The notes under the pieces are model-generated. The model was not told the DNA's origin and made no database searches. It saw nothing but the letters and a program-made list of their open reading frames with translations. From assembly GCF_024752355.1 (NCBI RefSeq), contig NZ_JANTHZ010000003.1:62001-126000 (forward strand): a stretch of DNA of 64,000 bases, written 5' to 3'. The DNA comes from Ancylobacter mangrovi (GTDB taxonomy: Bacteria > Pseudomonadota > Alphaproteobacteria > Rhizobiales > Xanthobacteraceae). Position 1 is the first letter of the stretch; the number at the start of each line of letters is the position of its first letter. Positions 1-64,000 of the stretch are shown piece after piece. The position numbers were made by a program, and so were the translations under genes.

Positions 1-707
<707 letters not shown>

Positions 708-749
708 GGCGGGTGCCGGCGGCGCCGGCGCGGATCTGTGAGACAGGTG

Positions 750-784
750 CGAAGGCCGGGCCCGTCCCGGCCTTCGTCGTTTTC
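750..784 (+). terminator. Rho-independent terminator after ahcY
   Basis: A perfect 10-bp stem (751-760 with 766-775, gaaggccggg / cccggccttc) with a 5-base loop is followed by a short T-rich run (tcgtcgtttt). It sits 44 bp after the ahcY stop and before the convergent acetyltransferase gene. Seen directly; activity is inferred. Confidence 0.75.
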
Positions 785-821
785 GCGCGGGCTTTGAGGT
801 GGAAGCGCCGGCCGGCCCGCC

Positions 822-1310
822 TCACAGTTCCTTCTGCATCAGCACCAGGTCGAGCCGCTGGCCGAACTTGGTGCCGATGCCGGGCATGTAGCCGGTCTCG
901 ACGAAGCCGAGCTTGCGGTGCAGCGCGACCGAGGCGGCGTTGCCCCCGGTGATGCCGCCGATCATCACCTTCTTGCCGAGCGCGCGCGCCGGCTCGAACA
1001 GCGCCTCGACGAGGTGGCGGCCGAGGCCGCGTCCGCGCGCACCTTCCGCGACATAGACCGAATGCTCGACGCAGATGCGGAACCCGTCGAAGGGGCGGAA
1101 ATCGCCGAAGCTCGCATAGCCGAGCACCTCCTCGCCCTCGGCGGCGACCAGCACCGGGTAGCGCTTGGCGTGGCGGTCGGCGAGCCAGAGCGCGCGGTTG
1201 GGCAGGTCGGTGGGGGTGTCGTTCCAGATCGCGGTCGAGGTCAGCACGGCATCGTTGTAGATGGCGAGAATGGCCGGCAGGTCCGGCAACGCCGCAGGGC
1301 GTATGATCAT
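822..1310 (-). CDS. GNAT N-acetyltransferase, phosphinothricin-acetyltransferase-like
   Basis: A 162-residue acetyl-CoA-dependent N-acetyltransferase of the Pat/Bar-like branch of the GNAT superfamily. Such enzymes acetylate small amines or toxic amino-acid analogues in the cytosol; the natural substrate here is unknown. The acetyl-CoA-binding motif A is visible as RGRGLGRHLVEAL, followed by GGITGGNAASVALHRKLGF, typical of this branch. The frame is open for 73 more codons upstream, but that stretch is low in family character and overlaps the divergent membrane-protein gene, so the ATG at 1310 (MIIRPA) is chosen. It converges on ahcY and is divergent from the small membrane-protein gene at 1429. 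Confidence 0.85.
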   Translation of the reverse strand: MIIRPAALPDLPAILAIYNDAVLTSTAIWNDTPTDLPNRALWLADRHAKRYPVLVAAEGEEVLGYASFGDFRPFDGFRICVEHSVYVAEGARGRGLGRHLVEALFEPARALGKKVMIGGITGGNAASVALHRKLGFVETGYMPGIGTKFGQRLDLVLMQKEL

Positions 1311-1428
1311 CCGATCGGTCTCCGCAGGGCGAGCGCGCCCGATTTTCGCCGCCCGATGCTGGCAGGACGGCGAGGCGCTACCATATTCCAAGAAAGTGGG
1401 CGACCACTCCGGAGGAAAGACACCAAGG

Positions 1429-1752
1429 ATGAACTCTACCGATCCGTTCGACCGCATGCGATTCACCGTCCGCCGCGTGAGCTGGTGGCAGGTGGCGCTG
1501 GTGGTCGCCGTGGCCGTGGCCGTCGGCATTGCGCTGGCGCTGGTCGCGGCGAGCGTGTTCCTCGTGGTGTTCCCGATCCTCGCCCTGGCCGGCCTCGCCT
1601 ACCGCCTGTTCGGCGGCCGCAAGTCGCGCGGCCGGGCGAGCGGCTCCACGGTCATCGACGCCGAATACCGCGTGCTCTCGCCCGAGGAGGCCGCGCGCGA
1701 GGAGGGCTCGCCGTGGAACTCCAACTGGGGTCCGGACCGTCGCCTGCGCTGA
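1429..1752 (+). CDS. Small inner-membrane protein of unknown function
   Basis: A 107-residue protein that I do not recognise. A basic N-terminus (RFTVRRVSWW) is followed by a long, very hydrophobic stretch at about residues 20-57, enough for one long or two short membrane helices. A hydrophilic tail follows that contains STVIDAEYRVL, a short patch seen in several small alphaproteobacterial membrane proteins. The ATG at 1429 is chosen because ggaggaaag (1411-1419) sits at proper distance; the frame is open further upstream but there it overlaps the acetyltransferase. It ends 6 bp before the convergent fpr stop. The tail is probably cytoplasmic by the positive-inside rule (inference). Confidence 0.7.
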   Translation: MNSTDPFDRMRFTVRRVSWWQVALVVAVAVAVGIALALVAASVFLVVFPILALAGLAYRLFGGRKSRGRASGSTVIDAEYRVLSPEEAAREEGSPWNSNWGPDRRLR

Positions 1753-1758
1753 CGGCGA

Positions 1759-2532
1759 TCACTTCTCCACGAACGCCTTCTCGATCACGAAGTCGCCCGG
1801 CTCGGTGGTCGAGCCTTCCTCGAAGCCCCTGTCCTTCAGGATGACGCGCATGTCGTCGAGCAGCTGCGGGCTGCCGCACAGCATGACGCGGTCGTCCTCC
1901 TTGTCGAGCGGGGGCAAGTCGAGGTCGTCGAACAGCTTGCCCGAGGTGATGAGGTCGGTGATGCGGCCCTGGTTGCGGTAGGGCTCCCGCGTCACCGTCG
2001 GGTAGTAGATCAGCTTCTCGCGCACCAGATCGCCGAAATACTCGTTGTCCGGCAGCTCGTTCTCGATGAAGTCCTGATAGGCGAGCTCGGCCACCGTGCG
2101 CACGCCGTGCACGAGGATGACCTTCTCGTAATTGTCGTAGGTCTCCGGGTCCTTGATGAGGCTCATGAAGGGCGCGAGGCCGGTGCCGGTGGCGAGCAGG
2201 TACAGCCGGCGGCCGGGCACCAGATAGTCCACCAGCAGCGTGCCGGTCGGCTTGCGCCCGACAATTATCTCGTCGCCCACCTTCAGGTGCTGGAGGCGCG
2301 AGGTGAGGGGGCCGTTCGGCACCTTGATGGAGAAGAACTCCATCGTCTCCTCGTAATTGGCGCTGGCGATCGAATAGGCGCGCAGGAGCGGCTTGCCCTC
2401 GACCTGGAGCCCGATCATCACGAACTGGCCGTTCTTGAAGCGCAGCGCCTGGTCGCGCGTGGTGGTGAAGGTGAACAGATTATCGGTCCAGTGGTGGACG
2501 GACAGCACGCGCTCGTGGTGAAGGTTGCTCAT
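1759..2532 (-). CDS. fpr: Ferredoxin--NADP(+) reductase
   Basis: A 257-residue bacterial-type FAD flavoprotein that moves electrons between NADPH and ferredoxin or flavodoxin, often supporting oxidative-stress defence and Fe-S or nitrogen metabolism. The FAD-binding RAYSIASANY motif and the NADPH-binding LLATGTGLAPFMSL motif are intact, and the protein ends GDFVIEKAFVEK, matching the conserved C-terminus of alphaproteobacterial subclass I enzymes. Length equals the family norm. The ATG at 2532 follows an AT-rich upstream stretch (about 2533-2585) that is a plausible promoter region. It stands alone, divergent from the glyoxalase-fold gene. Confidence 0.95.
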   Translation of the reverse strand: MSNLHHERVLSVHHWTDNLFTFTTTRDQALRFKNGQFVMIGLQVEGKPLLRAYSIASANYEETMEFFSIKVPNGPLTSRLQHLKVGDEIIVGRKPTGTLLVDYLVPGRRLYLLATGTGLAPFMSLIKDPETYDNYEKVILVHGVRTVAELAYQDFIENELPDNEYFGDLVREKLIYYPTVTREPYRNQGRITDLITSGKLFDDLDLPPLDKEDDRVMLCGSPQLLDDMRVILKDRGFEEGSTTEPGDFVIEKAFVEK

Positions 2533-2696
2533 TTACGAACCATTCTTGTGAAAACTTCCAAACAAACCGGAAGTCCATGTAATTCCCTGCGCCCCGTTTA
2601 CTGCGCTCCGTGGCGGCTGTCGACTCTCGCTTGCGCGGGCGGGGGGTGCGGATGGAACATGTCGGCGCCGGATGCACGAGCCCATGAGGCAGGTCA

Positions 2697-3104
2697 ATGT
2701 TCAGCCATATCATCCTGGGCGCGCGCGATCTCGGCCGCCTGAGCGCCTTCTACGACGCGGTGCTCGCGCCGCTCGGCCTCATACGGGCGGAGGCGGAGGA
2801 CGATGGCGGCCCGCCCGGCGCCATGTGGGTGCTGCCCGGCCGGCGCTGGCCGCAATTCTTCGTCCAGATGCCGTTCAACGGGCTGCCCGCCACCTGGGGC
2901 AACGGCACGCAGGTCAGCTTCGCCGCCCCCTCGCGCGCCGCGGTCGACGCGGCCTGGCAGGCGTTGCTGGCGCAGGGCGGCACCGACGAGGGCGCGCCGG
3001 GCCTCAGGCCGCATTACGGGCCGGACTATTACGGCGCCTATGGCCGCGACCCCGAAGGCAACAAGCTGTGCTTCGTCCATGCGGACGGGTTGGCGGGCGG
3101 GTGA
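2697..3104 (+). CDS. VOC-family (glyoxalase/bleomycin-resistance fold) protein
   Basis: A 135-residue single-domain vicinal-oxygen-chelate protein. The beta-alpha-beta-beta-beta modules are recognisable: MFSHIILGARDLGRLSAFY at the start and the closing YGAYGRDPEGNKLCFV, where the glutamate/asparagine-rich DPEGN turn is typical. Members are metal-dependent lyases, dioxygenases or antibiotic-binding proteins; which applies cannot be told. The start is the ATG at 2697, preceded by gaggcagg (2686-2693). It is divergent from fpr and converges on the GGDEF gene 15 bp downstream. Fold is confident, function is not. Confidence 0.85.
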   Translation: MFSHIILGARDLGRLSAFYDAVLAPLGLIRAEAEDDGGPPGAMWVLPGRRWPQFFVQMPFNGLPATWGNGTQVSFAAPSRAAVDAAWQALLAQGGTDEGAPGLRPHYGPDYYGAYGRDPEGNKLCFVHADGLAGG

Positions 3105-3119
3105 GCGTGCCCGGCCGCC

Positions 3120-4610
3120 TCAGTCGCGCCCGTGCGCGCCGCCCTCCTGGTTGCGCTTGGCCTCGTACATCTCGAAATCGGCCCGCTTGACCACCTGCTC
3201 CAGCCGCTCGCCATTGACGCTGGTGGCGAGGCCCATGGAGAGGGCGAGCGTGCTGGCGGAGTAGAACTGGTTGTTCAGCTCGACCAGCTTCTCGATGTTC
3301 TCCATCACGGCGAGCCCGCCCGCCCGGTCGGTGCCGGGCAGCAGCACGGCGAACTCGTCGCCGCCGATGCGCGCCGCGCAGTTGGGCTTGTCGACCGCCT
3401 TGGACAGCACCTCCCCGGCCCGGCGCAGCAGCGTGTCGCCGGCGGCGTGGCCGAGCTGGTCGTTGACCTGCTTCAGGTCATTGAGGTCGACCATGATGAC
3501 GGTCACGGGGAACGGGCCCTTGCGCTCCAGCCGGTTGAGCTCGTCGACATAGAAGGAACGGTTGTAGAGCTTGGTGAGCACGTCGTGCTTGCCGAGATAT
3601 TCGAGATAGGCCTCGGCCTTCTTGCGCGCCGTGATGTCGGTGAGCGCGATCTGCACCAGCGACCAGTCGTGCTCGTGTCCCGGCAGCACCGAGAACTGAA
3701 GGTGCACGTGCAACTCGTCGCCGCTCAGCGTGTAGTTGACCACCTCGCGCTGGTGGAACAGGTGGCCGTTCCACAGCTCGATGAGCTGCTCGCGGAAATG
3801 CCGGTGCATGTCGTCGCGGAACACCGAGCCGATATTGCCGATCAGCGCCGCCTTGCTGGGGGCGGAGAACATCTCGAGCGTGTGCTGGTTGACGTCGATC
3901 ACCCGAACCTCGCTCAGGCAGCGCTGGACGAATTCGGGATGCACGTCGGTGAAGACGCGCAGATCGGTGATGCCGCGCATGCGCACGTCATCCATCAGCT
4001 GCTTGATGCTCGAGAAGTCCTCGACCCACAGCGAGATCGGCGAATGCTCGAACAGGCCGCGGGCATATTCCTCGGCGCGGGCGGCCTGGCGGCGCGCGGT
4101 CTCGCGCTCGGTCACGTCCTCGACCGAGAGCAGCACCCGCGCCAGGCTCTGCTCGTAGCCCGGCAGCACGATGCCCTTGAGCTGGATGTCGAGCCGCTGG
4201 CCGCTGAGTGTGTAATTGACCGTGTTGCTCGCGAAGGTGAGATTCCCGTCCCAGAGCTGCGCCAGCTCGTCGATGTGCGTCTTGAGCATGTCGTCGCGGA
4301 ACACCCGGCCGATATTGTCGACGAGGTGCGCGAGGCTGTCGGCCTCGAAAAGCTGCAGCGTGCGGCGATTGACCTTCAGCACGTGAATGCGCTTCGAGCA
4401 TTCGGCGACGCGGTCCGGGTGCCCGCGCAGATGGTCGCGCAGCGAGGTGACGCCCTCGGCGCGCCAGGTTGCGAACAGCTCGCCGACGGCGCTGAAGTCC
4501 TCCAGCCAGAGCGAGATCGGAGCGAGGTCGAACATTTCGACGAAATCGCGGGAATCGCTGTCCGTCAGCGTGCCGTTCGTCAGATGGAGCATGTCTGGTC
4601 CACTGTTCAT
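3120..4610 (-). CDS. Tandem PAS sensor diguanylate cyclase (GGDEF)
   Basis: A 496-residue cytosolic protein predicted to make cyclic di-GMP from two GTP. Two PAS-type sensory modules (about residues 30-170 and 190-330) precede a GGDEF domain (about 335-490) with an intact active-site motif in ARIGGDEFAVL and the upstream MVDLNDLKQVND segment. The four residues where an RxxD inhibitory site normally lies read DKPN, so product inhibition at that site seems absent. No membrane helix is visible. The two sensor modules align to each other without gaps at a 160-residue spacing, an internal duplication. A TTG codon at 4613 is in frame, but the ATG at 4610 is preferred. No EAL domain is present. Confidence 0.92.
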   Translation of the reverse strand: MNSGPDMLHLTNGTLTDSDSRDFVEMFDLAPISLWLEDFSAVGELFATWRAEGVTSLRDHLRGHPDRVAECSKRIHVLKVNRRTLQLFEADSLAHLVDNIGRVFRDDMLKTHIDELAQLWDGNLTFASNTVNYTLSGQRLDIQLKGIVLPGYEQSLARVLLSVEDVTERETARRQAARAEEYARGLFEHSPISLWVEDFSSIKQLMDDVRMRGITDLRVFTDVHPEFVQRCLSEVRVIDVNQHTLEMFSAPSKAALIGNIGSVFRDDMHRHFREQLIELWNGHLFHQREVVNYTLSGDELHVHLQFSVLPGHEHDWSLVQIALTDITARKKAEAYLEYLGKHDVLTKLYNRSFYVDELNRLERKGPFPVTVIMVDLNDLKQVNDQLGHAAGDTLLRRAGEVLSKAVDKPNCAARIGGDEFAVLLPGTDRAGGLAVMENIEKLVELNNQFYSASTLALSMGLATSVNGERLEQVVKRADFEMYEAKRNQEGGAHGRD

Positions 4611-4858
4611 CAACGCTGCCCTTGTAGCTCATGAAGGGCGTGCGCGGCCCGTAAAATATCCGCCCGGGCCATGCCAGGCGACCGAATAAATGGACCAATC
4701 ATTCCAACTCGTGCACCCTGATGCGCAGTTCGCGCCCGGAACGGGTGCGCGAAGCGGCTCGCCGGGTGGGGTTGGCCCCGTGATCGCGCCGATGGACGCA
4801 GGAGCGGGCGTCAGGCTATATCCGACGGCAGGGGCGCAGGTGGTGCCGGAGTAGGTCG

Positions 4859-6244
4859 ATGAACGATATTGTCTGCCGCTCGCCGATCGACGGATCGGAA
4901 CTCGCCCGCCGCCCCGCCGCGAGCGACGCCGCCCTTCCCGGCCTGGTGGAGGCGGCCCGCGCGGCGCAGCGCGAATGGGCGAGCGTGCCGGTGGCGGAGC
5001 GCTCGGCCCATGTGCTGGCCTTCCTCGACGCCATGCTGGCGATGAACCAGGAGATCGTGCCCGAGCTCGCGCTGCAGATGGGCCGGCCGGTGCGCTATGG
5101 CGGCGAGTTCGGCGGCTTCGAGGAGCGCGTGCGCTATGTCGCCGCAATGGCCGAATCCGCCCTCGCGCCGCTGATCCCGCCGGACGAGCGCCCGGGCTTC
5201 CGGCGCTACATCAAGCGCGACCCGCTCGGGCTGGTGCTGGTGGTGGCGCCGTGGAACTACCCCTACCTCACCGCCGTGAACACGATCGCCCCCGCGCTGA
5301 TCGCCGGCAACGCGGTATTCCTGAAGCATGCGGCGCAGACCATACTGGTCGGCGAGCGCTTCCAGACGGCGATGGACCGCGCCGGCCTGCCCGCCGGGCT
5401 CTTTACCAATCTGGTGCTGACCCACGAGCAGACCTCGCGGCTGATCGGCTCCGGCGCGGTCGACTTCGTGAACTTCACCGGCTCGGTGGAGGGCGGGCGC
5501 GCGATCGAGCGGGCGGCGGCGGGCACCTTCACCGGGCTCGGCCTCGAGCTCGGCGGCAAGGACCCCGCCTATGTGCGCGCCGACGCCGATTTCGATTTCG
5601 CGGTCGCCAACCTCGTCGACGGCGCCTTCTACAATTCCGGCCAGTGCTGCTGCGGCATCGAGCGGATCTATGTGCATGAGAGCCTCTATGACCGCTTCGT
5701 CGGCCGCTTCGTCGAGCTGACCTCGAACTACGTCCTCGGCAATCCGCTGGACGAGGCGACCACGCTCGGCCCGATGGCGCAGGAGCGCTTCGCCGACCTC
5801 ATCCGCCGGCAGACCGCCGAGGCGACCGCAAAGGGGGCCAAGGCGCATATCGACCCCGCCTCCTTCCCGGCCAGCCGCGAGGGCACGCCCTATCTCGCCC
5901 CGCAGGTGCTGACCGGTGTCGACCATTCGATGTCGGTGATGCGCGAGGAGAGCTTCGGCCCGGTGGTCGGCATCATGAAGGTGAAGGACGACGCCGAGGC
6001 GCTGGCGCTGATGAACGACAGCGTCTACGGCCTCACCGCCTCGATCTGGACCGCCGATCTCGACGCCGCCGAGCGGCTCGGCGACAGGATCGAGACCGGC
6101 ACCGTGTTCATGAACCGCTGCGACTATCTCGATCCGGGCCTCGCCTGGACCGGCGTGAAGGACACCGGGCGCGGCGCCTCGCTCTCGCGCATCGGCTTCG
6201 AGATGCTCACCCGGCCGAAGTCGTTCCATCTGCGCCACGGCTAG
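4859..6244 (+). CDS. Aldehyde dehydrogenase family protein
   Basis: A 461-residue NAD(P)-dependent aldehyde dehydrogenase that oxidises an aldehyde to the acid; the sequence resembles the succinate-semialdehyde/generic ALDH branch, substrate unassigned. The cofactor-binding APWNYP region, the catalytic glutamate in ELGGKDP and the nucleophilic cysteine in SGQCCCGIE (about residue 263) are all present, as is the ESFGPV motif near the C-terminus. Length is slightly below the usual 475-500. The ATG at 4859 has ggag at about 4848. It is divergent from the GGDEF gene, and a micro-ORF begins about 70 bp after its stop. No linked transporter or regulator indicates the substrate. Confidence 0.9.
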   Translation: MNDIVCRSPIDGSELARRPAASDAALPGLVEAARAAQREWASVPVAERSAHVLAFLDAMLAMNQEIVPELALQMGRPVRYGGEFGGFEERVRYVAAMAESALAPLIPPDERPGFRRYIKRDPLGLVLVVAPWNYPYLTAVNTIAPALIAGNAVFLKHAAQTILVGERFQTAMDRAGLPAGLFTNLVLTHEQTSRLIGSGAVDFVNFTGSVEGGRAIERAAAGTFTGLGLELGGKDPAYVRADADFDFAVANLVDGAFYNSGQCCCGIERIYVHESLYDRFVGRFVELTSNYVLGNPLDEATTLGPMAQERFADLIRRQTAEATAKGAKAHIDPASFPASREGTPYLAPQVLTGVDHSMSVMREESFGPVVGIMKVKDDAEALALMNDSVYGLTASIWTADLDAAERLGDRIETGTVFMNRCDYLDPGLAWTGVKDTGRGASLSRIGFEMLTRPKSFHLRHG

Positions 6245-6315
6245 CCGCACGCGGGCCGAGGTTGACGCAGGGCGCGGCAGGCCTCACACCAGCGTCAAAG
6301 GGTGGAGAAACGCGC

Positions 6316-6408
6316 ATGACCATGCATGACTGGACCGTGAAACATTCGATCGCGGCGGTGATCATTCTGCTGATCGCCGTCGGGGCCTTCCTGTTCAGCT
6401 GGACCTGA
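6316..6408 (+). CDS. Putative 30-residue single-pass membrane protein
   Basis: A micro-ORF: ATG at 6316, stop TGA at 6406-6408, 30 residues. It begins MTMHDWTVKH and then has one uninterrupted hydrophobic segment (about residues 12-29, IAAVIILLIAVGAFLF) ending in SWT, the composition of a transmembrane helix. A good ribosome-binding site, ggtggagaaa (6301-6310), precedes it. It lies in the otherwise empty 250-bp space between the aldehyde dehydrogenase and ExoD genes. I do not recognise a family; tiny helices of this kind often serve as accessory subunits of membrane complexes, but nothing here shows a partner. Coding status is an inference from RBS plus hydrophobic pattern. Confidence 0.5.
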   Translation: MTMHDWTVKHSIAAVIILLIAVGAFLFSWT

Positions 6409-6527
6409 ACCGGCGCCTCGCGCGTTCCCCCCCGAGCTTCGCGCTTCTGGTTAATGTCACAATCAGTGCTTATCTGACGGGCCAGCGGTGGGGAGTGTCC
6501 ACCGTCCGGGGAGGAGTGTCGCCCGCC

Positions 6528-7190
6528 GTGCCGTCCGATATGCCGTCCGACATCGACAGCGCCAAAATTCCGGGCGGGGAAGACTACGAAGTGCTTCGCC
6601 TGTCCGACGTGCTGAACCGCATCGCCAACGATGTGGAGCGCGAACGCATTGCCGTGGGCGATCTGCTCACCGTGATGCGGGAGCGGGCGTTCGGGCCGCT
6701 GATGCTGATCTTCGCGCTGCCCAACGTGCTGCCGACGCCGCCGGGAACCTCCGCCGTGCTCGGCGCGCCGCTGGTCTTTCTCACCGCCCAGCTCGCGCTC
6801 GGCCGCGAGCCGTGGCTGCCGCCCTTCATCGCCCGCCGCTCGGTGGCGCGCAGGGACTTCGCCGCCTTCATCGGCCGCGCCACGCCGTGGCTCGCCAAGG
6901 CCGAGGGGCTGCTGCGCCCGCGCCTCGGCATCCTCGCCCATCCGCCGGCGGAATATGTGATCGGGGTGATGTGCTTCGTGCTGGCGACGGTGCTGGTGCT
7001 GCCGATCCCGCTCGGCAACATGCTGCCCGCGCTCGCCATCTGCATATTGGCGCTCGGCGTGCTGGAGCGCGATGGGGTCTGGATCCTCGTCGGCATGGTA
7101 TGCGCCGTCGCCTCGCTCGGCGTGGTGTCCGGCGTCATCTGGGGCTTCGTGCACGCCGGGCTCTACCTGCTCAAGAGCCTGTTCGGCTGA
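6528..7190 (+). CDS. exoD: ExoD-family exopolysaccharide synthesis membrane protein
   Basis: An integral membrane protein of the ExoD family, first linked to exopolysaccharide synthesis and symbiosis in rhizobia; its biochemical activity is not established. After a hydrophilic head (LRLSDVLNRIANDV) comes the family-typical block RAFGPLMLIFALPNVLPTPP, then LVFLTAQLALGREPWLP, and several hydrophobic segments toward the C-terminus, suggesting four or so membrane spans. The start is uncertain. GTG at 6528 is preferred because gggaggag (about 6508-6515) lies upstream; GTG at 6495 and ATG at 6540 are alternatives, giving 231 or 216 residues. It is convergent with the small gene at 7221. Confidence 0.88.
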   Translation: MPSDMPSDIDSAKIPGGEDYEVLRLSDVLNRIANDVERERIAVGDLLTVMRERAFGPLMLIFALPNVLPTPPGTSAVLGAPLVFLTAQLALGREPWLPPFIARRSVARRDFAAFIGRATPWLAKAEGLLRPRLGILAHPPAEYVIGVMCFVLATVLVLPIPLGNMLPALAICILALGVLERDGVWILVGMVCAVASLGVVSGVIWGFVHAGLYLLKSLFG

Positions 7191-7220
7191 GCGCGAAGGC
7201 CCGGGTCGACCGTTCAGGAG

Positions 7221-7454
7221 TCAGCCGACGTCGCGCGCGCTTTCCAGCGCCCGGGTCAGCATGTCGAGGCACTGCTCGGCCTGCTCCTGCCCGCTCTCGT
7301 CGCCGTGCAGGCGCCGGGCGATGTCGCGCAGGTCGCGAATGGCGACGTCCACCGCGGTGAACAGGTCGATATCGGGCGCGGAATCGGAGGCGGTGTCGGG
7401 CTCGGGAAGCCTTGCCGGGAACGGAATGACGTTACTCATAAGGCTGCTACTCAT
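7221..7454 (-). CDS. Small hypothetical protein, acidic/helical
   Basis: A 77-residue (or 72-residue, from ATG at 7439) protein of unknown function. The segment MSNVIPFPARLPEPD near the start is a common opening of small Hyphomicrobiales proteins. It is followed by a predicted helical, charged region (DVAIRDLRDIARRLHGDES... LDMLTRALESARDV) resembling a small helix-hairpin or coiled element. No membrane segment or signal is visible. Two in-frame ATGs exist; neither has a strong ribosome site, so the start is uncertain. It lies between convergent exoD and the divergent DUF983 gene. Confidence 0.6.
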   Translation of the reverse strand: MSSSLMSNVIPFPARLPEPDTASDSAPDIDLFTAVDVAIRDLRDIARRLHGDESGQEQAEQCLDMLTRALESARDVG

Positions 7455-7710
7455 GAAGCGACTTTCGACGGATGAACGAAGGGACGGCGAATCGGTGGGT
7501 GGGCGCCCGTCGACCACCTTGCGCGGGATTGGTTAACGTCCCCCTCCGGTACCGTCAGCTTCGCCACCCGGCGGAAAAGCCTCGCCGCCCCATGCATTGT
7601 CCGTGAATGCCCATGCAATCGGGCGGTTTCGTTGACATTGTATGCCGCCGCGCCCAGATGAGCGGGGTCGGTCGGCGGTTCCTGCCTCCGATCCCAAGCA
7701 GGAGGCTGCC

Positions 7711-8139
7711 ATGCTCAATCGCGAATGGCCGAAGCTGTCGCCCTTCGAATGCGGCATCAAGGGGCGCTGTCCCCGCTGTGGGCAGGGCCATCTCTTCAAC
7801 GGGTTCCTGAAGCTCGCCCCGCGCTGCGAGGTGTGCGGGCTCGACTATTCCTTCGCCGATCCGGCGGACGGGCCGGCCTTCTTCGTCATCTGCTTCGGCT
7901 GCGTGCCCTCGGTGGCGTTCGGGCTCTGGCTCGAAGTGGCGTTCCAGGTGCCCTACTGGGTGCATCTGGTGACCACCGTGCCGGTGATGCTCGCCACCTG
8001 CATTCCGCCCTTGCGGCCGCTGAAGGGATGGCTGGTCGCCAGCCAGTACTTCTACAAGGCCGAGGAGGGACGTCTCGTCGATCCCTCCGTTCCCGGCGCG
8101 CCCGCCGGCGGGCCGGCAGGGTCAGCCCCGCGCGCCTGA
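7711..8139 (+). CDS. DUF983 zinc-ribbon membrane protein
   Basis: A 142-residue DUF983 protein, a widespread alphaproteobacterial family of unknown role that is often near cytochrome oxidase assembly genes elsewhere. Two CxxC pairs (GRCPRCGQG and PRCEVCGLD) form a likely zinc ribbon in the first 45 residues. Two hydrophobic helices follow (about 60-80 and 85-105), with the conserved ADPADGPAFF between. The ATG at 7711 is supported by caggagg (7699-7705); the frame extends 23 codons upstream without family similarity. Its last 18 bases overlap the convergent MocR gene. No oxidase genes are nearby, so the context gives no function. Confidence 0.88.
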   Translation: MLNREWPKLSPFECGIKGRCPRCGQGHLFNGFLKLAPRCEVCGLDYSFADPADGPAFFVICFGCVPSVAFGLWLEVAFQVPYWVHLVTTVPVMLATCIPPLRPLKGWLVASQYFYKAEEGRLVDPSVPGAPAGGPAGSAPRA

Positions 8140-9564
8140 GCGCTCTTCCTTCCCCTCGATCAGGGCCGCCAGTCCGCCGAGCGCCTCGGCGAGGCGGGCG
8201 CGGTCGGCCACCGCGCCGAGCGCGATGCGCACCGCCTGGCGCGCCGTGCCGTCGACGCTGAAGGCCTCGGCCGGCATGATCCCCAGTCCCTGCCGCCGCG
8301 CCGCCTCGATGAGCCGCGCACTGTCCCAGCGCGCGGGCAGGGGCTGCCAGACATGAAGCCCGTCCGGATGTGCGTGGCTGCCCGCGGGCAGCAGGGCCCG
8401 CGCCAGGTGTTGGCGCTCGCGCGCCTCGCGCCGTATGGCGCCGAGCAGATGGGTCGCGGTGCCGGTGGCGATCCAGCGCGTCGCCAGCGCGCTCATCAGC
8501 GGCGCCGGCATCAGGGTGAGCGCGCGCAGCGCCGCCGCCAGCCTCTCGGGATCCTCGCGCTGCGGGACGGTGACGAAGGCCGTGCGCAGGCCGGGCGTCA
8601 GGCACTTGGCGAGGGTGGCGACGTGATAGGCCGATTCCGGCAGCAGGGCGGCGAGCGCCAGGGCGGGCTGGTCGATCAGCCGGCTGTAGGGATCGTCCTC
8701 GATCACGGTGAGGCGGTAGGCGCTGGCCACCGCCGCGATCTCGTGGCGCCGCGCCGGCGGCATGGTGCGGGTGGTCGGGTTCTGGATGGTCGGCTGGACG
8801 TAGAGCGCGCGCGGCTTCAGCGTCTCGCAGGCGCGCGCCAGCGCCTCGGGCTCCAGCCCCTGCGCGTCGCAGGCGACCGGCGCCACCGTGAGGTGGAGCG
8901 CGGCGCTCGCGGCGAGGAAGCCGGGATAGGTCTCCGGCTCCGCCAGAATCACCTCGCCGGGCTCGGCCAGCATGGAGAGCAGGGCGGCCAGCGCGGGCTG
9001 GGTGCCGGGGGTGATCACGACCCTTCGCGGGTCCACGGCACCGAGCGCGGGCTCCAGCCATTGCGTCGCGGCCAGCCGGTCCGGCGCGGCGCCGGGGCCG
9101 ATGTGATAGGCCATCAGCACGTCGGCATTGGAGCGGGCGAGGAGCGAGGCGAGGCCCCGCTCGACCAGCGCGCCGAGCGACAGGCCGCGCGGGGGCGGGG
9201 GCATCAGCATCGACAGGTCGAGCGCCGGCACGGCCGCGCCCGAGCCGCCGGGAATGAAGGAGCCCCGCCCGGTGACGGCGTCGATCAGCCCGCGATGGCG
9301 CGCCTCGCTATAGGCCCTCGTGACCGTGGTGAGGTCGACCTGGAGCTGCTCGGCGAGGGCGCGCTGGGTGGGCAGGCGCTCGCCCGGGCGCAGCACCCCG
9401 CGCGCCACCGCATCCTCCAGCGCGGCGAGGATCTGGGCGTAGAGCGGGCCGGCGGCGCGGTCGAGCGGGCCGATCCAGTCCGGCGTCGAGGCGGGGTCGA
9501 AGGGAACGGGGGCGAGGGGTGCGGTGCGGGAGGATTCGGTGCGGGAGGATTCGGTGTCTTGCAT
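8122..9564 (-). CDS. MocR-type GntR regulator with aminotransferase domain
   Basis: A 480-residue PLP-dependent transcription regulator. Residues about 40-105 form a GntR winged helix (PLYAQILAALEDAVARGVLR, then GERLPTQRALAEQL). The rest is a type I aminotransferase fold with the expected PLP lysine in TLAKCLTPGLR and the IEDDPYSRL aspartate region. Such regulators sense amino acids, amines or vitamin B6 and usually control a neighbouring gene; the adjacent divergent genes are imuA-imuB-dnaE2, which are not expected targets. The start is the ATG at 9564. The N-terminus holds an exact duplication of ESSRT. It overlaps DUF983 by 18 bp at the 3' end. Confidence 0.9.
   Translation of the reverse strand: MQDTESSRTESSRTAPLAPVPFDPASTPDWIGPLDRAAGPLYAQILAALEDAVARGVLRPGERLPTQRALAEQLQVDLTTVTRAYSEARHRGLIDAVTGRGSFIPGGSGAAVPALDLSMLMPPPPRGLSLGALVERGLASLLARSNADVLMAYHIGPGAAPDRLAATQWLEPALGAVDPRRVVITPGTQPALAALLSMLAEPGEVILAEPETYPGFLAASAALHLTVAPVACDAQGLEPEALARACETLKPRALYVQPTIQNPTTRTMPPARRHEIAAVASAYRLTVIEDDPYSRLIDQPALALAALLPESAYHVATLAKCLTPGLRTAFVTVPQREDPERLAAALRALTLMPAPLMSALATRWIATGTATHLLGAIRREARERQHLARALLPAGSHAHPDGLHVWQPLPARWDSARLIEAARRQGLGIMPAEAFSVDGTARQAVRIALGAVADRARLAEALGGLAALIEGKEERSGARG
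9523..9552. repeat. Exact 15-bp tandem duplication in the MocR gene start
   Basis: The 15-mer ggtgcgggaggattc occurs twice back to back (9523-9537 and 9538-9552). On the minus strand it encodes a doubled ESSRT in the disordered N-terminus of the MocR regulator. Being a multiple of three, it keeps the frame; it looks like a recent slippage event. Confidence 0.9.
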
Positions 9565-9711
9565 GGCGTCGCTACTCCCGGCCTGCCGGGGCGTGGCGCG
9601 CTTTCCGGCGCCCCGTGCAGGCAGGAGCGCACTATGCCGTCCCGCCCCTGCGCGCGCACCCTGTTTCGCAAGGAGGCTTGACTCGCGAGGCGGAACGAGT
9701 CGTCTTTATGA

Positions 9712-9726
9712 GAACAAAACATGAAC
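9712..9726 (+). promoter_or_regulatory. LexA (SOS) box upstream of imuA
   Basis: GAAC (9712-9715), seven bases, then GAAC (9723-9726): an exact match to the alphaproteobacterial LexA operator GAAC-N7-GAAC. It ends 5 bp before the likely imuA start, the position expected for repression of the SOS mutasome operon, known to be LexA-controlled in Caulobacter. Sequence match is direct; regulation is from family knowledge. Confidence 0.88.
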
Positions 9727-9730
9727 TAAT

Positions 9731-10654
9731 GTGAGCGCGACGATGGGCCCTGCCCGAGACGTTTCCGCGCTGAGGCAGCTGCTCGCCGGGCTTGAGGCGG
9801 AGCGCCTGCCCGGCGAGGCTTCCTCCTTCACCCTCGGCGCCGCCGGAACCGGCGAGATCGCGCTCGGGCGCGGGACGCTGCACGAGGTGCAGGCGGAGCG
9901 GGGCGCGGACCAGCCGGCGGCGGCCGGCTTCGCCCTGGCGCTGGCCTTGCGGGCCGGGCAGGCGGCGCACCTGCCCCCTATCCCCGCGTCCCCAGCACCT
10001 CTCCCGCTCGCGGGTCCCGGAAATGCCCCTCCCGTGCCGCTTCGGCCGGGCGCCCGTCCGGTGCTCTGGGTGCGGCAGGACATGGCCGAGGCCGAGCTCG
10101 GGCGGCTCGATGCCGCCGGCCTCGCCGGGCTCGGGGTCGATCCCGCCGGCCTCGTGCTGGTGCGGGCGCCGGACGCAGCGGCGGCGCTGCGCGCGGGCGA
10201 GGACGCGCTGCGCTGTTCCGCGCTCGGCGCCGTGCTGATCGAGATCTGGGGCGCGCCGAAGGTGCTCGACCTCACCGCCACCCGCCGCCTCTGCCTGCGC
10301 GCGGCGGCGGCCGGCGTCACCGGCCTGCTGCTGCGCGGGGCGGCGCGGAGCGTTCCCACCGCCGTGGCGACGCGCTGGCGGGTGTCGCCCGTTCCCTCGC
10401 TGCCGCTGGAGGGCCACGCCCCCGGCGCCCCGGCCTTCGAGGTGCGCCTGCTGCGCCATCGCGGCGGGCCCGAGGGACGGCGGGTGGAAGGGGGCACGTG
10501 GAAACTGGAGTGGGACCGTGAGACATGTTCCTTCCGCGACCTCCCCGCGCTACCTCGCGCTGTGGTTCCCGTTCCTGCCGGCGGACCGGCTGGAGCGGAT
10601 CCGGCGCCGGCGGGGCGGGAGCGCGCCGTCGCGCCGTTCCGCCGCGCGGGCTGA
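9731..10654 (+). CDS. imuA: ImuA, SOS mutagenesis accessory protein
   Basis: First gene of the imuA-imuB-dnaE2 cassette for damage-induced translesion synthesis. About 307 residues; ImuA has a RecA/SulA-like fold and is required for DnaE2/ImuB-dependent mutagenesis, though its exact role is unsettled. Recognisable are the opening RQLLAGLEAERLPGEASSF, the FALALALRAG segment, and the block GADALRCSALGAVLIEIWG in the form AGEDALRCSALGAVLIEIWG. The GTG at 9731 or ATG at 9743 may be the start; neither has a clear ribosome site, and the LexA box abuts them. Its 3' end overlaps the start of imuB by 137 bp, indicating tight coupling. Confidence 0.88.
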   Translation: MSATMGPARDVSALRQLLAGLEAERLPGEASSFTLGAAGTGEIALGRGTLHEVQAERGADQPAAAGFALALALRAGQAAHLPPIPASPAPLPLAGPGNAPPVPLRPGARPVLWVRQDMAEAELGRLDAAGLAGLGVDPAGLVLVRAPDAAAALRAGEDALRCSALGAVLIEIWGAPKVLDLTATRRLCLRAAAAGVTGLLLRGAARSVPTAVATRWRVSPVPSLPLEGHAPGAPAFEVRLLRHRGGPEGRRVEGGTWKLEWDRETCSFRDLPALPRAVVPVPAGGPAGADPAPAGRERAVAPFRRAG

Positions 10655-12131
10655 CGGCCTGCCCGCGCCGGCGCCGCTGGTCTTTGTCGAGACGGTGAAG
10701 AACGCGCTGCGCCTCGCCGCGGTGGACCGGCAGGCGCGCCGGTGCGGGCTCGCGCCCGGCCTGACACTGGCGGATGCGCGCGCGCGCATTCCCGACCTCG
10801 CCGTGATCGAGCACGACCCGGTGGCGGACGCGGCCTTTCTGGAGGCGATCGCCGACGATTGCGACCGCTGGACGCCGCTGGTCGCGCTCGACGGCGCCGA
10901 CGGGCTGGTGCTCGACATCACCGGCTGCGCGCATCTGTTCGGCGGCGAAGCGATGATGCGCGCGCGCCTTCTCGACCATCTGGAGCGGCGCGGGCTCGGC
11001 GCCACGGCGGTCATTGCCGGCACGCCGGAGGCGGCGCGGGCGCTGGCGCGGGCGAGCCGGGGCGGCGTGGTGCCGCCGGGCGGGGAGGCGCGGGCGGTGG
11101 CGCCGCTTCCCGTCGCCCTGCTCGGCATCGACGAGACGATCGCGAGCGGGCTATCCCGGGCCGGGCTGAAGACCATGGGCGACCTCGCCGAGCGGCCGGG
11201 CACGCCGCTCGCCGCGCGCTTCGGCGTGGAACTGCTGGTGCGCCTGCGCCGTACGCTCGGCCACGAGGACGTGCGCATCGTGCCGCGCCGGCCGCTGCCG
11301 GCCTGCATCGCCGAGCGCCGCTTCGCCGAGCCGATCGGCCGCGCGGAGGACATAGAGGGCGCGCTGGCCGGGCTGGTCGGGGACCTCGCCCTGATGCTGG
11401 AGGCGCGCGGGGAGGGCGGACGGGCGTTCGAGGCCTCGTTCTTCCGGGCCGACGGCGCGGTGCGGCGGCTGAAGGTGGAGACCGCGCGGCCCTCGCGCGA
11501 CGCGCCCGCGCTGATGCGGCTCTACCGCGAGCGGATCGCGGCGCTGGCGGACCCGATCGATCCCGGCTTCGGCTTCGATCTGGTGCGGCTCGCCGTGCTG
11601 CGCGCCGAGCCGCTCACCCCCGCGCAGGTGAGCCTCGACGGGCGCGCGGTCGCGGAGGAGGAGGTCGCGGAGCTGACCGACCGGCTCGCCGTGCGGTTGG
11701 GGCGCGAGCGGGTGCTGCGCTTTTCGATGCGCGACACCCACGACCCGGAGCGGGTCAGCGTGCAGGTGCCCGCGGGCGAGCCGGTGCCGCCCATGGCCCG
11801 TCCCGAATTCCTGCTGCCGCGCCCGCTCACCCTGTTCGACCCGCCCCAGCCGGTCGAGGCGCTGGCCGAGGTGCCCGACGGGCCGCCGCTGCGCTTCCGC
11901 TGGCGGCGCGTGGTGCACGAGGTCACCCGCGCCGAGGGGCCCGAACGGATCGCCCCGGAATGGTGGCGCGTGCCTGGCGGCGCGCCTGGAGCCCCGCATG
12001 CGCGCGAGCTCACGCGCGACTATTTCCGCGTCGAGAACCGCGAGGGGCGGCGCTTCTGGCTGTTCCGCGCCGGCCTTTACGATCGCGAGCCGGCCGCGCC
12101 GCGCTGGTTCCTGCACGGCCTGTTCGCGTGA
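10518..12131 (+). CDS. imuB: ImuB, Y-family polymerase-like mutasome scaffold
   Basis: A 537-residue Y-family polymerase homologue that acts as a hub joining DnaE2, ImuA and the beta clamp instead of polymerising. The Y-family palm is recognisable, but the catalytic carboxylates are gone: the first motif reads LALWFPFLPADR where active enzymes have a D-x-D/FFA pattern, and the region equivalent to SxDE reads LDGADGLVLDITG. This matches the known catalytic inactivity of ImuB. The GTG at 10518 is the listed start; the overlap with imuA is long, so a downstream start cannot be excluded. The stop lies 7 bp before dnaE2. Confidence 0.93.
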   Translation: MRHVPSATSPRYLALWFPFLPADRLERIRRRRGGSAPSRRSAARADGLPAPAPLVFVETVKNALRLAAVDRQARRCGLAPGLTLADARARIPDLAVIEHDPVADAAFLEAIADDCDRWTPLVALDGADGLVLDITGCAHLFGGEAMMRARLLDHLERRGLGATAVIAGTPEAARALARASRGGVVPPGGEARAVAPLPVALLGIDETIASGLSRAGLKTMGDLAERPGTPLAARFGVELLVRLRRTLGHEDVRIVPRRPLPACIAERRFAEPIGRAEDIEGALAGLVGDLALMLEARGEGGRAFEASFFRADGAVRRLKVETARPSRDAPALMRLYRERIAALADPIDPGFGFDLVRLAVLRAEPLTPAQVSLDGRAVAEEEVAELTDRLAVRLGRERVLRFSMRDTHDPERVSVQVPAGEPVPPMARPEFLLPRPLTLFDPPQPVEALAEVPDGPPLRFRWRRVVHEVTRAEGPERIAPEWWRVPGGAPGAPHARELTRDYFRVENREGRRFWLFRAGLYDREPAAPRWFLHGLFA

Positions 12132-12138
12132 GGCGGCG

Positions 12139-15100
12139 ATGAGCACCCCCTTCTTCGCCGAGATGGTCGCGGCCTCGAACTTCTCCTTCCTGCGCGGGGC
12201 CTCGCCGGCGGAGGCGCTGGTGACGCAGGCGCTCGCCCTTGGCCATGCCGGCATCGGCATCGCCGACCGCAACACGGTGGCCGGCGTGGTGCGCGCCTAT
12301 GCGGCGGTGGAGCGGGCGAAGGAGGTCTATGCCGAGGCGTGGCAGGCCCGGACGGCGGTTCTCGCGCGGTGCGAGCCGACCGCGGAGGCCGGTGCCGGCG
12401 AGCCGGCCGACGGCGCTGCGTCCGGGCCGGCGCAGGCGCCCGGCGAGAGGGAGCAGGATCGAGTACCCGAAGGCTTGGCGCCGGAAGGCCCGGCATCAGG
12501 TGAACCGGCCTCGCAGAGCTCGATATCGAGGAGCTCGGTATCGGCCATTTCTTCCTCGAAGAGTCCGGCGTCGAAAGTCCCGCCTCCGCAACACCGGGCG
12601 CCCGGCGAGGGTGCCGGCGCCGCCATCCCCAGTCCGGCCACCCCACCGGAAGAGGATGCGCTGGAGCGGGTGGTGCGGGCGCTGGCCGGGGAGGCGGCCG
12701 AGCGCGGCGCGGCGCCGCAACTCACCTTCGCTCTCGTCGTCGGCGCGCGGCTGGTCTTTGCCGACGGTACGCCGGACATCGTCGCCCATGCGCAGGACCG
12801 CGCCGGCTGGGGACGGCTCACCCGCCTGCTTACGGCCGGCAATCTGCGCGCCGGCATCAAGGGCGAGTGTCATCTCAGGCTCGACGACCTCCTCGCCGAT
12901 GCGCGCGGCCTCTCGCTGGTCCTGATGCCGCCGCGCCACCTGCCGGCAGAGGCGCGCGTCGGGCTTCGCGGGACGCTGGCAAGGCTGCACGAGGCGGCGC
13001 CCGGCTCGCTCTGGCTCGGCGCCACCATGGCGCGGCGCGGCGACGACCGTCGGCATCTCGCGGCGCTGAAGGCGCTAGCAGTGCAGGCCGGCGTGCCGCT
13101 GATCGCCACCAATGACGCGCTCTACCACCACCCCGACCAGCGCGATCTGCAGGACGTGCTCACCTGCATCCGCGAGGGCGTGACCCTCGAGGCGGCGGGG
13201 CGGCTGCTCGAGGCCAATGCCGAGCGCCACCTGAAGCCGCCGGCCGAGATGGCCCGCCTGTTCCGCGAGGCGCCCGAGGCGGTGGAGGAGACGCGCGACT
13301 TCCTCGCCCGCATCGATTTCTCGCTCGGCGAGCTGCACTACGAATATCCCGAGGAGCCGGTGCCGCCGGGGCGCACGCCGCAGGACTGGCTCGAGGAGGT
13401 GACCTGGCGCGGCGCCGCCATGCGCTACCCGGAGGGCGTGCCGCCCAAGGTGGAGGCGCAGCTGCACACCGAGCTGGCCCTGATCCGGGAACTGGACTAC
13501 GCGCCCTATTTCCTCACCATCCGCGACATCGTCGACTTCGCCCAGCGCAACCGCATCCTGTGCCAGGGGCGGGGCTCGGCGGCCAATTCGGCCGTGTGCT
13601 ACGTGCTCGGCATCACGGCGGTGGACCCCGCCGCCAGCAACCTGCTGTTCTCCCGCTTCATCGCCCGCGAGCGCCGCGAACCGCCGGACATCGACGTCGA
13701 TTTCGAGCATGAGCGGCGCGAGGAGGTGATCCAGCACATCTATGAGCGCTACGGGCGCCACCGGGCCGGCATCGCCGCGACCGTGATCTCCTATCGCCCG
13801 CGCAGCGCGATCCGCGACGTCGGCAAGGCGCTCGGCCTCACCGAGGACGTGACCGCCCGCCTCGCCGGCACGGTGTGGGGAAGCTGGGGCGACGAGATCA
13901 AGGAGAGCCAGGCGCGCGAGGCGGGGCTCGACCCGCGCAATCCGGTGATCGCGCGGGCGATCGGCTTCGCCGTCCGGCTGCTCGGCTTCCCGCGCCACCT
14001 CTCCCAGCATGTGGGCGGCTTCGTGCTGACGCGCGGGCGGCTCGACGAGACGGTGCCGATCGGGCCCGCGGCGATGAAGGACCGCACCTTCATCGAATGG
14101 GACAAGGACGACATCGACACGCTCGGCCTGATGAAGGTCGACGTGCTCGCGCTCGGCATGCTCACCTGCATCCGCAAGGCGCTCGACCTGATGCGCGATC
14201 ACGAGGGCATCGAATACGGCCTCGCCGAGGTGCCGAGGGAGCAGGGCGACGTCTACGCCATGCTGCAGAAGGGCGATTCCATCGGCGTGTTCCAGGTGGA
14301 AAGCCGGGCGCAGATCAACATGCTGCCGCGCCTCAAGCCGAAGAACCTCTACGACCTCGTGATCCAGGTCGCGATCGTCCGCCCCGGCCCGATCCAGGGC
14401 AACATGGTGCACCCCTATCTGCGCCGGCGCGACGATCTGGAGAAGGTCGACTACCCCTCGCCCGCGCCGCCGAACGACCCGAACGAGCTGCGCGGCGTAC
14501 TGGAGCGTACGCTGGGCGTGCCGCTGTTCCAGGAACAGGCGATGCAACTCGCCATGGTGGCGGCCGAGTTCTCCGACGTCGAGGCCAACCAGCTGCGCCG
14601 GGCCATGGCGACCTTCCGCCATCTCGGCACCATCGGCCAGTTCCGCAGCATGCTGATCGACCGCATGAGTGCGCGCGGCTACGATCCCGCCTTCGCTGCG
14701 CGCTGCTTCGAGCAGATCAAGGGGTTCGGCGAATACGGCTTTCCCGAAAGCCACGCCGCCTCCTTCGCCAAGCTGGTCTACATCTCCGCCTACATCAAAT
14801 GCCGGCACCCGGCGGCCTTCGCCTGCGCGCTGCTCAACTCCCAGCCCATGGGCTTCTACGCCCCGGCGCAGATCGTGCGCGACGCGCGCGAGCACGGGGT
14901 GGAGGTGCGCGCCGCCGACGTGAACCACAGCCTCCACGACAACACGCTGGAGCGCCGGGCAGACGGGAGGCTCGCGCTGCGGCTCGGCTTCCGGCAGGTG
15001 GACGGCGTCGGGGAGGAGGCGGCCCTGCGCCTCGTGCGGGCGCGGGCGGCGGCGGGCGGCGGCTTCGGCGACGTGGAGACGCTGGCGCGGCGCTCCGGCC

Positions 15101-15864
15101 TGCCGGTCGCCATCCTGACGCGGCTCGCCGAGGCGGACGCCTTCCGCTCCATGGGGCTCGACCGGCGGGCGGCCGCCTGGGCGGTGCGTCGGCTGCCGGA
15201 CGACGCGCCGCTGCCGCTCTTCGCCGCCGCCGATGCGCGCGAGCTCGGCGCGGATGCGGAGGCGCGCCTGCCCGTCATGCCGCTGCCCGAGCACATCGCG
15301 GTCGACTACCAGACCACGCGGCTCTCGCTGAAGGGCCACCCGATGGGCATGCTGCGGCCGGTCTTCGCCGCCGAGAGGGTGCTGTCGAGCGCCGGCGTCG
15401 CAAGCGCCCGCGACGGGGCCTATGTGCGGGTGGCGGGGATCGTGCTGGTGCGCCAGCGGCCGGGCAAGGGCAACGCCATCTTCATGACGCTGGAGGACGA
15501 GGAAGGCATCGTCAACGTGCTGCTGTGGACCCGCCAGTTCGAACGCTTCCGGGCCGAGGTGATGGGTGCGCGTCTCGCCGTGGTGGAAGGGCGGGTGCAG
15601 AAGAGCAAGCAGGGCGTCGTCCACATCATGGGCGAGCGGGTCTTCGACCGTTCCGCCGAGCTCGGCCGGCTGTTCGAGGCGCCCGCACACGAGGCGGCCG
15701 GAGGGGAGGGGCCGGGGAAGGCCGTCGTTCCCGCCCCGCAGGTCGATCCGGGACGGGACGAGCGGGCGCGGGGCCGGGCCGGCGCGCGGCTGAGCGCGGG
15801 CCAGGCCGGCCATGGCCACCCGCGCCAGGTGCGGCTGCTGCCGAAATCGCGCGATTTCCATTGA
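12139..15864 (+). CDS. dnaE2: DnaE2, error-prone DNA polymerase III alpha subunit
   Basis: C-family polymerase for SOS mutagenic lesion bypass. N-terminal PHP domain (SNFSFLRGASPAEAL at the start), palm with the catalytic aspartates in PPDIDVDFEHERREE, then fingers, helix-hairpin-helix and OB-fold region (GIVLVRQRPGKGNAIFMTLED) near the C-terminus. The ATG at 12139 follows imuB by 7 bp and gives 1241 residues, longer than the usual 1050-1100. The excess is a Pro/Ser/Ala/Glu-rich stretch at about residues 66-193, splitting the PHP domain between AYAAVERAK and LTFALVVGARL. The frame stays open throughout, so the gene appears intact. The tail is basic and Gly/Arg-rich. Confidence 0.95.
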   Translation: MSTPFFAEMVAASNFSFLRGASPAEALVTQALALGHAGIGIADRNTVAGVVRAYAAVERAKEVYAEAWQARTAVLARCEPTAEAGAGEPADGAASGPAQAPGEREQDRVPEGLAPEGPASGEPASQSSISRSSVSAISSSKSPASKVPPPQHRAPGEGAGAAIPSPATPPEEDALERVVRALAGEAAERGAAPQLTFALVVGARLVFADGTPDIVAHAQDRAGWGRLTRLLTAGNLRAGIKGECHLRLDDLLADARGLSLVLMPPRHLPAEARVGLRGTLARLHEAAPGSLWLGATMARRGDDRRHLAALKALAVQAGVPLIATNDALYHHPDQRDLQDVLTCIREGVTLEAAGRLLEANAERHLKPPAEMARLFREAPEAVEETRDFLARIDFSLGELHYEYPEEPVPPGRTPQDWLEEVTWRGAAMRYPEGVPPKVEAQLHTELALIRELDYAPYFLTIRDIVDFAQRNRILCQGRGSAANSAVCYVLGITAVDPAASNLLFSRFIARERREPPDIDVDFEHERREEVIQHIYERYGRHRAGIAATVISYRPRSAIRDVGKALGLTEDVTARLAGTVWGSWGDEIKESQAREAGLDPRNPVIARAIGFAVRLLGFPRHLSQHVGGFVLTRGRLDETVPIGPAAMKDRTFIEWDKDDIDTLGLMKVDVLALGMLTCIRKALDLMRDHEGIEYGLAEVPREQGDVYAMLQKGDSIGVFQVESRAQINMLPRLKPKNLYDLVIQVAIVRPGPIQGNMVHPYLRRRDDLEKVDYPSPAPPNDPNELRGVLERTLGVPLFQEQAMQLAMVAAEFSDVEANQLRRAMATFRHLGTIGQFRSMLIDRMSARGYDPAFAARCFEQIKGFGEYGFPESHAASFAKLVYISAYIKCRHPAAFACALLNSQPMGFYAPAQIVRDAREHGVEVRAADVNHSLHDNTLERRADGRLALRLGFRQVDGVGEEAALRLVRARAAAGGGFGDVETLARRSGLPVAILTRLAEADAFRSMGLDRRAAAWAVRRLPDDAPLPLFAAADARELGADAEARLPVMPLPEHIAVDYQTTRLSLKGHPMGMLRPVFAAERVLSSAGVASARDGAYVRVAGIVLVRQRPGKGNAIFMTLEDEEGIVNVLLWTRQFERFRAEVMGARLAVVEGRVQKSKQGVVHIMGERVFDRSAELGRLFEAPAHEAAGGEGPGKAVVPAPQVDPGRDERARGRAGARLSAGQAGHGHPRQVRLLPKSRDFH
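12334..12717 (+). other. In-frame low-complexity insertion in DnaE2 PHP domain
   Basis: About 128 codons encoding disordered sequence rich in Pro, Ala, Glu and Ser (for example SSISRSSVSAISSSKSPASK) between two parts of the PHP domain that are adjacent in typical DnaE2. Base composition dips around 12510-12590 compared with its surroundings, and two related 14-mers occur there (gagctcgatatcga, gagctcggtatcgg). Boundaries are judged by eye from memory of the family. Confidence 0.7.
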
Positions 15865-15900
15865 GGCCGTGCGGATCTGCGCCGGTGAATGCGGAGCCGC

Positions 15901-15995
15901 CCGGGCCGGGCCGGGCAAGGGAAGGCAAGGGAAGGCAAGGGAAGGCAAGGGAAGGCAAGGCAAGGCAAGGGAAGGCAAGGCAAGGCAAGGCAAGG
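15901..15995. repeat. Pentanucleotide array (SAAGG)16 with a CCGGG leader
   Basis: Three ccggg units (15901-15915) pass directly into sixteen consecutive units of caagg or gaagg (15916-15995). It starts 37 bp after the dnaE2 stop. The mix of two unit types, alternating at first and then mostly caagg, suggests expansion by replication slippage. Confidence 0.95.
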
Positions 15996-16220
15996 GGCAT
16001 CGGGCCGGGCGACTTTCGCGTTCGCCTCACGCCCTCCGATAGCCGGTGCGGTGTGCGATGTCTCGTGTCGGCGCGGAATACCCGGCGCATGGTGGCGCTG
16101 AGCCGGCGGAGGCGCGCCGCCGGGCCCTGTTCGCAGCCTTATCCCTGCCCGCTTCGATATTTCCAGAATTTGCCCGGATGTTTGCCTTCGCGCCTTCGTC
16201 CGGCGTGTCGTTCCATCTCT

Positions 16221-16244
16221 CATCTGCATCTGCATCTGCATCTG
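16221..16244. repeat. Hexanucleotide repeat (catctg)x4
   Basis: Four exact catctg units in tandem (16221-16226, 16227-16232, 16233-16238, 16239-16244), in the same spacer as the pentanucleotide array and about 175 bp before the next start codon. Confidence 0.95.
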
Positions 16245-16418
16245 CTTCCGCCCGCGCGAGCTCGCGAAGGCGGCCTCGGGTCCCTCACGCGACGGCCGCG
16301 GCATGGTCCGGCCGACCGTCCCGCCGTCGCCGGGTCTGTCGCGCACGCCCGGATCGGTGCTAGGGATCACTCAGACCTGCGGCGCCGCGCGCCGCGCCGC
16401 GATCCGAGGGAGACCGCC

Positions 16419-16703
16419 ATGGCCGGCCGCTTCGACGACTGGGAAAAGGACGACAAGGGACATCTGAAGGTCTGGCCGATGCAGGCCTTCACCACCGCGC
16501 TGTTCGGCGCCGAGAAGGTGGGGCTGCGCATCGAGATCGGCGCCGCCCCGCTCAAGCCCGGCGATCCGGTGCCGGCGCTGCAGCTCGTGCTCGACCCCGC
16601 GCAGGTGCGCCAGCTCGCCCATGCGCTCAACGAGGCCGAGACGCGCCTCGCCGACGCGCATTTCGCCGGGCTGGCCGGCAGCACGAAGCCGGGAACGGCG
16701 TAA
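16419..16703 (+). CDS. Conserved-looking small hypothetical protein
   Basis: A 94-residue protein I cannot assign. It starts MAGRFDDWEKDDKGHLKVWP and contains regular alternating segments (VGLRIEIGAAP, ALQLVLDPAQVRQLAHALNE), consistent with a small alpha/beta protein; no membrane segment, signal peptide or metal motif is visible. The ATG at 16419 is preceded by ccgaggga (16404-16411) at proper spacing. The frame runs on far upstream as an antisense-free shadow of dnaE2, which is rejected as start. It is convergent with the DUF937 gene and appears to be a single-gene unit. Confidence 0.7.
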   Translation: MAGRFDDWEKDDKGHLKVWPMQAFTTALFGAEKVGLRIEIGAAPLKPGDPVPALQLVLDPAQVRQLAHALNEAETRLADAHFAGLAGSTKPGTA

Positions 16704-16792
16704 GCCTTCGGCGAACGCGGCCCGGCGCCTCGGCGCCCGCGCCGCGTTCCCGAACCTACCCGTGGGATCGAGCCCCGGCCGGCGGGGTGCCG

Positions 16793-17314
16793 TCAGCCTT
16801 CGAGCCGGCCGTTCGGCGTGTAGGAATCGACCGCCTGCGGCAGCGTGCGCGACAGCCGGGCGAGGAGTTCCTCGCGCGACAGGCCGGTGGCGCGGGCGAG
16901 CGTGTCCATCACGTCGGGACCGAGCGCGTGCTCGAGATTGCGGTCGTCGATCGGCTGGTTCTGGCCGTTGCCGACCCATGAATCAGCCTCGCCGTGCCCG
17001 GTCTCGCGGAAGCGCTCGAGCAGTTCCCCGAGCCCGTCCTGAACGACGTTGCCGGAAGCCGCGCCGCCGAAAAGACCGCCGAGCAGGCCACCCAGACCGC
17101 CAAGCCCGCCCAAACCGCCGAGCCCGCCCGTGCCGGCATTCTCCGTCCCGGACGGCGCGGGCGTGCCGAAGGGGCCGGGCTGCGGGCTCGCCCCGCCCTG
17201 TCCGCCGGCCGTCGCGCCGCGCATCATCTCCATGATCTTGTCGCGATTCTGGTATCCGGCGACCGCCAGAAGGGCCAGCAGCGCAGTCATCGAGGGAAAT
17301 CCACGATTGGTCAT
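16793..17314 (-). CDS. YidB-like DUF937 family protein
   Basis: A 173-residue DUF937/YidB-like protein of unknown function. The family block is at the C-terminus: LGPDVMDTLARATGLSREELLARLSRTLPQAVD followed by YTPNGRL (positions about 130-170), preceded by GNGQNQPI. The N-terminus has a short hydrophobic segment (MTALLALLAVAGY). The middle is a glycine-leucine repeat (GGLGGLGGLGG..., about 63-82) encoded by a 9-bp repeat. A strong ribosome site, AGGAGGAA on the minus strand (17319-17326), fixes the ATG at 17314. It is divergent from the GlsB/YeaQ-like gene across a 117-bp region containing a dyad. Confidence 0.85.
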   Translation of the reverse strand: MTNRGFPSMTALLALLAVAGYQNRDKIMEMMRGATAGGQGGASPQPGPFGTPAPSGTENAGTGGLGGLGGLGGLGGLLGGLFGGAASGNVVQDGLGELLERFRETGHGEADSWVGNGQNQPIDDRNLEHALGPDVMDTLARATGLSREELLARLSRTLPQAVDSYTPNGRLEG

Positions 17315-17342
17315 GACGTTTCCTCCTCGGAAGTGCTCTTAT

Positions 17343-17385
17343 GCGCCAAGGAAACCAACGACGAACGAACAGGTTTCCTTTGCGT
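17343..17385. promoter_or_regulatory. Inverted repeat in divergent promoter region
   Basis: aaggaaacc (17348-17356) and ggtttcctt (17372-17380) form a perfect 9-bp inverted repeat with a 15-bp centre; near-complementarity extends three to five bases outward. It lies between the DUF937 and GlsB/YeaQ genes, each reading away, so it could be a shared operator or an mRNA hairpin in the leader of the latter. Only the symmetry is seen. Confidence 0.55.
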
Positions 17386-17431
17386 CCCACTTTGTCACCA
17401 CGCTTCGGCGCGACCTATATGGAGACGTTGC

Positions 17432-17686
17432 ATGGGTTTCATCTGGACGATCATCATCGGCTTCGCGGCCGGCATCATCGCGAAGTTCATTATGCCCGGC
17501 AACAATGAACCGTCCGGATTCGTCCTGACGACGATCCTCGGCATTGTCGGGGCGTTCGTCGCCACCTGGCTCGGACAGGCGCTCGGCTGGTACGCGCCGG
17601 GCGAGGGCGCCGGGCTCATCGGCGCCGTCGTCGGCGCCGTGCTGGTGCTGTTCGTCTACGGCGCGGTGGCCGGACGACGGGCCTGA
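17432..17686 (+). CDS. GlsB/YeaQ/YmgE-family stress-response membrane protein
   Basis: An 84-residue transglycosylase-associated-protein family member with three hydrophobic helices. It opens MGFIWTIIIGFAAGIIAKF, then has the family's P-G-N motif (IMPGNNEPSGF), then FVLTTILGIVGAFVATWLG and a C-terminal helix ending in VAGRRA. Members are inner-membrane proteins induced by general stress; mechanism unknown. The ATG at 17432 follows ggagac (17421-17426). It is divergent from the DUF937 gene and convergent with the COG4091 gene. Confidence 0.9.
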   Translation: MGFIWTIIIGFAAGIIAKFIMPGNNEPSGFVLTTILGIVGAFVATWLGQALGWYAPGEGAGLIGAVVGAVLVLFVYGAVAGRRA

Positions 17687-17717
17687 GAGAGCCCGCCGGG
17701 CGCCGCGCCTCCGACCG

Positions 17718-19052
17718 CTACGCCGCCAGATACTGCGCGTCCGCCTGGTCGAGGCGGCGGCGGATCTGGGTGACGAGCAGCGCCTCGTCCGGCGCGCAAT
17801 TGTCGTAGGTGAGCTGCTCGCCGGCGCGCACCGGCTTCAGCACCCTTGCCTTCTCGGCGAGGCCGAGCGGCAGGGCGAAGCCGTCGCGCGCGTCGCGCCA
17901 GCCCATGCAGAAGCCGCGATAGTCGTATTCGCCGATCCTGCCCAGCACGTCGCCGGGCCGCAGGTCGCGCTTGGCGACGGCGATGCACTCGGCCACCGGA
18001 TGGTCGAGCACCTCCATGTCGGGCCGCCCGCTCATCACCGCCCGCACGGCCGAGAGCGGCACTTCGAGGCTGGTGAGGTGGAACGGCCGGATCAGCGCGA
18101 AGCAGGGGCCGGGGCCGACCTTGAGGTCCGCCATGCGCTCCAGCACGCGCGGATGGCGCGGCTTGACGATGCAGAACACGCCCGGCGCCACGCCCTTGCC
18201 GAGCGTGTAGTCGACCACGCCGGCGCGCGAGAGGATGCCGCCGTCCTCGCGGGTGCACAGCACCTGCGCCAGCGCCTCGCGGTCAGCCGCCGGCCCGTGC
18301 ATGCCGGGCACGTCCGGCACCAGGCCGGTGGCGTTGGCGAGCGCGGTCATCTCCACCATGGTCTTGGAGCCGTCCACGAACTCGACCAGCATGCGCGGGT
18401 TCATGTTGCGCGCCTTCGCCTCCTCGGCGAACTCGTCGGGCACGGCGTCGGGCTTGAAGGCGTTGTTCTTGGCCTTGCCGGCGCAGACGATCTCGAAGCC
18501 GAGCGCCTGGGCGAAGCCGATGAGCTCGATGGTGGCGGCCGGCTCGTCGCCCGCCGCGCCGGTCAGCACCACGCCGGCCGAGCGCGCCTCCTGCTTGAGG
18601 AAGCGACCGATGGTGATGTCGGCCTCCACGCTCAGCAGCACGACGTGCTTGCCGTTGCGGATCGCCTCCAGCGAGACCAGCGTGCCGATATTGGGGCTGC
18701 CGGTGGCGTCGATCACCACGTCGATGTTCCCCGCCGCGCACATGGCCCGGTAGTCGTCGGTGAGGGCGATATGGCCGGTCTCGATCGCGCGGTCGATCTG
18801 GCTGGGGGAGGAGGCGGAGACGACGTCCTCGCGCCGGTGGCCGGCCATCAGCGCCGCGTCGATCGCGGTCTGCGCGTTGAGCTCGGTCACGGCGCCGATG
18901 CGCACGCCCGGCATCAGCGCGGCCTGCACGATGAGGTCGGTGCCCATCTGCCCCGCGCCGGCGAGGCCGATGGTGACCGGGCCATGGGCCGCGGTCCACT
19001 GTTCGAGCTCGGCGGCGATGCCCGACCGCACGATCCCCTTTGCCCCGAGCAT
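17718..19052 (-). CDS. COG4091-type NAD(P)-binding dehydrogenase with C-terminal SAF domain
   Basis: A 444-residue protein of the predicted homoserine-dehydrogenase-like group that ends in a SAF domain. The N-terminal Rossmann motif is [16 protein letters not shown], followed by conserved [13 protein letters not shown] and [11 protein letters not shown] segments; the SAF part is at about residues 350-430 ([29 protein letters not shown]). Relatives sit in sugar or sugar-acid catabolic loci of rhizobia, which fits the upstream SorC regulator, but the substrate is unknown. GTG (19055) and ATG (19052) are adjacent; a good site GGAAGGG on the minus strand favours the ATG. No kinase or transporter is linked. 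Confidence 0.82.
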
Positions 19053-19210
19053 CACTCACACCCTTCCTTCGACCGCGCATCCGCCGGCCCGTCCGTGCCG
19101 GCGCGACGCGCGCCGAGCACCTGCCCCGCATCGCGTGCCGCGGCCGCGTCACGTCCTTCGGTACTCGACATTGAGGCCAAGGAAAATAGTGCGCTGCGGC
19201 AATTCTGCAG

Positions 19211-20308
19211 TCAGTAATCCGCGCCGACCGCGTCGAGCACGGCGGCCGCGGTCACTTCGTCGGTAATGAAAACGGTGGGGCGCAGCATGCGCAGCCCGGC
19301 GATCACCGCCTGCGTCTTGCCCGGCCCGCCGGAGGTGAGGATGCGCTCGGGCGTCGCCTGCAGCGTCTCGATCGGGATCGACATCACGCGCGTATTGACC
19401 GGGTGGTCGATCGGCCGCCCCTCGATGTCGATGAAGTTGTAGACCACGTCGCCCACCGCGCCGGCGGCGATGAGCGAGGCCCAGTCGTCCGGCGTGAAGA
19501 AGCCGAACCGCATCGAGGTGCTGTCGCCCTCCATCTCGCCGACGCTGAGGACAACGGCGTCCATCTCGCGGGCGAGCGAGTAGACCGTGCCGAGGCCGCA
19601 GCGTTCGATCAGCGCGCGCTTGGTCTCGACGCTGTCGACGATGGCCGGCGCGGCGATGAGGTGGCAGTCGGCCTGGAACAGGCGCGAGAGCTGCCAGGCG
19701 AATTCCGACGGATTGTACTGCTTGGCCTTGGTGATGCCGCCCAGAAGCGAGATCACCGACACGTTGGCGACGTTCTTCTCGTCGATGAAGCCGAGCGCGC
19801 GCATCAGCGTGCGGCCCCAGCCGAAGCCGATCTTCATGTCCGGGCGGATCAGGTCGGAGATGAACTGGCCGGTGACGGCGCCGATGGCGCTGGTCGGGTC
19901 GGCGAGCGGGCCGGAGAGCGGGGCGACGACGGCCTCGCGCAGGCCGAACGCCTTCTGCAGGCCCATCTCCAGCCGCGGCAGCTCGGCGATCTCGCGGCTG
20001 AGCGAGATCTTGACCTCGTTCAGCGCCCGCGCATCCGCCAGCAGGCGCACCACGGTGACGCGGCCGATGTCGAGCGCCGAGGCGATGGCGCTCTGGGTCA
20101 TGCCCTCGACATAGTACATCCACGCCGCGCGCAGCCGCAGCCGGGCCGAGCGCCGGCCGGTGGCGCTGAGCTCGCCATGGATGGGCTCGGCGGGTTCGGC
20201 GGGGGTGGAGGCAGTCGCGGGCGTCTCGTTTGCGTCCTTGCCGCGCGCGTCCTTGCCGGAACCCGGGCGGACGAGGGCATCTGGCTTGGGCGTGGCTCCC
20301 CCCGTCAT
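19211..20308 (-). CDS. SorC-family sugar-binding transcriptional regulator
   Basis: A 365-residue regulator of the SorC/DeoR-like family. A helix-turn-helix (GMTQSAIASALDIGRVTVVRLL, split here as MTQSAIASALDIG and RVTVVRLLADA) follows a disordered head of about 50 residues. The large C-terminal domain has the sugar-phosphate-binding, NagB-like fold, with GFGWGRTL and SVISLLGG segments typical of the family. It likely senses a phosphorylated sugar and controls the dehydrogenase gene 158 bp downstream in the same direction. The ATG at 20308 has AGAGGAAG in front; a TTG at 20329 is in frame but less likely. Confidence 0.9.
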   Translation of the reverse strand: MTGGATPKPDALVRPGSGKDARGKDANETPATASTPAEPAEPIHGELSATGRRSARLRLRAAWMYYVEGMTQSAIASALDIGRVTVVRLLADARALNEVKISLSREIAELPRLEMGLQKAFGLREAVVAPLSGPLADPTSAIGAVTGQFISDLIRPDMKIGFGWGRTLMRALGFIDEKNVANVSVISLLGGITKAKQYNPSEFAWQLSRLFQADCHLIAAPAIVDSVETKRALIERCGLGTVYSLAREMDAVVLSVGEMEGDSTSMRFGFFTPDDWASLIAAGAVGDVVYNFIDIEGRPIDHPVNTRVMSIPIETLQATPERILTSGGPGKTQAVIAGLRMLRPTVFITDEVTAAAVLDAVGADY

Positions 20309-20511
20309 CGGCTTCCTCTTTCCCTCCAAAGACGTAGCGGCAGCGCTCGCATCGGCGATGCTATAGAGGAGCGCACCTGCTTGTTCAAATCGCGGTAGGC
20401 CCCATTTGTCAGGGTGGCTTACGCAAAAACCCGCTTGTGGTCATGTCGCGCGCGAGGCACCTTTCCCCCGCAAAGCCGTCTAATCATTACCGGCTGTGCC
20501 AACAGGTGAAC

Positions 20512-20955
20512 ATGCCCGCCGACGACACACTCAAGCTCGACGATTTCCTCTGCTTCGCGGTCTATTCGGCCAATCACGCCTTCAACCGTGTGTACAAGCC
20601 GATGCTGGACCGGCTGGGCCTGACCTATCCCCAATATGTCGCCATGGTGACGCTGTGGGGCGAGGACGGGCTCACGGTCGGGCAGATCGGCGAGAAGATG
20701 CTGCTGGAGACCAACACGCTCACGCCGCTGCTCAAGCGGCTGGAGGCGGCCGGGCTGGTGCGCCGCGTGCGCGACGCCACCGACGAGCGGCAGGTGCGCA
20801 TCCTGCTCACCGAGAAGGGCCGGGAGCTGCGCCGCGAGGCCGTCAACATCCCGCGCGAGATGGGGAGCTGCATCGATCGCGACATGTCCGAGATCGCCGC
20901 GCTGACCTCGCAGCTCACCACGGTGCGCGACACGCTGCTCTCGCGCCTCAAATAG
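20512..20955 (+). CDS. MarR-family regulator, OhrR-like with two cysteines
   Basis: A 147-residue winged-helix repressor closely resembling OhrR, the organic-peroxide sensor. The diagnostic FLCFAVYS contains Cys14, the expected reactive cysteine. Partner tyrosines occur in RVYKP and LTYPQY. A second cysteine at 120 fits the two-cysteine OhrR subtype, which locks by a disulfide. The wing is DATDERQVRILLT. No ohr peroxidase gene lies in the window, unlike the usual pairing, so the target may be elsewhere or different. The ATG at 20512 starts MPADDTLKLDD. It ends overlapping the convergent LysR gene by 8 bp. Confidence 0.85.
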   Translation: MPADDTLKLDDFLCFAVYSANHAFNRVYKPMLDRLGLTYPQYVAMVTLWGEDGLTVGQIGEKMLLETNTLTPLLKRLEAAGLVRRVRDATDERQVRILLTEKGRELRREAVNIPREMGSCIDRDMSEIAALTSQLTTVRDTLLSRLK

Positions 20956-21898
20956 CCGCGTCGCTCGCCGCCAGCCCCTTCTGGTGGCCGGCCTCGCCCT
21001 CGATGAAGCGCCGGTGCCGGGCGACCTCGCCGGCCAGGAAGTCGAGGAAGGCGCGCACGCGCGGCGAATGGCGCAGGTCTGGATGGGTCAGCAGCCACAG
21101 ATCGGCGGCATAGTCGTCGTCGGGCGGGCCGAGCCGCACCAGGGACGGGCGCGAATCGCCGATCAGGCACGGGATATGGCCGATGCCGATGCCCGCCTCC
21201 ACCGCCTCGGCGAGGCCGAGCACGCTGTTGATCTTGTAGCCGACGCGCTCGGGCGCGACATGCTCCTGCACGAACTTGACCGCCTTGAGCGAGCCGAGGC
21301 TGTCGCCCAGCGAGACCCAGTTGCGGGCGTCGAGCTGCTCCTGCGTGACCTCGCCCGGCTCGGGGAAGTCCTCGGCCCGGCCGTAGAGCGCCCAGGCGAT
21401 GCGGGCGACCCGGCGGCCGACGAGGTTCTCCGGCGGATGGTCGGTGGCGCGGATGGCGACGTCCGCATCGCGCTTGGACAGGTTCAGCGCCTGGTTGGAG
21501 AGCACGATGTCGAGCCGCACCTCGGGGTAGCGCTCGCGAAAGCCCGCAAGGATGGGCACCAGCAGATGGATCAGCAGCGAATCGGGCACCGTCACGCGCA
21601 ATTCGCCCGAGGGGGCGGGCTCGCGGCCGGCCAGCTTGCGCCCGACCGCGGTGATCTCCTCGTCGAGCCGGTTGGCGAGCGCGACCAGCTCCTCGCCTGC
21701 CGGGGTGAGGGCGTAGCCAGTGCGGTGGCGCTCGAACAGGATGGCGCCGAGGCTCTCCTCGATCTGCTTCAGCCGGCGGAACACGGTGGAATGGTTGACG
21801 CCGATCTGGGCCGCGGCGGCCGGAAGGCCCTTGGCGTCGGCCACGGCCTTGATGAGGCGGAAATCGTCCCAGGCGAGGTTCTTGAAAGGCTCGGCCAT
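20948..21898 (-). CDS. LysR-family transcriptional regulator
   Basis: A 316-residue LysR regulator with an N-terminal winged HTH (AWDDFRLIKAVADAKGLPAAAAQIGVNHSTVFRRL, about residues 9-45, given here as AWDDFRLIKAVADAKG and AAQIGVNHSTVFRRL) and a two-lobed effector domain (GELRVTVPDSLL onward). It is transcribed away from the ring-cleaving-dioxygenase/esterase pair across a 230-bp region with a strong dyad. This is the standard LysR layout, so it probably controls that pair and itself in response to an aromatic or quinone-like inducer (inference). Its 3' end overlaps the OhrR-like gene. Confidence 0.9.
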   Translation of the reverse strand: MAEPFKNLAWDDFRLIKAVADAKGLPAAAAQIGVNHSTVFRRLKQIEESLGAILFERHRTGYALTPAGEELVALANRLDEEITAVGRKLAGREPAPSGELRVTVPDSLLIHLLVPILAGFRERYPEVRLDIVLSNQALNLSKRDADVAIRATDHPPENLVGRRVARIAWALYGRAEDFPEPGEVTQEQLDARNWVSLGDSLGSLKAVKFVQEHVAPERVGYKINSVLGLAEAVEAGIGIGHIPCLIGDSRPSLVRLGPPDDDYAADLWLLTHPDLRHSPRVRAFLDFLAGEVARHRRFIEGEAGHQKGLAASDAAI

Positions 21899-21998
21899 CG
21901 GCGTCTCCCCGCTCCCGGGCCCGCGGGCCCGACCAAGTCTCTGCGATGGCAGTCGAAATCAGCTCCGCAACGGTGGGCACCATAGCAGCAGGAGTGAG

Positions 21999-22037
21999 AT
22001 TGCGTCAACGCAATTGAATGGGCATTCCATTGCGTCA
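21999..22037. promoter_or_regulatory. Nested dyads, probable LysR operator
   Basis: Two nested symmetric elements: attgcgt-ca-acgcaat (21999-22014), and gcaattgaatg-GG-cattccattgc (22010-22033), the latter with 10 of 11 positions paired. The octamer ttgcgtca appears as a direct repeat at 22000 and 22030, 30 bp apart, close to three helical turns. It lies between the LysR start (21898) and the dioxygenase start (22129). The symmetry is seen; binding by the LysR protein is inferred. Confidence 0.65.
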
Positions 22038-22128
22038 GTGCCGGATTATCTTCCTCGCCAAGACGAGCGCGGATGTCGCGCTCACCGATCGAAGCGAGCC
22101 CCAGGCGGGTTCGCAGGAGGGTTAGACC

Positions 22129-23061
22129 ATGATCCGCAACGGCATCCACCACGTGACCGCGATCGCCGGCAATGCGCGCCGCAACGTCGAGTTCTACACC
22201 CGCACGCTGGGCCTGCGCCTCGTCAAGAAGACCGTCAATTTCGACGATCCGGGCACCTATCACTTCTATTACGGCGACGAAGCCGGCTCGCCCGGCACCA
22301 TCCTCACCTTCTTCCCGTGGGACCATGTGGCGCCGGGACGGCTCGGCATCGGCGAGACGCAGGAGACCGCGTTCCGCGTGCCGGCGGCCTCGATCGGCTA
22401 CTGGACCCAGCGCTTCGTCGAGAAGGGCGTCTCGCATGAGCCGATCATCCGCCGCTTCGGCGAGAGCGTGCTCGCCTTCCGCGATCCGCACGGCATGCGC
22501 CTCGCGCTGATCGGCGTGCCCGGCATCGAGAACGAGCCGGCCTGGATCGGCACCGACGTGTCGGCCGAGCATGCGATCCGCGGCTTCCACGGCGTCAATC
22601 TCCTGCTCGCCGAGGCGGCGCCGACCGGCGCCATCCTGACCGACGTGTTCGGCTTCAAGGAAGTCGGCCGCGAGGGCCCGCTGGTGCGGTTCAAGGCCGA
22701 GGGCACGGATATCGGCGGCGTCGTCGACATCCACGAGGCCGGCGGCTTCCTGCCCGCCCGCATGGGCGGCGGCTCGGTGCACCACATCGCCTTCCGCGCC
22801 GCGGACGACGCGGCCGAGTTCGCCATGGTGAAGAAGCTGAACGAGAACCACGGCATCCGCACCACCGAGCAGAAGGACCGGAACTACTTCCGCTCCATCT
22901 ACTTCCGCGAGCCCGGTCACGTGCTGTTCGAGATCGCGACCGACATCCCCGGCTTCGCGGCGGACGAGCCGCTGGCGCATCTGGGCGAGGCGCTGAAGCT
23001 GCCCGACTTCCTGGAAGGCAGCCGCAGCCAGATCGAGTCCGTGCTTCCCGAGATCGCGTGA
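22129..23061 (+). CDS. Ring-cleaving dioxygenase-like VOC protein (MhqO-like)
   Basis: A 310-residue two-domain glyoxalase-fold protein annotated in related genomes as ring-cleaving dioxygenase, similar to Bacillus MhqO. The first module begins GIHHVTAIAGNARRNVEFYT and the second FHGVNLLLAEAAPTG. Metal-ligand candidates include His in GIHHVT, GSVHHIAFR and Glu in HVLFEIATD. MhqO-type proteins act in resistance to hydroquinones and quinones. The ATG has caggagg (22113-22119). The next gene, an MhqD-like esterase 56 bp downstream, mirrors the mhq operon, and the divergent LysR gene is the likely regulator. Confidence 0.88.
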   Translation: MIRNGIHHVTAIAGNARRNVEFYTRTLGLRLVKKTVNFDDPGTYHFYYGDEAGSPGTILTFFPWDHVAPGRLGIGETQETAFRVPAASIGYWTQRFVEKGVSHEPIIRRFGESVLAFRDPHGMRLALIGVPGIENEPAWIGTDVSAEHAIRGFHGVNLLLAEAAPTGAILTDVFGFKEVGREGPLVRFKAEGTDIGGVVDIHEAGGFLPARMGGGSVHHIAFRAADDAAEFAMVKKLNENHGIRTTEQKDRNYFRSIYFREPGHVLFEIATDIPGFAADEPLAHLGEALKLPDFLEGSRSQIESVLPEIA

Positions 23062-23117
23062 CATCCCGGCGCCGCCCCTCGCGGGCGGCGCCTCCCCATC
23101 CAGACGAGGAGGCCGTC

Positions 23118-23753
23118 ATGAGCGCGAACGCTCCGCTTTCCTTCGTGCATCGCTTCGAGCCCGCCACCGAGGCGGGTGCTCCCCCGCTGCTGCTGCTCCA
23201 CGGCACCGGCGGCGACGAGAACGACCTGATCGGGCTCGGGCGGATGCTCTCGCCCGGCTCGGCGCTGCTCGCCCCGCGCGGCAAGGTGCTGGAAGGCGGG
23301 ATGCCCCGCTTCTTCCGCCGCCTCGCCGAAGGTGTGTTCGACGAGGAGGATGTGCGCCGGCGCGCGGGCGAACTCGCCGATTTCGTCCGCGAGGCACGCG
23401 AGACCTATGGCCTCGCCGCCCCGGTCGCCGTCGGCTTCTCCAACGGCGCCAACATCGCCGCCGCGACGCTGCTGCTGCGGCCGGGAACGTTTTCCGGGGC
23501 GATCCTGCTACGCGCCATGGTGCCGCTCGCCGACCCCCCGGCAGTGGCGCCCACGGATACGCGGGTGCTGCTGCTCTCCGGGGCGATGGACCCGATCGTG
23601 CCGGGCGAAAACGCCGAGCGGCTCGCCGGCCAGCTCCGGGCGGCCGGCGCGCGGGTCGAGCACCGGCTGCTGCCGGCCGGCCACGGCCTCTCGCAGGCCG
23701 ATGTGAGCCTCGCCCAAGGGTGGCTCGCCGCCCCGGCGGAAGCGGTGGCATGA
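23118..23753 (+). CDS. Alpha/beta hydrolase, phospholipase/carboxylesterase (MhqD-like)
   Basis: A 211-residue serine hydrolase of the carboxylesterase/phospholipase family. The oxyanion motif LLLLHGTGGDEND, nucleophile in GFSNGAN, aspartate in SGAMDPIVP and histidine in AGHGLS make a complete triad. Together with the MhqO-like gene it forms a two-gene unit resembling the quinone-response mhqOD part of Bacillus, where the precise substrate of MhqD is not settled. The start ATG at 23118 has gaggagg upstream; the frame extends 20 codons further without similarity. Confidence 0.88.
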   Translation: MSANAPLSFVHRFEPATEAGAPPLLLLHGTGGDENDLIGLGRMLSPGSALLAPRGKVLEGGMPRFFRRLAEGVFDEEDVRRRAGELADFVREARETYGLAAPVAVGFSNGANIAAATLLLRPGTFSGAILLRAMVPLADPPAVAPTDTRVLLLSGAMDPIVPGENAERLAGQLRAAGARVEHRLLPAGHGLSQADVSLAQGWLAAPAEAVA

Positions 23754-23844
23754 TCCCTTAGGGAACATGTTGCCGCCATCCGCATTGCTGCCACGGCGCG
23801 GCTGCATCACTATCATGCCGCAATGGCAGGCAGTGGAGGCCGAT

Positions 23845-24762
23845 ATGCGTTGGGAGGATTTCCGGCGTAGCGAAAACGTCGAGGACCGCCGCGGCAGTGG
23901 CGGCTTTGGCGGCGGATTTGGCGGGCCCGGCGGGCGCATACCCGGCGGGCGCGGCAGTCTTGGTATTGGCGGGCTGATCATCATCGGCCTGATCGCCTGG
24001 GCGACCGGCATCAATCCGGCGGTGCTGATCGGCGGCGCCGATATCCTGATGGGCGGCGGCGACGACAGCGGCTACACCCAGCAGCAGTCACCGGCGCCCT
24101 CGGGCAAGCAGGGTGCGCCGAGCGACCAGATCGGCCAGTTCGCCGCCACCGTGCTGGCGCAGACCGAGGATGTGTGGACCGCCGTCTTCAAGGCGCAGGG
24201 CGAGACCTATCAGGACCCGGGCATGGTGCTGTTTTCCGGCGCCACCCGCTCGGCCTGCGGCACCGCGCAGTCGGCCATGGGGCCGTTCTACTGTCCGCTG
24301 GACCAGAAGGTCTATCTCGACACCTCGTTCTTCCAGGAGATGAAGCAGCGCTTCCGCGCGCCGGGCGACTTCGCCGCCGCCTATGTCATCGCCCATGAGG
24401 TCGGCCACCACGTCGAGAACCAGATCGGGCTTCTCGAGAAGGTGCAGGCGCGCCAGCGCCAGGTCTCGCGGTCGGAAGCCAACGCACTCTCGGTGCGGGT
24501 CGAGCTGATGGCCGACTGCCTCGCCGGGGTGTGGGCGCACCATGCCGACCAGCAGTGGCAGATCCTCGAGGAAGGCGATATCGAGGAGGCGCTGAACGCG
24601 GCTTCCGCCATCGGCGACGACAAGCTGCAGAAGCAGGCGCAGGGCTATGTGGTGCCCGACAGCTTCACCCATGGCAGCTCGGCGCAGCGGGTGAAGTGGT
24701 TCCGCACCGGGCTCGACACCGGCTCGATGGGCAAGTGCAACACGTTCCAGAGCAGTAACTGA
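23845..24762 (+). CDS. Neutral zinc metallopeptidase, YpfJ family
   Basis: A 305-residue membrane-anchored metallopeptidase of the YpfJ/KPN_02809 family. The opening MRWEDFRRSENVEDRR is diagnostic. A glycine-rich linker and one membrane helix (GIGGLIIIGLIAWATG, about residues 35-55) precede the catalytic domain with the zinc motif HEVGHH (in AYVIAHEVGHHVENQIG) and the ELMADCLAGVWAHH glutamate region. The start at 23845 is set by tggagg (23834-23839) and family alignment; the frame is open earlier. It lies 3 bp before moaB, so the two are probably co-transcribed although functionally unlinked. Confidence 0.92.
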   Translation: MRWEDFRRSENVEDRRGSGGFGGGFGGPGGRIPGGRGSLGIGGLIIIGLIAWATGINPAVLIGGADILMGGGDDSGYTQQQSPAPSGKQGAPSDQIGQFAATVLAQTEDVWTAVFKAQGETYQDPGMVLFSGATRSACGTAQSAMGPFYCPLDQKVYLDTSFFQEMKQRFRAPGDFAAAYVIAHEVGHHVENQIGLLEKVQARQRQVSRSEANALSVRVELMADCLAGVWAHHADQQWQILEEGDIEEALNAASAIGDDKLQKQAQGYVVPDSFTHGSSAQRVKWFRTGLDTGSMGKCNTFQSSN

Positions 24763-24765
24763 ACC

Positions 24766-25326
24766 ATGAGTGCCGAATCCGCCGAGAAGATTTTCGTGCC
24801 GCTGGCCATCGCGGTGCTGACGATCTCCGACACGCGCGTCCTCGCCGACGACCGCTCCGGCAACACGCTGGTCGAGCGGATCGCGGCGGCGGGCCACAAA
24901 CTCGCCGACCGGGCCATCGTGCCCGACGACGTCGAGACGATCCGCGCGCGGGTCGCCGGCTGGATCGCGGATGCGGGGGTCGACGTGGTGATCACCACCG
25001 GCGGCACCGGCTTCACCGGGCGCGACGTGACGCCCGAAGCGATCGAGCCGCTGTTCGAGAAGCGCATGGAGGGCTTCTCGACCGTGTTCCACATGGTCTC
25101 GTTCGGCAAGATCGGCACCTCGACCCTGCAGAGCCGGGCGACCGCCGGGGTCGCCAACGCGACCTATATCTTCTGCCTGCCGGGCTCGCCGGGCGCCTGC
25201 CGCGACGGCTGGGACGAGATCCTCGTCCACCAGCTCGACATTCGCCACAAGCCCTGCAACTTCGTCGAGATCCTGCCGAGGCTCGACGAGCACCTCAAGC
25301 GCGGCAAGCTGCGTGCGCCGGCCTGA
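24766..25326 (+). CDS. moaB: Molybdenum cofactor biosynthesis protein B
   Basis: A 186-residue MoaB/MogA-fold protein for molybdopterin adenylylation or a related late step in molybdenum-cofactor synthesis. The pterin-binding pattern VDVVITTGGTGFTGRDVTPE is intact, as are the LTISDTR opening and LPGSPGACRDGWDEIL. Length is the family norm. It starts 3 bp after the metallopeptidase stop, suggesting translational coupling. No other moa, moe or mog gene is in the window. Confidence 0.95.
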   Translation: MSAESAEKIFVPLAIAVLTISDTRVLADDRSGNTLVERIAAAGHKLADRAIVPDDVETIRARVAGWIADAGVDVVITTGGTGFTGRDVTPEAIEPLFEKRMEGFSTVFHMVSFGKIGTSTLQSRATAGVANATYIFCLPGSPGACRDGWDEILVHQLDIRHKPCNFVEILPRLDEHLKRGKLRAPA

Positions 25327-25344
25327 GACACGGGCCGGCCGGTC

Positions 25345-25929
25345 TCAGCTTTCGGGCAGCAGCATCTGCGAGCGCAGCAGCACCATCCGCCCGCGCCCGA
25401 TCCGCGCCACCAGCCGGCGGGCGGACTGCGCGCCGGCCTCGTGCCCGCCCAGCGCCTCGTAGAAGCGGCGATGGATCAGCAGCCCTTGTTCCGGGCGCGG
25501 CCGGCCGGTGAGCGCGTGGCGCGCCACGGCGGCCGCTTCCTTCAGCCGCGGCGCCACGCCGAAACCGTCGAGCGCGAGCCGGAAGGTGGCCGCGCGCCGG
25601 TCGGCAGCGCCCATGCGATCGACCTGGTCGGTGAAGGCGCGCACGTCGCGGGCCCAGCCTTCCTGCAGGATGCCTTCCGGCTCCAGGAACAATAGCCACG
25701 GGCTGCGGGCCGCCGCGGCGCCCTGGCGGTGGCGCGCGCCGGCATCGGCCGGGCCGCGCAGATACTCGCAGCCCGCCGCATCGGCGATTTCGGCGATTTC
25801 CGGCGAGGCGCCGGTGTCGACCAGCAGAACCTCGCGCACCACGCCGGCGGCGGCGCCCGGGACCAGCGAGGCGAGCGCGGGGATCAGGAGGCGGTGGGAC
25901 CCACTCGTGGGAACGACGACCGAGATCAC
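25345..25929 (-). CDS. Family 2-like glycosyltransferase, short
   Basis: A 194-residue protein with the start of a GT-A fold: VISVVVPTSGSHRLLIPALASL, then VREVLLVDTGASPEIAEIA and SPWLLFLEPEG in place of the metal-binding DxD. It looks like the nucleotide-binding half of a GT2 enzyme with the acceptor part reduced; the usual DxD is replaced by LEPEG, so catalytic activity is doubtful. The GTG at 25929 is preferred because AGGGAG lies upstream at fair spacing; a GTG at 25992 is in frame but without one. It is convergent with moaB and divergent from the LexA-boxed radical SAM gene. Confidence 0.7.
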   Translation of the reverse strand: MISVVVPTSGSHRLLIPALASLVPGAAAGVVREVLLVDTGASPEIAEIADAAGCEYLRGPADAGARHRQGAAAARSPWLLFLEPEGILQEGWARDVRAFTDQVDRMGAADRRAATFRLALDGFGVAPRLKEAAAVARHALTGRPRPEQGLLIHRRFYEALGGHEAGAQSARRLVARIGRGRMVLLRSQMLLPES

Positions 25930-26068
25930 GCTTGGCTGCGGCTCCCTGAAGCGGAAAGGGGGCGGAGGGCGGTGCGGCTGAGGACCCTGCACGCAAAGCG
26001 CAAGGCGTTGCCCTGCCTATAGCAGGCGTCCGCGCGCGTGAAGCGGCGTCTTCCGCATTTCGATGTAT

Positions 26069-26083
26069 GTTCTTGATATGTTC
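26069..26083 (+). promoter_or_regulatory. LexA (SOS) box upstream of the PA0069-type radical SAM gene
   Basis: GTTC (26069-26072), seven bases ttgatat, GTTC (26080-26083): an exact alphaproteobacterial LexA motif GTTC-N7-GTTC. It ends 24 bp before the ATG at 26108, in an AT-richer patch. It is only the second such match I found in gene upstream regions here, the other being at imuA. Match is seen; SOS control is inferred. Confidence 0.72.
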
Positions 26084-26107
26084 TCATGGCTGGACTAAGA
26101 ATCCGGC

Positions 26108-27364
26108 ATGGAACGCCGCACTGAACTTCTCCCCCGACAAAAGTCGCCGCCGGCGGCGGCGCCGAAGCATCTCGGCCGGCTGGCCGAGGAGCGGCGGGCG
26201 CTGCGGGAGAAGGAGGAGCGCGCGCAGGCGCGGGACACCTCGACGCTGTCGGAAATGGATGGCGGGCCGGAGCCGGCCGGGCCGTCGGTCGAGGCCGGGC
26301 GCCGGCGCGGCCGGGGCGCGCTCTCCAACGCGGCGGGCCGGTTCGAGCCGCAGGCTCGCGAGGCGTTCGACGACGGCTGGCAGAGCCTCGACGACCTGCC
26401 GGTCTTCCGCACCGACGTGACGGTGGAGCGGGCCCGCACCATCATCAACCGCAACGATTCGCCCGATGTCGGCTTCGACCGCTCGATCAATCCCTATCGC
26501 GGCTGCGAGCATGGCTGCGTGTACTGCTTCGCCCGCCCGACCCACGCCTATCAGGGCCTCTCGGCCGGGCTCGACTTCGAGACGCGGCTGTTCGCCAAGG
26601 CCGATGCGCCCGAATTGCTGGCGAAGGAGCTGGCGAAGCCGGGCTACGAGCCGCGCACCATCGCGCTCGGCATCAATACCGACGCCTACCAGCCGATCGA
26701 GCGCGAATGGCGGCTGACGCGCCGGATCCTGGAGGTGCTGAGCGATTTCGGCCATCCGGTCGGCATCGTCACCAAGTCCGCGCTGGTGCTGCGCGACCTC
26801 GACATCCTCGCGCCGATGGCCGAGCGGGGGCTGGTGAAGGTCGCGCTGTCGGTCACCTCGCTCGACCACAAGCTGGCGCGGGTGATGGAGCCGCGCGCGG
26901 CGACGCCGATGCGCCGCCTCGACGCGCTGCGCCGCCTGAGCGAGGCGGGCGTGCCCACCGCCGTGCTGGTGGCGCCGGTCGTGCCGGCGGTGACGGACAT
27001 GGAGATGGAGCGCATCCTCGACGCGGCCGCCGCCGCCGGCGCGTCGGAGGCGGGCTATGTGATGCTGCGCGTGCCGCTTGAGATCAAGGACCTGTTCAAG
27101 GAGTGGCTGCTGGCCCATTTCCCGGATCGCTACCGCCACGTCCTGGCGCAGCTGCGGGAACTGCACGGGGGCAAGGAATATGATTCCACCTTCGGCCATC
27201 GCATGACCGGCAGCGGCCCCTATGCCTGGACCATGGCGCGGCGCTTCGAGATCGCGGTGGAGCGGCTCGGCCTGAACCGCCGCCACACGCGCCTGACGAC
27301 GCGGGCCTTCAACCGCCCGCCACGCAAGGGTGAGCAATTGTCGCTGTTCGGGGAGGATGCATGA
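26108..27364 (+). CDS. PA0069-family radical SAM protein
   Basis: A 418-residue radical S-adenosylmethionine enzyme of the PA0069/SplB-like group; no reaction is established for this family. A disordered charged head (about residues 1-95) precedes the core with the iron-sulfur motif CEHGCVYC (CxxxCxxC, about 132-139), in the context YRGCEHGCVYCFARPTH. The segment TKSALVLRDLDIL is typical for the spore-photoproduct-lyase-like group. The C-terminus ends LSLFGEDA. The LexA box upstream suggests induction by DNA damage. The stop overlaps the next gene's start (ATGA), so the pair is coupled. Confidence 0.9.
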   Translation: MERRTELLPRQKSPPAAAPKHLGRLAEERRALREKEERAQARDTSTLSEMDGGPEPAGPSVEAGRRRGRGALSNAAGRFEPQAREAFDDGWQSLDDLPVFRTDVTVERARTIINRNDSPDVGFDRSINPYRGCEHGCVYCFARPTHAYQGLSAGLDFETRLFAKADAPELLAKELAKPGYEPRTIALGINTDAYQPIEREWRLTRRILEVLSDFGHPVGIVTKSALVLRDLDILAPMAERGLVKVALSVTSLDHKLARVMEPRAATPMRRLDALRRLSEAGVPTAVLVAPVVPAVTDMEMERILDAAAAAGASEAGYVMLRVPLEIKDLFKEWLLAHFPDRYRHVLAQLRELHGGKEYDSTFGHRMTGSGPYAWTMARRFEIAVERLGLNRRHTRLTTRAFNRPPRKGEQLSLFGEDA

Positions 27365-27882
27365 TCGCGGTGGAGGAATGCGAAAACGGGCCGGAGGACG
27401 CGCCGGCCCGGGAATTGACGCGCGAGGCCGTGCGGCGGGGAGGGCGGGAGGTTCCGCCGCTGCGCCTGTCGCTGGTGACGCTCGGCGTGGCGGACCTCGT
27501 GCGCGCGGCCGCCTTCTACGAGAAGCTCGGCCTGGCGCGGAAGGTGCGCGAGGCCGGGGGCGTGGTGTTCCTCGAGGCCGGGCCGGTGGTGCTGGCGCTC
27601 TATCCGCGCCATGAGCTCGCGACCGATGCCGGCGTCGTCGACGGCCGGCACGGCCAGTTCGGCGGCGTGGCGCTGGCCTGCAACCGGGCGAGCCGGGCCG
27701 ATGTCGACGCCACGCTCATCCGCGCGGTGGCGGCGGGCGGCCGGGCGCTGCGGCCGGCGCAGGCGACCTTCTGGGGCGGCTATTCCGGCTATGTGGCAGA
27801 TCCCGACGGCTACCCCTGGGAGATCGCGCACAATCCCGGATTCGGGCTCGACGAGGAGGGCCGGCTGATCCTGCCGGCGTGA
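27361..27882 (+). CDS. VOC-family protein coupled to the radical SAM gene
   Basis: A 173-residue glyoxalase-fold protein. The core begins at RLSLVTLGVADLVRAAAFY (about residue 37) and closes with GGYSGYVADPDGYPWEIAHNP, characteristic of the PhnB-unlike VOC group often annotated as glyoxalase. The first 35 residues are charged and probably extended; a later start within them is possible. Its ATG overlaps the radical SAM stop by 4 bp. As second gene of a possibly LexA-controlled pair it may take part in the same damage response. Substrate unknown. Confidence 0.85.
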   Translation: MIAVEECENGPEDAPARELTREAVRRGGREVPPLRLSLVTLGVADLVRAAAFYEKLGLARKVREAGGVVFLEAGPVVLALYPRHELATDAGVVDGRHGQFGGVALACNRASRADVDATLIRAVAAGGRALRPAQATFWGGYSGYVADPDGYPWEIAHNPGFGLDEEGRLILPA

Positions 27883-28085
27883 GGGGCGTGCCCTTCGTCG
27901 TGATGCTTACGGGCCACCCGCGGCGGGAAGGCCGCGGGGACGGAACGCTTGCCGAGCCGGCTCGCCTTGGCAGGCAGACGTGGCGGCGGCTCGGGCGGCC
28001 GCTCACGCCGCCGCGAACTCTCGCCACGGCGGCCGCCTGGGCCGCCGTGGGCTTCTCACTGCCGCCGCTCGGATCGCCGCCAGCC

Positions 28086-28181
28086 ATCGCCGCCGCGCGT
28101 TCTTGCCGACTCATGTTCTCGCCGCCGCAGAATCTCGCCGGCTCGGGCTCTCGCCGACCCAGCCTCTCGCCGGCTCAGTTG
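28086..28181. repeat. Six imperfect 16-bp tandem repeats
   Basis: Consecutive 16-mers start at 28086, 28102, 28118, 28134, 28150 and 28166, each beginning with a close variant of ctcgccg followed by a looser c-t-c-a-g part. The last copy runs over the stop codon of the DsbA-like gene. Because 16 is not a multiple of three, this is not a coding repeat. The remainder of the 292-bp spacer (27883-28085) is GC-rich with short inverted repeats such as ccgcgg...ccgcgg near 27920. Confidence 0.88.
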
Positions 28182-28861
28182 GCGGTGAGAAGGGGCTCGA
28201 GCTCCTTGTCGAGCTCGTCCGGGCTGATCGCGCCGGAGATCTTCTTGCCGTTGATGAAGAAGGTCGGGGTGGCGTCGATGCCGAATTCCTTCGAGCCGCG
28301 CTCGGCCACCTGGTCGACCTCGCCGGCCAGCTTCTTGTCGTTGAGGCAGGCGTTGAACTGTTCCTCGGTCATGCCGCCCTGCTTGGCGATGGTGAGCAGC
28401 GCCTGCGCCGGGTTGTTGGTGAAGGCCCAGCTCTTCTGGGTCTCGAACAGCGTGTCGACCATCGGGTAGTACTTGTCCGGCCCCGCGCAGCGGGCCAGCA
28501 TGAAGGCGGCCTTGGCGACGATGTCGAGCGGGAACTCGCGCAGGATGAACTTCACCTTGCCGGTGTCGATGTATTTCTCCTTGAGCACCGGGTAGGTGGT
28601 CTCGTGGAAATGCGCGCAGTGACCGCAGGTCATGGAGGCGTATTCGACGATGATGACCGGCGCGTCGGCCTTGCCGAGCACCAGATCGGGCAGCGCGCCC
28701 GGCGCCATCAGCTTGGCCATCTCCACCGTCTGCGCCTCGGCGCTGCTGATGAAGGCGATCTGGCCGGCGCCGAAACTCACCGGACTGGCGATCGTGAACA
28801 GGGCAGCCGCGGTGAGGGCGGCGGTCCCCAGCCCTTCGAGGAAGCGACGGCGATCGATCAT
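28175..28861 (-). CDS. DsbA-family thiol:disulfide interchange protein
   Basis: A 228-residue secreted thioredoxin-fold oxidoreductase (DsbA/BdbD group) acting on cysteines of envelope proteins. The N-terminus MIDRRRFLEGLGTAAL resembles a Tat-type signal (RRRFLEG) with a hydrophobic core, and the mature part starts after about residue 45. The redox centre is CGHC in ASMTCGHCAHFH, and the cis-proline loop is ATPTFFINGK. It lies in the alphaproteobacterial cluster mutY-DUF721-dsbA, which continues to smc in many genomes; here smc is about 8 kb away. Tandem repeats cover its 3' end. Confidence 0.92.
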   Translation of the reverse strand: MIDRRRFLEGLGTAALTAAALFTIASPVSFGAGQIAFISSAEAQTVEMAKLMAPGALPDLVLGKADAPVIIVEYASMTCGHCAHFHETTYPVLKEKYIDTGKVKFILREFPLDIVAKAAFMLARCAGPDKYYPMVDTLFETQKSWAFTNNPAQALLTIAKQGGMTEEQFNACLNDKKLAGEVDQVAERGSKEFGIDATPTFFINGKKISGAISPDELDKELEPLLTAN

Positions 28862-28982
28862 GGTCGGTCTCCAAAACAGGTGCCGGGGCGATCGGTCGGC
28901 CCGGACGGAATGCGCCTACAGGCAGCGCGCGAACATGGCAACGGTGGGGCACCGCTGGTCTTTGTCACCGCTGCGTGAAGTG

Positions 28983-29537
28983 TCAGCGCCGCGGCCGCAT
29001 GCGCAAGGGCCGCGACGGGGCCGGCGCCGCCGGCGTGCGGCGGTCCCGCGCGACCAGCGCGCCGAGGCGGGCGAGCGCCGCGGCGAGCTCGGGGTCCTCG
29101 AACGGGCCGAGCCGGCGGGCGATGTCGGCGCGGGCGGCGGCGTCGGGCTCGGCGGGGCGGGGCGGGCGCGCGGGCCGGGTGGCGACCGGCCCCTGGCGCA
29201 GCGCCAGCCGGCCGATGCAGCGCCAGCCGAAATAGCGGTTGACGCGCTCGACCACGACCGGGCCGAGATGCTGGAGCTCGATGGCGTAGCCGCCCTCGAC
29301 GCGCACATGCAGCACGCCCGGCTCCGGGCTCTCCGGCCGGCTCGGCCAGACCAGCTTGACCGGCAGCGCCCGCGCCGCCATCACGTCGCCGACGATCTCG
29401 GCCCAGCGGGTGACGATCTCGACCGAGGCGATGCCGCGCTGGCGGCAGCTCTCGGAGATGGTGGCGTCCACCAGGTCCGCCAGCGGCCGGGGGGCGAAGG
29501 ATCGGGGCACGTATGAGCCGGGCGGCTTGGGCGGCAT
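28983..29537 (-). CDS. DciA-like DUF721 protein
   Basis: A 184-residue DUF721 protein; the family includes DciA, the ancestral loader of the replicative helicase DnaB. The conserved KH-like part spans about residues 10-110: LADLVDATISESCRQRG, then VTRWAEIVGDVMAARA and VLHVRVEGGYAIELQHLG. The C-terminal tail is low-complexity. The ATG at 29537 (MPPKPPGSYVPR) is chosen; the frame is open further but has no family similarity and would overlap mutY. It is divergent from mutY by 118 bp and upstream of the DsbA-like gene in the same direction. Confidence 0.82.
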   Translation of the reverse strand: MPPKPPGSYVPRSFAPRPLADLVDATISESCRQRGIASVEIVTRWAEIVGDVMAARALPVKLVWPSRPESPEPGVLHVRVEGGYAIELQHLGPVVVERVNRYFGWRCIGRLALRQGPVATRPARPPRPAEPDAAARADIARRLGPFEDPELAAALARLGALVARDRRTPAAPAPSRPLRMRPRR

Positions 29538-29655
29538 GAGGGAAATCCACAGGCGGCGGCCGGCAGGGGCGCCGGGGAAAAGGCTGTTCGGGCGGAATGC
29601 CTTGCGGGAACGGCGCCGGGCCGCCACCCTGCCGGGCTTCCATTCCGAGGATCGC

Positions 29656-30750
29656 ATGGCCGACGCCGCCAATCCAGCCCGCCTTCCGTCCGCGCCTTCC
29701 GCGGCGTCCCGCCTGCCCCCTCCCTCGCCCGCCGCGCTGCTCGCCTGGTACGACCGCCACCGGCGGCGACTGCCCTGGCGCGCGGCGCCGGGCGAGCGGG
29801 CCGACCCGTATCACGTGTTCCTCTCCGAGATCATGCTGCAGCAGACCACGGTGGTGACGGTCGGCCCCTATTACGCGGACTTCCTCGCCCGCTGGCCCGA
29901 TGTCGGCGCGCTGGCGGGCGCGCGCCTCGAGGAGGTGCTCTCGCGCTGGGCCGGGCTCGGCTATTACGCCCGGGCGCGCAACCTGCACGCCTGCGCCCGC
30001 GCCGTGGTCGAGCGCCATGGCGGCCGGTTCCCGCAGGAGGAGGCCGCCCTGCTGGCGCTGCCGGGCGTCGGCCCCTACACGGCGGCGGCGATCGCGGCGA
30101 TCGCGTTCGACCGGCGGGCCGCCCCGGTCGACGGCAATTGGGAGCGCGTGGTCGCGCGGCTTTTCGCGCTCGAGGAGACGCTGCCGAAGGCGAAGGCGCG
30201 CCTGAAGGCGCTCGCCCTGACGCTGCTGCCGCAGGCGCGCTTCGGCGATTTCGCGCAGGCGATGATGGACCTCGGCGCCACCATCTGCACCCCGCGCAAG
30301 CCCGCCTGCGCGCTCTGCCCGTGGCGCAAGAACTGCGCCGCCCATGCCGGCGGCACGCCCGAGCGCTACCCGCTGAAGGCCGCCAAGGCGGCGCGGCCGA
30401 CCCGGCAGGGCATCGCCTTCCTCGTCGTGCGGGCGGACGGCGCGGTGCTGGTGCGCTCGCGCCCGGCGAAGGGGCTGCTCGGCGGCATGAGCGAGGTGCC
30501 CTCGACGCCGTGGGAGACGCAGGCCCCCGCCGATCCGCTGGCGCATGCGCCGCTGGCCGCGCAGTGGACGGCGCTGAACGCGCGCGTGAGCCACGTGTTC
30601 AGCCATTTCGCGCTCGACCTCGCGCTGTGGCGCGCCCGCGTGCCGGCGGCGACGCCCGCGCCGGCGGGTCACCGCTGGGTGCCGCGCGCGGGCTTCGAGG
30701 CCGAGGCGTTTCCGAGCGTCATGGTCAAGGTATTGCAATACATCGACTAA
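29656..30750 (+). CDS. mutY: A/G-specific adenine glycosylase
   Basis: MutY, 364 residues, removes adenine mispaired with 8-oxoguanine in base excision repair. Helix-hairpin-helix and catalytic region: LPGVGPYTAAAIAAIAF with the aspartate in APVDGNWERV. The 4Fe-4S cluster ligands follow the family spacing C-x6-C-x2-C-x5-C (CTPRKPACALCPWRKNC), and a NUDIX-like recognition domain occupies the C-terminus. The catalytic glutamate lies in LSEIMLQQTTV. The start at 29656 has cgagga ahead of it; earlier in-frame ATGs lack similarity. It is divergent from the DUF721 gene. Confidence 0.96.
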   Translation: MADAANPARLPSAPSAASRLPPPSPAALLAWYDRHRRRLPWRAAPGERADPYHVFLSEIMLQQTTVVTVGPYYADFLARWPDVGALAGARLEEVLSRWAGLGYYARARNLHACARAVVERHGGRFPQEEAALLALPGVGPYTAAAIAAIAFDRRAAPVDGNWERVVARLFALEETLPKAKARLKALALTLLPQARFGDFAQAMMDLGATICTPRKPACALCPWRKNCAAHAGGTPERYPLKAAKAARPTRQGIAFLVVRADGAVLVRSRPAKGLLGGMSEVPSTPWETQAPADPLAHAPLAAQWTALNARVSHVFSHFALDLALWRARVPAATPAPAGHRWVPRAGFEAEAFPSVMVKVLQYID

Positions 30751-30837
30751 TTGTGAGCGGCCGGAATGAACCGGCGGCGTCTCCGTGCGTTGTCTGGCAC
30801 GTGTCCCGCATGGGTGGGACTTAGGGAGACGACGAAG

Positions 30838-31026
30838 ATGAGCAGCAGCACGATGGACAAGGCCAAGGGCCACACCAACGAAGCGGTCGGCAACCTCAAG
30901 CAGGCGGCCGGCAAGGCGACGGGCTCGAAGAAGCTCCAGGCCGAGGGCAAGGTGCAGGAATTGAAGGGCGAGGGCCAGAAGGCCGTCGGCAAGACGAAGG
31001 ACGCGGTCAAGAAGGCCGCCCACTGA
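30838..31026 (+). CDS. CsbD-family stress protein
   Basis: A 62-residue, highly charged CsbD-like protein (MDKAKGHTNEAVGNLKQAAG, then KVQELKGEGQKAVG), a general-stress family of unknown mechanism. The lysine/glutamine/glycine repeats are typical of this largely unstructured group. The ATG at 30838 has agggagac (30823-30830). It is followed within 25 bp by a strong terminator, so it is a single-gene transcript. Confidence 0.92.
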   Translation: MSSSTMDKAKGHTNEAVGNLKQAAGKATGSKKLQAEGKVQELKGEGQKAVGKTKDAVKKAAH

Positions 31027-31050
31027 CACGCCCCGCCTGCCGGGACGGAG

Positions 31051-31075
31051 AGGCCGCCGCGAGGCGGCCTTTTCT
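31051..31075 (+). terminator. Rho-independent terminator after csbD-like gene
   Basis: An 8-bp perfect stem aggccgcc/ggcggcct (31051-31058 with 31063-31070), 4-base loop, followed by tttctgtt. It begins 25 bp after the CsbD-like stop. Confidence 0.8.
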
Positions 31076-31125
31076 GTTGGCAGGCACCGGAAGGGGCTCG
31101 GCCGGCAGTCCGGCTGGGTCGTCCC

Positions 31126-31731
31126 TCAGTCCAGCAGCCCGACATGGCCCGGCAGCGCGGCGACGCGCGAGAGCCAGCCGCGGATGGCGGGGAAGGGCGC
31201 GAGGTCGTAACCGCCTTCCTCCGCCGTGTGGGTGTAGGCGTAGAGCGCGATGTCGGCCACGCTGAAGGCGTCGCCCGCCAGCCAGTCGGCATGCGACAGG
31301 CGCGCCTCCATCACCGCGAGCGCCGCGTTTCCCGCCTCCAGCAGCGCGGCGAGACGCTCGGGCGTCGCGAGGTGGGCGCGCTCGGCATAGGTGAATAAGG
31401 CGCGGCGCACGGCGATGGCGGGCTCGTGGCTGTACTGCTCGAAGAACAGCCATTCATAGGCCTTCGCGCGGTCATATGCGTCGGCCGGCAGCAGCGCCGT
31501 TCCTTCCGCGAGATGCAGCATGATGGCGTTCGATTCGGCGAGGAAGCGCCCGTCGGCGAGCTTCACCGCGGGCACCTTGCCGATCGGATTCATGGCGAGA
31601 TAGGCGGGCGTGCGGGTCGAGCCGTCGCGCGCGGAGACGGTGACGCGCTCGAGCGCGCGGCCTGTATGGGCGGCGACGAGCCGGACCTTGTAGCAATTGC
31701 CGGAATCGGGCTGCTCGTAGAGGGTGATCAT
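31126..31731 (-). CDS. Glutathione S-transferase family protein
   Basis: A 201-residue cytosolic GST. The N-terminal thioredoxin-like domain (MITLYEQPDSGNCYKVRLVA) includes the conserved cis-proline/glutathione motif NPIGKVPAVKL and LAESNAIMLHLAEG. The all-helical C-terminal domain has the DWLAGDAFSVADIALYAYTH motif with the conserved capping aspartate. The catalytic Ser/Cys position carries SGNCYK. It is transcribed in the same direction as ccrM, starting 20 bp after its stop, so read-through is likely. Confidence 0.92.
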   Translation of the reverse strand: MITLYEQPDSGNCYKVRLVAAHTGRALERVTVSARDGSTRTPAYLAMNPIGKVPAVKLADGRFLAESNAIMLHLAEGTALLPADAYDRAKAYEWLFFEQYSHEPAIAVRRALFTYAERAHLATPERLAALLEAGNAALAVMEARLSHADWLAGDAFSVADIALYAYTHTAEEGGYDLAPFPAIRGWLSRVAALPGHVGLLD

Positions 31732-31750
31732 GGCCGCCGCACCCGTGGCC

Positions 31751-32929
31751 TCACTCCGCCGCCATCGCCATTTCCGAGCGCACCAGCGCGCGCAGCGAAT
31801 CGATCGGCCGCAGGCCCTCGCGGGTCTCGATGTGCCAGAAGGTCCAGCCGTTGCAGGCGTCGAGCCCCTGGGCGAGGGCGCCGGCGCGGTGGATGGAGCC
31901 GACCATGCCGAGCCCCGGCGCGGTCTCCAGCGACAGCGTGCCGTCGGCGCGCACCAGCGCGCGGAAGCGGCTTTTGGCGTCGGTGAGCAGGGTGCCGGGC
32001 GCGATCAGCCCGCGCTCGATCAGCGCGGCGAAGGCGATGCGCGGCGCCTCGCGGGCGCTGGGTGCGGGCGCGAGCACCGCCTCGGGCAGGCGCTCGACCG
32101 CGTCGACCCGCGCGCGGGCGGCCTCGGCATAGGCCTCGTCGCGCTCGATGCCGACGAAGTGCCGGCCGAGCCGCTTGGCGACCGCCGCCGTGGTGCCCGA
32201 GCCGAGGAAGGGATCGAGCACGACGTCGCCGGGCCGCGAGGAGGCGAGCAAGATGCGCGCGATCAGCGCCTCCGGCTTCTGGGTCGGGTGCAGCTTGCCG
32301 CCCTCCTCGTCCTTCAGCCGCTCGCCGCCCGAGCAGATCGGGAACAGCCAGTCGGAGCGCATCTGCACGTCCTCATTGGCGGCCTTCATGGCTTCGTAGT
32401 TGAAGGTGTAGCCCTTGCCGCCGGCATCGCGCGCGGCCCAGATCAGCGTCTCGTGGGCGTTGGTGAAGCGCCGCCCGCGGAAGTTCGGCATCGGGTTGGT
32501 CTTGCGCCAGACGATGTCGTTGAGGATCCAGAAATCGAGGTCCTGCAGCAGGGAGCCGACGCGGAAGATGTTGTGATAGGAGCCGATCACCCACAGCGTG
32601 CCGGTCGGCTTCAGCACCCGGCGCACGGCGAGCAGCCAGGCGCGGGTGAAGGCGTCGTAGGCCTTGAAGCTCTCGAACTTGTCCCAGGCGTCGTCGACCG
32701 CGTCGACGCGGCTGTCATCGGGCCGCTTCAATTCGCCCTGAAGCTGCAGATTATAGGGCGGGTCGGCGAAGACGAGGTCGACCGAGCGCGCGGGCAGCCG
32801 CGACAGCTCGGCGATGCAGTCGCCCCGCAGGATCGAATCGAGGGGAAGGCCGCCATCGAGGCCGGAGGAGCGCGAGGCTCCCGGACGGGAGACCCGGCGG
32901 GCCTCCCCATTACGCACCACCAGCTTCAT
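31751..32929 (-). CDS. ccrM: CcrM-type adenine-N6 DNA methyltransferase (GANTC)
   Basis: A 392-residue beta-class N6-adenine methyltransferase of the cell-cycle-regulated alphaproteobacterial CcrM family, which methylates GANTC at the end of replication. The catalytic motif DPPYNLQL is near the N-terminus (about residue 57) and the SAM-binding motif near [20 protein letters not shown]. The C-terminal RAMA-like domain ([19 protein letters not shown]... GWTFWH) is present, as in true CcrM. No restriction enzyme is linked, so it is an orphan methyltransferase. Regulation by CtrA/GcrA is expected from other species but I did not find a clear CtrA site. The ATG is at 32929. Confidence 0.95.
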
Positions 32930-33030
32930 GAACGCTTACCCGACGCTTACAGGACGCTACGGAATTCGTATCCACAATGTCCGTTGGTCAGGGTAAATAC
33001 CGAGTAAAGGTATCGGGTGAGGATCGCGAC

Positions 33031-34098
33031 ATGGCCGACATGCCGCCGCCGGCAACGCCCGCCGGTGCCTTTCCCGGGGAGGTATCGCCCGAGCCGTCGC
33101 GCTGGCACGGCGACGGGCTGATCGCCCGCTCCATCCGCTTCGCGCTGACGGTGATGGCGCCGATCACGGCCGGGATGCTGGTGGGCGTCGACACCTGGCT
33201 GGTCTACGCCATGGTCACCTCGATCCTGAGCTTCGCGCTCGACACCGGCGGGCCGGCGCCCCAGCGTTTCACCCTCATGGCGGTGGCGGGACTTGTGGTG
33301 GTGGCGGGCACCGGGGTCGGAACGCTGGCCGCGGGCCATACCGGCCTGCTGCTCGTCGCCTTCGCGGGAGCGGGAGCGCTCTATGCGCTGGTTGAGAGCA
33401 TCGACCCGAGCGCGGCGGCGGCGGCGCGCTTCATGTGCCTGACGCTGGCGATCGGCGCCCTCTACGCGCCGCTGGCCGGGCGCGACGTGCTCGTGGTCGC
33501 GGCGTTCGCCGCCTATGCCTGGGCGGTCTCCATCGCCTGGGACCTGCTGACCGGCGCGCTGCGGCCCTCCACCGCGCCCTCGTTCGCGGAGGTGCTGGCG
33601 CGCCTGCGGGCCACCGAGGGGCCGCGCTGGGTGTTCGCAGCCTCGGTCGCGATCGCGGTGCCGCTCGCCCTGATCTGCAGCCTGTCGCTGGGCCTGCACC
33701 GGCCCTACTGGGCGCTGATCGCCATCGTGCTGGTGCTGAGGGCCGACGCGCTCTCCAGCCGCCAGCAGATGGGGCAGGTGCTGCTCGGCACATCGATAGG
33801 GGTGGCGCTGGCACTCGCCTATGGCGCGGTGCTGCCCTCCCATTCCGCGCTGCTGGTCGGCATGGCGGTGGCGGCGCTGATCCGCTGGCCGGCGCAACAG
33901 CTCCACGGCGCGCTCGGAACGGCGGCGCTCACCGCCTTCATCATGCTGCTGCTGGAACTGGTGGCCGGCAGCGTCGCCGGCGCCTCGCACGACATCATCG
34001 AGCGGCTGGTCGACGTCGCGGTGGGCTGCACGTTCGCGATGGTGGCGCTCGGCCTCGACAGGGTCGGGCGGCGCCTGCTCACGCGCTTCGGGCGCTGA
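33031..34098 (+). CDS. FUSC-family membrane protein
   Basis: A 355-residue integral membrane protein of the FUSC (fusaric-acid-resistance-like) family, putative exporter or channel for aromatic acids. Two blocks of hydrophobic segments are visible, about residues 35-160 and 200-350, consistent with eight to ten spans. The second block contains the family-typical HRPYWALIAIVLVLRAD and RWPAQQLHGALGTAALTAF. The ATG at 33031 has ggtgagga upstream; a second ATG lies three codons later. It is divergent from ccrM and ends 3 bp before the convergent ICMT-like gene. Confidence 0.85.
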   Translation: MADMPPPATPAGAFPGEVSPEPSRWHGDGLIARSIRFALTVMAPITAGMLVGVDTWLVYAMVTSILSFALDTGGPAPQRFTLMAVAGLVVVAGTGVGTLAAGHTGLLLVAFAGAGALYALVESIDPSAAAAARFMCLTLAIGALYAPLAGRDVLVVAAFAAYAWAVSIAWDLLTGALRPSTAPSFAEVLARLRATEGPRWVFAASVAIAVPLALICSLSLGLHRPYWALIAIVLVLRADALSSRQQMGQVLLGTSIGVALALAYGAVLPSHSALLVGMAVAALIRWPAQQLHGALGTAALTAFIMLLLELVAGSVAGASHDIIERLVDVAVGCTFAMVALGLDRVGRRLLTRFGR

Positions 34099-34101
34099 GC
34101 G

Positions 34102-34755
34102 TCAGGGCACCATCCACAGCACCGGCAGGACGTGGTGGGCCTGAAGCATCTCGATGCCCTCGGCGAGCGGGATCGAGGCGAGGAAGACGCAGGCGTCGAC
34201 GAAGGTGCGCACCACGAGGCGGGGGCGGATCTCCAGCGTGTCGACGTTCCGCCACAGGCCGAATTTCGGCAGGAAGCGCGGCACCCGCGCCTTGTAGGAG
34301 AGATAGGGTTCGCCGAACGCCTCGGAGAGGAAGCGCTCTTCCTTGCGCACCACCACCGTGAAGACCAGCACCGTGATGATGGCGGCCGCGACCGCCGCCG
34401 TGGCGCTGCCGAACTGCGCGCCGGCGCCGGCGGCGCCGATGAAGGAGAAGACGTAGAGCGGGTTGCGGCACACCGAATAGGGGCCGACCTCGACGATGGT
34501 CGCCTTCTTGCGCCCGCCAATATAGAGCGAGCACCAGGTGCGCCCGGCGATGGCGACGAGGATCAGCGCGAGGCCGATCGTCTCGATCGTTTCGTGGAGG
34601 TTGTTGTCGCCCTCGTCCGGCCACAGCGAATGGCCGAACAGCAGCACGCCGACCGCCGCTGCCCCGAGGACGAAAAGCACCAGCTTGCGCGAACTCTGGA
34701 CCGCGGCGATGTCGAAGCTGGCCGAGGGGCGAGGCGTGCGTTGTGCGTTGCTCAT
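34102..34755 (-). CDS. Isoprenylcysteine carboxylmethyltransferase-like membrane protein (first copy)
   Basis: A 217-residue membrane protein of the ICMT/phospholipid-methyltransferase fold. Several hydrophobic helices flank the SAM-binding region: VEVGPYSVCRNPLYVFSF, then RKEERFLSEAFGEPYLSYKARVPRFLP, the RHP-like (here CRNPLY) and EExxL motifs of the fold. In bacteria these enzymes methylate lipids or small molecules, target unknown. A second paralogue occurs at 48520. The ATG is at 34755; it stands alone. Confidence 0.82.
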   Translation of the reverse strand: MSNAQRTPRPSASFDIAAVQSSRKLVLFVLGAAAVGVLLFGHSLWPDEGDNNLHETIETIGLALILVAIAGRTWCSLYIGGRKKATIVEVGPYSVCRNPLYVFSFIGAAGAGAQFGSATAAVAAAIITVLVFTVVVRKEERFLSEAFGEPYLSYKARVPRFLPKFGLWRNVDTLEIRPRLVVRTFVDACVFLASIPLAEGIEMLQAHHVLPVLWMVP

Positions 34756-34864
34756 TGAGGCCTTCCACGGGCGGCGAACGGGATTTATCCCTCCTTCATA
34801 CCCCGCTCGCGGCTTTTTTCAGGCGACCGGCGTCATTTCGCCGCGCGCTCGCTCCTCGCCGCCG

Positions 34865-35830
34865 TCACGCCGGGGCGAGGCGACGGTCGCGCAGGGCGAG
34901 CCCGGACAGTACCAGCGCGAAGCCGAGCGCGTGGTAGAGGTGCAGCGATTCGCCGATCAGCCCGACCGCCAGCGCGGCGCCGAACACCGGCATGAGCTGG
35001 AGGAACTGGCCGGCCCGGGTGGGGCCCAGCACGGTGACGCCGCGCGCCCAGAGCACGAAGCCGAAGGTCGGCAGGCTGCCGACATAAAGGATGAGCATCG
35101 TCGTGGTGCCGGCCGCCTCGCCGTCGAAACCGCGCTGCGCGATCTCCCAGGCGGCGACCGGGGCGAGGGCGAGCAGGCCGAAGGGGATGCTGGCGGCGAG
35201 GGCGGCGGCCGGCGACAGCGTGGAAGGGAAGCGCTTCAGCAGCACGGCATAGAGCGCGAAGGCGGAGATGCCGAGGAACAGCAGCATGTCGCCGCCGCGC
35301 AAATCCATGCCGATCAGGTTGCCGATGTCGCCGCGCGCCACGATCAGCGCCACGCCGGCGGTGGAGAGGGCGAGGGCGAGGCGCGAGCGCGTGCTGGTGC
35401 GCTCGCCCAGGATCAGCCAGCCGAAGAGGCCGACCACGATCGGCGCGGCCGAGCCGATGATCGAGCCGTTGACCAGCGTGGTGCGGGCGAGGCCGGCATA
35501 AATCAGCACGGTGAAGACGGCGATGTTGAGCACCCCCGAGGCGGCCCAGAGCGGCCAGAGGCGGACTATCTCGCCCCGCTTCTGCGCCAGCTCGCGCCAG
35601 GTGAAGGGCAGGAGAAGCGCGAAGGCGAGCGCCCAGCGCAGGGCCGAGAAGGTCGCGGGCGAGATGACGTCGGCGGCGAGATGGCCGGCGAAGAAGTTGC
35701 CTGACCAGAGCAGCGCGGCCCCGGTGAGGGCGAGGGCGGCGAAGGTCGCGGGTGAACCGGCGAGGCCGGCGCGGGCGCTGCCGGCGGTACGCGAAACCAA
35801 CGGATTCAACGTGTCTGCCACGAATGCCAT
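34865..35830 (-). CDS. EamA/DMT-superfamily transporter
   Basis: A 321-residue ten-helix drug/metabolite transporter. Two EamA halves are evident, starting with ALALTGAALLWSGNFFAG and GGDMLLFLGISAFALYAVLL; the typical end of each half is LIYAGLARTTLVNGSIIGS and WARGVTVLGPTRAGQFLQL. Likely exports a metabolite or amino acid. The next gene upstream is a divergently placed or parallel Lrp-type regulator 144 bp away on the same strand, which often pairs with such exporters, so amino-acid export is plausible (inference). The ATG at 35830 has GGGAGAC on the minus strand. Confidence 0.88.
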   Translation of the reverse strand: MAFVADTLNPLVSRTAGSARAGLAGSPATFAALALTGAALLWSGNFFAGHLAADVISPATFSALRWALAFALLLPFTWRELAQKRGEIVRLWPLWAASGVLNIAVFTVLIYAGLARTTLVNGSIIGSAAPIVVGLFGWLILGERTSTRSRLALALSTAGVALIVARGDIGNLIGMDLRGGDMLLFLGISAFALYAVLLKRFPSTLSPAAALAASIPFGLLALAPVAAWEIAQRGFDGEAAGTTTMLILYVGSLPTFGFVLWARGVTVLGPTRAGQFLQLMPVFGAALAVGLIGESLHLYHALGFALVLSGLALRDRRLAPA

Positions 35831-35973
35831 GACGCGTCTCCCAGGGTCCGAAGGACAGGCGCTGCCGGTGGGGTATCGCCGCATTGCCGATATAGGTCAG
35901 TGTAGTTGACCCAATGCGGCATGTCCTTGCGTTGTTGGTCGCGCGTTCGCGCTATGGCGGCAGATTCTGCCGC

Positions 35974-36525
35974 TCAGGGCCGCTTTCCTGGGCTTCGCAT
36001 TCCATTGCCCTCTTTTTCGGCAGCCGAATCCGCCGCGAGAGGGGTGGGGCGCAGATGGTCGAGCGGCAGCCGGCCGCTCTCCTTCACCCGCTTGAGCGCG
36101 AGTGAGGAGCGCACGCCGCGCACGCCGGGCAGGCCCATGAGGATGTCGTGGGCGAAGCGGGCGAAGCCTTCCAGATCCTCGCAAACCACCTGGAGCAGGT
36201 AGTCGCTGTCGCCGGTCGCGCTGTAGCAGGCGATCACCTGCGGCAGCGCCATCACCGCGGCCTCGAAATCGTTGGCCGCCTCCTCGACCTGCCGTTCCAG
36301 ATGGACTTGGATGAAGGCCAGCACGCCGAGCCCGAGCCGGCTGGCGTCCAGCCGGGCCTGGTAACGCGCGATCAGGCCCTCCTCCTCCAGCCGCCGCGTG
36401 CGCCGCAGGCACGGGGAGGGCGAAAGGCCGATGCGCTCGGACAGTTCGGCGTTGGTGAGCCGGCCATCCTCCTGAAGCTCGCGCAGGATGCGCAGATCGA
36501 ACATGTCGAGCGGAGGCGGACGCAT
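35974..36525 (-). CDS. Lrp/AsnC-family transcriptional regulator
   Basis: A 183-residue feast/famine regulator. N-terminal HTH: DMFDLRILRELQEDGRLTNA, then LSERIGLSPSPCLRRTRRLE; C-terminal RAM domain for amino-acid sensing: VLAFIQVHLE... VIACYSATGDSDYLLQVV. A basic 25-residue tail (SAAEKEGNGMRSPGKRP) extends past the usual end. A good ribosome site AGGAGG on the minus strand precedes the ATG at 36525. It reads toward the EamA transporter gene, a likely target. Confidence 0.92.
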   Translation of the reverse strand: MRPPPLDMFDLRILRELQEDGRLTNAELSERIGLSPSPCLRRTRRLEEEGLIARYQARLDASRLGLGVLAFIQVHLERQVEEAANDFEAAVMALPQVIACYSATGDSDYLLQVVCEDLEGFARFAHDILMGLPGVRGVRSSLALKRVKESGRLPLDHLRPTPLAADSAAEKEGNGMRSPGKRP

Positions 36526-36759
36526 GTTCTGCCTCCTGATGCCGGTTTCGAAGCAGGATCGGTCGTTCGCAAAGAGAATGAAGGCAGGGCGTGCCGCGTG
36601 GCAATTAGGCTTTGGTCAGAAACGCTGTCCGATCTGCCGCGAACACGCGCGCCGGGCAGTGCGGTCGGGCCATAAAGAAGCGGTCAGGAACGCAACATCT
36701 CGTGGATCGCGCGCCCGCCTCCACTTGAACTTGTGTCTCAGCGACGGCACGCTGGCGCC

Positions 36760-39700
36760 ATGAAATTCACCCGGCTGCGCCTCACCGGCTTCAAGACCTT
36801 CGTGGAGCCGACCGACATGCTGATCGAGCCCGGCCTCACCGGCGTGGTGGGGCCGAATGGCTGCGGCAAGTCGAATCTGGTCGAGGCGCTGCGCTGGGTG
36901 ATGGGCGAGAGCTCCTACAAGGCGATGCGCGCCGAGGGGATGGACGACGTCATCTTCGGCGGCACCACCAACCGGCCGGCGCGCAACACCGCCGAGGTGA
37001 TGCTGGTGGTCGACAATCTCGACCGCTCGACCCCCGCCATCTTCAACGAAGCCGACATGCTGGAGATCTCGCGGCGGATCGAGCGCGAGGCCGGCTCCTC
37101 CTACCGTGTGAACGGGCGCGAGGTGCGTGCGCGCGACGTGCAGATCCTGTTCGCGGACGCCTCCTCCGGCTCGCGCTCGCCCTCCATGGTGCGGCAGGGG
37201 CAGATCGGCGAGATCGTCGGCGCCAAGCCCTCCGCCCGACGGCGCCTGCTCGAAGAGGCGGCCGGGGTCGCGGGCCTGCATGCGCGCCGGCACGAGGCGG
37301 AGATGCGGCTGCGCGCGGCCGAGACCAATCTGACCCGGCTCGACGACGTGATCGGCCAGATCAGCGGCCAGCTCGACGCGCTGCGCCGCCAGTCGCGCCA
37401 GGCCTCGCGCTACCGCGCCGTGTCGTCCGACATCCGCCGCAACGAGGCGGCGCTGCTGTGGCTGCGCTGGCTGGAGGTGACCGGCGCGCTCGGCGAGGCG
37501 GGAGAGGCCTTCGACCTCGCCCAGCGCGAGATCGCCGCCTGCACGATCGCGCAGGGCGAGGCGGCGCGGCAGGCCGCCATCGCCGCGCACGGCATTCCGG
37601 CCCTGCGCGAGGCTGATGCGGTGGCGGCCGCGACGCTGCAGCGCCTCGTGCTGGCGCAGGGCGAACTCGACCGCGAGGAAGCCCGCGCGAGCGCGCGGCG
37701 CGAGGAGCTCGACCGCCGGCTCGCCCAGCTCGGCGGCGACATGGAGCGCGAGCGCGCGCTCGCCGCCGACGCGCAGGAAATGCTGGAGCGGCTGGTCGAG
37801 GAGACGATCGAGCTCGAGGAGGCGCAGGCCGGCGCCGGGGAGATGGAGAGCGACGTCCTGGCCGCGCGCGAGGAGGCGGCGATGCGCCTCGCCGATTCCG
37901 AGCGCGCCTTCGCCGACGCCACCGCCGCCCTCGCCGAGGGTGCCGCCCAGCGCGGGGCGCTGGAGCGCGCCGTGCGCGAGGCGGGCGAGCGCCTCGCCCG
38001 GTTGGAGCGCGAGAACGAGCAGCTCGCCGGCCAGCGGCGCACGCTCGAGGCGGGCGCGGGCGCGCATAGGCTTGAGGAGCGCCGCGCCGCGACCGAGGGC
38101 GCGCAGGAGCGATTCGCCGCCGCCGAGGCCGCGGCGCAGGAGGCCGAGGCCGCGCATGCGCAGGCACGCGCCGCGCTCGACAATGCGCGGCGTCCGCTGG
38201 CCGAGGCCGAGCGCACGGCCCAGCGCCTCGACACCGAGGCGCGCACGCTCGCCAAGCTGCTCGATGTCGGCACCGCCAAGCGCTGGAAGCCGGTGCTCGA
38301 TTCGATCCGGGCGATGCGCGGCTACGAGGCCGCGCTCGGCGCCGCGCTGGGCGATGATCTCGACGCGCCGGACGATCCCGCGGCCCCGGTGCACTGGTCG
38401 CTGCGCCCGGGCGAGGGCGACGCCTCGCTTCCGCCGGGCGCGGAGCCGCTCTCGAACCATGTCGAGGCGCCCGTCGTGCTCGCGCGCCGCCTTGCCCAGG
38501 TGGGCGTGGTCGAGCGCGCGGATGGCGGGCGTCTCGCCCCGCTGCTGAAGCCTGGCCAGCGCCTCGTCTCGCGCGAGGGCGATATCTGGCGCTGGGACGG
38601 GCTCGACGCCGCCGCCGACGCGCCGACCGCCGCCGCGCGGCGCCTCGCCGAGCGCAACCGCCTCGCCGACATCGAGGCCGAGCTGGTCGAGGCGCGTGCG
38701 GTCGTCTCCACCCATCGGGCGGCGCTGGAGGCGGCCGAAGGGGTGCTGCGCGGCGCCGGCCACCGGGAGAACGCCGCCCGCGATGCGCGGCGCGCGGCGC
38801 TGCGGGCCATGGAGACGGCGCGCGACGAGCTCGCCCGCGCCGAGCGCGCCTCGGCCGAGGAGGCGACGCGGGTCGCGGCGCTCGCGGCCAGCCTCGAGCG
38901 GGTCGAGGGCGAGCGCGAGGACGCGGCAATCGCGCTGGAGGAGGCCCGGCAGGCGGTGACGGAGCTGCCGCCCATGGTGGAAAGCGAGGCCCGGCTCGCC
39001 GAGGTGCGCCTTCAGGTGGCGCAGGACCGGGCGGCGCTGGCCGAGGCGCGCGCCCATGCCGAGGGCGCCGCCCGCGAGCGCGAGCAGCGCGCGCGCCGGC
39101 TCACCGCGATCCGGGGCGAGCAGGCGTCCTGGCAGTCCCGCGCCTCGGGCACGGGTGAGCGGGTGGCGGCGCTGGAGGCCCGGCTCGCCGAGGCGGGGCA
39201 CGAGCGGGCCGAGCTCGACGACGCGCCCAATCTCTTCGCCGGCCGCCGCCGCGCGCTGCTGAACGAGACCGCGAAGGCGGAAGCCGCGCGCCGCGAGGCA
39301 TCGGACGGGCTCGCCGCCGCCGAACTCGCCCAGCACGAGGCCGACCGCGCCGCGCGTGCCGCGCTTGACGCGCTGGCGGCCGCCCGTGAGGCCGGTGCGC
39401 GCGGCGAGGCGCGACTCGAGGCGCTGCGCCAGCGCCGCGACGACCTGATGCGCGAGATCGCCGACATGCTCGACGGCACGCCGGAAAACGCCCGCGAGAT
39501 CGCCGGCTTCGAAAGCGATTCGGCGCTTCCCCAGCTCGCCGCGGTGGAAGCCGAGCTCGACCGGCTGAAAGGCGAGCGCGAGCGGCTCGGCGCGGTCAAC
39601 CTGCGCGCCGAGGAGGAACTCGCCGAGATCGAGACCCGCCAGCAGGGCCTTGCCGCCGAGCGCGAGGACCTGACCGAGGCGATCAAGCGGCTGCGGCAGG

Positions 39701-40212
39701 GTATCTATGGCCTCAACCGCGAGGCGCGCGAGCGGCTGCAGGCGAGCTTCGCGGTGGTGGACGGCCATTTCCAGCAGCTCTTCGGCACGCTGTTCGGCGG
39801 CGGCGAGGCCCGACTGGTGCTGACCGATTCGGAAGATCCGCTGGAGGCGGGCCTCGACATCATCGCTAAGCCGCCCGGCAAGAAGCCGCAGTCGCTCTCG
39901 CTGCTCTCGGGCGGCGAGCAGGCGCTGACCGCCATGGCCCTGATCTTCGCCGTGTTCCTGACCAACCCGGCGCCGATCTGCGTGCTCGACGAGGTCGACG
40001 CTCCGCTCGACGACGCCAATGTCGAGCGCTTCTGCAACCTGCTCGACGAGATGCAGCGGCTGACGGAGACGCGATTCGTCACCATCACCCACAACCCGAT
40101 CACGATGAGCCGGATGAATCGGCTGTTCGGCGTCACCATGGCCGAGCAGGGGGTGTCGAAGCTGGTCTCGGTCGATCTCGCGACCGCCGAAAGCTGGCGC
40201 GAGGCCAGCTGA
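36760..40212 (+). CDS. smc: Chromosome segregation protein SMC
   Basis: A 1150-residue SMC ATPase that organises and segregates the chromosome with ScpA and ScpB. The N-terminal head has Walker A GPNGCGKS (residues 31-38) in GVVGPNGCGKSNLVEALRW, followed by two long coiled coils around a central hinge (about 490-620), and a C-terminal head with signature LSGGEQALTAM (about 1048) and Walker B CVLDEVDAPLDD. The coils are alanine/glutamate/arginine-rich. The ATG at 36760 (MKFTRLRLTGFKTF) matches the family; no good ribosome site is seen. Downstream is the F0 operon. Confidence 0.97.
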   Translation: MKFTRLRLTGFKTFVEPTDMLIEPGLTGVVGPNGCGKSNLVEALRWVMGESSYKAMRAEGMDDVIFGGTTNRPARNTAEVMLVVDNLDRSTPAIFNEADMLEISRRIEREAGSSYRVNGREVRARDVQILFADASSGSRSPSMVRQGQIGEIVGAKPSARRRLLEEAAGVAGLHARRHEAEMRLRAAETNLTRLDDVIGQISGQLDALRRQSRQASRYRAVSSDIRRNEAALLWLRWLEVTGALGEAGEAFDLAQREIAACTIAQGEAARQAAIAAHGIPALREADAVAAATLQRLVLAQGELDREEARASARREELDRRLAQLGGDMERERALAADAQEMLERLVEETIELEEAQAGAGEMESDVLAAREEAAMRLADSERAFADATAALAEGAAQRGALERAVREAGERLARLERENEQLAGQRRTLEAGAGAHRLEERRAATEGAQERFAAAEAAAQEAEAAHAQARAALDNARRPLAEAERTAQRLDTEARTLAKLLDVGTAKRWKPVLDSIRAMRGYEAALGAALGDDLDAPDDPAAPVHWSLRPGEGDASLPPGAEPLSNHVEAPVVLARRLAQVGVVERADGGRLAPLLKPGQRLVSREGDIWRWDGLDAAADAPTAAARRLAERNRLADIEAELVEARAVVSTHRAALEAAEGVLRGAGHRENAARDARRAALRAMETARDELARAERASAEEATRVAALAASLERVEGEREDAAIALEEARQAVTELPPMVESEARLAEVRLQVAQDRAALAEARAHAEGAAREREQRARRLTAIRGEQASWQSRASGTGERVAALEARLAEAGHERAELDDAPNLFAGRRRALLNETAKAEAARREASDGLAAAELAQHEADRAARAALDALAAAREAGARGEARLEALRQRRDDLMREIADMLDGTPENAREIAGFESDSALPQLAAVEAELDRLKGERERLGAVNLRAEEELAEIETRQQGLAAEREDLTEAIKRLRQGIYGLNREARERLQASFAVVDGHFQQLFGTLFGGGEARLVLTDSEDPLEAGLDIIAKPPGKKPQSLSLLSGGEQALTAMALIFAVFLTNPAPICVLDEVDAPLDDANVERFCNLLDEMQRLTETRFVTITHNPITMSRMNRLFGVTMAEQGVSKLVSVDLATAESWREAS

Positions 40213-40391
40213 TCGGTGCCCGTTCCGGGCCGATGCGGCGTTCGGCGTATTCCGTCACGTCGCCTGGTATGCCAAAAACATGGTTATGACCTTCCCTTGG
40301 TGCCGGGGCGCGTCCCGAAGGGCTGCGACAGGCTGTCCACCCGTCAATTTTGTAGTTATTTTTCAATAGGTTAAAAGATACGCTCATATCC

Positions 40392-40420
40392 TTGACACCC
40401 CTTGGGGCGATCACTATGGT
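40392..40420 (+). promoter_or_regulatory. Sigma70-type promoter of the F0 ATP synthase operon
   Basis: A perfect -35 TTGACA (40392-40397), a 17-bp spacer and a -10 element TATGGT (40415-40420), 55 bp upstream of the atpI start, within an AT-rich island (about 40340-40420) that stands out from the GC-rich background. Sequence seen; the assignment is by consensus. Confidence 0.8.
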
Positions 40421-40474
40421 GCGCCCGGCTTCGGGGTCGGAAAATCCTTCTCTGGCAGGGCTCGAGCGCAGGTT

Positions 40475-40861
40475 ATGGACGACCGGGACAAAACGGACGG
40501 CCAGAAAGGTTCGGGCTCGCCGGAAATCTCCGATGCCGAGCTTTCGGGCAGGCTCCATGGGCTCGGCCGCGCGATCGACAAGGTTCGCGCCGAGCGCAAG
40601 GTGGACGAAGAAGAGGTGTCGCTGTCGAAGGACAGGACATCGACCTCGGCGGGGATGACGCTGGCTTTCCGGCTGGGAAGCGAGTTCGTCGCCGGGGTGC
40701 TGGTCGGCGCCGGCCTCGGCTGGGGCTTCGACCGCCTTCTGGGCACCTCGCCATGGGGCTTCATCGTGTTCCTGCTGCTCGGCTTCGCGGCGAGCATCCT
40801 GAACATGATGCGCGCCGCCGGGGAAACCGGCCGGAAAACGCCGCCGGAAGGCGGGGCGTGA
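40475..40861 (+). CDS. atpI: ATP synthase protein I
   Basis: A 128-residue AtpI-like protein thought to help assemble the c-ring. A hydrophilic head of about 60 residues is followed by two membrane helices: LAFRLGSEFVAGVLVGAGLGWGFD and WGFIVFLLLGFAASILNMM (the first given in parts: FRLGSEFVAGVLVGAG). The GTTP-like motif LGTSPWGF lies between. It opens the F0 operon I-a-c-b'-b, the layout of alphaproteobacteria in which F1 genes lie elsewhere. Confidence 0.9.
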   Translation: MDDRDKTDGQKGSGSPEISDAELSGRLHGLGRAIDKVRAERKVDEEEVSLSKDRTSTSAGMTLAFRLGSEFVAGVLVGAGLGWGFDRLLGTSPWGFIVFLLLGFAASILNMMRAAGETGRKTPPEGGA

Positions 40862-40953
40862 GCGACAGTTGAATTGAACGGTGCCGGCGCAGGGCCGGTG
40901 CCAGAGACGGGGCGGGCGCCGGACGGCGCCGCGTTTGAGGGCAGCGACCGGCG

Positions 40954-41718
40954 ATGGCCAGCGAAAGCGTGATCGATCCGATCCACCAGTTCCACATTCT
41001 CAAGATCGTGGATCTGGGGGAGCCCGGCGGTGTCCAGCTCGCCTTCACCAATTCCGCCGCGTTCATGTTCGGCATCGTGGCGCTGATCTTCTTCTTCCTC
41101 ACCTTCGCCACCCGCGGGCGCACGCTGGTGCCCGGCCGCCTGCAGTCGATGGCGGAGATGTCCTACGAGTTCGTCGCCTCGATGGTGCGCTCGACCGCCG
41201 GCAATGAGGGGATGAAGTTCTTCCCGCTGGTGTTCTCGCTGTTCATGTTCGTGCTGGTGGCGAACTTCATCGGCATGATCCCCTACGGCTTCACCGTGAC
41301 GAGCCACCTGATCGTCACCGCCATGCTGGCGCTGGTGGTGATCCTGACCGTGATCATCTACGGCTTCATGCGCCACGGCACGCATTTCCTCGGCCTGTTC
41401 GTGCCCTCGGGCGTGCCGGCCTTCCTGCTTCCCTTCATGGTCGTGATCGAGGTCATCTCCTTCCTCTCGCGTCCGATCAGCCTGTCGCTGCGTCTGTTCG
41501 CCAACATGCTCGCGGGCCACATCGCGATGAAGGTGTTCGCCGGCTTCATCGTGATGATGAGCGCCAGCGGCTTCCTCGGTCTGCTGGGCGGGACGCTTCC
41601 GCTCGCCATGGTCATCGCGCTCACTGCGCTCGAATTCCTGGTCGCCGCCCTGCAGGCCTACGTCTTCGCGGTGCTGACCTGCATCTATCTCAACGACGCG
41701 CTGCATCCGGGGCACTGA
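40954..41718 (+). CDS. atpB: F0F1 ATP synthase subunit a
   Basis: A 254-residue subunit a forming the proton half-channels of the inner-membrane F0 motor. The essential arginine is in [17 protein letters not shown], with the family segment [16 protein letters not shown]. Five to six hydrophobic helices are visible. The ATG at 40954 has gagg at about 40937. It follows atpI by 92 bp and precedes atpE. Confidence 0.97.
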
Positions 41719-41783
41719 TCGGCGCGTCGCGGGACACTCATCCAGCCTTCAACTCAATCAGCGAAATTCAATAGGAGAAGACC

Positions 41784-42011
41784 ATGGATCCGATTGCCGC
41801 CAAGTTCCTCGGCGCCGGTCTCGCTTGTTTCGGCATGGGCCTTGCCGCTATCGGTGTGGGTAACATCTTCGGCAACTTCCTCTCGGGCGCGCTGCGCAAC
41901 CCGTCGGCCGCCGACGGCCAGTTCGCCCGCGCCTTCATCGGCGCGGCCCTCGCGGAAGGTCTCGGCATCTTCGCGCTGGTCGTCGCGCTGGTTCTGCTGT
42001 TCGTGGTCTGA
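41784..42011 (+). CDS. atpE: F0F1 ATP synthase subunit c
   Basis: A 75-residue two-helix proteolipid that forms the rotor ring. The polar loop is [10 protein letters not shown] and the proton-binding carboxylate is the glutamate in [16 protein letters not shown] very good ribosome site, aggagaag (41765-41780 region), precedes the ATG, in line with the high copy number of this subunit. Confidence 0.97.
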
Positions 42012-42093
42012 CGCCTTCAGCGTCGCGGGCGGGCCGCCGCGCGGCCTGTCCGTGGCGTCAAGAGCCGACGTTCCATTGAAGGAAGCCTGAACC

Positions 42094-42708
42094 ATGCCCG
42101 AGACCCAGGGTCCGGCCGGTATTCTCGTCATCGCCCAGGCGGACGCACCCGTCGCGCACGGCACGCCGCCGCGTGACGGCGTGGAGTTCGAGGTGCCGTC
42201 GACCGAAGCGCATGGCGGGGGCTTTCCGCCCTTCGACGTGCACACCTTCCCCTCGCAGATCATCTGGCTGGCGATCGCGTTCGGCGCGCTCTACCTGCTG
42301 ATGAGCCGCATCGCGCTGCCCCGCATCGCGAACATCCTCGAGGAGCGCCACGACCGGGTCGCGGACGATCTCGAGGAGGCGGGCAAGCTGAAGGCGGAGA
42401 GCGAGGCAGCCGCGCAGGCCTATGAGCATGCGCTCGCCACCGCGCGCGGCAAGGCGCACGGCATCGCCACCGAGACCCGCGACAAGCTCTCGGCCGAATC
42501 GGACGCGAGCCGCAAGTCGCTGGAAGCCGAGCTGGCCGCCAAGCTGGCGGCGGCGGAGGAGCAGATCGCGACCACCAAGACGGCGGCGATGGCCAATGTG
42601 CGCGGCATCGCCGTGGACGCGGCCGGTGCCATCGTCGGCGAGCTGATCGGCTCCGCCCCGGTGCCGCAGGCGGTCGAGGCGGCCGTCGACGACGCGATCA
42701 AGAGCTGA
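42094..42708 (+). CDS. atpG: F0F1 ATP synthase subunit b' (second stalk subunit)
   Basis: A 204-residue b'-type peripheral stalk subunit, the diverged b homologue found in alphaproteobacteria and phototrophs. One N-terminal-side membrane helix (FPSQIIWLAIAFGALYLLM, about residues 50-70) follows a hydrophilic head of about 45 residues, then a long charged helix. It forms a heterodimer with b. It lies 82 bp after atpE and 10 bp before atpF. The symbol for b' varies (atpG/atpF2). Confidence 0.92.
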   Translation: MPETQGPAGILVIAQADAPVAHGTPPRDGVEFEVPSTEAHGGGFPPFDVHTFPSQIIWLAIAFGALYLLMSRIALPRIANILEERHDRVADDLEEAGKLKAESEAAAQAYEHALATARGKAHGIATETRDKLSAESDASRKSLEAELAAKLAAAEEQIATTKTAAMANVRGIAVDAAGAIVGELIGSAPVPQAVEAAVDDAIKS

Positions 42709-42718
42709 GGGCGCGGAT

Positions 42719-43201
42719 ATGGGTACAGCCGAACTCTGGGTAGCCATCGCCTTCGTCATCTTCATGGCGATCGTGATCCGGGCCGGTGCCTTTTCCGGCA
42801 TCGCGCGCTCGCTCGACTCGCGCGGCGAGCGCATCCGCGCCGAGCTGGAAGAGGCGCGCCGCCTCAAGGAAGAGGCGCAGAAGCTGGTGGCCGAATACAA
42901 GCGCCGCCAGCGCGAGGCGGAAGCCGAGGCCGAGGCGATCATCACCACCGCCAAGGCCGAGGCCGAGCGCCTCGCCGCCGAGACCAAGACCAAGCTCGAG
43001 GACATGATCGCGCGCCGCACCAAGATGGCGGAGCAGAAGATCGCGCAGGCCGAGGCGCAGGCGCTGGCCGACGTCAAGGCAGCCGCCGCCGACGCGGCGG
43101 TGAAGGCGGCCGAGACGCTGCTCACCGCCAATGTGGTGGGCAAGACCGCCGACAAGCTGCTCGACGAGGCGGTCTCCGAGGTCAAGTCGAAGCTGAACTG
43201 A
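42719..43201 (+). CDS. atpF: F0F1 ATP synthase subunit b
   Basis: A 160-residue b subunit. The single membrane helix is at the very N-terminus (ELWVAIAFVIFMAIVIRAG), followed by a long alanine/glutamate/lysine-rich stalk helix ending SEVKSKLN. It begins 10 bp after b'. A strong terminator follows 34 bp after the stop, closing the operon; the F1 genes are not in the window. Confidence 0.95.
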   Translation: MGTAELWVAIAFVIFMAIVIRAGAFSGIARSLDSRGERIRAELEEARRLKEEAQKLVAEYKRRQREAEAEAEAIITTAKAEAERLAAETKTKLEDMIARRTKMAEQKIAQAEAQALADVKAAAADAAVKAAETLLTANVVGKTADKLLDEAVSEVKSKLN

Positions 43202-43234
43202 CCGGCGGCAGACTTCTTTCCGACGACGTTTTCA

Positions 43235-43266
43235 GATGCCCGGCCTCGCGCCGGGCATCTTGCGTT
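43235..43266 (+). terminator. Rho-independent terminator of the F0 operon
   Basis: A perfect 10-bp stem gatgcccggc/gccgggcatc (43235-43244 with 43250-43259), 5-base loop, then ttgcgttt. It begins 34 bp after the atpF stop. Confidence 0.85.
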
Positions 43267-43846
43267 TGGGGCCGGCGGTCATCGGGTTGGAGTGGGTGTT
43301 CGGGGCAGGGCACAGCGGCCGGGTGCGGACGCTTGGGGGCGGTAGGGGCTGATTACGCGCCGGAGCTGGTCAGCGACAGAGCGCTCCAATAACCGGGCGA
43401 ATGCCGTCGGATCGTATCCCCCGCTTCCGGGCAGTCTCGGGGGCCCCGCGAGGATCGCGCAAGAAGCGGCGGTCATTCAAGGAAGCGGAAATCGCGCAGG
43501 AAGCGGAAGCCACGCCGAATGGGCCCGGCGCGGCCGAGGACCCGGGCTCCTCCTTTGGCGGCGCCGGCGTGGGCAACACGCCGCAACGAGCTTCCCGCCG
43601 GGAGATCGAACCCCGGCCGACAACGAGCCTTCAGAGAAACACACGCGCCCACCGGGCTCCGGTGCGCGGACAAACCGTCCGCAGACGCTGGCGATTTGGG
43701 AATTACATCGCCCACCGGCTTCTGGCGCGCAGTCGAGTCGTCCGCAGACAGCGACGCTTTCGGAAAAAGTATCCCGCCCGCCGGCCCCTCGCGCACGGCC
43801 GAGCCATCCGCCCGGCCCGATGCGCCGCCGGCCAGGCACACCCGCG
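43267..43846. other. 580-bp spacer holding a decayed tandem repeat; no gene assigned
   Basis: Several frames are open on both strands, as usual at this GC, but none has a ribosome site plus a natural composition. The main feature is a set of imperfect tandem units (see 43590-43840). The last bases abut the SleB gene stop, which reads toward this region. No terminator hairpin for SleB and no RNA gene was recognised. Confidence 0.6.
43590..43840. repeat. Imperfect tandem repeat, unit 63-66 bp
   Basis: The core cgccc(a/g)ccgg recurs at 43646, 43709 and 43775 (spacings 63 and 66 bp) with conserved following blocks such as cgtccgcagac; a weaker first copy lies near 43594. Both spacings are multiples of three. 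On the minus strand one frame reads a 21-22 residue unit beginning ADxxxAR..PVG. This is either a decayed repeat-protein gene or a non-coding satellite. Confidence 0.75.
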
Positions 43847-45148
43847 TCAGCTCGACCAGCGTCGCGGCCGGTAGAAGGTGTGCGCGCCAATCCGGTCGAG
43901 CTTGCGCATCTCCCGCACCCAGCGCGGGTGCACCGAGCGGGCGTGATAATGCGTTGCGCGGCCGACCTTCTCGTCCCAGACGCGCCCGTTCAGCATGTCG
44001 TCGGCAATCTGCTCGGCCTGCTTCCACAGCTCCGGCTCGGTCACCACGTCCTTCACATTGTCGCAGGCGAAGGTGAACTGGCAGGCGAATTTGCGCTTGG
44101 CGTTCTGGTAGACCGTGCGGCAGACATCGGCCGGGTAGTAGCCGGAGAAGACGCGGTTGACGACCACCTGCGCCACCGCGATCTGGCCGCGCAGCGGCTC
44201 GCCCCGGCTCTCGAAATAGACCGCTTCCGCGAGGCATTTGACCGAGCGGGCGAGGCGCTTGCCGGTGAGGCCGAGCCGCTCCGCCGGGCTCGGGCCGTCG
44301 ATGGCCTGATCGTCGTCGGGGTCGCCGGACTTCTCGGCGGTGGTGGTGCCGCCGTCGTCGTCGGGGTCCTCGGAATGGAGGAAGGGCTGCGGCGGCAGCG
44401 CGACGCTGTCATAGCCGAAGATGAAGGCGGACTGCCGGTAGAGCGGGAGCTGCTCCTCGGCCTCGGCCGTCCGGGCATTGGGGTCGTCCGCGGCGTCGCC
44501 GTCCTCGGGGCCGAGGGTCACCGCCGGCCCGCCGCCATCCTCGAGCTGGCTCGGGTCGCCGGTCGGATCGCCGGCGGCGACGGAGTAGACGCCCTCGGTG
44601 GCGCGCGCGGCCACGTTCGGCGCGTCCGTGTCGTCATCGGCCGCCTCGTCGGGGTCGGTGCCGATGCCCGCATCGGCGAGCGAGCCGGTGCCGACGCCGG
44701 TGCCCGTCCCGGTGCCGGTCCCGCCGGTGGATGCGGTGGTGGTCGCGGTGCCCGCACCGCCAGTGCCCGCCGGCGTCATGTCGCCCGCCAGGGCGAGCGG
44801 TCCCGGCTCGTCGGGCGCGGCGTCGACCGGCGCGATGGGGGCCATGGCCAGCCGGTCGCCCTTGTCGGTGCGGTTGATGTCGAAGCCGAGCGGCACCGCA
44901 TGCGGCGCCTCGGGAATGGCGGAGCTGGCGAGCAGGGCCGAATGGGAGGGCCACGCGAAGGTCGAGGCCTTGAGGACGTGCAGCGAGCCCGAGAGCATGG
45001 AGAAGCGGACGCGCTCGGCGACGCCCGGCTGGTGGGCCAGAAGGTCCCGGATGTCCTGCGGACCGATGCTCACGCTGCCGCCGACCACCATGGCCACGAG
45101 CAGCGCCAGCCTGATTCCGATGTTCTTGACCCGAGACTTGATCCGCAT
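43847..45148 (-). CDS. SleB-type cell wall hydrolase
   Basis: A 433-residue envelope protein with a C-terminal SleB/CwlJ-like hydrolase domain (about residues 310-433), probably a peptidoglycan lytic transglycosylase or amidase. The catalytic glutamate region is LAEAVYFESRGEPLRGQIA, followed by VAQVVVNRVFSGYYP and HYHARSVHPRWV. An N-terminal hydrophobic segment (IGIRLALLVAMVVGGSVSI) anchors or exports it. Between lies about 200 residues of disordered, Thr/Gly/Asp-rich linker with TGTGTGTG runs, likely spanning the periplasm or wall. The ATG at 45148 is preferred over one 19 codons earlier. Confidence 0.85.
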   Translation of the reverse strand: MRIKSRVKNIGIRLALLVAMVVGGSVSIGPQDIRDLLAHQPGVAERVRFSMLSGSLHVLKASTFAWPSHSALLASSAIPEAPHAVPLGFDINRTDKGDRLAMAPIAPVDAAPDEPGPLALAGDMTPAGTGGAGTATTTASTGGTGTGTGTGVGTGSLADAGIGTDPDEAADDDTDAPNVAARATEGVYSVAAGDPTGDPSQLEDGGGPAVTLGPEDGDAADDPNARTAEAEEQLPLYRQSAFIFGYDSVALPPQPFLHSEDPDDDGGTTTAEKSGDPDDDQAIDGPSPAERLGLTGKRLARSVKCLAEAVYFESRGEPLRGQIAVAQVVVNRVFSGYYPADVCRTVYQNAKRKFACQFTFACDNVKDVVTEPELWKQAEQIADDMLNGRVWDEKVGRATHYHARSVHPRWVREMRKLDRIGAHTFYRPRRWSS

Positions 45149-45321
45149 CCGACGCCTACGCAACAACTGAACCGCGCCGCCGCGTGGTTTGCCGGCGACA
45201 GGCAAGACCGCGCGTTCATGACTTCATGGTTGTCGCGTATTAACCTTGCGAGGGGGTTAATGCCGGCGGCGCTTGGCCGTCGATTGGCGCCGGCATGGCC
45301 ATTTCTGGATAGGATGAGGCG

Positions 45322-46314
45322 TCAGCGGGGCGCGGCGGCGCGGCCCAGCCGGTCGGCGATCGCCTCGCCCAGGCCCTGCCGGGGAAGCGGCACCACGGCG
45401 ATGGAATCGGCGCCGCTGGCTTCGAGATCGCGCAGATGCGCGAACAGGTTGGCCGCCGCCTCCACCAGATCGCCCGAGGGGCTGAGATCGCGGCACGCCT
45501 TCGCCTGCTCGAAGCCGGGCGGGCGCGCGGCGGCGAAGGTGAGCAACGCCTCGCCGGGCCGCACTTCCCGCGCGCCGAGCCGGACGGGAACGGACGGCGC
45601 ATAATGCGAGGCCAGCATGCCGGGCGCGAGCGGCGCGGTCTCGGCCGTGGGCGCGGCGGGGCTGGCGAGCGGAGCGCCGAGCGCCGCCTCGATGGCCTCG
45701 CGCGGCAGGCCGCCGGGGCGCAGCAGCACCAGCGTGTCGCTGGTGCAGTCGATGATGGTGGATTCCACCCCGACCGGGGTCGGGCCGGCATCGAGGATGA
45801 GATCGATGCGCCCGTCGAGATCGGCCAGCACGTGGCCGGCGGTGGTCGGGGAGACGTGGCCGGAGCGGTTTGCGCTCGGCGCCGCGACGGCCCGCCCCAC
45901 GGCCTGCAGCACGGCGCGCGCCACCTCGTGGCCGGGCACGCGGATCGCGACCGTCGAAAGCCCCGAGCGCGCGAGCGCGCAGGTGGCCCCCTCGCGGGCC
46001 GGCACGATGAGGGTCAGCGGGCCGGGCCAGAAGCGGTCGGCCAGCAACTGCGCCGAGGCGGTGAGGTGCCCGACCTGCCGCGCGGCGTCGACGTCCGGCA
46101 CATGGGCGATCAGCGGGTTGAAGGTCGGGCGCCCCTTCGCCTCGTAGAGGCTGGCGACCGCCACGGGATCGGTGGCGTCGCAGGCGAGGCCGTACACCGT
46201 CTCCGTGGGCAGGGCGACGAGGCCGCCCGAGGCGATGAGCTGCGCCGCCCGCGCGATGCCGGGCGCATCGGCGGGCACGAGGCGGGTCGTCCGCGGCTGA
46301 CGGGGCGCGTTCAC
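45322..46314 (-). CDS. L-threonylcarbamoyladenylate synthase, Sua5 type
   Basis: A 330-residue Sua5/YrdC enzyme making threonylcarbamoyl-AMP for the t6A37 modification of ANN-decoding tRNAs. The N-terminal YrdC domain has the LVALPTETVYGLACDA and KGRPTFNPLIAHV motifs; the extra C-terminal Sua5 domain starts near GMLASHYAPSVPV. The start is a GTG at 46314 (VNAPRQP), fixed by GGAGAG on the minus strand at proper distance; the frame stays open for about 440 codons more upstream as an antisense shadow of the deacetylase gene and is rejected. Confidence 0.93.
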   Translation of the reverse strand: MNAPRQPRTTRLVPADAPGIARAAQLIASGGLVALPTETVYGLACDATDPVAVASLYEAKGRPTFNPLIAHVPDVDAARQVGHLTASAQLLADRFWPGPLTLIVPAREGATCALARSGLSTVAIRVPGHEVARAVLQAVGRAVAAPSANRSGHVSPTTAGHVLADLDGRIDLILDAGPTPVGVESTIIDCTSDTLVLLRPGGLPREAIEAALGAPLASPAAPTAETAPLAPGMLASHYAPSVPVRLGAREVRPGEALLTFAAARPPGFEQAKACRDLSPSGDLVEAAANLFAHLRDLEASGADSIAVVPLPRQGLGEAIADRLGRAAAPR

Positions 46315-46518
46315 GCTATTGCTCTCCGCAACAAGGCGGGGTCGAATAGGATTTCGAGGCGGCGAGGTCAACCGGCGTCGCGGCTGGGGAAAGCCCGGCG
46401 CGAGGCGCCGTGGCCGGCGGCTTCGGCTGGTTCGGCGGGCGCACGTGGCATATCGTCCACCATGCCCTAGATAATAGCCGCATCCAAAACGATACGCAGA
46501 GCAGCATCCGGGAACGCC

Positions 46519-47448
46519 ATGACCACCCTTCTCATCCAGCACGACGCCTGCCTCGAACACCTCACCCCGGCGGGTCATCCCGAACGGCCGGACCGCGTGC
46601 GGGTGCTCAACCGCGTGTTCGAGGACGAGAAGTTCGCCAATCTCGCCCGCGAGCAGGCGCCGCTCGGCGCGCGCGAGGACATCATCCGCGTGCATCCGGA
46701 GGATTTCCTCGACGCGCTGGACGCGGCGGTGCCGACCGAGGGGCTGGTGCGGATCGATGGCGACACCGTCATGTCGCCCGGCACCGGCGAGGCGATCTGG
46801 CGCGGCGTCGGCGGCGCCGTGCTCGGGGTCGACGAGGTGCTCTCGGGCAAGGTGAAGAACGCGTTCGTCTCGATGCGCCCGCCCGGGCACCACGCCGAGA
46901 CGCGCACGCCGATGGGTTTCTGCCTGTTCAACAACGTCGCCATCGCCGCCCGCCACGCGCGGGCGGTGCACGGGCTGGGGCGCGTCGCCATCGTCGATTT
47001 CGACGTCCATCACGGCAACGGCACGCAGGAGATCTTCTGGTCGGATCCCGACGTCCTCTACGCCTCGACCCACCAGATGCCGCTGTTCCCGGGCACCGGC
47101 GCGGTCGGCGAGCGCGGCACGACCGACAACATCGTCAACGCGCCGCTGCGGCCGGGCGATGACGGCGTGCAGTTCCGCGAGGCGTTCGAAAGCCGGATCC
47201 TGCCGCGGGTCGCGGCGTTCGGGCCGGAGCTCATCATCATCTCGGCCGGCTTCGACGCCCATACGCGCGATCCGCTCGCCGCGCTCAACCTGCTCGAGGA
47301 CGACTTCTCCTGGGTGACCAAGAAGCTGATGGACCTCGCCGACAAGCATTGCGGCGGCCGCATCGTCTCGGTGCTGGAAGGCGGCTACGACCTCGAAGGG
47401 CTGGCGCGCTCCGCCTCGGCCCATGTCACGGCGCTGATGCGCGGGTGA
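46519..47448 (+). CDS. Histone deacetylase family protein
   Basis: A 309-residue zinc-dependent deacetylase-like protein (acetoin-utilisation/acetylpolyamine amidohydrolase relatives). The active-site pattern is intact: RPPGHHAE, then FNNVAIAARHAR, and DFDVHHGNGTQ with the zinc aspartate and histidine, and SAGFDAH further on. Its bacterial substrates may be acetylated polyamines or proteins. It is divergent from the Sua5 gene and followed by xseB 67 bp later, the usual alphaproteobacterial pairing. Confidence 0.92.
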   Translation: MTTLLIQHDACLEHLTPAGHPERPDRVRVLNRVFEDEKFANLAREQAPLGAREDIIRVHPEDFLDALDAAVPTEGLVRIDGDTVMSPGTGEAIWRGVGGAVLGVDEVLSGKVKNAFVSMRPPGHHAETRTPMGFCLFNNVAIAARHARAVHGLGRVAIVDFDVHHGNGTQEIFWSDPDVLYASTHQMPLFPGTGAVGERGTTDNIVNAPLRPGDDGVQFREAFESRILPRVAAFGPELIIISAGFDAHTRDPLAALNLLEDDFSWVTKKLMDLADKHCGGRIVSVLEGGYDLEGLARSASAHVTALMRG

Positions 47449-47515
47449 GGCGGGCCGGGGTCGAACCGGCGGGTGCGAGACTGTATAAGAACGCGACTCG
47501 CAGCGGGAGACGGCG

Positions 47516-47791
47516 ATGAGTGACAGGACGGGCGGCGATCCGGCGACCGGCAGCATGACGGACGTTGATGGGATGAGCTTCGAGCGGGCGCTCGCCGAGC
47601 TCGAATCGATCGTCGCCAAGCTGGAGAGCGGCAACGTGCCGCTCGAGGAATCGATCAGCCTCTATGCGCGCGGCGAGGCGCTCAAGGCACGCTGCGACGC
47701 GCTGCTGAAGGACGCCGAGGCACGGGTCGAGAAGATCACCCTCGGCGCCGACGGCCGCCCCTCGGGCACCCAGCCGCTCGACGGCGACTAG
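47516..47791 (+). CDS. xseB: Exodeoxyribonuclease VII small subunit
   Basis: A 91-residue helical subunit that with XseA degrades single-stranded DNA. The family motif is [20 protein letters not shown] followed by [21 protein letters not shown] 20-residue disordered head precedes it. The ATG at 47516 has gggaga (47505-47510) upstream. xseA is not in the window. In many alphaproteobacteria dxs follows directly; here about 2.8 kb of other genes intervene. Confidence 0.95.
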
Positions 47792-47811
47792 CCGGCGAGG
47801 CGCGGCTCACC

Positions 47812-48234
47812 ATGAGCGTCCGCCTGCGCGCCCATCACCTCCTGTGCCTGCTCACCTATGTCGGCAAGGGCTACACCCCCGCCTTCGTCGCCCATTACGA
47901 GCGCGTCGTCGCCCGGCTCAATGCGGGCGAGGAGGCGGTGCTGGTCGAGGGGCCCGACGAGATCTGCGCGCCGATGCTGGAAGGCGGCCATCACTGCCTG
48001 AAGCCGCGCATCGCCGCCCGCGATGGCGAGGCGATCGAGGCGCTGCGGTCCGTGCTGGGCGCGGAGCTTCGGCCCGGGGCGCGCGTGCCGCTCGGCAGGG
48101 AGCAGGTAAGCGCGATGCGCATCGCCTTCGCGGCCGGGACCATCCGCGGCGCCTGCGCCCGCTGCCAGTGGTCGGAGCTGTGCACCGGCGTCGCGGCGGA
48201 AGGATTCGCCGCCGCCCGTTTCATCGGCGGCTGA
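47812..48234 (+). CDS. DUF1284 protein
   Basis: A 140-residue protein of DUF1284, function unknown. The family opening RLRAHHLLCLLTYVGKGYTP is clear, followed by VLVEGPDEICAPML and a cysteine-rich end (GACARCQWSELC). The histidine pair and cysteines suggest metal binding. It starts 20 bp after xseB and is convergent with the DUF1272 gene. Confidence 0.88.
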   Translation: MSVRLRAHHLLCLLTYVGKGYTPAFVAHYERVVARLNAGEEAVLVEGPDEICAPMLEGGHHCLKPRIAARDGEAIEALRSVLGAELRPGARVPLGREQVSAMRIAFAAGTIRGACARCQWSELCTGVAAEGFAAARFIGG

Positions 48235-48240
48235 CGGCGC

Positions 48241-48492
48241 TCAGGCGGAAAGCTTCCTGCGGCAGTCGGGATTGAAGGTGCGCGCGGTGGCGGCGGGATG
48301 GCGCGCCAGCGCCGCCGGCGGGCGGACGGGCCGGCGCACCAGTTCGCCGCTGCAATTGGGGCAGATGCCGCCGAGCACGTCGGCGGCGCAATCGGCGCAG
48401 AAGGTGCACTCGAAGGTGCAGATCATGGCGTCGCGCGAGCCGGGAGGCAGGTCGCGGTCGCAGCACTCGCAGTTCGGCCTCAGCTCCAGCAT
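48241..48492 (-). CDS. DUF1272 zinc-ribbon-like protein
   Basis: An 83-residue DUF1272 protein. The cysteine pairs are dense in the first 50 residues: PNCECCDRDLP, ICTFECTFCADCA, and GGICPNCSGELVRRP, consistent with one or two zinc sites. The tail is proline/alanine/arginine-rich. The function is unknown. It follows the ICMT-like gene on the same strand with a 27-bp gap, so it is probably the last gene of that unit. Confidence 0.88.
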   Translation of the reverse strand: MLELRPNCECCDRDLPPGSRDAMICTFECTFCADCAADVLGGICPNCSGELVRRPVRPPAALARHPAATARTFNPDCRRKLSA

Positions 48493-48519
48493 GGTCCGTC
48501 CTCGATCGGTCGGCGGAGA

Positions 48520-49107
48520 TCAGTACAGGCCGGGCACGAGCCGCGCGGTGCGGGCGCTGTAGGCGCGGTACTGGTCGCCGAAGGTGTCGAGCATCATCGC
48601 CTCCTCGCGCCCGATGCGGAAGGCGTACAGGATGCCGAAGCCGATCAGCCCGGCCGGGCCGGCGACGAGGTTCGGGATCAGCACCGCCTGCGCCAGCGCC
48701 CACAGGAAGAAGGCCGAGTACATGGGGTGGCGCACATAGCGGTAGACCCCCTCGGTGATCAGCTTGTGGGTGTCCTTGATCTCCAGCGTCACCGACCAGT
48801 TGCGGCCGAGGTCCTTGTGGGTCCGGCGGAACAGCCAGAGCGAGGCCGCGAAGATGAGGGTGCCCAGCGCGAGCTGAAACGGCGAATAGGGATAGTTGTA
48901 GGCGTTGAAGAGCTTCGAGGTCGCCCACAGCAGCGGGATGATGCCGAGCCCCAGCGTGGAGCAGGAGAGCAGCACCAGTTCGCGCACGCGATGGCGCGCG
49001 TCGACCACGCGCTCGCGCTTCACCCGGCGTTCGAAGGGCAGGCGGATGAGGTACCACCCGATCACACCGGCGGCCCAGATGATCTTGGCGGCGACAAGCA
49101 GATTCAT
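48520..49107 (-). CDS. Isoprenylcysteine carboxylmethyltransferase-like membrane protein (second copy)
   Basis: A 195-residue membrane methyltransferase-like protein. Several helices; the SAM/active-site block reads GVYRYVRHPMYSAFFLWALA and ends REEAMMLDTFGDQYRAYSAR, the canonical RHPxY and EExxL motifs of the ICMT fold, better kept than in the copy at 34102. Its start (ATG 49107) overlaps by 4 bp the stop of the hydrolase-like gene, so the two are translationally coupled. Substrate unknown. Confidence 0.85.
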   Translation of the reverse strand: MNLLVAAKIIWAAGVIGWYLIRLPFERRVKRERVVDARHRVRELVLLSCSTLGLGIIPLLWATSKLFNAYNYPYSPFQLALGTLIFAASLWLFRRTHKDLGRNWSVTLEIKDTHKLITEGVYRYVRHPMYSAFFLWALAQAVLIPNLVAGPAGLIGFGILYAFRIGREEAMMLDTFGDQYRAYSARTARLVPGLY

Positions 49108-50390
49108 GGAATGTCCGTCGTTGAGGCGATGAGCGCGCCGTCGGCGGTGAACCGTCCGATCGGCCCATCCTGCCGGAGGCTGAGTTCGGCAAAGGGGATG
49201 GGGCCAAGCGCGAACATGAAGTAGTCGTAGGCGGCCCGTCGCTCATTGGCCAGCAGGAACTGGTAGTGGATGCGCATGGTGTGCCAGCGCAGCCGCCGCA
49301 GCTTCTCCGGCGTCAGCATGCGCTTGATGTTGGCGTTGCGCAGCAGGGGCTGCACCGGCGCTTCGTCGTCGAAATCGGCGCGGGCGAGCGTGACCGGGTG
49401 GAACTTGTAGAAATTGATGGCGTCGTGGCGGGCCTGGTACTCGACCCAGACCAGCCCCTCGGTTGTCGCCACGCGGCGGGCGGCGGCGCGCACCTTCTCG
49501 CCCTTCGGGTGCAGCGCGAGCTTGGGGATGGTGGCGCCGCAGGTGAGAAGGCACAGCCGCGTGCCGGAGCGGGCGAGGCCGGGCTCGCGCGCGAGCGCCC
49601 GCTCGATCACGCCGAGCATGAGCGTGGCGCCGAGGCTGTGGCCGACCAGCAGGATCTCGTCATGTCCGCCCGAGCGCACCGCCTCGACCAGGATGTCGGC
49701 GAAGCGGTCCAGCCGCGCCTCGAGCTCGGGCGCGCGGTCGTGGAGGTAGTGATGGGCGAGGTCCCAGTCGTCGAGCGCCTGGTGCAGGCGCCAGTCGCGG
49801 CCCGGCCGGTGGAACAGCGCGAAGAACGCGCCGACCGCGACCGCGAGGCCGACGAGCAGGGGAAGCGGCGAGGGCATCGCGCCGGCGGCGAGATGGCCGG
49901 CCAGCCAGCCGGCGAGAATGCCGCCGGCGGCGAACAGGGCGACGATGGCGAAGGGAAAGGCGAAGAAGAACCAGTAGCGCGGGCTCGCCTTGATGTAGCG
50001 CCGCGCCGTGCCGCTGACGAGCACCTCCCAGAGCCCCCGGAAGCCGCCGACGAGCCGACGCGGATCGGATCGCTCGTCGAGCGCGACCACGATGTCGTCC
50101 CAGCGCAGGATGCGGTAGTCGGTCCGCATGCGCCAGTTCGGGCCGTGCGTGGCCACGTCCCAGCGCGCGGCCACGCCCGTGCCGTCGTCGAGGCGTGGCG
50201 AGACTTCCACCTGCGCCCCCCACAGCGCGGCGAACAGGCCGGCCTGGTAGACGAAGCGGTCGTGGTGATAGTCCATGTCGGTCGGGTCGTGGCCGGGCAG
50301 GAAGAGGACGAGCCGCCGGCCGCCATTCCCGCCATCGGTCTGCGGGTCCCGTTCCACTGAATCAACGCCCTCGGGCGCCACGTTCATCAT
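49104..50390 (-). CDS. Membrane-anchored alpha/beta-hydrolase-like protein
   Basis: A 428-residue protein with a lipase-type nucleophile motif LLVGHSLGATLML (about residues 245-257) and an opening typical of a hydrolase (RLVLFLPGHDPTD), with two adjacent membrane helices between (about 140-170 and 175-195). The candidate catalytic histidine is in the C-terminal part (WHTMRIHYQF or an earlier HDAIN), not certain. I know no named family. It is co-transcribed with the ICMT-like methyltransferase, hinting at lipid metabolism (inference). The start is an ATGATG pair at 50390. Confidence 0.72.
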   Translation of the reverse strand: MMNVAPEGVDSVERDPQTDGGNGGRRLVLFLPGHDPTDMDYHHDRFVYQAGLFAALWGAQVEVSPRLDDGTGVAARWDVATHGPNWRMRTDYRILRWDDIVVALDERSDPRRLVGGFRGLWEVLVSGTARRYIKASPRYWFFFAFPFAIVALFAAGGILAGWLAGHLAAGAMPSPLPLLVGLAVAVGAFFALFHRPGRDWRLHQALDDWDLAHHYLHDRAPELEARLDRFADILVEAVRSGGHDEILLVGHSLGATLMLGVIERALAREPGLARSGTRLCLLTCGATIPKLALHPKGEKVRAAARRVATTEGLVWVEYQARHDAINFYKFHPVTLARADFDDEAPVQPLLRNANIKRMLTPEKLRRLRWHTMRIHYQFLLANERRAAYDYFMFALGPIPFAELSLRQDGPIGRFTADGALIASTTDIP

Positions 50391-50630
50391 GCGGCGGTTC
50401 TAAACAATGACGTGGCGGTAGGCCAACATTTGTGCATGCCCGGCAGGCGGTCTCCACATCCTGTTGCGGCGGGCGCACCGGGGTGCGGCACCGCGTCGGA
50501 GCCATGGCGGGCGCGGGCCGGCAGGGACGCGCGTGCGTTGCACCTGAAGAAAGCATTGTGTATGCGATTGAACTTCGTCCGCGGCACCGCATTTGCCTTT
50601 AAGACCGACGTGACGTGACCGGAGACGTAA

Positions 50631-52574
50631 TTGACCCGTCCCTCCACCCCTCTTCTCGATGCGATCCGCGAACCAGCTGATCTGCGCAACCTGCCGGACG
50701 ACAGGCTGCAGCAGCTTGCCGCCGAGCTGCGCGAGGAGACCATCGATGCCGTGTCCGTCACCGGCGGGCATCTGGGCGCGGGGCTCGGCGTGGTCGAACT
50801 CACGGTCGCGCTGCATCACGTTTTCGATACTCCCTATGACCGGCTGATCTGGGATGTCGGCCACCAGTGCTATCCGCACAAGATCCTGACCGGGCGGCGC
50901 GAGCGCATCCGCACCCTGCGCCAGGGTGGGGGGCTGTCCGGCTTCACCAACCGTGCCGAGAGCGAATACGACCCGTTCGGCGCCGGCCATTCCTCGACCT
51001 CGATCTCCGCCGGCCTCGGCATGGCGGTGGCGCGCGACCTCGAGACGGCGCGTGATCCCGGGCTGAAGCGGCGCAACGTGGTCTGCGTGATCGGCGACGG
51101 GGCGATGTCGGCCGGCATGGCCTATGAGGCGATGAACAATGCCGGGGCGATGGATTCGCGGCTCATCGTCATCCTGAACGACAACGACATGTCGATCGCC
51201 CCGCCGGTGGGGGCAATGTCGGCCTATCTCGCCCGGCTGATCTCCGGCCGGACCTACCGCTCGCTGCGCGAGACCGCCAAGCAGCTCGCCGGCAATCTGC
51301 CGAAGTTCTTCGGGCGCCAGGCGGCGCGGGCGGAGGAGTTCGCGCGCGGCTTCTGGACCGGCGGCACGCTGTTCGAGGAGCTCGGCTTCTACTATGTCGG
51401 CCCGATCGACGGGCACAATCTCGACCATCTGCTGCCGATCCTGCGCAATGTGCGCGACACCGAGACCGGGCCGATCCTGGTCCATGTCGTGACCCAGAAG
51501 GGCAAGGGCTATCCGCCGGCCGAGGAGTCGGCCGACAAGTATCACGGCGTGCAGCGCTTCGACGTCGCCACGGGCACGCAGCGTAAGGCGACCTCGAACG
51601 CGCCGACCTATACCAGCGTGTTCGCCGAGAGCCTGGTCGAGGAGGCGCGGCACGACGAGCGCATCGTCGCCATCAACGCCGCCATGCCGGCCGGCACCGG
51701 GCTCGACCTGTTCGGCCACCATTTCCCGGACCGGACCTTCGACGTCGGTATCGCCGAGCAGCACGCGGTGACCTTCGCCGCCGGGCTGGCGAGCGAGGGC
51801 TACAAGCCGTTCTGCGCCATCTACTCGACCTTCCTGCAGCGCGCCTACGACCAGATCGTCCACGACGTCGCCATCCAGCGCCTGCCGGTGCGCTTCGCCA
51901 TCGATCGCGCCGGGCTGGTCGGGGCGGACGGGGCGACGCATGTCGGCGCCTTCGACGTGCCGATGCTGGCGACGCTGCCGGGCATGGTGGTGATGGCCGC
52001 CAGCGACGAGGCCGAGCTCATGCACATGGTCGCGACGGCCGCCGCCTATGACGAGGGTCCGATCGCCTTCCGCTATCCGCGCGGCGAGGGTGCCGGCGTC
52101 GAGCGGCCCGCGCGCGGCCAGCCGCTGGAGATCGGGCGCGGGCGGATCGTGCGCGAGGGCTCCAAGGTGGCGCTGCTGTCGCTCGGCACGCGGCTCGGCG
52201 CCTGCACGGTCGCCGCCGAGCAACTCGCTGGCTTCGGCCTTTCGACCACGGTGGCCGATGCGCGCTTCGCCAAGCCGCTCGACCGCGACCTGATTCTGCG
52301 TCTTGCGCGCGCGCACGAGGTGCTGATCACGGTGGAGGAAGGCGCGGTCGGCGGCTTCGGCGCCCATGTGCTGTCCATGCTGGCCGAGGTCGGGGCGCTC
52401 GAGCGCGGGCTGAAGGTGCGCACGCTTCACCTGCCGGACCGGTTCATCGAGCATGAGAGCCCCGCGGGCCAGCTTCATGAGGCGGGCCTCGACGCGGAAG
52501 GCATCGTGCGCGGCGTGTTCGCGGCGCTGGGGCGCGCGGAGGACGCGGCGGCGCTTGCGCTCCTGCGCGGCTGA
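50631..52574 (+). CDS. dxs: 1-deoxy-D-xylulose-5-phosphate synthase
   Basis: A 647-residue thiamine-diphosphate enzyme, first step of the MEP isoprenoid pathway, condensing pyruvate and glyceraldehyde 3-phosphate. The opening [21 protein letters not shown] and [15 protein letters not shown] are diagnostic; the ThDP motif starts [16 protein letters not shown]. The catalytic glutamate is in [18 protein letters not shown]. The start is a TTG at 50631, supported by ggagacg (50621-50627); no better ATG exists. tlyA follows 21 bp downstream. The 240-bp upstream spacer contains the promoter but no other gene. Confidence 0.97.
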
Positions 52575-52595
52575 GCCCCGCCGGGAGCGGCGAGG

Positions 52596-53381
52596 ATGAA
52601 TGGCGACATGTCCGGCGAGCTGGCGGACGGACCGGCCGGTACGGGGCGCCAGCGCGCCGACCGGGTGCTGGTGCAGCGCGGCCTGTTCGACAGCCGCGCC
52701 CGCGCGCAGGCGGCGATTGCCGCGGGCCTTGTGAGCGCGGACGGGCGACAGGTCGCCAAAGCCTCCGACATGATCGCTGCCGGCGCCGTCATCGAGGCGC
52801 GCGAGGCCTATGAGTGGGTGTCGCGCGCGGGCCTGAAGCTCGAGGCCGCGCTCGACCGGGCAGGGCTCGACGTCACGGGGCTCGAGGCGCTGGATGTCGG
52901 CGCCTCGACCGGCGGCTTCACGCAGGTGCTGCTGGCGCGCGGCGCGCGGCGGGTCCATGCGGTCGATGTCGGGCGCGACCAGCTTCACGCGCGGCTGCGC
53001 ACCGATGCGCGGGCGGTATCGATCGAGGGCACCGACATACGCGCCCTGGCGCCGGGCGCGGTGCCGACGGCAGACATCATCGTCATGGATGTCAGCTTCA
53101 TCTCGCTGGCGCAGGTGCTGCCGGCGGCGCTCGCCCATGCCGGGCCCGCAGCCGTGCTGGTCGCGCTGGTGAAGCCCCAGTTCGAGGTCGGGCGCGACAG
53201 GCTCTCCAAGGGCGGGATCGTCAAGGACGCGCAGGCGCGCGCCGATGCGGTGGACAGGATCGCAGCCGTGCTCGCGGAGCTCGGCTGGAGCGTGACCCAT
53301 CGCCTCGCTTCGCCGATCGCGGGGGGCGACGGGAATGAGGAGTTCCTGCTGGTCGCGCGGCGCGGGGAGATGCCACGATGA
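52596..53381 (+). CDS. tlyA: TlyA-family 16S/23S rRNA methyltransferase
   Basis: A 261-residue protein with an N-terminal S4 RNA-binding domain ([20 protein letters not shown]) and a FtsJ-like methyltransferase domain with [16 protein letters not shown] and the K-D-K-E-like [11 protein letters not shown]. Members methylate ribose 2'-OH of rRNA cytidines; bacterial TlyA also affects hemolysin phenotypes. It forms a unit with dxs (21-bp gap) and the RNA methyltransferase that starts within its stop (ATGA). Confidence 0.93.
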
Positions 53382-54646
53382 GCCGGCTTGCGGAGGCGGA
53401 GCGCGTGCAGCTCGCCATCGATCATCTCGGCCATCGCGGGGACGGCGTCGCGACGACGTCGGAAGGGCCGGTCTACGTGCCGCTGACGCTCGCCGGCGAA
53501 CTGGTGGAGGTGGAGCGCGCGGGCGATCGCGCGCGCCTGGTCTCGGTGGTCGAGCCGAGCCCGGAGCGGATCGAACCGATCTGCCGCCATGTCGGCCAGT
53601 GCGGGGGCTGCGCGCTGCAGCACTGGAGCCGTGAGCCCTATGAGGCGTGGAAGCGCACGCTGGTGACACAGGCGCTGGCCCGCGTCGGGCTGGCGCCGGA
53701 CGTGGCGCCGCTGGTCCCCGCCCATGGCGAGGGGCGCCGCCGCGCGACGTTCCACGCCCGCAGCCCGGGCGGCAGCGCCAGGCGCGGGGAGGATCTGCTC
53801 GCGGTCGGCTTCGCCGGGCGGCGCAGCCATGCGGTGGTCGCCATCGATGCCTGCCCGATCCTCGCGCCTTCCATGGCCGGCGCGCTTTCCGCCGCCTGGG
53901 CGGTGGCGCAGGTGCTGGCCCCGCTCGCCAAGCCGCTCGACATCCAGGTGACGGCGACCGAGACCGGGCTCGATCTCGACGTGCGCGGCAGCGGCCCGCT
54001 GAAGCCGGCCCGTGTCGCGGCGCTCGCGGAAGCGGCCGGTACGCTCGGGCTCGCCCGGTTGACGCGCCATGGCGAGCTGGTGCTCCAACGCGAGCCGCCG
54101 CTCGTCACCATGGGCCGCGCGCGGGTGACGCTGCCGCCCGGCTCCTTCCTGCAGGCGACGGCACGGGGGGAGGCGGTGCTCTCCGCCCTGGTGCAGGAGG
54201 CGATGACGGGACGGCGGCGGATCGCCGACCTGTTCGCGGGCGTGGGCACCTTCGCCCTGCGCCTTGCCGGCGAGGCGCGGGTCGCCGCCTATGAGAGCGC
54301 GGTGCCGGCGGTGGAGGCGCTGCTGCGCGCCGTGCGCGGGACGTCGGGCCTCAAGCCGGTGACGGCCGAGGCGCGCGACCTGTTCCGGCGGCCGCTGCTG
54401 CCGATGGAACTGAAGGGCTTCGACGCGGTGGTGTTCGACCCGCCCCGCCAGGGTGCGGAGGCGCAGGCGCGCCAGCTCGCGGCGAGCGTCGTGCCGCTGG
54501 TGGTCGGGGTTTCCTGCGATCCGGCGAGCTTCGCGCGCGATGCCGCGATCCTTACCGAGGGCGGCTACCGGCTGGAGCACGTGACGCCGGTCGACCAGTT
54601 CCTCTACTCGCCCCATGTGGAGCTGGTGGGCGTGTTCCGGCGCTGA
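53378..54646 (+). CDS. Class I SAM-dependent RNA methyltransferase, RlmD/TrmA-like
   Basis: A 422-residue 5-methyluridine-type RNA methyltransferase (COG2265). A TRAM-like N-terminus is followed by Fe-S cysteines in [14 protein letters not shown] and a further one in ACPILAPS. The SAM fold has [14 protein letters not shown], and the catalytic cysteine lies in [14 protein letters not shown]. This fits uridine C5 methylation of rRNA or tRNA. Its start overlaps the tlyA stop by 4 bp, so the dxs-tlyA-methyltransferase unit is coupled. Convergent with DUF1194. Confidence 0.92.
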
Positions 54647-54658
54647 CGGACCGGTCGC

Positions 54659-55462
54659 TCAGTTGCCCCAGCGCTCCATCCACATGCGCTCGCCGACGGT
54701 GCAGGAGATGCGCGGCTTGTCGGCCACGTGCTGCACCAGCTCGCGCTTCGGCGGCACCACGCCGGCGATCTCCAGCACCAGCTTGGTCTTGATGGCGTCG
54801 GCGAATTCGTGCGTGCCGTGCACCGGGATGACGAAGGCGCCCGGGCCGCCGATGACGCAGTCCTCGTAATAGACGTCGAGCTGGCCGATATCGAGCATGG
54901 AGCCGGCGGGCTCCTTCAGCATCAGCGGCAGGCCGTTGATGGTGATGCCGCGCGAGACGAGGTCGTCGCGCGTCGGCTCGACCATCGGCCCCTGGTTGTT
55001 GGTGCCGTCGCCGGAGATGTCGATGACGCGGCGCAGGCCACGGATGCCGTTATGCTCGATCTGGTCGGCGCCGAACTCCATCGCGCCGGAGATCGAGGTG
55101 CGGTAGACGCGGCGCAGCGGCGCGTCGTGGATGGCGGCGGCGAAGGCTTCCGCTTCGGCCTTGTTGCTGATGAAGGTCCAGTCGACCACGACCTTCTGGT
55201 CCTCGATGCCCGCCCATTCGACATAGGCGATGGCCACCCGCCCGTTCGGGCCGAGCTTGAGCGCATTGAGGAACTCGGGGGAGGTCACGGCCTTGATGTA
55301 GCCGTCCCGCTGGAGGGCGAGCTCGTCGAGATCCATCGAGTAGGAGACGTCGACCGCGAGCACCAGCTCGACGTCGACGGGTTCGTCCGCCCAGGCGCCG
55401 GAACTGGCCAGCGCACCCGCGAGCAACGCAAACGCAACCTGGAAAAGGCGCACGCACGACAT
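54659..55462 (-). CDS. DUF1194 secreted VWA-domain protein
   Basis: A 267-residue protein with an N-terminal signal peptide (VRLFQVAFALLAGALASSGAWA, cleavage predicted after AWA) and a von Willebrand factor A domain with the MIDAS start DVSYSM. DUF1194 proteins are alphaproteobacterial and of unknown function, presumably periplasmic. The final DISGDGTNNQGP and KTKLVLEIAGV segments match the family. A GGAGG ribosome site on the minus strand precedes the ATG at 55462. Confidence 0.92.
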   Translation of the reverse strand: MSCVRLFQVAFALLAGALASSGAWADEPVDVELVLAVDVSYSMDLDELALQRDGYIKAVTSPEFLNALKLGPNGRVAIAYVEWAGIEDQKVVVDWTFISNKAEAEAFAAAIHDAPLRRVYRTSISGAMEFGADQIEHNGIRGLRRVIDISGDGTNNQGPMVEPTRDDLVSRGITINGLPLMLKEPAGSMLDIGQLDVYYEDCVIGGPGAFVIPVHGTHEFADAIKTKLVLEIAGVVPPKRELVQHVADKPRISCTVGERMWMERWGN

Positions 55463-55613
55463 CGCGACCTCCGTCGGTGACGGGACCTCGACGTGTCAGA
55501 GACGCGTCACAATAATGGTGGCACGGCTGCGCGGCGGCCAGAAAGGCGAAATTGCAGGCAGGGCGCCGCGCGCGATGCCATTCGCGTGAGCGTCGCTACC
55601 GGGGTAGGCGGGC

Positions 55614-56918
55614 CTAGACGTCCAGCGTTTCGGTGCCGGTGATCTCGATGCCGAAGCCGGCCACGCCGACATAGGTGCGGGCGCGCGAGGCGAGGAGACG
55701 GATCGAGGAGATGCCGAGGTCGCGCAGGATCTGGGCGCCGAGCCCCACCTCGCGCCAGTTCTCGTCGCGCAGCCGGGCGCTCTCCATCTTCTCGTCGCCG
55801 CCCACCGCCGTGACGGGAACGCCCGCCGTGCCGTCGCGCAGATAGACCAGCACGCCGCGGCCCTCGGCCTTGATGCGCTCCAGCGAGGCGCGGATCGCCT
55901 TGCCGCCGGTGAACACGTCGCCGATCGGGTCGGCGCGGTGGAGCCGGACCAGCACGTCGCGCCCGTCGCCGATCTTGCCGTGCACGAGGGCGATGTGGTT
56001 CACCGGCTCGAACGGCGTGATGTAGGAGATGCCATGCATCTCGCCGACCACCGTCGGGGCGGCGAATTCGGCGGTGCGCGAGACCAGCTTCTCGCGAAGC
56101 TGACGATAGGCGATGAGGTCGGCGACCGAGATCCGCGTCAGCGCGTGCTCGCTGGCGAAGTCGGCGACCTTCGGCCCGCGCATCACGGTGCCGTCGTCGT
56201 TCACCAGCTCGCAGATCACGCCGACCGGCTCGACATTGGCGAGCCGGCACAGGTCGACTGCAGCCTCGGTATGGCCCGAGCGCATCAGCACGCCGCCCTC
56301 GCGCGCGATCAGCGGGAAGATGTGCCCCGGGCGCACGAAGTCGGCCGCGCCGGCGTTCGGGTTGGCGAGCGCGCGCACGGTGGCGGTGCGGTCCTCGGCG
56401 GAAATGCCGGTGGTCGTGCCGTGGCGGTAGTCGACCGAGATGGTGAAGGCGGTGGCGTGCGGCGCGTCGTTGTCGGTCACCATCGGGCTGAGCCGCAGCC
56501 GCTTGGCGTGCTCGAGCGTGATCGGCGTGCAGACGATGCCCGAGGTGTGGCGGACGATGAAGGCGAGCTTCTCCGGCGTGGCGTGCATGGCGGAAAGGAT
56601 GAGGTCGCCCTCGTTCTCGCGGTCGTCGTCGTCGGTGACGACCAGCATGTCGCCGCGCGCGAAGGCCTCGATCGCCGCTTCGACGCGGGACTGCAGATTG
56701 TCGGTCATGTTAGCCACCTCTACGCCTTCGAGCCCCAGGAAGTCATTCGGCGTCACCGCGCCGCCGGTCGCCGCGACGATGCGCGAGCCGGCCTCCCGGG
56801 AAATCCAGGGTCGTTCGTCGTTGCACAGAGCGGTGATGCTCGCCGGCGACAGGCCGACGGCGCGCGCGAAGGCGCTGCGGGTCGTGCCGGTCAGGGTGAG
56901 CCAGTCCGCGAGCTTCAT
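55614..56918 (-). CDS. ribB: 3,4-dihydroxy-2-butanone 4-phosphate synthase with degenerate RibA domain and N-terminal HTH (RibBX-like)
   Basis: Riboflavin biosynthesis. RibB (about residues 78-275) has the DDDDRENEGDL metal site, HTSGIVC and GHTEAAVDL motifs for making the four-carbon unit from ribulose 5-phosphate. The C-terminal RibA-like part lacks the zinc cysteines: where GTP cyclohydrolase II has SEC and RCDC, this reads LHRADPIGDVF and GGKAIRAS, so cyclohydrolase activity is not expected, as in RibBX proteins. The first about 60 residues are a helix-turn-helix (TRSAFARAVGLSPASITALC). An internal ATG (56708) has its own GAGGTGG site, so a shorter 364-residue form is also possible. Confidence 0.92.
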   Translation of the reverse strand: MKLADWLTLTGTTRSAFARAVGLSPASITALCNDERPWISREAGSRIVAATGGAVTPNDFLGLEGVEVANMTDNLQSRVEAAIEAFARGDMLVVTDDDDRENEGDLILSAMHATPEKLAFIVRHTSGIVCTPITLEHAKRLRLSPMVTDNDAPHATAFTISVDYRHGTTTGISAEDRTATVRALANPNAGAADFVRPGHIFPLIAREGGVLMRSGHTEAAVDLCRLANVEPVGVICELVNDDGTVMRGPKVADFASEHALTRISVADLIAYRQLREKLVSRTAEFAAPTVVGEMHGISYITPFEPVNHIALVHGKIGDGRDVLVRLHRADPIGDVFTGGKAIRASLERIKAEGRGVLVYLRDGTAGVPVTAVGGDEKMESARLRDENWREVGLGAQILRDLGISSIRLLASRARTYVGVAGFGIEITGTETLDV

Positions 56919-57010
56919 GCCGGCATGTTAGGACCGGCGAGGTTCGGCCGCAATGAAACCTGCGAAGATTTTTCAGCAATACTGAAATTGCGGTAAGGCG
57001 CGGAACGGAA

Positions 57011-58123
57011 TCAGCGCGGAAACGGCCAGGCCGGCGGCGGGGACACCTGCGCCCGCGCACGCAGCACATGGTCGGCGAGGACGCAGGCCATCATCGCCTC
57101 GCCCACCGGCACCGCGCGGATGCCGACGCAGGGGTCGTGCCGCCCCTTGGTGACGATCTCGGCGTTCTCGCCGTGCCGGGTCACGGTCTGGCGCGGGGTG
57201 AGGATGGAGGAGGTGGGCTTGACCGCGAAGCGCGCCACCACCGGCTGCCCGGTGGAAATGCCGCCGAGAACGCCGCCGGCATGGTTCGACAGGAACAGCG
57301 GCGACCCGTCATTGCCCATTCGCATCTCGTCGGCATTGGCCTCGCCCGTGAGGCCGGCGCTGGCGAAGCCCTCGCCGATCTCGACGCCCTTGACCGCGTT
57401 GATGCTCATGAAGGCGGCCGCGAGGTCCGCGTCGAGCTTGCCGTAGACCGGCGCGCCGAGGCCGGGCGGGACGCCCTCGGCGACGATCTCGATCACCGCC
57501 CCGACCGAGGAGCCGGACTTGCGGATCGCGTCGAGATATTCCGCCATCGCCTGTGCCGCGTCCGCATCCGGGCAGAAGAACGGGTTGCGGTCGATCTCGT
57601 CCCAGTCCCAGCGCGAGCGGTCGATGAAGATCTCGCCCATCTGCACCAGCGCGCCGCGCACGGTGACGCCGGCCAACACCCTGGAAGCGAGCGCGCCCGC
57701 GGCGACGCGGACCGCCGTCTCGCGGGCCGAGGAGCGCCCGCCGCCGCGATGGTCGCGCAGGCCGTATTTGCGGTCATAGACATAGTCGGCATGGCCGGGC
57801 CGGTAGCTCTCGGAAATCGCCGCATAGTCCTTCGAGCGCTGGTCGACATTCTCGATCAGCAGCGCGACCGGCGTGCCGGTGGTGGTGAGCACGCCGTCCT
57901 CGTCCTCGATCGTGCCGGAGAGCACCTTCACCTGGTCCGGCTCGCGGCGCTGGGTGGTGAAGCGCGACTGGCCGGGGCGACGGCGGTCGAGCGCGGCCTG
58001 GATGTCCTCCAGCCGGAAGCGGATGCCGGGCGGGCAGCCGTCCACCACGCCGCCGATCGCCGGCCCATGGCTCTCGCCGAAGGTCGTGACGCGGAAGAGC
58101 TGGCCGAAAGTGTTGAAGGACAT
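57011..58123 (-). CDS. aroC: Chorismate synthase
   Basis: A 370-residue FMN-dependent enzyme for the last shikimate step, 5-enolpyruvylshikimate 3-phosphate to chorismate. The family signatures are [32 protein letters not shown] and the [15 protein letters not shown] pattern. The ATG at 58123 ([10 protein letters not shown]) is chosen; the frame is open 152 codons further upstream without similarity. It is divergent from the CNNM/CBS protein gene by about 160 bp and lies upstream of ribB on the same strand. Confidence 0.97.
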
Positions 58124-58286
58124 GCCGGAATTCGCGCTCGCAATGAAGGCTCGGCGGCTTTTAGGCGTCCGGCGGGCGGGCGTCAAACGCGGCGCGAGGG
58201 GCGGCGGGCGCGGCTTCGGGCGCCGGCCATGGCCAAGGCATGCTCCATGCTCCATAATGGCGAAACGAGGCTGCTCCCATCCCCCG

Positions 58287-59606
58287 ATGCCACTATTCGA
58301 AATCGCCGTCGTCCTGCTGCTCGTGCTGATCAACGGCGCCCTCGCCATGGCCGAGCTTTCCGTCGTCTCCGCCCGTCCCGCCCGGCTGCGCGCCATGGCC
58401 GATGGCGGCTCGCACGGTGCGCGCATCGCGCTGGCGCTGGCGGGCGATCCCGGACGCTTCCTCTCCACGGTGCAGATCGGCATCACGCTGATCGGCATCC
58501 TGGCCGGCGCCTTCTCCGGTGCCACGCTCGGCGACATGCTGGGCGAATGGCTGCGCCAGCACGGCGTGTCGCCGGGCATGGCCGGCGGGCTCGGCTACTC
58601 GCTGGTGGTGGCGGCGATCACCTATGTTTCGCTGATCGTCGGCGAGCTGATCCCCAAACGCCTCGCGCTGCAGAGCCCGGAGCGGCTGGCGAGCCTCGTC
58701 GCGCCCAGCATGATGCTGCTCTCGCGCATCGCCGCGCCGGCGGTCTGGCTGCTCGACCTGTCCTCGCGGATGGTGCTGCGCCTGCTCGGCGAGACCGGCA
58801 GCCACGAGGAAAGCAAGGTCTCGGACGAGGAGATCCGCGCCATCGTCGCCGAAGCTGAGACGGCCGGCGTGATCGACCCGGACGAGCGGCGCATGATTGC
58901 CGGCGTGATGCGGCTCGCCGACCGCCCGGTGCGCGCGGTGATGACGCCGCGCACCGATGTCGACTGGATCGACCTCAATGACGACCCCGAGACCGTCCGC
59001 CAGACGATCCGCGAGACCAGCCATACCCGCATGCCCGCCTGCGAGGGCACGCCGGACGAGAGCGTCGGCGTGATCGACATACGCGACCTGCTCGAGGCCT
59101 ATCTGAACGGCGAGACGCCGGACCCGCGCCAATACGTCAAGCCGGCGGCGGTGCTGGTGGAGACGGCCGGGGCGCTCGACGCCATGAAGTCGCTGCGCCA
59201 CGCGGAATCGCCGCTGGCGCTGGTGGTCGACGAATATGGCTCGATGGTCGGCATATTGACGCCGGCCGACCTGCTCGACGCGATCGCTGGCACGGTGGTG
59301 CTGGACGAGGCGGGGCAGGTGAGCCCTCACGTGGTGGAGCGGGCCGACGGCAGCTATCTGGTGGCCGGTGCGACGCCGATCGACGAACTCGCCGAGGCGC
59401 TGGCGATCCGCGTGCCGCCTGATGCCGGCTTCCACACCGCCGCCGGCTATGTGCTGCACGAGATGAAGGCGCTGCCCCAGGAGGGGTCGTGCTTCGAGGC
59501 GATGGGCTGGCGGTTCGAGGTGGTCGACATGGACGGTAGGCGCGTCGACAAGCTGCTGGTGAGCCGCGCCGTCACGCCGCGCCGGCGGGCGCCGCTGGCC
59601 GGCTGA
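58287..59606 (+). CDS. CNNM/CBS-domain transporter-like protein (hemolysin family, CorC-like)
   Basis: A 439-residue UPF0053 protein: an N-terminal CNNM membrane domain with four hydrophobic segments (from [20 protein letters not shown]), a pair of CBS domains (about residues 210-340, containing [12 protein letters not shown] and [17 protein letters not shown]) and a C-terminal CorC/HlyC domain. Such proteins are linked to magnesium or cobalt efflux; specificity here is unknown. The ATG at 58287 fits the family start; upstream extension is an antisense shadow of aroC. Confidence 0.9.
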
Positions 59607-59626
59607 ACCGCGCGCGCGGGCGCGCC

Positions 59627-59869
59627 TCAGTCGATGGCGTGCTGCACGGCGCCGGCGATGGCCGGGGGGGTGGTGTCTGGCGCGCCGCCATAGCGGGCGC
59701 CGAGCCCGGCGACGACGGTGACGATGGCGACCGCGAGGGCGGCGGCGATCAGGCCGTATTCGAGACCGGTGCCGTGCGGGCGGCGGGCGACCGCGGTGCG
59801 CCGGCCATAGGCCGGACGGCGGCCGGCCAGACGGCCATCAACCAGCTCCCTTTCCACCAGCTCTCTCAT
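59627..59869 (-). CDS. Flp/type IVb pilin-like small protein
   Basis: A short protein (80 residues from ATG at 59869; 90 from an ATG at 59899) whose C-terminal half is the hydrophobic pilin helix GLEYGLIAAALAVAIVTVVA, close to the Flp consensus (EYGLIA). A basic leader precedes it. The prepilin-peptidase glycine is not in perfect register before the conserved Glu, so processing is uncertain. No tad/cpa assembly genes flank it; this is an orphan. The 246 bp between it and hrpB hold no gene. Start uncertain. Confidence 0.68.
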   Translation of the reverse strand: MRELVERELVDGRLAGRRPAYGRRTAVARRPHGTGLEYGLIAAALAVAIVTVVAGLGARYGGAPDTTPPAIAGAVQHAID

Positions 59870-60115
59870 GATCCGTTCTCTGCTTGCGCTTTTCTGCATC
59901 CGATCTGCCTGAAGACAGATTTTATTGTGCTGACACCTTGGGCCGCAGATGTTGACCACGCGTTAAAGCGCAGCGTCACCTTTCGGACTCTCGACCCGTG
60001 GTTAATGCTTTACGGACAAGGGGTAGCAAGGTGCCAGGCGCGAGCGGAAAGGCCCGGCCGACGGGTCCGCGCGGCAGGGCTGGCCGCGCGACAGGGCTCG
60101 GCCGCGCGGCAGGGT

Positions 60116-62593
60116 TCAGCTGCGCGGTTTGGCGCGGCGGGTTGGCTCGGCATTGGCCGGGTCTTCCGGCCAGGGGTGCCTCGGGTAGCGCCCGCGCATC
60201 TGCGCGCGCACATCGGCCCATGACCCGGCCCAGAAGGCGGGCAGGTCCCGCGTGACCTGGATCGGCCGGTGCGCGGGCGAGAGCAGGGAGAGGGTCAGCG
60301 GCACCCGGCCATGGGCGATCGCCGGATGGGTCTTCAGCCCGAACAGTTCCTGCACGCGCACGGCGAGCAGCGGGCCGCCCTCGGCGGCGTAGTCGATCGG
60401 CAGGCGCGAGCCGGTGGGGACCTCGACATGGGTCGGCGCCTCTTCTTCCAGCCGACGCGCGAGGTCCCAGGGCAGCAGCCCCGCCAGCGCCTGGCCGAGC
60501 CGGTCGGCGTCGATCGCGCCGAGCGAGGTCGCCCCTTCGAGCGCCGGGGCGAGCCAGTCGTCGGCGGTGGCGGCGAGCCGCTCCGGCGAGAGGTCCGGCC
60601 AGATGTCGGGGGCGCTCGCATGGAGGAAGCGCACCCGGTCGAGCCATTGGCGCTGGTGGTTCGACCAGCCGAGCCGCTCCAGCCCGCGCGCGGCGGCGGC
60701 CCTTGCCAGAGCGAGCGCGGTCTCCGGGCCCGGTGCCAGCGGCGCGGTGCGCTCGGCAAGGACGAGGCTGCCGAGGCGGCGCAGGCGGCGGGCGCGCAGC
60801 GCACCCGAGGCGGGATCGAGGCTGGTCTCGACCGTTTCCTCGATAAGGTAGCCGAACGTGCTCTCGATCTCGGCCTCGTCCAGCTCGGCGGCGAGCAGGA
60901 TGCGTGCTTCCTCCGCCTCGCCCGCCACCTCGCCGACGGCGAGAAAGCGCGCCCTCGCCAGCGACGAGGCCGGGTCGAGCGCGGCACCGCGGCCATTGGC
61001 CAGCACGAAGCGGCGCCCGTCGCCGCGCGCGCGGGCGATGCGGTCGGGGAAGGCGAGCGCCAGCAGCGCGGCGGCGGATGGCGGGGACGCCTCGCGGTCG
61101 ACAGGGCCGGCGAGCCGTTCCGCCTCGCGCGCCCAGCCGGTCGCCTGCCGGCGCACCTCCTCGACGCGGCGCGAGCGCTCGCGCCGGAGGTCGTCGAGGC
61201 GATGGAGGAGGTCGGGCGAATCCCCGCCGAGGCCCCGCTCGCCGACGATGGCGGCGATCATCGCGGCGCTTTCCGCCGCGCCGCGCCGGGCACCCTCGAT
61301 CACCATCCGGGCGAGGCGCGGCTCCAGCGGCAGCCGGGCCATGGCGCGGCCGGCGGCGCTGACGCGGCCGTCGGCATCGAGGGCGCCGAGCTCGCGCAGC
61401 AGGGCGCGGGCCTCGTTCACCGCCGGGGCGGGGGGCGGGTCGAGGAAGGCAAGGCTCGCGGGATCGCGTACGCCCCACACCGCGAGGTCGAGGACGAGGC
61501 GCGACAGGTCGGCGGCGAGGATTTCCGGCGGCGCGAAGGCCGGCAGGCTCGCCGTTTCCGGCTCGCTCCACAGCCGCCAGCAGGCGCCCGGACCGGTGCG
61601 CCCGGCGCGGCCGCGCCGCTGGTCGGCGGCGGCGCGGGAGACGCGGGCCGTCACCAGCCGGGTGAGGCCGACGCCGGGGGCGAAGCGCGGCAGGCGGGCA
61701 AGGCCGCTGTCCACCACCACGCGCACGCCTTCGATGGTGAGGCTGGTCTCGGCGATCGAGGTGGCGAGCACGACCTTGCGCCGGCCCGGCGGGGCGGGGG
61801 AGATGGCGCGGTCCTGCTCGCGCGGGTCCATGGCGCCGAACAGCGGGGCGATCTCGACCGCGGGATCGCGCACCGCCTCGCGCAGCAGGCGCTCGGTGCG
61901 GCGGATTTCCGCCGCGCCGGGCAGGAAGGCGAGGATCGAGCCTTCCTCGGCGGCGAGCGCGCGCAGGATGGCGTCGGCCATCTGCCGCTCCACCGGGCGC
62001 CCGGGCTCGCGCCCGAGATAGCGGGTCGCAACCGGAAACAGGCGGCCGAGGCTCTCGACCACGGGTGCCTTGCCGAGCAGGCCGGCCACGCGCGCGCCGT
62101 CCAGCGTCGCCGACATGACGAGGAGGCGCAGATCCTCGCGCAGCGCGCCCTGCGCGTCGAGCGCGAGGGCGAGGCCGAGATCGGCGTCGAGGCTGCGCTC
62201 GTGGAACTCGTCGAACAGTACCGCGGCGATGCCCGAAAGCTCGGGATCGTCGAGCACCATGCGGGTGAAGATGCCCTCGGTGATCACCTCGATGCGGGTG
62301 GTCCGGCCGACCTTGGAGCCGAAGCGGGCGCGGTAACCGACCGTGGCGCCGGCGCTCTCGCCGAGGGTCGCAGCCATGCGCTCGGCGGCGGTGCGGGCGG
62401 CGAGGCGCCGCGGCTCCAGCACCAGGATCTTGCCCCCCGCCACCCACGGCTCGTCGAGCAGCGCCAGCGGCACGCGGGTGGTCTTGCCCGCGCCCGGCGG
62501 GGCGACCAGCACAGCGCGCGTGCCGGCCGCGAGGGCGTCCGTCAGCGCCGGCAGGGCATCGTCGATGGGGAGGGTGGTGTCGAAGGCGCGCAT
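60116..62593 (-). CDS. hrpB: ATP-dependent helicase HrpB
   Basis: An 825-residue DEAH-box RNA helicase. Motifs: Walker A VAPPGAGKTTRVPL, I/Ia LEPRRLAARTAAERM, DEAH-like LFDEFHERSLD (DEFH), SATLDG, and motif VI QRRGRAGRTGPG. The C-terminal HrpB-specific domain (about 520-800) is intact, ending with DLPAFWAGSWADVRAQMRG. Function in bacteria is not well known; a role in mRNA processing has been reported for relatives. The ATG at 62593 is preferred over a GTG 11 codons earlier. It is transcribed in the same direction as the upstream aminotransferase, 70 bp after its stop. Confidence 0.94.
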   Translation of the reverse strand: MRAFDTTLPIDDALPALTDALAAGTRAVLVAPPGAGKTTRVPLALLDEPWVAGGKILVLEPRRLAARTAAERMAATLGESAGATVGYRARFGSKVGRTTRIEVITEGIFTRMVLDDPELSGIAAVLFDEFHERSLDADLGLALALDAQGALREDLRLLVMSATLDGARVAGLLGKAPVVESLGRLFPVATRYLGREPGRPVERQMADAILRALAAEEGSILAFLPGAAEIRRTERLLREAVRDPAVEIAPLFGAMDPREQDRAISPAPPGRRKVVLATSIAETSLTIEGVRVVVDSGLARLPRFAPGVGLTRLVTARVSRAAADQRRGRAGRTGPGACWRLWSEPETASLPAFAPPEILAADLSRLVLDLAVWGVRDPASLAFLDPPPAPAVNEARALLRELGALDADGRVSAAGRAMARLPLEPRLARMVIEGARRGAAESAAMIAAIVGERGLGGDSPDLLHRLDDLRRERSRRVEEVRRQATGWAREAERLAGPVDREASPPSAAALLALAFPDRIARARGDGRRFVLANGRGAALDPASSLARARFLAVGEVAGEAEEARILLAAELDEAEIESTFGYLIEETVETSLDPASGALRARRLRRLGSLVLAERTAPLAPGPETALALARAAAARGLERLGWSNHQRQWLDRVRFLHASAPDIWPDLSPERLAATADDWLAPALEGATSLGAIDADRLGQALAGLLPWDLARRLEEEAPTHVEVPTGSRLPIDYAAEGGPLLAVRVQELFGLKTHPAIAHGRVPLTLSLLSPAHRPIQVTRDLPAFWAGSWADVRAQMRGRYPRHPWPEDPANAEPTRRAKPRS

Positions 62594-62663
62594 GGCGCCT
62601 GCAGATAGCAGAATCGGGGGCGGCACCGCGAGGCCCCGCCCCCTCGTCGCGGAGGCGGCGCCC

Positions 62664-64000
62664 TCACATCACCGCGTCGATGGTCTTGCTCAGCTTGTCG
62701 ACGATCTCGCCGATCTGGCTCTCGCTGATGATCAGCGGCGGGCTGACGGCGATGGTGTCGCCGGTGACGCGGAACATGATGCCGTTGTCGTGAAAGCCCA
62801 CTTCCATCGCCTTGAAGCCGCGCTTGCCCACGCCCTCGGCGCTCGGTGCCATGTCGAAGGCGGCGACGAGGCCGACCGTGCGGATGTCGAGGATGCCGGG
62901 CTTGCCCTTCAGGCTCATCACCGCGTCGGCGAAGATCGGCTCGATGGCGCGGGCGCGCTCGAACAGGCCCTCGTCGCGATAGAGGTCGAGCGTGGCGAGC
63001 GAGGCGGCGCAGGCCAGCGGGTGGCCCGAATAGGTGTAGCCGTGGAACAGCTCGATGACGTGCTCGGGGCCGTTCATGAAGGTGTCGTAGATGTCCTTGC
63101 GCACGATCACGCCGCCCATCGGCACCGTGCCGGAGGTGACGCCCTTGGCGAAGGCGATCATGTCCGGCACCACGCCGTAGCGCTCGGCGGCGAAGGGGAA
63201 GCCGAGGCGGCCGAAGCCGGTGATGACCTCGTCGAAGATCAGCAGGATGCCGTATTTGTCGCAGATCTCGCGCAGGCGCTTGAGATAGCCCTTGGGCGCG
63301 GGAAGTCCGCCGGTGGAGCCGGCCATCGGCTCGACGATGACGGCGGCGATGGTCTGGGCGTCGTGCAGCGCGACGAGCCCCTCCAGCGCCTCGGCCCGCT
63401 CGGCGCCCCATTCCGGCTCGCCCTTGGAGAAGGCCTGCTTCTCGCGGTCATAGGTCGAGGGCAGGTGGTCGACGCCGGGCAGCAGGCTGCCGAAGAAGCG
63501 GCGGTTGGGCGAGATGCCGCCGACCGAGGTGCCGCCGAAGCCGACGCCGTGATAGCCGCGCTCGCGGCCGATGAGGCGGGTGCGCGTCGCCTGCCCCTTG
63601 AGGGCGTGATAGGCGAGGGCGATCTTCAGCGCGGTGTCGTCGGCTTCCGAACCGGAATTGCAGAAGAACACATGATCGAGATCGCCGGGGGCCAGTTCGG
63701 CGATGCGCGAGGCGACGCGGAAGGCGGTCGGGTGGCCGAACTGGAAGGTCGGCGCGAAGTCGAGCTCGGCCGCCTGCTTCTGGATCGCCTGCACGATCGG
63801 GTCGCGGCCGTGGCCGGCATTGGCGCACCACAGGCCCGCCGAGCCGTCGAGGATCGGCCGGCCCTCGGGGGTGAAATAGTGCATGTCCTTGGCGCGCGCG
63901 ACCATGCGCGGGCGGGCCTTGAAGGCGCGGTTCGCGGTGAAACCCATCCAGAAGGCTTCGAGGTCGTTCGGCGTCGTGGTGCTGACGGCATCGAAATCAT
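62664..64000 (-). CDS. Omega-amino acid:pyruvate aminotransferase (5' end beyond window)
   Basis: A class III PLP aminotransferase of the beta-alanine/omega-amino acid:pyruvate type. The frame is open to the window end; the visible start region reads DFDAVSTTTPNDLEAFWMGF, so the initiation codon lies just outside. The PLP lysine is in DMIAFAKGVTSG, with the cofactor-binding IFDEVITGFGRLG and the FCNSGSEADDTALK cradle. Such enzymes degrade beta-alanine, gamma-aminobutyrate or taurine-like amines; relatives prefer beta-alanine. About 445 residues are visible, close to the usual full length. Confidence 0.93.
   Translation of the reverse strand, partial: DFDAVSTTTPNDLEAFWMGFTANRAFKARPRMVARAKDMHYFTPEGRPILDGSAGLWCANAGHGRDPIVQAIQKQAAELDFAPTFQFGHPTAFRVASRIAELAPGDLDHVFFCNSGSEADDTALKIALAYHALKGQATRTRLIGRERGYHGVGFGGTSVGGISPNRRFFGSLLPGVDHLPSTYDREKQAFSKGEPEWGAERAEALEGLVALHDAQTIAAVIVEPMAGSTGGLPAPKGYLKRLREICDKYGILLIFDEVITGFGRLGFPFAAERYGVVPDMIAFAKGVTSGTVPMGGVIVRKDIYDTFMNGPEHVIELFHGYTYSGHPLACAASLATLDLYRDEGLFERARAIEPIFADAVMSLKGKPGILDIRTVGLVAAFDMAPSAEGVGKRGFKAMEVGFHDNGIMFRVTGDTIAVSPPLIISESQIGEIVDKLSKTIDAVM

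Follow-up and report, generated by a model that had tools for sequence, protein, structure and literature searches.

LexA control of a gene named splB (COG1533) was predicted by comparative genomics in 2012 in Alpha- and Betaproteobacteria, in a study whose available text calls the gene a photolyase, a name that follows from homology (PMC3323433), and SplB or a radical SAM protein is listed, in the available portions of two other papers, in the SOS regulons of Bacteroidetes, Balneolaeota and Gram-positive bacteria (PMC8565304, PMC7739468). In the accessible part of PMC9380542, on Streptomyces venezuelae, mitomycin C raises the RNA-seq signal of the radical SAM gene vnz_31145 by a factor of 19.97 and LexA ChIP gives a peak at this gene; the authors compare it with enzymes that repair thymine cross-links made by UV. 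Because of the 2012 prediction and this SOS-induced Streptomyces gene, SOS regulation of the gene type is not new, and with SOS radical SAM genes in other phyla as well, the idea of a new SOS effector, put forward in the original prediction, falls as such. The published splB is very probably the PA0069-family radical SAM gene described here, since two Agrobacterium and two Ensifer genomes, which may not be the strains of the 2012 paper, each hold one match above the cut-off of the family model NF033668 (one Ensifer genome also has two sub-threshold matches). The two accounts agree on a radical SAM gene of Alpha- and Betaproteobacteria that is preceded by LexA boxes. They differ in that the available text of PMC3323433 mentions neither the clamp motif nor the lack of a fourth cysteine, and neither the leaderless promoter layout nor the RNase HII and VOC neighbours. 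No publication that reports a clamp motif in any radical SAM protein, or that ties such an enzyme to the replication clamp, was found among the freely accessible papers searched, and neither "radical SAM" nor "SplB" occurs in the available text of the clamp review PMC11139829. The literature searched likewise yielded no publication that pairs PA0069 with radical SAM or Rv2578c with LexA and no measured reaction for the PA0069 family, "PA0069" being only a strain label in the accessible part of PMC7485682. Not found in print, altogether, are the clamp tail, the absence of the lyase cysteine, the layout of the promoter and the neighbouring RNase HII and VOC genes.

Spore photoproduct lyase is under sporulation control instead of SOS control. 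It shares its overall fold and the radical SAM motif with the protein of the window, the whole 64-kb stretch of Ancylobacter DNA analysed here, and differs from it by the presence of a fourth cysteine and by a sequence identity of only 14–18% across the aligned fold (PDB 4fhc, 4fhg and others). By profile, the nearest sister family of the window protein is the Rv2578c family of Actinomycetota (NF038135), a separate equivalog whose members, unlike the window protein, carry a clamp-like motif after a long variable linker. Another point of comparison is offered by ImuB, Pol IV and Pol V, which are polymerases or polymerase relatives under SOS control, whereas the window protein is a radical SAM enzyme. 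As far as the available text of PMC11139829 and PMC10421592 goes, these proteins use a short QLxLF-type motif that is often C-terminal, as it is here. The consensus for binding the beta sliding clamp is given as QL(S/D)LF, generalised to Q-aliphatic-x-[L/M]-[F/L] together with a hexamer form, in a tail or a loop (PMC11139829, available text), and a C-terminal QLSLF of PolC binds DnaN (PMC12309361, available text).

The features of the locus are collected in the table below. The radical SAM ORF scores 568 bits against NF033668 (cut-off 360) over the full length of the model (positions 1–348 of 348) and matches PF04055 at E 1.2e-19 with the CxxxCxxC motif inside the match, making it a member of the radical SAM superfamily and bearing out the PA0069-family assignment that had been proposed. 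The exact GTTC-N7-GTTC claimed upstream was recovered, with 24 nt separating it from the ATG. The predicted ATGA coupling is also present, the stop of the radical SAM ORF overlapping the start of an ORF that belongs to the VOC superfamily (48.7 bits against PF00903, cut-off 20.6), although the true VOC start may lie inside this ORF, since its first ~30 residues are not conserved in relatives. Three same-genus loci (L072, L073 and L075) likewise have an ORF beginning at the overlap.

Features of the radical SAM/VOC locus, in positions of the window
Feature	Position	Strand	Basis
LexA box GTTCTTGATATGTTC	26069..26083	+	direct repeat GTTC-N7-GTTC
Predicted -35 element TTGATA, within the LexA box	26073..26078	+	17 nt before conserved TA, from 83-promoter alignment
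Predicted -10 element TAAGAA	26096..26101	+	positions 13–18 after box
PA0069-family radical SAM protein, 418 aa	26108..27364	+	NF033668, PF04055
CEHGCVYC, [4Fe-4S]/SAM motif CxxxCxxC, residues 133–140	26504..26527	+	sequence
QLSLF, residues 410–414 of 418, predicted beta-sliding-clamp-binding motif	27335..27349	+	alignment of 66 + published motif
VOC/glyoxalase-superfamily protein, 173 aa as ORF	27361..27882	+	PF00903

Taken alone, GTTCN7GTTC is not a rare word in 64 kb, because two exact matches are observed in the window and 0.96 are expected by chance. Across the genome (4.9 Mb in 22 contigs), 83 exact sites were found and the reversed word gave 29. The maximum A/T content seen in the spacer, six of seven positions, is reached by 9 of the 75 sites read, GTTCTTGATATGTTC among them; the remaining 8 of the 83 sites, judged by eye, have at most four A/T. 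These nine boxes include those by lexA, ssb/uvrA, recN (named from an AAA/SMC domain and its first residues), the imuA cassette of the window and the radical SAM gene, while three of the other four lie by small unknown ORFs and one by a further ORF. The imuA gene itself was named from a sub-threshold ImuA match (33.5 bits, cut-off 150) and from its position before an error-prone polymerase. The AT-rich boxes at lexA, ssb/uvrA, recN and imuA therefore indicate that the alphaproteobacterial LexA box is the one in use in this genome; the box of the radical SAM gene is one base apart from that of ssb/uvrA. Less AT-rich boxes occur near comM, ruvC, a gyrB/parE-type gene and dnaE.

Conservation was read at 168 orthologue loci, 128 alphaproteobacterial (126 distinct proteins) and 40 from other classes, the latter drawn from 54 same-phylum genomes with a match (49 above cut-off), and a box was scored when an exact GTTCN7GTTC lay upstream of the conserved core at a distance of no more than 650 nt. 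It does so in 116 of the 128 alphaproteobacterial loci, where the control words gave 0 (GTTCN6GTTC), 3 (N8), 2 (N5), 1 (N9) and 4 (CTTGN7CTTG). The class-wide sample taken by itself has the exact box in 55 of 67 loci, and a separate set of named loci has it in 75 of 80; this set consists of the best 80 of at least 596 candidates, nearly all of them Alphaproteobacteria, the closest being Ancylobacter rudongensis at 83% identity. Twelve of the 128 loci have no exact box on the strand of the gene: in one the box is reversed, and in seven there is an AT-rich box with one mismatch; these seven prove little, since a control word gives one-mismatch matches in 38 of the 128. GTTCN7GTTC is absent from all 40 loci of the other classes; 26 of them carry CTGTN8ACAG, known as the LexA box of those classes (14 are without it), and a named Aeromonas locus carries it as well. 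By the conserved-promoter-box criterion, sequence comparison thus confirms the element as a real LexA box within the alphaproteobacterial LexA regulon. The DNA-damage control originally proposed is strongly supported, at the level of sequence, by two unrelated LexA boxes conserved across the phylum.

The gene itself is near-universal in the family of the window, with a match in 115 of 119 genomes, fragments included. In the class sample of 142 genomes, it is found above cut-off in 68, of which 67 have LexA, while 44 have LexA without the radical SAM gene and 30 have neither. As a side observation, ImuB is present in 63 of these 142 genomes, 51 of which also have the radical SAM gene, a raw count that ignores kinship and genome size and carries little weight.

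The spacing between box and gene suggests how repression might operate. Among 184 distinct alphaproteobacterial box-to-start stretches, 83 have the start codon 23–25 nt past the box, and their alignment shows a TTG inside the box and a TA...T from 13 nt after it, 17 nt apart like -35 and -10 elements, with frequencies of 0.69 for T at position 13, 0.73 for A at 14 and 0.58 for T at 18. A Shine-Dalgarno-like word is found in only 25 of the 83. This layout fits a sigma-70 promoter with its -35 element inside the LexA box and a transcript starting at the start codon. Because the spacing would put the start at the ATG and Shine-Dalgarno-like words are few, a LexA-occluded promoter that gives a leaderless mRNA, with transcription starting at or near the ATG, is predicted. 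The -10 element of the window matches TATAAT weakly, since A rather than T stands at position 18.

The cysteines of the CxxxCxxC motif (C133, C137 and C140) are invariant in 66 aligned orthologues and are the sole cysteines of the window protein. Cysteine is otherwise frequent in a single column of the alignment, 384, where 26 of 66 sequences have it and the window protein has Val. The overall fold resembles spore photoproduct lyase over residues 59–395, a match clearly ahead of all other structural matches; Cys140, which in 4fhc we take to be the hydrogen-donor cysteine of the lyase, is mutated in some of the lyase structure entries matched. The window protein has no equivalent of this cysteine, and none of its NCBIfam matches at E 0.001 is a spore photoproduct lyase model. 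Because the three cluster ligands are its only cysteines, lyase-type chemistry with a Cys hydrogen donor appears unlikely. The relatedness to lyase-like enzymes that was first suggested consequently stands for the fold, which is the closest found, and not for membership: the protein was rejected as a classical spore photoproduct lyase for want of a model match and of a fourth cysteine. A shared fold does not establish a shared substrate, and radical SAM enzymes that modify RNA, TYW1 and RlmN for example, are among the structural matches too. A sequence search of solved structures with the orthologue profile gave no convincing relative, the best match being a RiPP maturase at E 3e-4.

The C-terminal end of the protein reads GEQLSLFGEDA and thus holds in its tail a strict pentamer that agrees with the published sequence rule for beta-clamp ligands. 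In the alignment of 66 orthologues, Q410 is found in 66 and L413 in 63, while the eight preceding residues are variable. The last 20 residues were surveyed in 242 distinct orthologues (202 alphaproteobacterial, 40 others): the strict pentamer is found in 181 of the 202 and 18 of the 40, the hexamer form in 4 further alphaproteobacterial proteins (QIALPF, QLTLGL, QLSLGF, QFTLAL) and 1 further other protein (QMGLDF), and a relaxed QxxL[FL] in 1 and 19 more, respectively. The 19 relaxed tails have Gly, Gln, Arg or other residues at position 2 (QGSLF, QQDLF), where Gly weakens the binding of published clamp peptides (PMC11139829, available text). None of the three forms occurs in 16 of the 202 and 2 of the 40; most of the 16 retain Q followed by hydrophobic residues (QLSFL, QLSLI), and the tails of two alphaproteobacterial loci, L232 and L237, contain nothing like the motif. 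As a control, 436 other ORFs of the same loci gave 5 strict, 2 hexamer and 14 relaxed tails. There is thus strong sequence evidence that the QLSLF tail is a clamp ligand. Part of this conservation could be ordinary family homology, since the motif sits at the end of the family model.

More distant relatives were compared for the same feature. Four actinobacterial relatives end in QxxL[LF] (QLTLL, QESLF, QEPLF, QLRLL). Two of the four were compared with the family models; both belong to the Rv2578c family, and their motif stands clearly outside that model, past its end. A GAAC-N4-GTTC box is found at the Streptomyces and Nonomuraea relatives, with none in the stretch scanned for Tsukamurella and Arthrobacter. 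The tails of Gemmatirosa (QLSLGI), Acetoanaerobium (QLSFF) and Monoglobus (EQLGF) do not follow the strict rule letter by letter, and the motif is missing in the Paenibacillus, Priestia and mobile-pair (Parabacteroides, Eubacterium) relatives and in two radical SAM proteins of a Haloarcula plasmid. The archaeal clamp differs from the bacterial one.

Downstream of the radical SAM gene, ~0.7–2.5 kb of sequence was read at each of 168 alphaproteobacterial loci, and in 148 of them an ORF on the same strand begins within 250 nt. RNase HII, the commonest downstream gene, makes up the largest cluster, 70 of the 148, and was identified from one cluster member (229.8 bits, NCBIfam cut-off 167). The VOC gene shows another distribution. 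Of the 119 family genomes searched, 67 have a VOC relative at E 1e-10, and in 59 of these 67 it immediately follows the radical SAM gene on the same strand; none of the 29 class-level loci has one in its flanks. On the tree of the 168 loci, with near-duplicates kept and no shuffled control, VOC presence changes about 15 times, which makes the VOC gene dispensable for the core function. The radical SAM/VOC pair is, by gene order, real and conserved at the family level, and not the core of the system; of the proposed effector pair, the family-level association is retained, whereas the class-level loci offer it no support. The best solved relative of the VOC protein is 3bqx (E 1.7e-32), listed as a "glyoxalase-related enzyme" with no function given, and the weak matches at E 2e-5 to 4e-4, to FosA-type and mitomycin-binding proteins, assign none.

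These findings suggest a model, which we consider moderately probable, in which the gene encodes a LexA-repressed radical SAM DNA-repair enzyme that is tethered to the replication clamp and acts at forks to repair or reprocess damage in the DNA. LexA, bound to the box covering the -35 element, would repress a probably leaderless promoter. RecA-driven cleavage of LexA after damage, established for LexA generally, would then free this promoter. The QLSLF tail would dock in the beta sliding clamp, at its ligand pocket, which would bring the enzyme to stalled or translesion-replicated DNA, where SAM cleavage could be used to abstract a hydrogen from a damaged nucleotide. As the protein has no fourth cysteine, its reaction should differ from that of the lyase on spore photoproduct. 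In the weakest part of the model, the VOC protein, probably made from the same transcript, would most likely serve as an accessory binding protein that only this bacterial family and some relatives have. The repair or nucleic-acid modification role originally proposed is partly supported as an overall interpretation, the repair side of it by the lyase fold, the clamp tail and the RNase HII neighbour.

Other readings of the locus were weighed against this one. The box could be a chance match or the site of another regulator, as two matches with about one expected in the window would allow; such a reading has a negligible probability. Indeed, chance is excluded by the control words, which give 0–4 matches against 116 in the 128 alphaproteobacterial loci, and by the two different LexA specificities carried by the orthologue, the box switching to CTGTN8ACAG outside the class. 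The tail could instead be a packing element, leaving an SOS-induced enzyme that diffuses freely. The motif does form the last columns of the family model and a short helix is predicted at 410–414, yet confidence falls at the tail (pLDDT 58), only Gln, Leu and Phe/Leu are kept while about eight residues before them vary, the motif switches between pentamer and hexamer, both of them known classes of clamp ligand, and two actinobacterial relatives carry it at a clear distance past the end of their family model, so that we regard packing as distinctly improbable.

What the enzyme does with its substrate is the matter of two further alternatives. It could be a photolyase-like enzyme of the spore photoproduct lyase type that reverses UV pyrimidine lesions by standard lyase chemistry, as the 2012 paper would have it, and three observations speak for this: the structural match, the name splB with its predicted SOS control (PMC3323433, available text), and the likening of the S. 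venezuelae gene to thymine cross-link repair enzymes (PMC9380542, accessible part). It nevertheless seems quite unlikely to us, the three cluster cysteines leaving none to act as a Cys140-type hydrogen donor, no lyase model matching at E 0.001 and identity over the fold being so low. Spore photoproduct is, moreover, a lesion of spores, and these bacteria are not known to form endospores. An enzyme that acts at forks on ribonucleotides, RNA or RNA-DNA hybrids alongside RNase HII would be in keeping with the TYW1 and RlmN matches and with the rnhB gene that flanks 68 of 80 named, 28 of 29 order/family and 14 of 29 class loci; it is unlikely all the same. Among the 30 best-scoring matches of the family search, which are the loci closest to the window, rnhB lies in the flank in only 2; the flank of the Ancylobacter locus contains the VOC gene and no rnhB; and neither SOS control nor a clamp motif is needed for RNA modification. 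Furthermore, since ccrM also follows rnhB in many loci, the gene order may reflect an old chromosomal neighbourhood.

The clamp-tethered repair enzyme that we favour gains from the tail an immediate physical hypothesis, recruitment to forks, and a simple two-residue test, and the tail also distinguishes these enzymes from classical spore photoproduct lyase. More tentatively, and with a probability that we place short of even, it could represent a widespread and hitherto unrecognised class of clamp-tethered radical SAM repair enzymes that is SOS-induced in Pseudomonadota and Actinomycetota, catalyses a reaction other than that of the lyase, and is coupled to ribonucleotide removal by RNase HII and, in the family of the window, also to a VOC protein. 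If this were true, direct radical repair would take its place with excision repair and translesion synthesis as a general branch of the SOS response.

Two other origins or functions were considered for the pair. A defence function was rejected, as neither the radical SAM nor the VOC protein matches a PADLOC anti-phage model at E 0.01. A mobile or phage origin was rejected on the matches to phage and plasmid records: 10 records of the phage collection have distant partial matches to the radical SAM query, none covering 80% of it, and 75 plasmid records have a match, 25 of them covering 80%, of which the 13 among the matches listed are alphaproteobacterial replicons of 0.88–4.6 Mb. At some loci, those of Bradyrhizobium and others, the VOC gene lies between the radical SAM gene and rnhB.

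Besides the LexA box of the radical SAM gene, the window holds a second exact GTTC-N7-GTTC box, GAACAAAACATGAAC, which ends 4 nt 5′ of an ImuA-like ORF. The ImuA match of this ORF is sub-threshold in the model search, and the ORF is followed by a Y-family-like ImuB ORF and then by an error-prone DnaE2 (NF004225, 1404 bits). Together, these genes constitute an imuA-imuB-dnaE2 cassette.

LexA boxes and associated features in the window and in the A. mangrovi genome
Feature	Position	Strand	Remark
Second LexA box, GAACAAAACATGAAC	9712-9726	+	exact match
imuA-imuB-dnaE2 cassette	9731-15864		box upstream
ImuB ORF	10518-12131		after ImuA-like ORF
AT-rich box at small ORF	L016:1501		contig C6
AT-rich box at small ORF	L046:3467		contig C15
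AT-rich box at small ORF	L065:2531		contig C19

Elsewhere in the genome, an exact AT-rich box lies 78 nt upstream of the ATG of a recN-like gene (contig C4:30409; locus L007:1501-1594), whereas PMC3323433 reports that LexA regulation of recN is lacking in the Alphaproteobacteria examined there. Three further exact AT-rich boxes adjoin or fall inside small ORFs of 82-126 aa, which have no Pfam matches and are candidates for unknown SOS genes.

Among alphaproteobacterial orthologue loci, the order radical SAM - (VOC) - rnhB - ccrM recurs (e.g., L302 and L313), and the LexA box of the radical SAM gene may there place RNase HII under SOS control. The class-level orthologues whose clamp motif is missing or strongly altered (L232, L237 and L234) have no exact LexA box either; of the three genomes concerned, two are small, at 1.8 and 1.4 Mb. 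The clamp-like tail is also absent from radical SAM “mobile pair” proteins A and B, distant relatives found on Parabacteroides and Eubacterium plasmid records (L323 and L333). In L323, an MBL-fold hydrolase adjoins the pair genes.
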